Below, one piece after another: positions 1-26,474 of a stretch of DNA of 26,474 nt. The stretch's first letter is position 1; every line of letters starts with the position of its first letter. The stretch covers positions 1 to 26,474 of IMG/VR virus record IMGVR_UViG_3300033153_001082, one strand, 5' to 3'. A program made the position numbers and the translations under genes. The notes under the pieces are model-generated. The model did not search any database and was not told the DNA's origin. It was given only the letters and a program-made list of their open reading frames with translations. Source of the stretch: a virus.

Positions 1-2
1 AT

Positions 3-869
3 GAATTAGAGGTTCTTGATTCTGCTAATGTTGTTATTTTAATAGATAATGTTGGAGATGTTAAAGGATATAGACACACTAATAATGTTGGAAAGCAGAC
101 AACATATGACAAAGAAGAGGTGTTGCACATTGTATTATCTAACAATCTAAGCTCTAACAGGGAGGATAAATATTGGGGGCAATCACCAATTAAGCCACTA
201 TGGCCCGTTGTAAGTGCTTCAACTGATTTATTTGTTGCAAGGTCATTCATTTGGAAAAATAGAGGTGTTCCAGGAATACTAACTAATAAATCCGACTTTG
301 CAATGAAGTCAAAAGAACGTCAAGCATTACAGGATTCTTTTAATGGTGAAGTAGGTGGCCCAGAAAGAACAAACCAAGTAAGGGTAGCTACAACTGATTT
401 GAATTATATCCAAATGGGTATGAGTCCAGCAGATATGCAATTGCTAGAGGGTAACATTGACAATCTTAGAACTATTTGTGCTGCTTATGAAATGCCATCT
501 GTATTGTTTAATGATATGGCCTCTTCAACTTACAACAATGTACAGGAAGCAAAAAAGTCTGCATTAACAGATGCTTATATTCCATTAGACGAAAAGATTA
601 ATAGAAAACTTAGTACATGGCTATCTGAGATTTTAGGAGTTCAGGAAACTATTGCAGTAGATATTAGTAGAATAGAATTGTTAAGACTTACAACAAATGA
701 AGTTGCAGCCAATTTAAACAACTTACCAACTAATGTTGCTGCTAGAGTTATGGAAACATTAACTATTGATGAAGCAAGAGAGTTAATAGGATTAGATACT
801 ACTACTGGAGGTGAAGAAAAACTAGGTAAATCAAATCAAAAAGAAGATGAAAACAAAGAAACTGAGTAA
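3..869 (+). CDS. Phage portal protein, HK97 type (C-terminal part, 5' end outside window)
   Basis: The reading frame is open from the window edge, so this is the last 288 residues of a longer protein; the GTG at 120 is internal. Portal proteins form the dodecameric ring at one capsid vertex through which DNA is packaged and ejected. Support is the block LRTICAAYEMPSVLFND followed by a threonine/asparagine-rich stretch and EAKKSALTDAYIPL, typical of the C-terminal half of HK97-family portals (PF04860). The tail after LTIDEARELIGL is charged and probably disordered. The neighbours (prohead protease, then capsid) are the classical HK97 head order. The terminase should lie just upstream, outside the window. 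Confidence 0.9.
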   Translation, partial: ELEVLDSANVVILIDNVGDVKGYRHTNNVGKQTTYDKEEVLHIVLSNNLSSNREDKYWGQSPIKPLWPVVSASTDLFVARSFIWKNRGVPGILTNKSDFAMKSKERQALQDSFNGEVGGPERTNQVRVATTDLNYIQMGMSPADMQLLEGNIDNLRTICAAYEMPSVLFNDMASSTYNNVQEAKKSALTDAYIPLDEKINRKLSTWLSEILGVQETIAVDISRIELLRLTTNEVAANLNNLPTNVAARVMETLTIDEARELIGLDTTTGGEEKLGKSNQKEDENKETE

Positions 870-933
870 AGAAGAGGCAATTAAGATTAAAAAACTTAAT
901 ACTACTAAACAAAATAAAATTGTTACAAAATGA
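847..933 (+). CDS. 28-residue basic ORF bridging portal and protease genes
   Basis: An ATG at 847 opens a 28-codon frame (MKTKKLSKEEAIKIKKLNTT..., then QNKIVTK) that overlaps the portal end by 23 bp and shares an ATGA with the protease start at 930. It is very rich in lysine and would form a short amphipathic helix. The overlaps at both ends and the absence of any other use for the 60 bp between the two genes argue that it is translated, perhaps to couple ribosomes from portal to protease. I do not recognise the product. It could also be chance in AT-rich DNA. Confidence 0.5.
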   Translation: MKTKKLSKEEAIKIKKLNTTKQNKIVTK

Positions 934-1721
934 TAAAATCTATAGAATTTCCCAATAGAACTTTTGAAACTCAAACAGAAAAGTTCAAAGCATTAGTAAA
1001 GCATAAAGAATTAATTGTGGCCTCTAAAAAGGCTGTAAAATATTCTCAATCCACAAAAGCAATAATGCCATCAATTGAATCTGGTAATGTATCAAAGGAT
1101 ATAGCTGTTAAAGAGAATCATAGTTTACACGTAATCAATACAACTAAAGTATTAGATTCTCACAATGATTTGCATGTTGATGGTATTTGGTCAAAGAGTG
1201 TGAAGGAGAAAAGGAACAAAACATACTTCTTAGTAAATCACGAAATGGGTGTTGGTTCTGTTGTTGCCTATCCAAAAGATGTTGAAATGAAAACTATTAC
1301 AGTATCATTCAAAGATTTAGGTTTTGACTTCGATGGAAATACACAAGCATTAGTTTTTGAGGTTGACAAGTCAAACATCAGACATAAGGAGGCCATGCAT
1401 ATTATTGAGAATAAAATTGATATTGAGCATAGCATAAGGATGTCATATAAGAAAGTTGATTTAGCTATTAATAGTGATGATGAAGAATTTAAAGCAGAAA
1501 AAGAGGTGTGGGATAAGTATTATCCAGTAGTTGCAAATAAGGAAGCTGCTGATGAAATGGGCCACATGTGGATAGTTAAAGAAGCTGCTATAGAGGGTGA
1601 AGGTTCAATGGTTTTAGCTGGATCAAATCATGTTACTCCTATGATAAACTCAAAGGATTTGGATGATTCAGAAGATGAACCACAAGAAAAAAAGATTATT
1701 CATAACCCTTTTATGGTTTAA
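930..1721 (+). CDS. Prohead protease, HK97 family (serine peptidase)
   Basis: A 263-residue protein expected to cleave the scaffolding (delta) region of the capsid protein during prohead maturation. The core lies at about residues 65-235: VINTTKVLDSHND, then FLVNHEM with His104 as the likely catalytic histidine, then IEHSIRMSYKKVDL with Ser168 as the likely nucleophile, then WIVKEAAIEGEGSMVLAGSN, holding the acidic residue (E218 or E222). Length and motif order match the PF04586 family; assignment of catalytic residues is by analogy. It starts at the ATGA shared with the 28-codon ORF and ends about 110 bp before the capsid gene, as usual for this pair. The last 25 residues are acidic, probably a linker or self-cleavage tail. 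Confidence 0.85.
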   Translation: MIKSIEFPNRTFETQTEKFKALVKHKELIVASKKAVKYSQSTKAIMPSIESGNVSKDIAVKENHSLHVINTTKVLDSHNDLHVDGIWSKSVKEKRNKTYFLVNHEMGVGSVVAYPKDVEMKTITVSFKDLGFDFDGNTQALVFEVDKSNIRHKEAMHIIENKIDIEHSIRMSYKKVDLAINSDDEEFKAEKEVWDKYYPVVANKEAADEMGHMWIVKEAAIEGEGSMVLAGSNHVTPMINSKDLDDSEDEPQEKKIIHNPFMV

Positions 1722-1744
1722 AATAACTATTTTTGGTTTAAAAT
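1715..1744 (+). repeat. Direct repeat GGTTTAAAAT x2 around a possible -7 box, upstream of the capsid gene
   Basis: GGTTTAAAAT occurs at 1715-1724 and again at 1735-1744, a spacing of 20 bp (about two helical turns). Between them TATTTTTG (1728-1735) fits the Bacteroidota -7 consensus TAnnTTTG, but there is no TTG at the usual distance upstream. The site straddles the protease stop and precedes a 111 bp leader before the capsid gene. It may be a weak or activator-dependent promoter; it may also be chance. The rest of the leader (1745-1832) shows nothing else I can name. Confidence 0.3.
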
Positions 1745-1832
1745 TAGCCGTCAATTATAGACACTAATTAAAAATAGAGCCGCAAAAAGCACTCGAAACT
1801 TAAAATTAATGTTTAATAAAAATTATTGAAAG

Positions 1833-3134
1833 ATGAAAAAAACGATGATGACTATCGCTTCTTTTTTAGCTATTAAAGAAATATCTGAAAAAGCATTCGA
1901 TGAAATGACAGCTAATGAAATCGCAAAGGTTTACAAAGAGCTGAATGAAAACAATGTTGCAGCATTTAAAGAGTTGCAAGAAAATGGAGCTACTTCAAAA
2001 GAGTTGGCAGAAGCTGTTGAAGTTATGAACAAGGCAAACGAAGAGAAGTTTGAGAAGTTTATGATTGCAATGGAAAAAGGTTCTGAAGCTCAAAAGCAAC
2101 AAGGTTTGGCAATTGCTAAATTAATGAAAGGTGGTTCACCAAAAGAAGGTGATACTATCAAGTCTATCTTAGCTGAAAAGAAAGAGGATATTAGAAATCT
2201 TGCAAAGAGAATTACTGCAAATGAAATTGCTATTAAAGCTGATGTAGTTCTTGCAACTGTTGATTCTAATGATGCTGCTTTTGTTGTTCCTGGAATTGGA
2301 CAATTAGGTCATAAGAAATTGACTGCAATGAATATTTTCCCAACTATCCCTGTAACAGGAGATAATATTAATGCTGATATTAAGTATTATGATTGGGATG
2401 AAGCTACTATTGTAAGAGCTGCTGACATGATTGCAGAAACTGGAACATTTCCTGAATCAACTGCTGCATGGAAACAGTATAACTTACCTATTCAAAAGGT
2501 TGGTGATACTATCCCAGTATCAGAAGAGTTCTTTGAGGATGAAGCAATGTTTGCTGCTGAGTTACAATTGTTCTTAATGACAAACGTAGATATTAAGATT
2601 GATGATCAAATCATTAATGGAGATGGTACAGGAAATAACTTGACTGGCTTAATTACTGCTGCTCCTGTTTACACTCCTGTTGCTTCTGGTATATCTGATG
2701 CTTCTATTTATGATTTATTAGTTAAGACTAATGAACAAATTACTACAAATAGAGGTTCAAAGTATATTCCTAACTTTGCATTAATGAACATCTCTGACAT
2801 CAACAGAATGAAGTTGAAGAAAGATGCTAATGACAATTATGTTATGCCTCCTTTCGTTAGTAGAGATGGTCAAAATGTTGACGGTATGGTTATAATTGAA
2901 GATAACAATGTTGTTGCAAACTCAATGTTTGTTGGTGATAGCAGATACGGTAAAATTTACCAAAGAGCTGGATTGACAGTTGCAAGAGGTGAAGTAAATG
3001 CTCAATTTGTTGAGGACATGATGACTTTAAAAGTTAGAAAGCGTTTAGCATTCTTAATTAGAGAAGTTGATAAGACTGGATTCAGACAAATCACTGATAT
3101 TGATGCTGCTTTAACTTTGTTAGCTACACCATAA
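1833..3134 (+). CDS. Major capsid protein, HK97 fold
   Basis: A 433-residue protein that forms the icosahedral shell. Residues 1-135 are helical and charged (many EL, KEL and EK repeats), as expected for the delta/scaffold domain removed by the upstream protease; the mature part probably begins near residue 135-145. The core holds the hallmark QIINGDGTGNNLTGLI at 259-274, preceded by KVGDTIPVSEEFFED (N-arm/E-loop side) and followed by the P-domain and a C-terminal FLIREVDKTGFRQI strand. Length and order match the PF05065 family. It is followed by a strong terminator, consistent with a highly expressed transcript. The cleavage site cannot be read from the sequence. Confidence 0.92.
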   Translation: MKKTMMTIASFLAIKEISEKAFDEMTANEIAKVYKELNENNVAAFKELQENGATSKELAEAVEVMNKANEEKFEKFMIAMEKGSEAQKQQGLAIAKLMKGGSPKEGDTIKSILAEKKEDIRNLAKRITANEIAIKADVVLATVDSNDAAFVVPGIGQLGHKKLTAMNIFPTIPVTGDNINADIKYYDWDEATIVRAADMIAETGTFPESTAAWKQYNLPIQKVGDTIPVSEEFFEDEAMFAAELQLFLMTNVDIKIDDQIINGDGTGNNLTGLITAAPVYTPVASGISDASIYDLLVKTNEQITTNRGSKYIPNFALMNISDINRMKLKKDANDNYVMPPFVSRDGQNVDGMVIIEDNNVVANSMFVGDSRYGKIYQRAGLTVARGEVNAQFVEDMMTLKVRKRLAFLIREVDKTGFRQITDIDAALTLLATP

Positions 3135-3159
3135 TCAAAAGATTATTGATTAATAAATT

Positions 3160-3193
3160 AAAAAGGGGGGTGCTAATCGCTCCCCTTTTTTAG
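3160..3193 (+). terminator. Rho-independent terminator after the capsid gene
   Basis: AAAAAGGGG (3160-3168) pairs with CCCCTTTTT (3182-3190). The stem continues inward through G-T, G-C, T-G and G-C pairs to a five-base loop CTAAT. The T-rich 3' arm supplies the uridine tract. Confidence 0.85.
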
Positions 3194-3216
3194 TATAAAT
3201 ACTTAATATTAATAAG

Positions 3217-3462
3217 ATGGCACGAAAAAAAAACAAAGTAACTATTGAGTTTACAGAAGATTATGCAGGAAGAGAAAAAGGAAGCACAATGAAATGTGAT
3301 AGCCTATTGGCATCTTCTTTAATTAACAGAAGAAAGGTTGCTAAATGTGTAAGTAATTCTGTTGAGCCAAAAAAAGAATCAACAACAAAAAGTGAAAGCG
3401 TAATTGAAACGGCAAAGAAGAAAGCTAAATCAGTTTTTAAATCTTCTGAAAGCAAATCATAA
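3217..3462 (+). CDS. Small basic head protein of unknown function
   Basis: An 81-residue protein placed directly after the capsid gene and its terminator. Residues 5-45 have a pattern seen in many small phage proteins at this locus: a short beta strand (VTIEFTEDY), a glycine turn (REKGSTMKC), then DSLLASSLINRRKVAK, where a buried aliphatic helix precedes a basic tip. Residues 50-81 are Lys/Ser/Glu-rich and probably disordered. No catalytic motif is visible. By position it may be a decoration or connector-associated protein, but that is inference. It starts at the ATG after the leader ATTAATAAG and ends 12 bp before the next gene. Confidence 0.8.
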   Translation: MARKKNKVTIEFTEDYAGREKGSTMKCDSLLASSLINRRKVAKCVSNSVEPKKESTTKSESVIETAKKKAKSVFKSSESKS

Positions 3463-3474
3463 AAAATTATAATC

Positions 3475-3990
3475 ATGTCTATAGTAACAACAGATGATTT
3501 CAAAAGTGGAAGATATACCCTTTCATTGAATCCAAATCAAAAAACAGATTTACAAATATCAATTGATTATGTAGAGAATCTGTATTTAAAAAGGTTGTTT
3601 GGGGTTACTTTAGAAGCTCTCTTTCAAGCTGATTTAACTGCTGGGGGTGGTTATCCTACAGAAGCAAGATTTCAATATGTTTATGATGCTTTTGATTATC
3701 AAGATAGCAGTGGGCCAATATATTCATCTGAAGGTATTAAAGAAATGCTAAAGGGAATTATATATTTTCACTACATAAGAGATTTGAATGCTAAAGCTGG
3801 AGCAAATGGAGTTGTAAAAACTAAATCTGCAAACTCTGAAAATGTAGGAGCTGATTCATTGAGTGCTTCATCAAGATATAATGAAGGTATTAATTCTTAT
3901 TGGTCAATACAAGCGTACATGGGATATTTGAATGATGCAGATTATCCAGAATACGAAGGTCAACCAGAAAGAAAAACAAATCCATTCTAA
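3475..3990 (+). CDS. Putative head-tail connector (adaptor) protein
   Basis: A 171-residue, mostly helical protein. The N-terminal part (residues 1-60, VTTDDFKSGRYTLSLN then a helix ending YLKRLFGVTL) and the middle helices (GIKEMLKGIIYFHYIRDLNA) resemble the small helical adaptors that cap the portal ring in siphoviruses (gp6/gp15-like, or the DUF6712 type common in Bacteroidota phages). The C-terminal part is rich in Tyr and Asn and ends with a proline-rich tail. Position between capsid and tail genes supports the role; sequence alone would not settle it. The TAATG at 3988-3992 gives a 1 bp overlap with the next gene, so translation is probably coupled. Confidence 0.6.
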   Translation: MSIVTTDDFKSGRYTLSLNPNQKTDLQISIDYVENLYLKRLFGVTLEALFQADLTAGGGYPTEARFQYVYDAFDYQDSSGPIYSSEGIKEMLKGIIYFHYIRDLNAKAGANGVVKTKSANSENVGADSLSASSRYNEGINSYWSIQAYMGYLNDADYPEYEGQPERKTNPF

Positions 3991-4709
3991 TGAGTAATTT
4001 AGTCGACGTAATACAATCAATTATAGATAAAATAAATCTTAACATAGATATAAATAGTGTTGAGGTTGTTGATTCTACAACTGACAAGCTTTATGTTTGT
4101 AGTACTACATTGTTTTTAACAAAGACTAAGTATGTAACTATAGAAGGTTTAATTTATTTGGTTACTGATGTAGATGTGAATAATTGGATAGAAGTTACAC
4201 CAAGTGGACATTCAACTCCAGTTCCTTCAACTGCAACCGTAATTGTTGCACAAGATATTACTTTTCTACATGGCTCTCCTTATAGCACAAATGCAGAGTA
4301 TTTAGATTTGCGTGAAGATGTAGATGCTAAAACTCCTTTTATTTGGTTGTTGGAAAGTTACGAATATGAAGATTTACCTAGAGATTCTTCAATTGATATG
4401 GCCTTTGATGCTAGATTATTCTTCTTAGATTGGTATGATGAAGGTGATGGAGATACAAACGATAACCAAAATAATTACGCAATTAAGCCAATGCAGAATT
4501 TACAAAAGGCTTTTATTAACGTAATAAACAAAGACTTTAATTTCAAAACTTTGTCAACTGTTAGAACAACAGTAAGACCTAGATTTGGAGTAATTACTGG
4601 CAAAGGTGGAGGCGGTCAACCAGTAGAAAAAATAATTGATGAGAATTTAAGCGGTGTTGACTCTAAGATGAAAATAGAAGTTTACGATACCTCTAGTTGC
4701 TCTTGTTAA
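3990..4709 (+). CDS. Putative head-tail joining / tail terminator protein
   Basis: A 239-residue protein translated from the ATG overlapping the stop of the connector gene. Residues 1-90 look like a small beta domain (VEVVDSTTDKLYVCST, LIYLVTDVDVNNWIEV). Residues 100-200 contain conserved-looking segments TPFIWLLESYEYEDLPRD and SIDMAFDARLFFLDWYDE, a pattern I associate with tail-completion proteins of Bacteroidota siphoviruses; this is from memory of the family and not certain. It ends CSC, close to the Cys-rich start of the next protein. A promoter for the tail tube gene overlaps its last codons. Confidence 0.5.
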   Translation: MSNLVDVIQSIIDKINLNIDINSVEVVDSTTDKLYVCSTTLFLTKTKYVTIEGLIYLVTDVDVNNWIEVTPSGHSTPVPSTATVIVAQDITFLHGSPYSTNAEYLDLREDVDAKTPFIWLLESYEYEDLPRDSSIDMAFDARLFFLDWYDEGDGDTNDNQNNYAIKPMQNLQKAFINVINKDFNFKTLSTVRTTVRPRFGVITGKGGGGQPVEKIIDENLSGVDSKMKIEVYDTSSCSC

Positions 4710-4727
4710 TAATAAATATTATATTTG
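4697..4727 (+). promoter_or_regulatory. Bacteroidota-type promoter for the major tail protein
   Basis: TTG at 4697-4699 (-33 element) is followed after 20 bp by TATATTTG at 4720-4727, a full match to the -7 element TAnnTTTG. Transcription would start about 7 bp later, giving a leader of about 30 bases before the ATG at 4763. Spacing is identical to that of the promoter at 23930. There is no terminator just upstream, so it adds to read-through from the head genes. Confidence 0.6.
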
Positions 4728-4762
4728 AACTTATTAAATAAATTAACTTAAAACTTAGAATT

Positions 4763-5770
4763 ATGTCAGGAATAGCATGTGATTGTAATGACCCTAGTTT
4801 TGGCTTCGCAGGTAGGCCAAATTGTGTTATTACGCAAAAGGCTTTGGCCTTTCCTATGTTTTCACCACAGGTGGGATCAACAGGAGAAAGAAATTTTTTA
4901 CCAGGTAATGCCGATGGTATTACACTATTTAATGCACAATATGGAACTTCATTAACTACTCTTGCAGAGTGTGTTGATTACCGTTTGGCTGCATCTACTC
5001 CAGCTTTAGACCGTTTGTATCCAATCTTAGCAGTTGAAAATGCTACTTTTGAAAGAACTGATACTGCTTATGAAACTGCTCCTTCTGGACGTAAGATTAA
5101 GTTAGATGGTGTTGGTGGGATTAGAACTTGGGCTATGGAGCTTTGGGGAGATGATGCTGCTTTTGGTGTTGCTAGAGCTGTTGACAAATTTGGTTGTAGT
5201 GATTTAGATGTTTACTATGTAGATGTTACTGGTAATCTTTGGGGTATCCAAGATGTTGAAGGAAGTGGAAAATTAAGAGGTTATGAAATGTCTACAGAGA
5301 CTTTTGATAACTTTATGTCTTATGCTACAGATACAACTTCTCAGAAAATCATGTTATCATGGGATTTAGATGCTTATGAGTGTGAGCAAAATGCTTGGAC
5401 TATTACATCTGATGAATATGGTCAAAACTTCACTAACATTGAGCCATTAATTCAAGGTTATTCTGCTTTAGATGTTGCCGCTTCAACTTTGGTTGCTGCT
5501 GCAATTATTACAATTGTAACTGATACAAGTACTTCTTTTGGAACTGCTGGTAATAAAACGGTTATAACTGGATTAGGAACTAATGATTTTGTGTTGTTAG
5601 ATTCTACTGGAGGTGTTGAAGTTGCTGCTGGTGCTTGGACATCTGTAACAGAAAATCCAGACGGTACATACACTTTAGTAAGTCCTGCTGTTGTTGCTGC
5701 TGATGTTTACACTTTGGAAACTTCTGCAAGTGGTTATTTTGTACCTGATACAACTGTTACTGTTGCCTAA
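4763..5770 (+). CDS. Probable major tail (tube) protein
   Basis: A 335-residue, beta-rich protein with its own promoter and a terminator shortly downstream, the pattern expected for an abundant virion protein at the tail tube position. The N-terminus carries a CDC motif and a fourth Cys within 20 residues (GIACDCNDPSFGFAGRPNCV). Residues 20-235 would be the tube domain. The last 95 residues (about 240-335, from ALDVAASTLVAAAIITIVTD) are Ala/Thr/Val-rich and look like an added immunoglobulin-like domain of the kind often fused to tail tube proteins. No sheath gene follows, so the tail is probably non-contractile. Function is inferred from position and composition. Confidence 0.65.
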   Translation: MSGIACDCNDPSFGFAGRPNCVITQKALAFPMFSPQVGSTGERNFLPGNADGITLFNAQYGTSLTTLAECVDYRLAASTPALDRLYPILAVENATFERTDTAYETAPSGRKIKLDGVGGIRTWAMELWGDDAAFGVARAVDKFGCSDLDVYYVDVTGNLWGIQDVEGSGKLRGYEMSTETFDNFMSYATDTTSQKIMLSWDLDAYECEQNAWTITSDEYGQNFTNIEPLIQGYSALDVAASTLVAAAIITIVTDTSTSFGTAGNKTVITGLGTNDFVLLDSTGGVEVAAGAWTSVTENPDGTYTLVSPAVVAADVYTLETSASGYFVPDTTVTVA

Positions 5771-6036
5771 TGAGTAAGGAGTTAAAAATAGGGAGGGTTT
5801 CTTATTCTATTGATGCAATGAGGTCTATGACTTTAGAAGAAGCATTGAAAGCACATGAAAACCACCCTGTTATTAAGCCTGATGATATTAAAAAGGCTTG
5901 GAAGTGTTGTAATGGACATTCTAAACCTAATCATCTAAAAGATCAGTTGGAAGGGCTTAAGCCTGTAAAAAGGAGGAAAGCAACTGAAGATTCTGAAAAG
6001 AAGGACAAGAAAGAAAAAGCTCCTAAAGGGGAGTAA
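5770..6036 (+). CDS. Small charged protein after the tail tube gene
   Basis: An 88-residue protein that starts in the TAATG overlapping the tail tube stop, so it is very likely co-translated. Residues 1-45 include a helix (DAMRSMTLEEALKAHENH), followed by IKKAWKCCNGHSKP with a CC-x-x-H cluster. The last 30 residues are almost wholly Lys/Glu. Position alone suggests a tail assembly chaperone, but it is short and I found no frameshift into a second frame because a terminator follows at once. Unknown function. Confidence 0.75.
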   Translation: MSKELKIGRVSYSIDAMRSMTLEEALKAHENHPVIKPDDIKKAWKCCNGHSKPNHLKDQLEGLKPVKRRKATEDSEKKDKKEKAPKGE

Positions 6037-6052
6037 TATAATTAACTTAATG

Positions 6053-6088
6053 GAAAGGGTGTTGTTTAATCAATACCCTTTCTTTTTT
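6053..6088 (+). terminator. Strong rho-independent terminator closing the tail tube transcript
   Basis: GAAAGGGTGTTG (6053-6064) pairs with CAATACCCTTTC (6071-6082), a 12-bp stem with one G-T pair, around the loop TTTAAT. Six T follow (6083-6088). Confidence 0.9.
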
Positions 6089-6135
6089 AAAATCATAGCC
6101 TTATCAACTACCGAAAGAAAAATACATACAACATT

Positions 6136-6963
6136 GTGAACATTCCACAAGGTGTAACAGAAGAGGATAGAGGTTCTAAATGTGGGACTTGTTGTGAAGA
6201 TCAGTTAGTATTAGCAGATTTAACAAGTACTGATTCTCATAAGAATGATTTTACTGGAGTTTATATTAAAAAGGCCATTGATTCTGATACTGTTGTTTTC
6301 AGCATGGAGGATTGCGACGGTGTAGAAATTCCAAACGAAGGTGAAGAGGGTGTATTTCCAAATGATGATTTAGCCGTTGGATATATTTATGACTGGAAAG
6401 AGGTTCTAAATAATAATGGAGCTGGAAAGTACAATATAATAGTAACATTTACTATTGCTGGAGTTGCTGGTCAATACACAATGGGGACGTATGAACTAAA
6501 AAGTTTCTCTACATACACTTCAAAAGATTCTGTAAGGATATATTCAGAATTTAATTCATACTATCAGAAAGACAATATTGACTTTACTGATTCAAATTTT
6601 AAGGATACTGTTAGATTTAATGGATTCTTTGGTGATAGAGAGCCAGAAACAGACATTAACAACCTTATTGATAAAGGAAGAAAATTAGTAAAGGTAACTA
6701 GAGAAAACTTAAACAAGTACACTCTAAGAACTGACCCTTTAGAAATAGGTATTACTACTCAATTATTAGACAAACACTTCATAAATGAAGATGTAATAAA
6801 GATTTCAGACTATAACAGGTTTAACCATGACTACAATATATTTGATCAAGAGGTTGAATTGGTAGATACTCCAAAAATGGAGGCTATAGAATCTGATAGA
6901 AGGTCAAAAATTACAGCCGTCTTTGGTGATAGAGTTATGAATGATAAATCTTATTATAGATAA
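6136..6963 (+). CDS. Unknown protein, first gene of the terminator-flanked block
   Basis: A 275-residue protein. No ATG exists between the in-frame stop at 6088-6090 and the GTG at 6136, so GTG is the best start. The N-terminus has a CGTCC motif (residues 16-20). Residues 30-125 are beta-rich with alternating hydrophobics (YNIIVTFTIAGVAGQYTMGT), while 130-270 are polar and aromatic (SVRIYSEFNSYYQKDN, FNGFFGDREPETDI). No enzyme motif is visible. Its place after tail tube genes and before a fibre-like gene suggests a minor virion protein, perhaps an attachment point for the fibre, but that is inference only. Confidence 0.7.
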   Translation: MNIPQGVTEEDRGSKCGTCCEDQLVLADLTSTDSHKNDFTGVYIKKAIDSDTVVFSMEDCDGVEIPNEGEEGVFPNDDLAVGYIYDWKEVLNNNGAGKYNIIVTFTIAGVAGQYTMGTYELKSFSTYTSKDSVRIYSEFNSYYQKDNIDFTDSNFKDTVRFNGFFGDREPETDINNLIDKGRKLVKVTRENLNKYTLRTDPLEIGITTQLLDKHFINEDVIKISDYNRFNHDYNIFDQEVELVDTPKMEAIESDRRSKITAVFGDRVMNDKSYYR

Positions 6964-6974
6964 AAATAAATATT

Positions 6975-8531
6975 ATGGCAAAGAAATTTCAAATCATAGG
7001 AAGTTCACTAGTGATAACTGACACGTTATCAAGTGATATTTTATTAGAGCAACCAAAAAGAGACTCTTTTTATTATTACAAAGATTTAAGAGATGATGCT
7101 GTTGTTAAGATTTATGATACCAACGGAACAAATAAAACCTTAAATGGCCCAGCAAAATACCCTCTTTCTGAATGTGTTGATAGTTCAGATACTCCATTTA
7201 CTGAAGCTACATTTCTAACATTTGTTAGGGATAATCTGGGTTTTAGTACGACTTCGGGAGGCAGCGGAGTAATAGATGGAGAGGTTGAATATAGAGGTGA
7301 TTTACCAACTACAATTGGTGATCCTGTTGTTGGTAGTGTTTATCTAGTAGAAAAGAATACTACATTTTTAGGCTTTGTAACGTATCAAAACGGGCTTTAT
7401 ATTAGGCAAACTAATGCAGGTTCTCTTTCTGATTGGGAAAGAATGAACGTAAAAACTAACTTTACTGACACTGAATTTTCAATTGTAAATGCTACAGATA
7501 CAACAAAAAAGGCAAAATTTGATGCCTCTACAATAGCTACTGCAACAACTAGAACATATATTTTTCCAGATAAAGATGGTACTATTGCTTTATTAAGTGA
7601 TGTTGGAACTAGTGAGGATTTAGCAACTACACTTGCAAACGGAAATACTACTGGAGCAAATAACATTGTACTTTCAAATGGTCAGTTTTTTATTGCTCCT
7701 GATGGAAATGCAAAAATAAGTTTAGATGGAAGTGAGGCAAGATTAGAGGCTACTGATTCAATATATTATCAAGGTGGCACTTTTGGTGTTTCTGGAACTT
7801 CTTATTGTGGAGTTAATAATGAAGTTGCATATTTTGGAATGTTTAATCAAACATTTTCAAGAACTGGTTATATGGCCATAACAAATAATGATTCTGCTGC
7901 ATTTACCACATCTAATTCACCCCACTTTCCTTTTGTCGCTGCATCTCAAAATACTACAGTAAATCAATCTGTAATAAATAGTGCATCAATTAGTGGAGTT
8001 AATACAATAGTAAAAACAAACAATGCTTTAGGGCTTCAAAATATTTCTTTTAATGGTGGTGAAACTGGAGAGACATTGCTTACTTACACTCCATCAATTG
8101 GAACTGATTATACTGCTACTCTCCAAGCTAAAGATGGAACTATTGCATTAATTAACGATATAGCACAAAGTCAAGGTTTCACAATACAGGAGGTAATTAC
8201 AAATCCAACTCTTACAGCAAATGTTGATAATTGGACACCTGTTGGATATACAGATGATACAGATGTTGTTAGGGTTGACGTTAATGCTAACAATAGGCAA
8301 ATAAGAGGATTAATTTCACCTGCTGTTGGTGTAAATAGAATTGTTGGAATAACAAATATTAATTCAACTGGTGATGATATTAGGTTTGTTAATAATGCAG
8401 GAACAAGTTTAGCACAAAATAGATTTTTATTAAGGGATAACAACCAAAAATCAATAAAACCAAACGAAACGGCTTTATTTTGGTATGACCATATAACTCA
8501 AAGATGGAGACCTTATAATAGGGTTGGATAA
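6975..8531 (+). CDS. Tail-fibre-like structural protein
   Basis: A 518-residue, Thr/Asn/Gly-rich beta protein with few charged residues in its distal half, typical of fibres or surface appendages. Residues 1-90 form a distinct N-terminal domain; 100-160 (GEVEYRGDLPTTIGDPVVGS, then LSDWERMN) resemble the small domain found in many fibre stalks. The motif PDKDGTIALLSDV (198-210) and AKDGTIALINDI (385-396) bracket a module at about 215-396 that recurs in the 807-residue fibre encoded at 18809. The C-terminal 120 residues, ending in FWYDHITQRWRPYNRVG, look like a compact globular tip and could bind the receptor. Starts at the ATG after AAATATT; 12 bp after the previous gene. Confidence 0.75.
   Translation: MAKKFQIIGSSLVITDTLSSDILLEQPKRDSFYYYKDLRDDAVVKIYDTNGTNKTLNGPAKYPLSECVDSSDTPFTEATFLTFVRDNLGFSTTSGGSGVIDGEVEYRGDLPTTIGDPVVGSVYLVEKNTTFLGFVTYQNGLYIRQTNAGSLSDWERMNVKTNFTDTEFSIVNATDTTKKAKFDASTIATATTRTYIFPDKDGTIALLSDVGTSEDLATTLANGNTTGANNIVLSNGQFFIAPDGNAKISLDGSEARLEATDSIYYQGGTFGVSGTSYCGVNNEVAYFGMFNQTFSRTGYMAITNNDSAAFTTSNSPHFPFVAASQNTTVNQSVINSASISGVNTIVKTNNALGLQNISFNGGETGETLLTYTPSIGTDYTATLQAKDGTIALINDIAQSQGFTIQEVITNPTLTANVDNWTPVGYTDDTDVVRVDVNANNRQIRGLISPAVGVNRIVGITNINSTGDDIRFVNNAGTSLAQNRFLLRDNNQKSIKPNETALFWYDHITQRWRPYNRVG
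7617..8162 (+). repeat. Fibre module copy 1 (shared with 19898-20443)
   Basis: Codes for about 182 residues that align without large gaps with the module in the fibre encoded at 18809. Shared blocks in order are TGANxIV, NAKIS, YYQxGTF with YCG, AYFGMF, NNDSA, ASQN, VKT and ATLQ with GTIA and D-I. The two copies are paralogous at protein level and only patchily alike in DNA, so the duplication or exchange is old. Confidence 0.8.
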
Positions 8532-8543
8532 AAAAATTAAAAT

Positions 8544-8936
8544 ATGTCAAGAAAATTTTACAAGGAAGAAGGAGAGCAGATACCTGCAATAGATTATTCA
8601 GAATCACAACCTACAGGCTATGTTTTGATAACAGAAGAAAGTGAATTAAAAAGGCTTTATATTGGCTTGTACAAACAAAGGCAAATAGATGGAACAAACT
8701 ATTTTGAAGATTTCAGAGCTGATTTAATAATGAAAATTATAGATGGAACTTATACAAGTTTAGAAGTTTTTAGCCTTGAAAATCATATTAAATATTTACA
8801 AGATGAAATAATACTGGGTAACTGGTTGACATCTCAAAACATTAATACTAATCTTTCTTTAAGTGGAATCTATGACCAAATTATGAAGGATGAAATTCAA
8901 AATTACATAGATGATTATGTATTAAACAATTATTAG
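8544..8936 (+). CDS. Unknown 130-residue protein after the fibre-like gene
   Basis: An acidic, Tyr-rich protein starting 12 bp after the fibre-like gene with the leader TTAAAATATG. Residues 25-60 (YVLITEESELKRLYIGLYKQ) and 60-100 look helical; the end (IQNYIDDYVLNNY) is strongly acidic and aromatic. No motif is recognised. Genes just after fibre genes often encode fibre chaperones or cap proteins, which would fit its size, but nothing in the sequence proves it. The 88 bp that follow (8937-9024) hold no gene, terminator or promoter I can identify. Confidence 0.7.
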   Translation: MSRKFYKEEGEQIPAIDYSESQPTGYVLITEESELKRLYIGLYKQRQIDGTNYFEDFRADLIMKIIDGTYTSLEVFSLENHIKYLQDEIILGNWLTSQNINTNLSLSGIYDQIMKDEIQNYIDDYVLNNY

Positions 8937-9024
8937 AACTATCAAAAATAAAAAGTGAATAATTAGCCATTAAAAATATTATTCTAGAAGTATTAACATA
9001 TCTTACCTATAATAACACAAAAGT

Positions 9025-9450
9025 ATGAAGCCATACATACATTTAACAAATGAGAATCTAAAAGAATCGCTGATTTCTAACGCAAAAGGTATGAATGCTC
9101 CAGAATGGGTTTTTATAATGATTGAAGAAGGTTTTAACAATCCTCTTTGGGACTCTAAAACAGATTTTAATGGATGTAATCTAGTTCAAGATGTTTTACA
9201 TCCTTCAGTTGCTTGTTATGTACATGACTATTTAATCAATTGTGGAATGGGGGGATTTCTTTGTGATGAAATAGCTTTAAATCTTTGGATTATGGAAGGG
9301 CTTAAGCCTAGTAGAGCTAAAAGAAGATGGTTTGCGGTTCGTGTTGCCTGGTTAACTTATTTAAAATGGAAAAACTTGATTTCCAGCAACATAGTACAGA
9401 AACAGTTTTCAGGCGGTGTACAAGCGTATTTGAAACACGAAAAGAATTAG
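9025..9450 (+). CDS. DUF1353-like protein
   Basis: A 141-residue protein. The segment from residue 57 on, LHPSVACYVHDYLINCG, has the HDY motif (67-69) followed by an Asp (D81, in LCDEIALNLWI) and then a helix with RRWFAVRVAWLTYL. That order (HDyl, aD..f, avr) is how I remember the DUF1353 family (PF07087), small phage proteins of unknown activity. His67, Asp68 and Asp81 could form a metal or active site, which is speculation. It lies in the terminator-flanked block, next to a membrane-anchored coiled-coil gene. Confidence 0.6.
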   Translation: MKPYIHLTNENLKESLISNAKGMNAPEWVFIMIEEGFNNPLWDSKTDFNGCNLVQDVLHPSVACYVHDYLINCGMGGFLCDEIALNLWIMEGLKPSRAKRRWFAVRVAWLTYLKWKNLISSNIVQKQFSGGVQAYLKHEKN

Positions 9451-9478
9451 AAAATTCATAGATTAACAACATAAAGCA

Positions 9479-9889
9479 ATGTTAGAATTACTACAAATAG
9501 CACCAAACACAATTACATATAGTCAAACGGCAATTGTTGTTGTTTCAATCGTAGGATGGGTAATAAGTTTATGTGGTTTATACTTTGCTTTAAAACATGG
9601 TATAGAGAAGAATAAAACAAAAATTGAATCTGTTGAAAAAGACCATGATACTAATGTTAGGAACTTAAAAGAAAAATTGATTGAGGCCAAAACTAAAAAA
9701 GAAGCTATGAAAGCAGAATTTTCACTGGAGATAGAAAAGAAAGATGAATTAACACATAAAAGGATTGATGCAATTAGAACTGACTTCAAAGAGCATCAAA
9801 CAAGCTCAAACAATGAATTTAAGGTTGTTAGTTCAAATCTATCAGAGATTAAAGGAATGCTTACCCTACTTATGGAGCGAAAAAGTTAA
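9479..9889 (+). CDS. Membrane-anchored coiled-coil protein
   Basis: A 136-residue protein with one transmembrane helix at about residues 17-40 (TAIVVVSIVGWVISLCGLYF) and then about 90 residues of Lys/Glu-rich coiled coil (KKEAMKAEFSLEIEKKDELT), ending SEIKGMLTLLMERK. The short N-terminal tail and basic flank after the helix suggest N-out, C-in topology, though this is uncertain. The layout matches the shorter protein encoded at 22096. Possible roles are a lysis-associated or superinfection-related membrane protein; the sequence does not decide. The gene is last before a terminator. Confidence 0.65.
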   Translation: MLELLQIAPNTITYSQTAIVVVSIVGWVISLCGLYFALKHGIEKNKTKIESVEKDHDTNVRNLKEKLIEAKTKKEAMKAEFSLEIEKKDELTHKRIDAIRTDFKEHQTSSNNEFKVVSSNLSEIKGMLTLLMERKS

Positions 9890-9918
9890 TTATATTTAGT
9901 ATCTTAGCAACTTATTGG

Positions 9919-9953
9919 AACGTGAATTGGTATAAACTGATTCACGTTTTTTT
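9919..9953 (+). terminator. Rho-independent terminator ending the 6136-9889 block
   Basis: AACGTGAAT (9919-9927) pairs perfectly with ATTCACGTT (9940-9948) around a 12-base loop that can shorten by weak inner pairs. Seven T run from 9947 to 9953. The next gene starts only 10 bp later with no promoter match, so some read-through or a distant promoter is needed for the tape measure region. Confidence 0.85.
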
Positions 9954-9962
9954 GTTTATGTT

Positions 9963-10418
9963 ATGTTTGAAGGTATTTACAATATGTTAAACAGGGCTAA
10001 AAACCTTGACGAATCCAAAGCCTTTAGATTTGCGGTTGATTCAGACATTAAAAAGCTAATAATAAGCCTAAATACAGTTGAACAATTAGGAAAAGAGGGG
10101 ATTGATAGTGATGGAGATAGTTTAGGGGAATACGCTCCTTTTACAAAACAAAAGAAGCTAACAGAAGGTGTTGGAATTGGTAAGATTATTGATCATATTA
10201 CTTTTTATGAAAATGGAGATTATTGGAACTCATGGACTGTTAATGTAAAAGGTGATGATATTGAAATTATAGTTAACAAAGAAAGATTTGATGAACTTGT
10301 TAATGAACTTGGATTTTCTCCAGACCATGTTGGATTAACAGATGAAAACTTGACAATTTTAGCTGAAAAAATGAGGCCAAAATATATAGAATACGCAAGA
10401 AGAACGATATTAGGATGA
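9963..10418 (+). CDS. Putative tail completion / morphogenesis protein
   Basis: A 151-residue protein. Residues 25-60 carry a helix and then DGDSLGEYAPFTKQKK; next come IIDHITFYENGDYWNSWTVN, a beta region, and the conserved-looking end GLTDENLTILAEKMRPKY with a terminal basic helix. A Y-x-P-F-T motif followed by an FxNGDyxxSw strand and a LTxEN helix is a pattern I remember from small morphogenesis proteins of Bacteroidota phages, loosely like HK97 gp10; I cannot verify it. The stop overlaps the next start by 4 bp (ATGA at 10415). Confidence 0.6.
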   Translation: MFEGIYNMLNRAKNLDESKAFRFAVDSDIKKLIISLNTVEQLGKEGIDSDGDSLGEYAPFTKQKKLTEGVGIGKIIDHITFYENGDYWNSWTVNVKGDDIEIIVNKERFDELVNELGFSPDHVGLTDENLTILAEKMRPKYIEYARRTILG

Positions 10419-10870
10419 ATTATTATAAACACATAGATGAATTACCTTTGCACAATTGGATTAAAATCAACGAAGGTGAGCTTGTTTATTGTAGAAAAGA
10501 TATTGAAAAAGGAACTAAAGAACAAGATCAAGTTCATTATGAACTAATTTCTGATTCTAACTATAAAGAGTTTGGAGTTTCTAAGCATCATTTAAGGTTG
10601 TTAAATCTTCAACATAGACTAGCAATCGAGAGGCTAGATTGGATAATTACAGGGATAGACTTCAAGAAAAACAAGATTAAAAGACTTGAATTTCAGATTG
10701 AAGAATTATTAAAAATGATGGAGCAGGAAGGTTCTGGAGATATTGGAGAGATTATAATTTCAATATCTAAATGGGTTGGATATAGAGTAGATCCAAAAGT
10801 TATTACAGTTAAAGAATTTAGAAGTATGATTTCTCTTTATAAAAAAGAAGCTAAATCACAAAAAAGTTAA
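10415..10870 (+). CDS. Protein upstream of tape measure, possible tail assembly chaperone
   Basis: A 151-residue protein starting in the ATGA shared with the previous stop and ending 3 bp before the tape measure start. Residues 1-45 (HIDELPLHNWIKINEGELVY) form a domain with conserved-looking Asn-Trp; the rest is helical with a long amphipathic stretch (LQHRLAIERLDWIITGIDF, KRLEFQIEELLKMMEQEG). The slot just before the tape measure gene is where tail assembly chaperones sit. The A-run near the end (CAAAAAAGT) is not in register for a -1 slippery heptamer, so no G/GT-type fusion is predicted. Confidence 0.6.
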   Translation: MNYYKHIDELPLHNWIKINEGELVYCRKDIEKGTKEQDQVHYELISDSNYKEFGVSKHHLRLLNLQHRLAIERLDWIITGIDFKKNKIKRLEFQIEELLKMMEQEGSGDIGEIIISISKWVGYRVDPKVITVKEFRSMISLYKKEAKSQKS

Positions 10871-10873
10871 GAC

Positions 10874-13800
10874 ATGGCTAAAAAAATAAATAAAGATGAT
10901 ATAGCACAAAAGGGAACTTTTCAAAACATTGAAGAAAGTGCAAAGATAACTGAAGCAGCAGTTAAATCTCTTGAAATTACCATGTTAGCAGTTAAAGAGA
11001 CTGCAAAACAAATTAAGGCCTCTGCTTCAAGTGCTGATCCTACGAACAATAAGAGCATAAGAGAGAGAAATGAGCTATTAAAAGAGTCCGAAAGACTATC
11101 AAAGGCAAAAATAAAAACAGAAAAACAACTTCAAAAAGCTAGATTAGATGAATTAAGACTTCAGAAAGCTAGGGAACAGGCTTTTGATAAGTTTGAAAAG
11201 CAAAGACAGAAACAACTAAAAGATCATATAAAAAATAGAAAGGCTGTTTTAGATGAAAATAATGCTTACAAAAAGTTAACCAAACAAGTAAATTCAGCAC
11301 AAGCAAGATTTAAAAGATTAGCTGCTGAATATGGAGTTAATTCAAAACAGGCAATTAAAGCAAATATTGCTTTTGCTCAACTTGATGATAGGTTAAGAAG
11401 GATAAATAAAACAGCTAGAGATGGAAGGCGTGACGTTGGAAGGTATGGTCTTGCTTTTAGGGAAATAGGAGTTTCATTAAAGTCTTTATTTTTTGCAGGA
11501 GGTGTTATTGGTGCTATTAGAGGTGTTGGCTTGGCTTTTAAAGATGCGTTTGATAGAGTTAGGCAGTTTGACAAAGTTATGCAGAATATTTCTGGTGTAA
11601 CTGGAATTGCTAGAAAAGCCTTGAAAAGCCTTGAAAAGTCAATAATTTCTGTTGCTGGTAGTTCAATTAAAACATCTAATGAAGTTGCTGAATTAGCATC
11701 CACATTATTTACTTTGGGTAATTCAGAAAGGGAAGTCAAACTGTTGTTAAAGCCCGTAAATGATCTATCAATTGCTCTTGGGGCTACATCTGAAGAGGCG
11801 GCTGATTTCTTAGGTCAAACATTAAATGCATTTGGAAAAGGTGCTGAATCAGGCCAAGAGTTTGCAGATATAATTGCAAATGTAAGAACAAGCACATCAT
11901 TAGATTTCCAAAGAATAAAAGATGCTTTAGGTTTTGTTGCTCCAACGGCCAATGCATTAGGTTTGAGTTTAGGTCAAGTTTCTGCTCAAATTGGTGTCCT
12001 GCAAGACAATGGAATAAAAGCTGCTAGAGCTGGTAGATTGTTAAATACATCTTTTGCAAGATTAGTTAAACAAGGAAAAACATTGGATGAAGCCCTAGAA
12101 GAAGTGAACCAATCACAAGATAAGGTTGCAACGGCCACTAATTTATTTGGTGCTGAGTCATTTACTTTAGGGTTAATACTTGCTGATAATGTTGAAAAAA
12201 CTGCTGAACTTGCAAATGAATTTGATAATCTTTCTGAAGGCTCACTAAAAACTTTAACTGATGAACAGTTGAAAAGTGTTGATGCTCAGTTGAAGATTCT
12301 TGATTCTACTTATGAAAAGTTCATTTTAAATATTGAAAACGGTCAGGGTATATTGTCTGATATGTTCAGAGGATTTATTTCTAGTGCTGTTGATGCAATT
12401 AATACAATTGATAAAGTATCTGTAGGTATTTCAAATCTAAAGAATGGAGTTATAGGAGCTAGAGAAGAACTTTCAAGAGCTTTTTTATCTTTTGCAGGGC
12501 CAGGAGGTGAGCAAATACAAAAAACATTTGATACTATAGATAGATTAATTGATGAAGAAACAGATAGGATAGCTGAAAAGTTTGTTAAAAAAGATATAAA
12601 AACACAAAAGACAATTACTAAAAACTTATTAAATCGAATAAAGAATGATATTAAAGCATTAAAAACTGCTGATGCATTAGAGAGTGTTGTTATAGAAAGA
12701 AGAATTAAGAGAAATCAATTACTACTTTCTAAGTTGGAGGTACTTACAGAAGTTCAGAAAGAAGGAAATGATGAAATAGAAACTAATACTGAAGAAACAA
12801 AGAAAAATGCAGATGCAAAAAAGGAGCTTATAGGGTTAATAAATAATCAATCTAAAGCAGTTAGCGACTTAAACACTAGAATAAGAGAGGCTACAACAGA
12901 AGAGGATATATTAAAGTTAAGCCTTGAACTTGATGTTGAAAAAGAAGAATTAGATAGACTAAAAAGAATAGTAAGTTCTACCTATGAAGAAATACAAAAA
13001 ATAGAATTAGATTTAATTGAGGACACTACAGATAAAAGGATTGAAAAGGAAATAGAAAAGAGTAATAGACTAATAAAGCAAATTGAAACTAATTCTAGGG
13101 TTGAACAAGATGTAAAAGAAAAGCTAATTGCACAAGAAGATAAGAGATTAGATAAATTTGTGGAGAATGAACAAATAAAAAAGCTACAAGAATCTATTAA
13201 GTTTGAGAGACAATTAGCAGAAGCAGAAATTGAACAAAGAAAATCTGGATTTAAAAGTGAAGAGGATTTTGAAGAATTTAAAGCTGAACAATTTAAAGCA
13301 ATAAGAAGAAATGAACTTCAAGCAAATTTAGATGTATTAAAGTTTTATGGAAGAGAAGAGGACAAATTAAAGATAGAACAATTAGAAGCTGAACTTGCAA
13401 CTCTTCACGAATTTGAAAAGAAGAAAAACATACTAACTGAACAGGAAGCAGAAAACAATCAAAAAATAATTCAATTTACTGAAGATATTGCAGTTAAAAA
13501 CTTTGAAAATACTTTAAACAGACTGCAAGAACAAGAGGCGGCCCACAAAAGTAATTTAGACGAATACAAACAAGCTGCAAGAGATGGAAACATTTCTGCA
13601 AAAGAATCACTAGCTGAACAAGAAAGACTTTCTGAAGAGGCTGTTGTTGCACAACAAAAGATAGAGCAAAAGAAACAAAACTTCTTATTAGTTAGTTCTG
13701 TTTTATCTGCTTTTAATGCAGAGTTGGCAAAAACTGATGATGTTGGAAAGGCTTTAACTACAGCAATAACAAGTACAACGGTACTTTCTCAATTTGCTCA

Positions 13801-14200
13801 ATCATTACCAGCCTTTTTAGAAGGAACTGAAAATACTGGAAATCATGGTGCTGGAGTAGATGGAAAAGGTGGATTTCATGCAATACTACACGATAACGAA
13901 AGGGTATTAACTAAAGAGCAAAATAGTAAGATTGGTAATTTTACAAATGAAGAGGTTGCACAAACGATGGAAAAGAAAAGACTAGGAAAACTTGGTGGGG
14001 ATACTCAATTAATTGCAATGGCAAATGGTGTTGATTTATCAGGAATGGAGGCCGAATTAAAAGACATTAAGAGAGCTATAATTGATAAACCAGTTTCTAA
14101 TGCTAATATCGGAGAAATAACAAGCGAAAGTTTTAGAATAATGCAATCAACAAAGGTTGGAAATAGAACTACTACAAACTCATACAAAGTTAAAAGATGA
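10874..14200 (+). CDS. Tail tape measure protein
   Basis: A 1108-residue protein, the longest in the window. Residues 20-185 are a Lys/Glu-rich coiled coil; 197-222 hold a hydrophobic stretch; about 230-440 is a TP901/PhageMin_Tail-like core (FDKVMQNISGVTG, then LASTLFTLGNS, LGATSEEAADFLGQTLNAFG and GLSLGQVSAQIGVLQDNGIK). Residues 640-950 are again coiled coil. The C-terminal part has GKGGFHAILHDNERVLTKEQ, common near the end of such proteins. It fills the tail lumen, sets tail length and helps DNA entry. At about 1.5 angstrom per residue the tail would be near 165 nm, which is inference. The stop overlaps the next start by 4 bp (ATGA at 14197). Confidence 0.92.
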   Translation: MAKKINKDDIAQKGTFQNIEESAKITEAAVKSLEITMLAVKETAKQIKASASSADPTNNKSIRERNELLKESERLSKAKIKTEKQLQKARLDELRLQKAREQAFDKFEKQRQKQLKDHIKNRKAVLDENNAYKKLTKQVNSAQARFKRLAAEYGVNSKQAIKANIAFAQLDDRLRRINKTARDGRRDVGRYGLAFREIGVSLKSLFFAGGVIGAIRGVGLAFKDAFDRVRQFDKVMQNISGVTGIARKALKSLEKSIISVAGSSIKTSNEVAELASTLFTLGNSEREVKLLLKPVNDLSIALGATSEEAADFLGQTLNAFGKGAESGQEFADIIANVRTSTSLDFQRIKDALGFVAPTANALGLSLGQVSAQIGVLQDNGIKAARAGRLLNTSFARLVKQGKTLDEALEEVNQSQDKVATATNLFGAESFTLGLILADNVEKTAELANEFDNLSEGSLKTLTDEQLKSVDAQLKILDSTYEKFILNIENGQGILSDMFRGFISSAVDAINTIDKVSVGISNLKNGVIGAREELSRAFLSFAGPGGEQIQKTFDTIDRLIDEETDRIAEKFVKKDIKTQKTITKNLLNRIKNDIKALKTADALESVVIERRIKRNQLLLSKLEVLTEVQKEGNDEIETNTEETKKNADAKKELIGLINNQSKAVSDLNTRIREATTEEDILKLSLELDVEKEELDRLKRIVSSTYEEIQKIELDLIEDTTDKRIEKEIEKSNRLIKQIETNSRVEQDVKEKLIAQEDKRLDKFVENEQIKKLQESIKFERQLAEAEIEQRKSGFKSEEDFEEFKAEQFKAIRRNELQANLDVLKFYGREEDKLKIEQLEAELATLHEFEKKKNILTEQEAENNQKIIQFTEDIAVKNFENTLNRLQEQEAAHKSNLDEYKQAARDGNISAKESLAEQERLSEEAVVAQQKIEQKKQNFLLVSSVLSAFNAELAKTDDVGKALTTAITSTTVLSQFAQSLPAFLEGTENTGNHGAGVDGKGGFHAILHDNERVLTKEQNSKIGNFTNEEVAQTMEKKRLGKLGGDTQLIAMANGVDLSGMEAELKDIKRAIIDKPVSNANIGEITSESFRIMQSTKVGNRTTTNSYKVKR

Positions 14201-15945
14201 TTGAAGCGGTACACTCGATAAATGGAACACAAATAATGCCTGTAAATGGTGATGACATTGGATTTAAACTAAGTTTCGATGGTGAAGAGGGGTATATCCA
14301 AAATGAAATCAATGTTGATAGTATAATTCTTGCAACTAAAGCAAAAGAAATTGTATTAGATCACATTGCAACAAATGGAGTTTTTCAAGGAATACCATAT
14401 ACTATTCAAATTGGAGATGTTACACTTGATTATTATGTTGATTTAACACAAACCCCAAAAATATCTGGTGATTCTGATTCAACTGTTGAAGTGAAAGTTA
14501 AGAAAAGAAAGTCTTTTGAATGGTTTAAAAAGAATGCTGATGTTTTAAGTTGGGAAGCTATAAATAGAACTAATACAATAGATACGGTACAAACGAAGTA
14601 TTTAATAGTTCGAGATAATCAAGGCATGATTATTTTGACTGCTTCAATGGCTACGTATTCTCTAGCAATAACAATTGCAGAACAAGTTAAGTCTTTAGCT
14701 GAAGCAATCGGAGATTTAACTGCTGCTATAATTCCAAATACTGGTGTTGGTTTGGGTGTTGTTGTTGTTGTTAAACCTGCTGAAATTGCTTGGGCCATTG
14801 CTAAAGCAGTTATACAGGTAGCATTTTTATTGTTATCTATTGTAGCTTTTATAAATATGTTAAAGCAAATAGTCCAGATAATATACCCAAGAATAAGAGA
14901 ATTAAAATCTGTTACAGTTTACGAGCTAATAACAACTGGTTGTGAAAAACTTGGATTTACTTTTCAATCTTCAATTATAACTAGTTCTAGTCCATTAACA
15001 ATTTTGCCAGTTCCAATTGTAAACACTAACACAAAAGATTGGTTTTTAGAAACTTTATTGCCACCAACACAACCAGGATATACAAAAGGTTATCCAACAG
15101 ACAAAGACACTATTCCAACTCTAGGTAGTTTAATTGATGCTATGGTTACTAGATACAATGGTAAAATATGGGTTGAAAATGGGGTTGTTAAGTTTGAGAG
15201 AAGGGATTTTTTACAAAACATAAGTTCTAGGAGCATTAGAAATACATTGAATCTACAAGATGCAAGAGAAAACGCTTTTACTTACAACTTTGGTGATGTA
15301 TGGAAAAGGTATTATCTACATTCACAGGTTGATTTTAGTGATTCACATACAACAAGTATTTCTTCAGGAACTAAAACAGAATATTCTACAGAACCAACAA
15401 ATGTAATTGCTGATGATTTAGTTAACATAAGTGGATTAGTTGATGGCTCGATTCCATTTGCATTTGGAACAAGAAAAAGTTCATTGTCACCTGCTGAAGA
15501 ATTTTGGAAAGGCGTGTGTGTTGCTGTTGATAATGTTGCTGGAATTTTTGGTGCTTCATCTGATCTTGCAAGTAAAGTTTCTGCAAGAATTGGAGTAATG
15601 CAGATTTCACAACCTTTGTACAGTGTTACTAAATTATTGTATCAAGTAGGATCTAAACAACCAGCTAATTATAAAGATTATTTAAGTGCTGATTTCTTGT
15701 ATCAAAACTATCATAGGATTAATGAAGTAGATGTGAATTTTAAAAGAATTTATGTTGCTCAGATTCCTTTTTCAAGTCAAGATTTTGATGCTTTGCAAAA
15801 CAATAATTATATTTACGACAATGACGGAACTTTGTTAGAAATATTGAATTTCTCATGGATAAATAAAACTAAAACTGCTGAAATAGAATATTCTATACCA
15901 GCAAAATATAGTACTAATACTACAACAATTGAAATAAATGGATGA
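14197..15945 (+). CDS. Tail-tip (distal tail/hub) protein with a hydrophobic stretch
   Basis: A 582-residue protein encoded directly after the tape measure, where the distal tail or hub protein is expected. Residues 1-105 are beta-rich (GFKLSFDGEEGYIQNEINVD, TIQIGDVTLDYYVD). Residues 142-229 are unusually hydrophobic, with segments around 142-165, 184-215 and 215-229 (GVGLGVVVVVKPAEIAWAIA, then IQVAFLLLSIVAFINML). Residues 235-582 are mixed alpha/beta (SVTVYELITTGCEKLGFTF), with a Tyr/Asn-rich end. The hydrophobic part could insert into the host membrane during DNA ejection. The annotation as tail tip is from position. Confidence 0.6.
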   Translation: MIEAVHSINGTQIMPVNGDDIGFKLSFDGEEGYIQNEINVDSIILATKAKEIVLDHIATNGVFQGIPYTIQIGDVTLDYYVDLTQTPKISGDSDSTVEVKVKKRKSFEWFKKNADVLSWEAINRTNTIDTVQTKYLIVRDNQGMIILTASMATYSLAITIAEQVKSLAEAIGDLTAAIIPNTGVGLGVVVVVKPAEIAWAIAKAVIQVAFLLLSIVAFINMLKQIVQIIYPRIRELKSVTVYELITTGCEKLGFTFQSSIITSSSPLTILPVPIVNTNTKDWFLETLLPPTQPGYTKGYPTDKDTIPTLGSLIDAMVTRYNGKIWVENGVVKFERRDFLQNISSRSIRNTLNLQDARENAFTYNFGDVWKRYYLHSQVDFSDSHTTSISSGTKTEYSTEPTNVIADDLVNISGLVDGSIPFAFGTRKSSLSPAEEFWKGVCVAVDNVAGIFGASSDLASKVSARIGVMQISQPLYSVTKLLYQVGSKQPANYKDYLSADFLYQNYHRINEVDVNFKRIYVAQIPFSSQDFDALQNNNYIYDNDGTLLEILNFSWINKTKTAEIEYSIPAKYSTNTTTIEING

Positions 15946-16204
15946 TAAATTAAAAGATTCTCTTAAAAGTCTTAATGACATTTTAAATTCTGCAACTGAT
16001 AGTGTAAAAATTGTTAGTTCAGAAATAAACAATAGAATAACTCCTGAAATAATTGGACAAATGACTCCAAATCAAAAGAAAATTATAGGTTTATCAAATA
16101 GCATTCTTGATTCTGACATTAGTAATCCTGAAGAACTATTGAAAAAACAACAGGAACTTAAAGAAATGATGAATGTTGAATCTAGGAATTACGAAAGCAA
16201 ATAA
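15938..16204 (+). CDS. Small helical protein between tail-tip genes
   Basis: An 88-residue protein whose ATG overlaps the preceding gene by 8 bp. It is mostly helical (LKDSLKSLNDILNSATDSVK), with a central loop ITPEIIGQMTPNQKK and a terminal Glu/Lys helix. No motif is recognised. Its position in the tail-tip operon suggests an assembly factor or a minor tail subunit. It is followed by the large beta-rich tail protein after 11 bp. Confidence 0.7.
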   Translation: MDDKLKDSLKSLNDILNSATDSVKIVSSEINNRITPEIIGQMTPNQKKIIGLSNSILDSDISNPEELLKKQQELKEMMNVESRNYESK

Positions 16205-16215
16205 AACTAAATAAG

Positions 16216-18795
16216 ATGGCTATAAATATAATCTCTGAACAATACAACGGATATAATAGTTTAATTGCTAATGTTGGTGATTGGGTAGAGGGTGAATTGG
16301 TTTTTAAAACTACAACTGAACATCCTTTTACTGATACAAATATTCTTTCATATAGAGATGCAACAGGAAATAATGGTGGAGCTTATGAACTAGAGATTCA
16401 ACAAGGAAGTTGGGCTGGTGAAGGGTTTTCCGCTGGTGATGAAATAGAAATAGAAGTTAGAACAGTAAAACATACTATAACTGGTGGTGTTGTAAATACT
16501 GATGGAACACAAAGTGGTGGAACTTTTAGTGCTTATTTTCCAATACAAATTAAGTATAAAGCTACTATCTTATATTTAGATGCAAATCCATTAAAAGTTG
16601 GGATTGATGGCCCACTGGAACTTGTTAATCCAGCACAAGCACCTTATTATATAATACCATTTGCAACACCTCAAACAACAATTGAACTTCCTGGATCATC
16701 TTATACTATTAAAGATTTCTATAGTGCTGGTGTCCACTTGAATTATCAATATGATATAGGTTCAATTAGAAAAACAAGCAGACCAGAAGAAATAGAATTG
16801 TTTTTTAATTTGGCTCAAAATGGTAGTTCAAATCAGGCTTCAGTTGTAAATGGTCAAGTAAATAGATTCAAACATATTTTGCCAACAACAAGCAATTTTT
16901 CACCTGTTCAAATGACTCAATTAAATAACCCTTCAGGGAGTTATTTTAAAGAGGTCTACATAGAACAAACACAAGATTTAGGAGCTACAACAGAATGGAA
17001 AATAAACTACAAGTTTATGCAATGGGGCTTTGTAGAGGATGGATATACAGAACCAGATTATTATGATGCTAGTGATTGTCTAGCTCCAATAGGATTAATC
17101 AAGGTTTTTGCTAATGCTGGAAATCAAAATGGAGTACTTGAAAAAGAAACTTCTAACAATATTGGAAATACTGGAGGTTTTGATGAGAGTTTAAATGGTG
17201 GGGCAAATTTATTCACAAAACAAAGTATGGAGTTTTATGATAGTTTTGGAAATGTTATTGATGGAATTGATTATTCTGGAGAATGTACTTTTAAAGCTGT
17301 TGTAGCCACTCCAAACGGACAAACTCCAGGAAGTTTACATGGTTGCAATTTAGGATTAGTTTATAGACCTGATGATTCAGATGTATATTCAAACTCTACA
17401 TTTTCTCTAGGTAGTACTTTAATGGTGAATGCTCCAGAAACTTTATTTCTTATTGATGGCTCAGTTGATTCAAATACTTACACTGGTGAAACAAGCCCTG
17501 CAAATAATAATGCTGGTTTTGATTTTTCAGATATTTCAATGACAAACGTAGGAACTACTGTTGAAATAGAAGGAAAGATAACTCCAACATCAGGTGCAAA
17601 TTCATATTTTTCTGCAATTCCTGATGGAAGTAGGAAAATGACAATGTGGTTAAGTATAGGAAATGGACAATCTGACTTAGTTCTTAATAGGCCAAATATA
17701 GATGATAAAGTTTCTTTAATTCTTTTTGATGGAGACACTATTGATGCTCCAATTGTAGGTGTTCAAATTCCAAACGTACTTACAGAAGAACTTTATGATC
17801 ATGGAGGAAATTTAATAACAGATAACTCAGTTGACAATACAACTACTGAAGATGATGTTCTTTATGTTTCTGACTTTCTGCTTCCAATAGACACTGCTTA
17901 TTCAGGAATGAGAATGAAAATAAGTGCTTACAATTCAACTAATGATGATGAATTTACTCTTGAAAATTACTACATTAGTTTTGATGGTTTAGTTGTTCAG
18001 AATGACATAATACAGGTAAATGAAACTATTTCAAGAAATTTCAATTTACCACCTTCTACAGATAGAAACCATATATCTATTTTTAGGAAGGATTCACTTG
18101 ATACAGCTGGTTATGCTGGTTATCAATTACAATATGGATTCTTAAATGATTGGAGATATTGGTTATCACAAAGTAATGTTAATAGTGATTTCTATAATAT
18201 TAGTGAGCCAAACAACGGATATAATAAAAATTGGCAAAACTTCTATAGTGGTGATTGGCTTTTAAGGTTGTCATACTTTACAGAATTAAACGGTGTTGAA
18301 GATTACAATTATTATCCTTTCAAAATAAGACCTTATGAAGATGATATTGATGTTACAACTTCAACTACTTTCACAGTTTTATCTAGTGGAGTAAATCCAA
18401 CTCAATTAGTTGATAATGAACTTATTCAAATTCAGGTGGTGTTCACTTGGAATCAACTTTTTGCTGATGAATGGGTTGAGTTTACCGTTGAAGATTACGA
18501 AAGCGGTAATAGATGGGTTATTTCGAGTTATTTAGATCAAGGAAATGTTAGTTCAAATCCTCTAAAACCAATATCAGGAAACACAAAAATAGATGTTTCT
18601 GGAACTGGTACAAATGTATTAACTTGTAAAGCAAATATAGATACTAGTATAATAAGTTCTAATACTGTATCTTTGAGCTATAGAGTCTATTCTTCTCCAA
18701 ATGATAGTGGTGGTGTTGATGTTTTAACAGCCAAATTCAAAGAGGATGGAACTATTAAAGTAAAAGAGGATGGAACTACTAAAATATTAGAATAA
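16216..18795 (+). CDS. Large beta-rich tail protein
   Basis: An 859-residue protein almost devoid of predicted helix, rich in Asn, Gly, Thr, Tyr and Ser, typical of tail-tip, baseplate or host-binding subunits. It probably has several beta-sandwich domains: residues 1-110 (VGDWVEGELVFKTTTEHPF), 110-290, 290-480, 480-600 and 600-730. The last 130 residues contain a strand pattern like an immunoglobulin or carbohydrate-binding domain (IQIQVVFTWNQLFADEWVEF). The C-terminus ends in a double repeat, FKEDGTIK and VKEDGTTK. No enzyme motif is seen. It precedes the fibre gene by 13 bp and may anchor it. Confidence 0.65.
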   Translation: MAINIISEQYNGYNSLIANVGDWVEGELVFKTTTEHPFTDTNILSYRDATGNNGGAYELEIQQGSWAGEGFSAGDEIEIEVRTVKHTITGGVVNTDGTQSGGTFSAYFPIQIKYKATILYLDANPLKVGIDGPLELVNPAQAPYYIIPFATPQTTIELPGSSYTIKDFYSAGVHLNYQYDIGSIRKTSRPEEIELFFNLAQNGSSNQASVVNGQVNRFKHILPTTSNFSPVQMTQLNNPSGSYFKEVYIEQTQDLGATTEWKINYKFMQWGFVEDGYTEPDYYDASDCLAPIGLIKVFANAGNQNGVLEKETSNNIGNTGGFDESLNGGANLFTKQSMEFYDSFGNVIDGIDYSGECTFKAVVATPNGQTPGSLHGCNLGLVYRPDDSDVYSNSTFSLGSTLMVNAPETLFLIDGSVDSNTYTGETSPANNNAGFDFSDISMTNVGTTVEIEGKITPTSGANSYFSAIPDGSRKMTMWLSIGNGQSDLVLNRPNIDDKVSLILFDGDTIDAPIVGVQIPNVLTEELYDHGGNLITDNSVDNTTTEDDVLYVSDFLLPIDTAYSGMRMKISAYNSTNDDEFTLENYYISFDGLVVQNDIIQVNETISRNFNLPPSTDRNHISIFRKDSLDTAGYAGYQLQYGFLNDWRYWLSQSNVNSDFYNISEPNNGYNKNWQNFYSGDWLLRLSYFTELNGVEDYNYYPFKIRPYEDDIDVTTSTTFTVLSSGVNPTQLVDNELIQIQVVFTWNQLFADEWVEFTVEDYESGNRWVISSYLDQGNVSSNPLKPISGNTKIDVSGTGTNVLTCKANIDTSIISSNTVSLSYRVYSSPNDSGGVDVLTAKFKEDGTIKVKEDGTTKILE
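18739..18783 (+). repeat. Two-copy tandem repeat at the 3' end of the 859-residue gene
   Basis: AAAGAGGATGGAACTATTAA (18739 onward) recurs from 18763 with one base changed; the period is 24 bp, or eight residues (FKEDGTIK, VKEDGTTK). It is followed at once by the stop codon. Confidence 0.8.
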
Positions 18796-18808
18796 AAAAA
18801 TATAAATT

Positions 18809-21232
18809 ATGTCAGGAAAAATAACAGGCTACACAGCAGCCACAGCAATTGATGCAAGTACACTATTTGATATTTCTTACGAAACTTCACCAGGTGTTTT
18901 TCAGTCTCAAAAAGCAGATATAGCACTTGTAAATAGTGCAATTACAGCCGTAAATCTTGGTAATTCTGATTTAATTGCTGATGCTTCAGCAAGAAGTTAT
19001 TCGTTGTTTGGAGATACTGATTCTGAAGAATTAGCATTTTTAAATAATTCAGGAGATAGATCATTAATTATTAATGGAGCTGGTGATGTATACAATCGAG
19101 GTAATACAAACAGTACTGGAAATACATTCTTTGGACTTGATGCAGGAAGAACAACAAATGGAAGAAATAACACTGGAATAGGTGATCAAGCCCTGCAAAA
19201 CATGGGAACTGGTGTTGGTAATACTTCAATTGGTTATCAAGCAGGAGCATTAACAAGTGCTTTAGCTAGTAACACTACAAGTTCTAGTTCTACATACATT
19301 GGTTCATTCACTAAATCTTCAGGAGATACAGTTGATAATGAAATTGTAATTGGTAATTCTGCTATTGGTCAGGGAACAAATACTGCTGTAATTGGTACGG
19401 CTTCAATTATAGATAATTATCTTTTTGGTGATTTAACTGTTGCTGGTCTTGCTGGAATAGGTGATAGAAATGTTGCAGTAGATACAAATGGAAAATTAAT
19501 TATTTCAAGTCAACTTGATACAATCGTTCATGGAGCAACAGTAGCTTCATTTCCTGCTACAGGAGATATTTCAAATATTTATATTGCTGATGATACTGAC
19601 TTCATGTACATCTGGGATACTGATACACTTACTTATGTTAAAATAGGAAATGAAAATCTTTATAATGCCAATGGAACCATAGTTGATGTTACTAGAGACA
19701 TAAATCTTAATACAGATACAGATACAAATACTTTGAACTTTAAAAATGTAAGTGGTAATAATATTATTTCGATAAATGGATTAAGAGAAATATATTTTGA
19801 AAATCTTGCAGCTCCTACAGGTGATATTTATACTATTAAAGTTGATGAAAATGGTCTTTTGTCTGCTGTTGATGTTCCTATTACAGGTAGTGAAACATTG
19901 GAAGAAACACTTGTGTTTGGTAATGAAACTGGAGCAAATGACATTGTTGTTACTGCAAATCAAGCAATAACAAATATATCTGATAATGCTAAAATATCAT
20001 TTAATAATACTGGAGAGGCAAAAATTGAAGGTTCAACATCTGTTTATTATCAAGCTGGAACATTTGCTGTTGATGATGTTGCATATTGTGGTGCATCATC
20101 TACATCAGCATATTTTGGAATGTTTAAAGCAAATTTTGCTAAAACTGGAAATCTTGGAATTTATAATAATGATTCTGCTCCTGTAACATCACAAAATCTT
20201 CCAACTTATCCAGTATCTGGAGCATCGCAAAATCTAACGATTAACACTGCTATTTCAAACAGTGCTGCAATATCAGGAGATTCTATAATTGTAAAAACAG
20301 ATGATGCACTATACGTAAATCAGTTAGCATTTAACGCTGGTGCAGCTTTTGAAACTATTATAGATCACACAACGGCCACACAAGATAATGTTGCAACTCT
20401 ACAAGATGCTTCTGGAACAATTGCTTATTTAAGTGATATAACAGGTGGTGATGGTATTTATGCTGGTAGTGGAACTGTTCCTACTTCAACAGTTGTAACA
20501 CTTACTGATACCATATCATTTGATAGTGGAACAGTAGGAATTAATCAGTCCTCAACAAATGGAATGGCCCACATAAAAAGCACTTCTTTAGTTAATTCTT
20601 TAGTATTAGAGGATTCTTTAGGTACTGAATGGGTTACAGCTACAGATGATAATGAGTTTGAAATAGATGGCCTATTAAAAGTTGGTTCAGTATTAGAAGC
20701 AACGACTCAATCAACGTTTGGTTCTATTGGTTATACTGGCCATGATTTGACTCAGGCAGCTTTATACTTTAGAAGTACAGGAACTGCAAGAACAGTTTTA
20801 AATGCTTCATCTGGTGGTAATGTAGATATTAGAACTGGAGGTGTTGCAAGTTGGACATTTGATGATAATGGTTCTTTATATTCTTCTAAGGTTTATACAG
20901 GTTTAAAATTTGGCTTGGACAATGCCCTTACTTATGGTCTAGGAATACAAACAAACCTTTTAGAGATTGTAGGGAAGGATTCAGATTCTAATTATACATT
21001 TGGTTATGGAACTTCTGGTTCTTTAACTAGATTGGTAACTATATTAGGTACTGGAGAATTAGGAATTGGCAATACATCACCTGGTGAAATGTTAGATGTT
21101 AACGGTAGGCAGTTTCTAAGCAACCAGACAGCACCAGCAACTCCAACTGGAGGCGGTACAATCTATGTTGAGGCTGGAGCATTGAAATACATTGGTTCTA
21201 GTGGAACTATTACAACTTTAGGTGTAGCATAA
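18809..21232 (+). CDS. Tail fibre with YadA-like head repeats
   Basis: An 807-residue Gly/Asn/Thr/Ser-rich protein. Residues 1-60 form an N-terminal attachment domain. Residues 103-145 hold repeats of the form NTFFGLDAG, NTGIGDQAL and NTSIGYQAG, with a further EIVIGNSAIG at 178-187, the left-handed beta-roll pattern of YadA/trimeric-autotransporter heads, also seen in phage fibres. Residues 364-545 are the module shared with the protein encoded at 6975. A third beta region at 560-770 includes GTGELGIGNTSPGEMLDVNG, the motif that usually precedes an S74 chaperone domain, but here the protein ends 50 residues later without one. It is probably a trimeric receptor-binding fibre. Confidence 0.75.
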   Translation: MSGKITGYTAATAIDASTLFDISYETSPGVFQSQKADIALVNSAITAVNLGNSDLIADASARSYSLFGDTDSEELAFLNNSGDRSLIINGAGDVYNRGNTNSTGNTFFGLDAGRTTNGRNNTGIGDQALQNMGTGVGNTSIGYQAGALTSALASNTTSSSSTYIGSFTKSSGDTVDNEIVIGNSAIGQGTNTAVIGTASIIDNYLFGDLTVAGLAGIGDRNVAVDTNGKLIISSQLDTIVHGATVASFPATGDISNIYIADDTDFMYIWDTDTLTYVKIGNENLYNANGTIVDVTRDINLNTDTDTNTLNFKNVSGNNIISINGLREIYFENLAAPTGDIYTIKVDENGLLSAVDVPITGSETLEETLVFGNETGANDIVVTANQAITNISDNAKISFNNTGEAKIEGSTSVYYQAGTFAVDDVAYCGASSTSAYFGMFKANFAKTGNLGIYNNDSAPVTSQNLPTYPVSGASQNLTINTAISNSAAISGDSIIVKTDDALYVNQLAFNAGAAFETIIDHTTATQDNVATLQDASGTIAYLSDITGGDGIYAGSGTVPTSTVVTLTDTISFDSGTVGINQSSTNGMAHIKSTSLVNSLVLEDSLGTEWVTATDDNEFEIDGLLKVGSVLEATTQSTFGSIGYTGHDLTQAALYFRSTGTARTVLNASSGGNVDIRTGGVASWTFDDNGSLYSSKVYTGLKFGLDNALTYGLGIQTNLLEIVGKDSDSNYTFGYGTSGSLTRLVTILGTGELGIGNTSPGEMLDVNGRQFLSNQTAPATPTGGGTIYVEAGALKYIGSSGTITTLGVA
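19898..20443 (+). repeat. Fibre module copy 2 (shared with 7617-8162)
   Basis: Codes for residues 364-545 of the 807-residue fibre. It opens LEETLVFGNETGAND, matching LATTLANGNTTGANN in copy 1, and closes SGTIAYLSDI, matching DGTIALINDI. Confidence 0.8.
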
Positions 21233-21266
21233 GAAAAAATAATTACTTTTATAAAAAAACAATATT

Positions 21267-21548
21267 ATGTTAAAAAAATATACAATAACTCAAAATGGTT
21301 TAAGCAATGGAAATGAAATTCATTCTCCATTTGAAATAATGGTTACTCAAATGATTTACAATTCAAATACTAGTAAACTTGTTTTAGCTGTTTGCACTTG
21401 TAATAATGAAGGAGTTCCATGTGATAATGATGATATAGCAAACATATTAAATTATGATTTACCATCTCTTTCATCTACAAAATCAACTGATTTAAAAAAC
21501 TCAATTGAGGTATTATTAGAAGAAACTTATCCAGGAAACTGGAGCTAA
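21267..21548 (+). CDS. Unknown 93-residue protein after the fibre
   Basis: A small acidic protein with a Cys cluster in its middle (VCTCNNEGVPCDNDD). Residues 1-55 are beta-like (FEIMVTQMIYNSNTSKLVLA), and the end contains a helix (TDLKNSIEVLLEETYPGNW). The start follows the AT-rich leader AACAATATT. It could be a fibre-associated factor or the first gene of the lysis region. I do not recognise it. Confidence 0.65.
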   Translation: MLKKYTITQNGLSNGNEIHSPFEIMVTQMIYNSNTSKLVLAVCTCNNEGVPCDNDDIANILNYDLPSLSSTKSTDLKNSIEVLLEETYPGNWS

Positions 21549-21560
21549 TAAATAGATAAA

Positions 21561-21800
21561 ATGACAAATTCACAAGCAATTGACCTTTTAAATGGGTTTT
21601 CAGAAAAACAAAAAGCAGAATTTAACCTTTTGAGCAATAATAAAGCTCACACAATAGACACTGGAAGGATTTCACAATCTGACTTATTAGATGCTCAAAA
21701 CGTAGCATCTCACATTAATGCAATGAGTCAGACAGAAATAGATTCTAATATTAGTCCTTCGTTGAATGATGATAATAAATTAAGCCAAAGACCATGCTAA
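21561..21800 (+). CDS. Unknown 79-residue protein
   Basis: A polar protein whose first half is helical (SQAIDLLNGFSEKQKAEFNL) and whose second half is Asn/Ser-rich. No transmembrane helix or motif is seen. The gene starts 12 bp after the previous stop, and its last 7 bp overlap the start of the membrane-protein gene at 21794, so it is probably part of the same translational chain. Confidence 0.6.
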   Translation: MTNSQAIDLLNGFSEKQKAEFNLLSNNKAHTIDTGRISQSDLLDAQNVASHINAMSQTEIDSNISPSLNDDNKLSQRPC

Positions 21801-22114
21801 AAAAACTATCATTCATAATAGTATTTTTTTATCTTGCTATTCAGTATGGTCAAAATGTTTTTGATCAAGGTTCTGATGTTAGGATTAATTTTTATTTTAT
21901 TGGAATGTCTTTTTTTCAACTTGGTGTTTCATTCATTCTTTATAAAGCAATTAAAAACGCTGCAACAACTTTTTTCCTATTCTTATGCTTTGGGGCTTTT
22001 TTAAATGAATTGTTGTTTAATGGATCTATAAACTATGTTGATGTTTCTTTTGGTTGTTTAGGTTTTATTTATACTTTGGTTGAAAAAAAAATATCATGGA
22101 AATTCAAGAAATAG
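21794..22114 (+). CDS. Polytopic membrane protein, holin candidate
   Basis: A 106-residue protein with about three or four hydrophobic segments: 5-18, 30-50 (FIGMSFFQLGVSFILYKAI), 56-72 (AATTFFLFLCFGAFLNELLF) and 80-95. The basic C-terminus (KKISWKFKK) should lie in the cytoplasm. It opens a run of small membrane-protein genes with the structure of a lysis cassette. Class and function cannot be fixed from sequence. It overlaps the next gene by 19 bp in another frame. Confidence 0.65.
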   Translation: MLKKLSFIIVFFYLAIQYGQNVFDQGSDVRINFYFIGMSFFQLGVSFILYKAIKNAATTFFLFLCFGAFLNELLFNGSINYVDVSFGCLGFIYTLVEKKISWKFKK

Positions 22115-22323
22115 CAGCATCAGTTGATTCACTAAAATTAATTAGTGGTTGTTTTGCCTTAATTATGGGGTTGCTGGTTTACATTTGGAAAACTGATAAA
22201 GCAAGAACGGAAAAAATGGATGAAAGAAATGAAAAAATGTTTGAAAGAATAAATGATACCCTATCAGAATTGAAAGAGTTAACAGCAAGACATGATGTAA
22301 AAATTGAAAACTTAGAAAAATGA
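22096..22323 (+). CDS. Single-helix membrane protein with coiled-coil tail
   Basis: A 75-residue protein with one transmembrane helix at 13-30 (LKLISGCFALIMGLLVYIW), then a charged coiled coil (residues 38-75, EKMDERNEKMFERINDTLSE). The layout is like the larger protein encoded at 9479 and like some phage holin-associated proteins. It overlaps its upstream neighbour by 19 bp and shares an ATGA with the next gene, so co-translation is likely. Confidence 0.65.
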   Translation: MEIQEIAASVDSLKLISGCFALIMGLLVYIWKTDKARTEKMDERNEKMFERINDTLSELKELTARHDVKIENLEK

Positions 22324-22583
22324 ATGCTATTTTAATGAAAATAATGTACCTTTTAATGGGTTCTTTTTTGTCAGTATTGGCAATAAAATACAAATCAATA
22401 AATAAAAATGAAATTTTAGTTCCTTTATTTTTTGGAACTATGGCTTATTGCTTCTCATTTTGGGGTGTTTCTTCTATATTTCACACTTCAGAGGGCTACC
22501 CTCCTCAGTGGTTTTTCTGGGTTACTGTTACACCACCTTTTTTATCAGCAGTTCTTTTAGTAGTAAACATTAAGAAAAAGTAA
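22320..22583 (+). CDS. Membrane protein with three hydrophobic segments
   Basis: An 87-residue protein with hydrophobic segments at about 4-22 (ILMKIMYLLMGSFLSVLAI), 32-52 (ILVPLFFGTMAYCFSFWG) and 63-83 (QWFFWVTVTPPFLSAVLLVV), ending in the basic NIKKK. Three helices, small size and location next to a DUF5675 gene fit a class I holin, but homologous proof is lacking. It starts in the ATGA shared with the gene before and ends 2 bp before the next. Confidence 0.6.
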   Translation: MNAILMKIMYLLMGSFLSVLAIKYKSINKNEILVPLFFGTMAYCFSFWGVSSIFHTSEGYPPQWFFWVTVTPPFLSAVLLVVNIKKK

Positions 22584-22585
22584 AA

Positions 22586-23020
22586 ATGGATAATAGAAAA
22601 AGAATTGTTAGAGATTACGATGCTATAATTGTAAGAGAAAAAAGCACTGAAACGCAAACTCTAGGAGAATTTAGTTATTTTCAAGATAGGGTTAAACTTA
22701 TTTTTTCTTGTAAAACTATAGAACTAGAAGTTGACTGTAACGCTGTAAGAGATGATGCAATTCCACCAGGATATTATACTGTTGTAAAAAGATATTCTGA
22801 GAAGTATAGGTGGCACTTTCATATAACAGGAGTTGAAGGAAGATCATTAATACTTATTCATAATGCCAACTATTCAAGACAACTATTAGGTTGTGTTGGT
22901 GTTGGTGCTTCTCATGTTGATATTGACAAAGATGGATTAGTTGATGTTACTAGTAGCAAATCAACTTTAAAGAGAATGAATAAGATTTTGCCAGAAGAAT
23001 TTATTTTAAAAGTACAATGA
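22586..23020 (+). CDS. DUF5675-like protein, possible lysis enzyme
   Basis: A 144-residue soluble protein without a signal peptide. It matches the DUF5675 pattern (PF18925) as I remember it: TLGEFSYF near residue 25, an acidic strand IELEVDCN, AIPPGYYTVVKRYS (59-72), and LILIHNANYSRQLLGCVGVG (88-107) with His92 and Cys103. The H-x10-C spacing and the GC motif recall L,D-transpeptidase (YkuD-like) active sites, where a Cys attacks peptidoglycan stem peptides; that link is inference. It sits in a run of membrane-protein genes, as a lysis enzyme would. Known DUF5675 proteins have no established activity to my knowledge. Confidence 0.65.
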   Translation: MDNRKRIVRDYDAIIVREKSTETQTLGEFSYFQDRVKLIFSCKTIELEVDCNAVRDDAIPPGYYTVVKRYSEKYRWHFHITGVEGRSLILIHNANYSRQLLGCVGVGASHVDIDKDGLVDVTSSKSTLKRMNKILPEEFILKVQ

Positions 23021-23130
23021 TGAATGACAATGATTTTAATGGCCTAGATAATAATATTAGTTGTGGAGTTATTGCTATTTTTTTATTGTTTGCTATAATT
23101 TCATTTATAATTTATAATTTAATTTTTTAG
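23017..23130 (+). CDS. 37-residue single-span membrane peptide
   Basis: ATGATG at 23017 overlaps the preceding stop (ATGA) and opens 37 codons: a polar, acidic N-terminus (MMNDNDFNGLDNN) and then one hydrophobic helix (residues 17-36, VIAIFLLFAIISFIIYNLIF). It ends 2 bp before the next gene. The tight coupling on both sides and the clear transmembrane helix support a real gene. It could be an antiholin, a pinholin or another membrane effector. Confidence 0.55.
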   Translation: MMNDNDFNGLDNNISCGVIAIFLLFAIISFIIYNLIF

Positions 23131-23132
23131 AC

Positions 23133-23306
23133 ATGAAACAAACAAGATTAAAATTAACCTTTTTCTTTGGGGTGTTAATCGCTATCCTTTGCGGTTTAGG
23201 AATGTTTAAAGATATGGAAAGCGTTGCTTTGGTTCTCGGTGGGGCTTTGGCGGGAATAGTTGGAAAATACAACCACGACGAAACTAAAAGACCTTCTGAC
23301 AAATGA
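23133..23306 (+). CDS. 57-residue two-span membrane protein, holin candidate
   Basis: ATG at 23133 opens 57 codons. Residues 8-25 (LTFFFGVLIAILCGLGMF) and 31-45 (VALVLGGALAGIVGK) are two transmembrane helices joined by a short loop (KDMES); the tail NHDETKRPSDK is charged. Two short spans and a small size are typical of class II holins, and the position between a possible lysis enzyme and spanin-like genes agrees. The stop is in an ATGA shared with the next start at 23303. Confidence 0.6.
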   Translation: MKQTRLKLTFFFGVLIAILCGLGMFKDMESVALVLGGALAGIVGKYNHDETKRPSDK

Positions 23307-23584
23307 TAAATAAATACTTTAATATAATAGTTGTAGTTCTACTTGTTTTGGTGCTGATTCAGGGATTCTTTTCACCTATTGAAGGTATTACACCAGAAGA
23401 GGAAATTTACCGTCTTAAAATACACGATTTAAACCAAGAGAAAGCACAACTACAAGCAGAAAACAATGAACTACATTCACAATTAAAAAACTTTGAAGAT
23501 GAAATCATTAAAAACGACAGCATTATTCATAATTCTTCTGTTGAGCAGCTTGACAGTATGTTCACAGATTACTTCACAAGATAG
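23303..23584 (+). CDS. Inner-membrane spanin (Rz-like) candidate
   Basis: A 93-residue protein with an N-terminal transmembrane helix at 7-22 (NIIVVVLLVLVLIQGFF) and then a periplasmic coiled coil at about 32-72 (EEEIYRLKIHDLNQEKAQLQ), ending with a polar tail. This is the plan of i-spanins, which join the inner to the outer membrane in the last step of lysis. A second gene begins inside it in another frame at 23499 and overlaps it for 86 bp, the arrangement of Rz/Rz1. The family cannot be named from sequence alone. Confidence 0.6.
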   Translation: MINKYFNIIVVVLLVLVLIQGFFSPIEGITPEEEIYRLKIHDLNQEKAQLQAENNELHSQLKNFEDEIIKNDSIIHNSSVEQLDSMFTDYFTR

Positions 23585-23870
23585 ATTATGTTTCAGTAAA
23601 AAGGAAGCGGTTCAAATTATGAAGGACTTAAAAAGGCTTGATATTTGCGATTCCATTACACAAAACCAAGCATTACAGATAATCAACTTTAAGTCCATAG
23701 CTGAAAAGGACAAAGAAGAGATTAAACTTCACATTAATAAGATTAACAACCAAGAAAAAGAGATTAATAAGATTAGTCTAAAACTTAAAATCTCTAAAAA
23801 ACTTACAATTATAGGTGTTCCAACAGCAATTGTTGGAGGTGTTATTGGAGGTTTTATACTCTCAAAGTAA
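23499..23870 (+). CDS. Outer-membrane or unimolecular spanin candidate
   Basis: A 123-residue protein from the ATG at 23499; a TTG two codons upstream (23493) is less likely. The N-terminus is a signal peptide (MKSLKTTALFIILLLSSLTV) followed by Cys21, then SQITSQ. LTVC is only a near-lipobox because Val at -1 is unusual, so cleavage by signal peptidase I before Gln23 is also possible. Residues 60-100 are coiled coil, and 103-121 (TIIGVPTAIVGGVIGGFIL) is a second transmembrane helix. Signal plus C-terminal span is the topology of u-spanins, whereas its nesting in the gene at 23303 is that of o-spanins. Five Cys or near-Cys positions (21, 31, 50) could form disulfides. Confidence 0.55.
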   Translation: MKSLKTTALFIILLLSSLTVCSQITSQDRLCFSKKEAVQIMKDLKRLDICDSITQNQALQIINFKSIAEKDKEEIKLHINKINNQEKEINKISLKLKISKKLTIIGVPTAIVGGVIGGFILSK

Positions 23871-23916
23871 ATTATTATTACTGATTTTCAACAACTTAGC
23901 ATTTTCTTTATATATT

Positions 23917-23938
23917 TATACGCATAAACTTGCGTATA
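23917..23938 (+). repeat. Perfect 8-bp inverted repeat, putative operator
   Basis: TATACGCA (23917-23924) and TGCGTATA (23931-23938) are exact reverse complements separated by TAAACT. A third half-site, TGCGTAT, lies at 23949-23955; TAAACTTGCGTAT and TAAACCTGCGTAT form a direct repeat of 18-bp period with one mismatch. The repeats overlap both core elements of the promoter at 23930-23960, so a dimeric repressor bound here would block it. Confidence 0.75.
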
Positions 23939-23960
23939 TTAATAAACCTGCGTATGTTTG
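23930..23960 (+). promoter_or_regulatory. Bacteroidota-type promoter of the early/DNA-metabolism genes
   Basis: TTG at 23930-23932 is followed after 20 bp by TATGTTTG at 23953-23960, a full match to TAnnTTTG. Transcription would begin near 23967, about 27 bases before the ATG at 23994. It lies in a 123-bp intergenic region (23871-23993), the longest in the window, between lysis-like and early genes. I found no terminator in the 46 bp between the spanin stop and the operator. Confidence 0.75.
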
Positions 23961-23993
23961 TAGTCAGTAAGGAACTAATAAAAACTAAAAAAC

Positions 23994-24149
23994 ATGGATG
24001 CAGCTTTTGACACTATAGTAATTTATCAAGAAAGAATAGAAAAATTAGAAAAAGGAATCAGAGACTTAAGAAGTCAATTAAAAGATGGAGGTTATCAAGA
24101 TGATTCTGTTGTAATAGTGACAATTGATAATATGTTGGACAATGAATAA
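23994..24149 (+). CDS. 51-residue early protein with a helical hairpin
   Basis: The first gene after the operator/promoter. It opens MDAAFDTIVIYQERIEKLEK, a helix, and continues with a second basic helix (GIRDLRSQLK) and an acidic end (IVTIDNMLDNE). It is predicted to be a small coiled-coil protein, possibly a dimer. No helix-turn-helix is evident, so I cannot call it the repressor of its own promoter. Its last 8 bp overlap the next gene. Confidence 0.6.
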   Translation: MDAAFDTIVIYQERIEKLEKGIRDLRSQLKDGGYQDDSVVIVTIDNMLDNE

Positions 24150-24447
24150 TAATGATTATAGTACTAGAGTTTTAGTTTTCAAAGTAAATGATAATACTAT
24201 CTATTATTGCCACCATCTAGTTAAGTATAATTTAAGAATGTTTAAGGGTACTAGAGAAGAATTTGATACTTATTATGCTGAACACGTTGGAAAAGCTCCC
24301 AGAATTGATTATATGGTTTATGATAATCAGAAGCAAATAGATAATGTTGAGCATGGTCATTGTGATAGAAATGTAAAATATTACAATCCGAGCAGGGAAC
24401 AACAAAAAATTAACGAAGAAAAAAGATATTTAAGAGGGGGATTTTAA
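24142..24447 (+). CDS. Small early protein with Cys/His clusters
   Basis: A 101-residue protein. The frame is open further up (TTG at 24124), but the ATG at 24142, overlapping the previous stop by 8 bp, is the better start. Residues 20-26 are IYYCHHL and residues 70-74 are EHGHC; together they give Cys23, His24, His25, His71, His73 and Cys74, enough for a zinc site. The region between is aromatic and basic (FKGTREEFDTYYAEHVGKAP). The end is Lys/Arg-rich. Unknown function; it may be a nucleic-acid-binding early protein. Confidence 0.6.
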   Translation: MNNNDYSTRVLVFKVNDNTIYYCHHLVKYNLRMFKGTREEFDTYYAEHVGKAPRIDYMVYDNQKQIDNVEHGHCDRNVKYYNPSREQQKINEEKRYLRGGF

Positions 24448-24448
24448 A

Positions 24449-24625
24449 ATGACAAGAGAAGAATTAGAAGAGTCAGTAAAAAAAGCATTAAGATTTGAAT
24501 TTGAAAATGCTAAAGAACATAGAGCAGTTGAAATTTATAAAACGTCTATAAAATTAGGATTCAATGAACAAGCTAGAGAAATGGCTTCTGATATAGAAGC
24601 TGAATTTAACACAAAATTAGATTAA
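24449..24625 (+). CDS. 58-residue helical protein upstream of the ERF gene
   Basis: An ATG right after the previous stop (TAAAATG at 24445-24451) opens 58 codons of Glu/Lys/Ala-rich sequence (MTREELEESVKKALRFEFEN...), probably two helices. The stop TAA is followed by a single C and the ATG of the ERF gene. Length, codon bias and packing fit a real gene. Unknown function. Confidence 0.55.
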   Translation: MTREELEESVKKALRFEFENAKEHRAVEIYKTSIKLGFNEQAREMASDIEAEFNTKLD

Positions 24626-24626
24626 C

Positions 24627-25154
24627 ATGTTAGAATTATACAAAAAGATTGATAAAATACAAAAGGAGATAGGTAATTTATCTAAAAAATCAGAGAACCC
24701 ATTTTTCAGTTCTAAATACTTAGAGTTAAACGACTTGACAGACGCTTTGCAGCCTTTGTTGGAGAAAGAAGATTTAATGTTAATACAGCCAATTGAAAGG
24801 GGTTACTTAATAACAAAGGTTATTGATACAACAACTGGAAAAGAATTTATATCAGAACTTGAATTGCCAAATCTAGATAAAAAAAAAAAAATAGGATCAT
24901 GCATAACCTACTACCGTAGATACACTTTAAAGTCAATGTTTCAAATAAAAGAAGTTGATGACGATGGAAATATTGCAGCAAGACCAGTTGAAGAAAAACT
25001 AAAGAAAAAGAAAAAAAACCCATTAACTCCTAAATCTGGAGCATGGAAAAAAGCCATCGAACAAAATGTTTCAATTGAAAAATTGAAAGAACACTATACT
25101 TTCACAGAGTTAAATGAAAAAGCATACATAACAGAATTAGGAATCAATAAATAA
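24627..25154 (+). CDS. ERF-family single-strand annealing protein
   Basis: A 175-residue protein. ERF proteins anneal complementary single-stranded DNA in phage recombination. Residues 1-45 follow the family (YKKIDKIQKEIGNLSKKSEN, then FFSSKYLELNDLTDALQPLL). The signature is at 89-120: IGSCITYYRRYTLKSMFQIK followed by EVDDDGNIA, equivalent to GSaiTYarRYaL...DDDgn in PF04404. Residues 122-140 are basic, and the C-terminal tail may bind a partner single-strand-binding protein. Codons for residues 85-89 contain a run of 13 A (24879-24891). Confidence 0.8.
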   Translation: MLELYKKIDKIQKEIGNLSKKSENPFFSSKYLELNDLTDALQPLLEKEDLMLIQPIERGYLITKVIDTTTGKEFISELELPNLDKKKKIGSCITYYRRYTLKSMFQIKEVDDDGNIAARPVEEKLKKKKKNPLTPKSGAWKKAIEQNVSIEKLKEHYTFTELNEKAYITELGINK

Positions 25155-25164
25155 ATAGATAATT

Positions 25165-25572
25165 ATGGAAATAAAAAGAATTTACCACTCATGGGAAAAA
25201 TGGGAAGATTATAAACATGGATTTTATAATAATGTATCTGGGAAAGACAAGTTAATTATGATTGAAAAAGTCGTTGAAATGTTTTCTGATCCAGAGCTAA
25301 CAAAAAAATGCATGGGTAAAGTTATTAAGTCATGGTTTTTTTCCTGTGAACAAAATCTAACTAATAACGGAATGAACAAGATAGCATACATTGGCCAGGC
25401 TGCGTGTTGCATATACGCTGGAGTTCCGTCAACAGTAACAATGGAAGCGTGGTCTAAAGTTCCAGAAGAGTTCAAGTTAATTGCAGATTCAATAGCGTCA
25501 GATATTTTAAAAGAGTGGGAAGAATTTCACACTAAAGTACTAATACAAGTTTCTTGTGATAATAAATGTTAA
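25165..25572 (+). CDS. Conserved phage protein paired with a PAPS-reductase-like gene
   Basis: A 135-residue, mostly helical protein. Visible signature segments are IYHSWEKWEDYKHGFYNN (residues 6-23), then KSWFFSCEQNLTNNGMNKIA (55-74), YIGQAACCIYAGVPSTVTME (75-94) and a helix ending in W-E-E-F. I recall similar proteins beside DUF3440 genes in other phages, but I cannot name the family or a function. Several Cys (61, 81, 82 and near the C-terminus) are of interest because its partner belongs to a sulfur-chemistry family. It starts 10 bp after the ERF gene and ends 3 bp before the next one. Confidence 0.65.
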   Translation: MEIKRIYHSWEKWEDYKHGFYNNVSGKDKLIMIEKVVEMFSDPELTKKCMGKVIKSWFFSCEQNLTNNGMNKIAYIGQAACCIYAGVPSTVTMEAWSKVPEEFKLIADSIASDILKEWEEFHTKVLIQVSCDNKC

Positions 25573-25575
25573 GTT

Positions 25576-26474
25576 ATGGCTAAGATTGATTTAGGAATAA
25601 GCGTGTATGATGCAGCAAAAGAAAGAATAGAGTTTACTTTTGATAATTTTAAAAAAGTTTATGTTTCTTTTAGTGCTGGAAAAGATTCTACTGTTATGCT
25701 ACACTTAGCAATGGATGAAGCAAAAAAAAGGAATCAAAAAATAGGTGTTTTGATAGTTGATTTGGAAGGTCAGTATAAGTTCACAATAGAACATATTCAT
25801 GAAATGATAAAACAATATGAAGAATGGATTGATTTGTATTGGGTCTGTTTACCTCTTCATTTAAGAAATGCTGTGTCTGTTTATGAACCATTTTGGAAGT
25901 GTTGGGACAATGAGAGAAAGAGTGACTGGATAAGAACACCACCAAAAGAAGCAATAGTTGATCCTGAATATTTCCCTTTCTTTACTGATGGTATGGAGTT
26001 TGAAGAATTTGTACCAGAGTTTGGAGAATGGTATTCAAAAGGAGAGTTAACAGCTTGTATGGTTGGTATTAGGACTGATGAAAGTTTGAATAGATTCAGA
26101 ACAATAGCAAGTACTACTAAAGTACGGTTTAAAGACAAACAATATACAACTTTAGTTACAGAAAATGTTTTTAATTTATATCCAGTTTATGACTGGAGAA
26201 CTGAAGATATTTGGATTTATCACTCAAAGTTCCCAAATAAGAGACTAAACTATTTATATGAGTTGATGAATAAGGCTGGTCTATCTATACACCAACAAAG
26301 AATTTGCCAACCTTATGGAGATGACCAGAGAAGAGGTTTATGGCTATTTCATTTGATTGAACCAGAAACATGGGCAAAAGTTGTTGCTAGAGTTAATGGC
26401 GCTAATAGCGGTGCTTTATATGTTAATGAAAGTGGATCAATTACTGGATACAATAAAATATCTAAACCAGACAA
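25576..26474 (+). CDS. PAPS-reductase-like protein, DUF3440/IbrA type (3' end outside window)
   Basis: The frame is open from the ATG at 25576 to the window edge; 299 residues are visible. Residues 31-40 (SFSAGKDSTV) are the PP-loop (SxGKDST) of the adenine-nucleotide alpha hydrolase/PAPS reductase family. Further family marks are GIRTDESLNR (164-173) and YPVYDWRTEDIWIY (202-215). The later part (KAGLSIHQQRICQPYGDDQR) fits the DUF3440 extension of IbrA/YbdN-type proteins rather than sulfate-assimilating CysH. Family members include sulfur-inserting enzymes such as DndC; the reaction here is unknown. The upstream gene is 3 bp away and almost certainly co-expressed. Confidence 0.8.
   Translation, partial: MAKIDLGISVYDAAKERIEFTFDNFKKVYVSFSAGKDSTVMLHLAMDEAKKRNQKIGVLIVDLEGQYKFTIEHIHEMIKQYEEWIDLYWVCLPLHLRNAVSVYEPFWKCWDNERKSDWIRTPPKEAIVDPEYFPFFTDGMEFEEFVPEFGEWYSKGELTACMVGIRTDESLNRFRTIASTTKVRFKDKQYTTLVTENVFNLYPVYDWRTEDIWIYHSKFPNKRLNYLYELMNKAGLSIHQQRICQPYGDDQRRGLWLFHLIEPETWAKVVARVNGANSGALYVNESGSITGYNKISKPD

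Follow-up and report, generated by a model that had tools for sequence, protein, structure and literature searches.

We identified two overlapping genes, here called A and B, that probably encode a spanin-like lysis pair working without a lipid, whichever membrane takes the C-terminus of B. The pair lies in a virus record of 26,474 bases (IMGVR_UViG_3300033153_001082, positions 1 to 26,474), which was analysed as a whole and is referred to as the window. Four lines of sequence evidence support this reading, namely the architecture of the two proteins, their position in a lysis cassette, the replacement of the pair by unimolecular spanins (u-spanins) in the same slot of related phages, and the conservation of both reading frames; on these grounds the spanin-like pair proposed in the first-pass annotation was upheld. 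By published definition, the pair is neither a two-component spanin nor a u-spanin.

The overlapping gene pair and its lysis cassette

The pair is located 3' of a DUF5675 gene and several small membrane proteins, holin-like genes among them. The features are as follows.

22096..22323, plus strand: BhlA-holin-like protein with an N-terminal transmembrane segment (TM) and a coil (PF10960, E = 1.7e-4, 21.9 bits, just under the cut-off of 22.6)
22320..22583, plus strand: 87-aa protein with multiple TMs in the same cassette as A and B (open reading frame, ORF)
22586..23020, plus strand: DUF5675 protein (PF18925, E = 2.8e-22), in the slot of the endolysins in related cassettes (slot comparison)
23133..23306, plus strand: 57-aa holin-like protein with two hydrophobic segments (ORF; homologue at the same place in contig L002)
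23303..23584, plus strand: gene A, i-spanin-like protein of 93 aa (ORF, TM and heptad scores, homologues)
23499..23870, plus strand: gene B, partner protein of 123 aa (ORF, homologues, AlphaFold2 helices)
23499..23584, plus strand: A/B overlap of 86 nt, with B in the +1 frame of A (pN comparison of the window with L117)
23499..23564, plus strand: predicted signal peptide of B, with cleavage between SLTVCS and QITS (SQ invariant in homologues; Q-rule, PMC5837995)
23802..23861, plus strand: C-terminal hydrophobic Gly-rich segment of B, LTIIGVPTAIVGGVIGGFIL (hydrophobicity scoring; conserved character in A8)

A Pfam search with the 57-aa holin-like protein (23133..23306) gave no match. With holin-like genes and DUF5675 upstream of the pair, and endolysins in its relatives, the linkage to holin and endolysin genes that Kongari et al. 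(2018) use as a supporting criterion for spanins is present. Between the DUF5675 and holin-like genes lies an ORF of 36 aa that has a single hydrophobic segment (23020-23130), and Cellulophaga phage phi39:1 has a 33-aa hydrophobic gene immediately upstream of its DUF5675. A PAPS-reductase-like gene (25576-26472; PHROG 2302, E 6e-76), which includes the start of a DUF3440 domain, is cut off by the end of the window.

An i-spanin is defined by an N-terminal TM domain and a periplasmic domain, often with a coiled coil (Kongari et al. 2018). A has a TM at about residues 6-24 (simplified dG about -2.5) and a coiled coil at about residues 36-70 (heptad contrast 3.76, equalled by one of 500 shuffles), which agrees with the helix plus coiled coil that the first-pass annotation saw in this gene. 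All dG values given here come from a simplified, custom-coded scale and are valid for comparison only. The periplasmic part of A has no Cys, and a conserved C-terminal motif, EQLDSMFTDYFTR, is encoded within the 86-nt overlap. Searches of A against Pfam and PHROGs returned coiled-coil matches only, and its weak matches to Rz-like PHROG families (E 0.07-0.27) were driven by the coiled coil. Another N-TM protein is encoded among the structural genes of the window (9479-9889); it has a long charged region, probably a coiled coil, and weak matches to PHROGs of Rz-like spanins (E 0.003) and to FtsL_2.

Spanin gene pairs can be embedded, overlapped or separated (Kongari et al. 2018). A and B are overlapped rather than nested, because B extends 286 nt beyond the stop codon of A; of the earlier description of a second gene nested in the first in another frame, the start inside A and the +1 frame were correct and the nesting was not.

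An unlikely alternative is that A is a holin and B a secreted periplasmic antiholin that binds the one-TM protein A, similar to T and RI of T4. Like A, the T holin combines an N-terminal TM with a periplasmic domain, and small membrane proteins within a lysis cassette would fit such a role. However, holin candidates are already present at 22096 and 23133, with others in the cassettes of the relatives L025, L116 and L117, and both the overlapped +1 layout and the alternation with lipobox-bearing u-spanins (see below) indicate an outer-membrane step.

Export signal, fold and C-terminus of B

We placed the start of B at ATG 23499 and not at TTG 23493, since the ATG is common to L116 and L025. The protein comprises a signal peptide, Cys31 and Cys50, a helical body, a basic stretch and the Gly-rich hydrophobic C-terminus, and AlphaFold2 modelled helices at residues 34-46 and 52-122 (mean pLDDT 70.7). 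Searches of B against Pfam and PHROGs gave weak, uninformative matches only. The signal peptide noted in the first-pass annotation was found again, but as a signal peptidase I type. Its end fits the Bacteroidetes Q-rule, in which signal peptidase I substrates carry Gln at +1 (PMC5837995), as B has a small residue at -1 and Gln at +1 (VCS followed by Q). The Cys of the signal peptide is replaced by Y in L116 and by F in L025, while the following SQ is invariant. We infer that B is cleaved by signal peptidase I at the Q-rule site and carries no lipid.

The earlier annotation had also given B a C-terminal transmembrane span. A hydrophobic segment is indeed present, but it is marginal as a span, with a simplified dG of about +1.8 against -2.5 for the TM of A.

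The same annotation took B for a unimolecular spanin, that is, a lipoprotein with a C-terminal TM, nested with an i-spanin. In favour of this reading are the signal peptide, the coil, the C-terminal hydrophobic segment, the Cys that ends the signal peptide (LTVC) and the occurrence of true u-spanins in the same slot of related phages. u-spanins have an N-terminal lipobox, and the known families are beta-rich in the periplasm and lack cysteines (PMC6139136). B departs from this on each point: V at -1 of LTVC breaks the lipobox consensus [LVI][ASTVI][GAS]C (PMC6139136), the Cys is not conserved, the invariant SQ with its +1 Gln fits signal peptidase I, and the protein is helical with periplasmic Cys31 and Cys50. 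B as a u-spanin was accordingly discarded on the lipobox test, and we regard the nested u-spanin as very improbable. Nor is B an o-spanin in the sense of Kongari et al. (2018), an outer-membrane lipoprotein with a lipobox. A scan of all frames of the window for lipobox ORFs found none, and the complete phage JQ and the contigs L025, L116 and L117 yielded no plausible candidate; as a control, the scan recovered the known u-spanin of Ingeline and that of L002, and a laxer form recovered that of P12002S.

Related pairs and alternation with u-spanins

Neither A nor B gave a match when searched directly against phages and viral contigs. Relatives were reached by using the neighbouring DUF5675 gene as bait (80 loci) and then a two-sequence profile. 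The bait led to L025/L026, which carry both proteins (B 39% and A 42% identical), and the profile led to L116, L117 and L120. Both proteins and their overlap are kept in four distinct relatives (L117, L120, L116 and L025), with identities of 42-63% for A and 39-60% for B, the latter highest in L117 (60%). Between the window and L117, pN was 0.05 inside the overlap against 0.33 outside in the A frame, and 0.09 against 0.31 in the B frame, and these low values in both frames of the overlap indicate that both are constrained.

For a wider set, we used a detector of the plan in which an N-TM protein is overlapped by a signal-peptide protein. On 1.18 Mb of loci it gave 17 matches on the sense strand and none on the antisense strand or in three Markov-shuffled copies (with the Q-rule); given that these loci are enriched for such genes, 17 versus 0 checks the detector and does not measure how frequent the plan is. 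By eye, two of these matches were doubtful, and the pair of prophage L147 was added from a later search. The 15 same-plan pairs are those of the window, L117, L120, L116, L025, Tenacibaculum phage JQ (L015), phi39:1, Croceibacter phage P2559S (L018), L067, L122, L123, L079, L083, L047 and a Flavobacteriaceae prophage. All are in the +1 frame with Gln at +1 of B, and the overlap measures 71-92 nt in 13 of them.

Homologues with one frame broken would have spoken against a pair; both frames are open in 14 of the 15, which favours it. The exception is L120, where a T6 run in the 3' tail of B, outside the overlap, has lost one base, probably through a sequencing error, the alternative being real variation. 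In L120 (4001-4351) this loss shifts the hydrophobic C-terminus of B out of frame. A chance ORF was ruled out by the conservation of both frames in homologues and by the absence of detector matches in antisense or shuffled DNA.

Several members occur in named phages. In JQ, B is the unannotated ORF 28027-28395, whose signal peptide was missed; in P2559S the pair consists of gp29 and ORF 27508-28065, of which the annotated gp30 is the 3' part; and in phi39:1 it is gp31/gp32. Because gp30 of P2559S was annotated from an internal start, the signal peptide of B was missed there too. The phi39:1 gp31 (L013 4417-4716) is labelled 'putative alpha-amylase', but it occupies the A position and is an N-TM protein of 99 aa. 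A point against the reading is that P2559S also encodes a lipoprotein (29131-29478), 1.1 kb downstream of B.

The members vary around the common plan. The coiled coil of A was not significant in the shuffle test in JQ, L147, phi39:1 and P2559S, which weighs against the spanin-like reading. Of the 15 pairs, 11 have a Cys in mature B, a feature of two-component spanins, whose periplasmic cysteines form intermolecular disulfides (Kongari et al. 2018), and not of u-spanins. In most pairs the C-terminal segment of B is flanked by 4-9 K/R. This segment is clearly hydrophobic in JQ (simplified dG -0.8), and the B of phi39:1 lacks the C-terminal anchor altogether. By sequence pattern, the tails of the B proteins of L123 and P2559S are beta-like and finish with an aromatic residue. 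In L123 (1100-1510) the tail (B residues 93-134) weakly matches Pfam DUF6808 (E 6e-4, below the cut-off). AlphaFold2 gave it no confident beta structure (pLDDT <50), so that the tail rests on the sequence pattern and the weak DUF6808 match. The L123 protein is closely related to B proteins with Gly-rich tails, which would make this an anchor swap within one family.

When profiles were compared, the B families of window type and of JQ type were linked (hhalign probability 85%, E 5.8e-6) over the N-terminal half, which is partly signal peptide; the remaining B families may be homologous or convergent. No significant link was found between the A families (probability 8%). An HMM of the JQ-type B searched against 301 genomes of one family returned nearly all coiled-coil or signal-peptide noise and one good prophage pair, and searches with the B of P2559S returned only near-identical copies.

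The gene neighbourhoods place the pairs beside lytic enzymes. The pair directly follows a GH108 muramidase in L122 (E 3e-25) and Amidase_3 in P2559S; in JQ, Amidase_3 is followed by one small gene and then A; M15-like genes lie upstream in L116, L117 and L123 (weak matches), and DUF5675 lies upstream in the Flavobacteriaceae prophage. Among the 80 DUF5675 loci, this slot is taken either by u-spanins with lipobox and C-terminal TM (18 distinct cases) or by A/B pairs (6 distinct cases), and no locus has both. Even close neighbours differ: L002 and L024, with DUF5675 proteins 65-69% identical to that of the window, carry a u-spanin, and L025 (64%) carries the pair. It is mainly this replacement by u-spanins in the same slot that assigns the pair to the spanin step. 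One could argue that A and B are envelope proteins unrelated to lysis, for example in exclusion or virion assembly, which stand beside the endolysin by chance, and half of the cassette has no assigned function; nevertheless, the repeated adjacency to DUF5675 and to different endolysin families in unrelated phages and a prophage, together with the mutual exclusion with u-spanins, makes this quite unlikely.

DUF5675 itself occupies the slot of recognised endolysins (window 22586-23020; phi39:1 gp30, L150; L147 4038-4466), and the complete phage phi39:1 has no annotated endolysin. On these two observations, DUF5675 may be an undescribed peptidoglycan-cleaving enzyme.

Proposed geometry and relation to known spanins

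We propose that A and B form a spanin-like lysis device of a Bacteroidota phage, in which A acts as the i-spanin, with its N-terminal helix in the inner membrane and its coiled coil reaching into the periplasm. B would be exported by Sec and cleaved at the Q-rule site without being lipidated, its new N-terminus probably becoming pyroglutamate. Its N-terminal region, with Cys for a covalent dimer, may bind the conserved C-terminal motif of A, and its long helix would bear the C-terminal membrane anchor, putatively a marginal Gly-rich helix in most members and a beta-like tail in two. This anchor would enter the outer membrane, so that A and B joined end to end could span the periplasm and, after holin and endolysin action, collapse and so fuse or disrupt the outer membrane. 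Binding of A to B, the membrane of the anchor and outer-membrane disruption are predictions.

An outer-membrane position of the C-terminus of B is slightly favoured over the inner membrane because the segment is marginal, its periplasmic flank is basic, two members have beta-like tails and the joined length could be sufficient. Since AlphaFold2 did not confirm the tail of L123 and the B of phi39:1 has no anchor, we infer this anchoring rather than observe it. Almost as likely, though doubtful in its own right, is a type I topology of B in the inner membrane (N-out, C-in). Both subunits would then be anchored there, and the outer membrane would be reached by the free N-terminal region of B or by a third factor, from host or phage. 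A hydrophobic segment at the C-terminus that is followed by hardly any tail is most simply a stop-transfer anchor, and the segment of JQ is clearly hydrophobic. In contrast, the basic periplasmic flank in most pairs contradicts the positive-inside rule, the two beta-like tails are of outer-membrane type, and the helices of A and B cover the periplasm only when joined end to end; with the C-terminus of B in the inner membrane, the complex would not obviously span it. As this geometry is a sub-case of the spanin-like pair, the confidence in it overlaps with that in the best explanation.

The spanin-like pair most resembles the overlapped spanins of P2 (LysB/LysC), Mu and T5 (SpaninDB, PMC6139136), which share the +1 overlap (-1 is also known there), a type II coiled-coil first product, an exported second product, periplasmic cysteines and holin/endolysin neighbours. 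It differs from them in that B lacks a lipobox, has a predicted Q-rule signal peptidase I cleavage site and ends in a hydrophobic or beta-like anchor; moreover, no sequence similarity to these or to any other proven spanin was detected. The embedded genes Rz/Rz1 of lambda likewise have the start of the second gene within the first, in the +1 frame; they differ in that most of B lies beyond A and in that Rz1 is a lipoprotein rich in proline. The u-spanins, such as T1 gp11 and those of Cellulophaga phage Ingeline, L024, L027, L038 and L040, share with B the N-terminal export signal and hydrophobic C-terminus, and in DUF5675 loci they hold the same slot after DUF5675; B differs in having no lipobox, in being helical with Cys and in always being accompanied by A. 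The Gln at +1 common to B of all 15 pairs and to Bacteroidetes Q-rule substrates (PMC5837995) reflects a host export rule and not a functional family. In sum, A and B may work like a two-component spanin. More tentatively, they could represent a lipid-free two-component class, widespread in Bacteroidota phages, whose outer-membrane subunit is processed by signal peptidase I and anchored C-terminally, with a polarity opposite to that of known o-spanins; we consider this generalisation possible and short of probable.

Kongari et al. (2018) foresaw other spanin topologies, with a type I C-TM protein or an outer-membrane protein, and listed P2559S as 'spanin-less'; the pair fits this predicted gap and is present in that very phage. 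A survey from 2025 kept O-spanins only where a lipid box was present, and its conclusion was that u-spanins are the only type used by Bacteroidetes phages (PMC12596118). In the literature we searched, mostly outside subscription journals, we found no description of the pair. As B lacks the defining lipid anchor, such pairs may be overlooked in phages thought to be spanin-less. If the reading is true, spanins can function without lipidation, and a class of lysis genes escapes those annotation pipelines in which a lipobox is obligatory. Pairs of the same plan occur in cultured phages (JQ, phi39:1 and P2559S), in which this can be tested.

Single genes of another kind were also seen in the same slot in L019 (22998-23621, P2559Y_0023), L046 (4584-5141) and L068 (3155-3748). 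They combine an N-terminal inner-membrane helix with a C-terminus resembling outer-membrane beta strands and are possibly a reversed unimolecular spanin; P2559Y is likewise on the published 'spanin-less' list.
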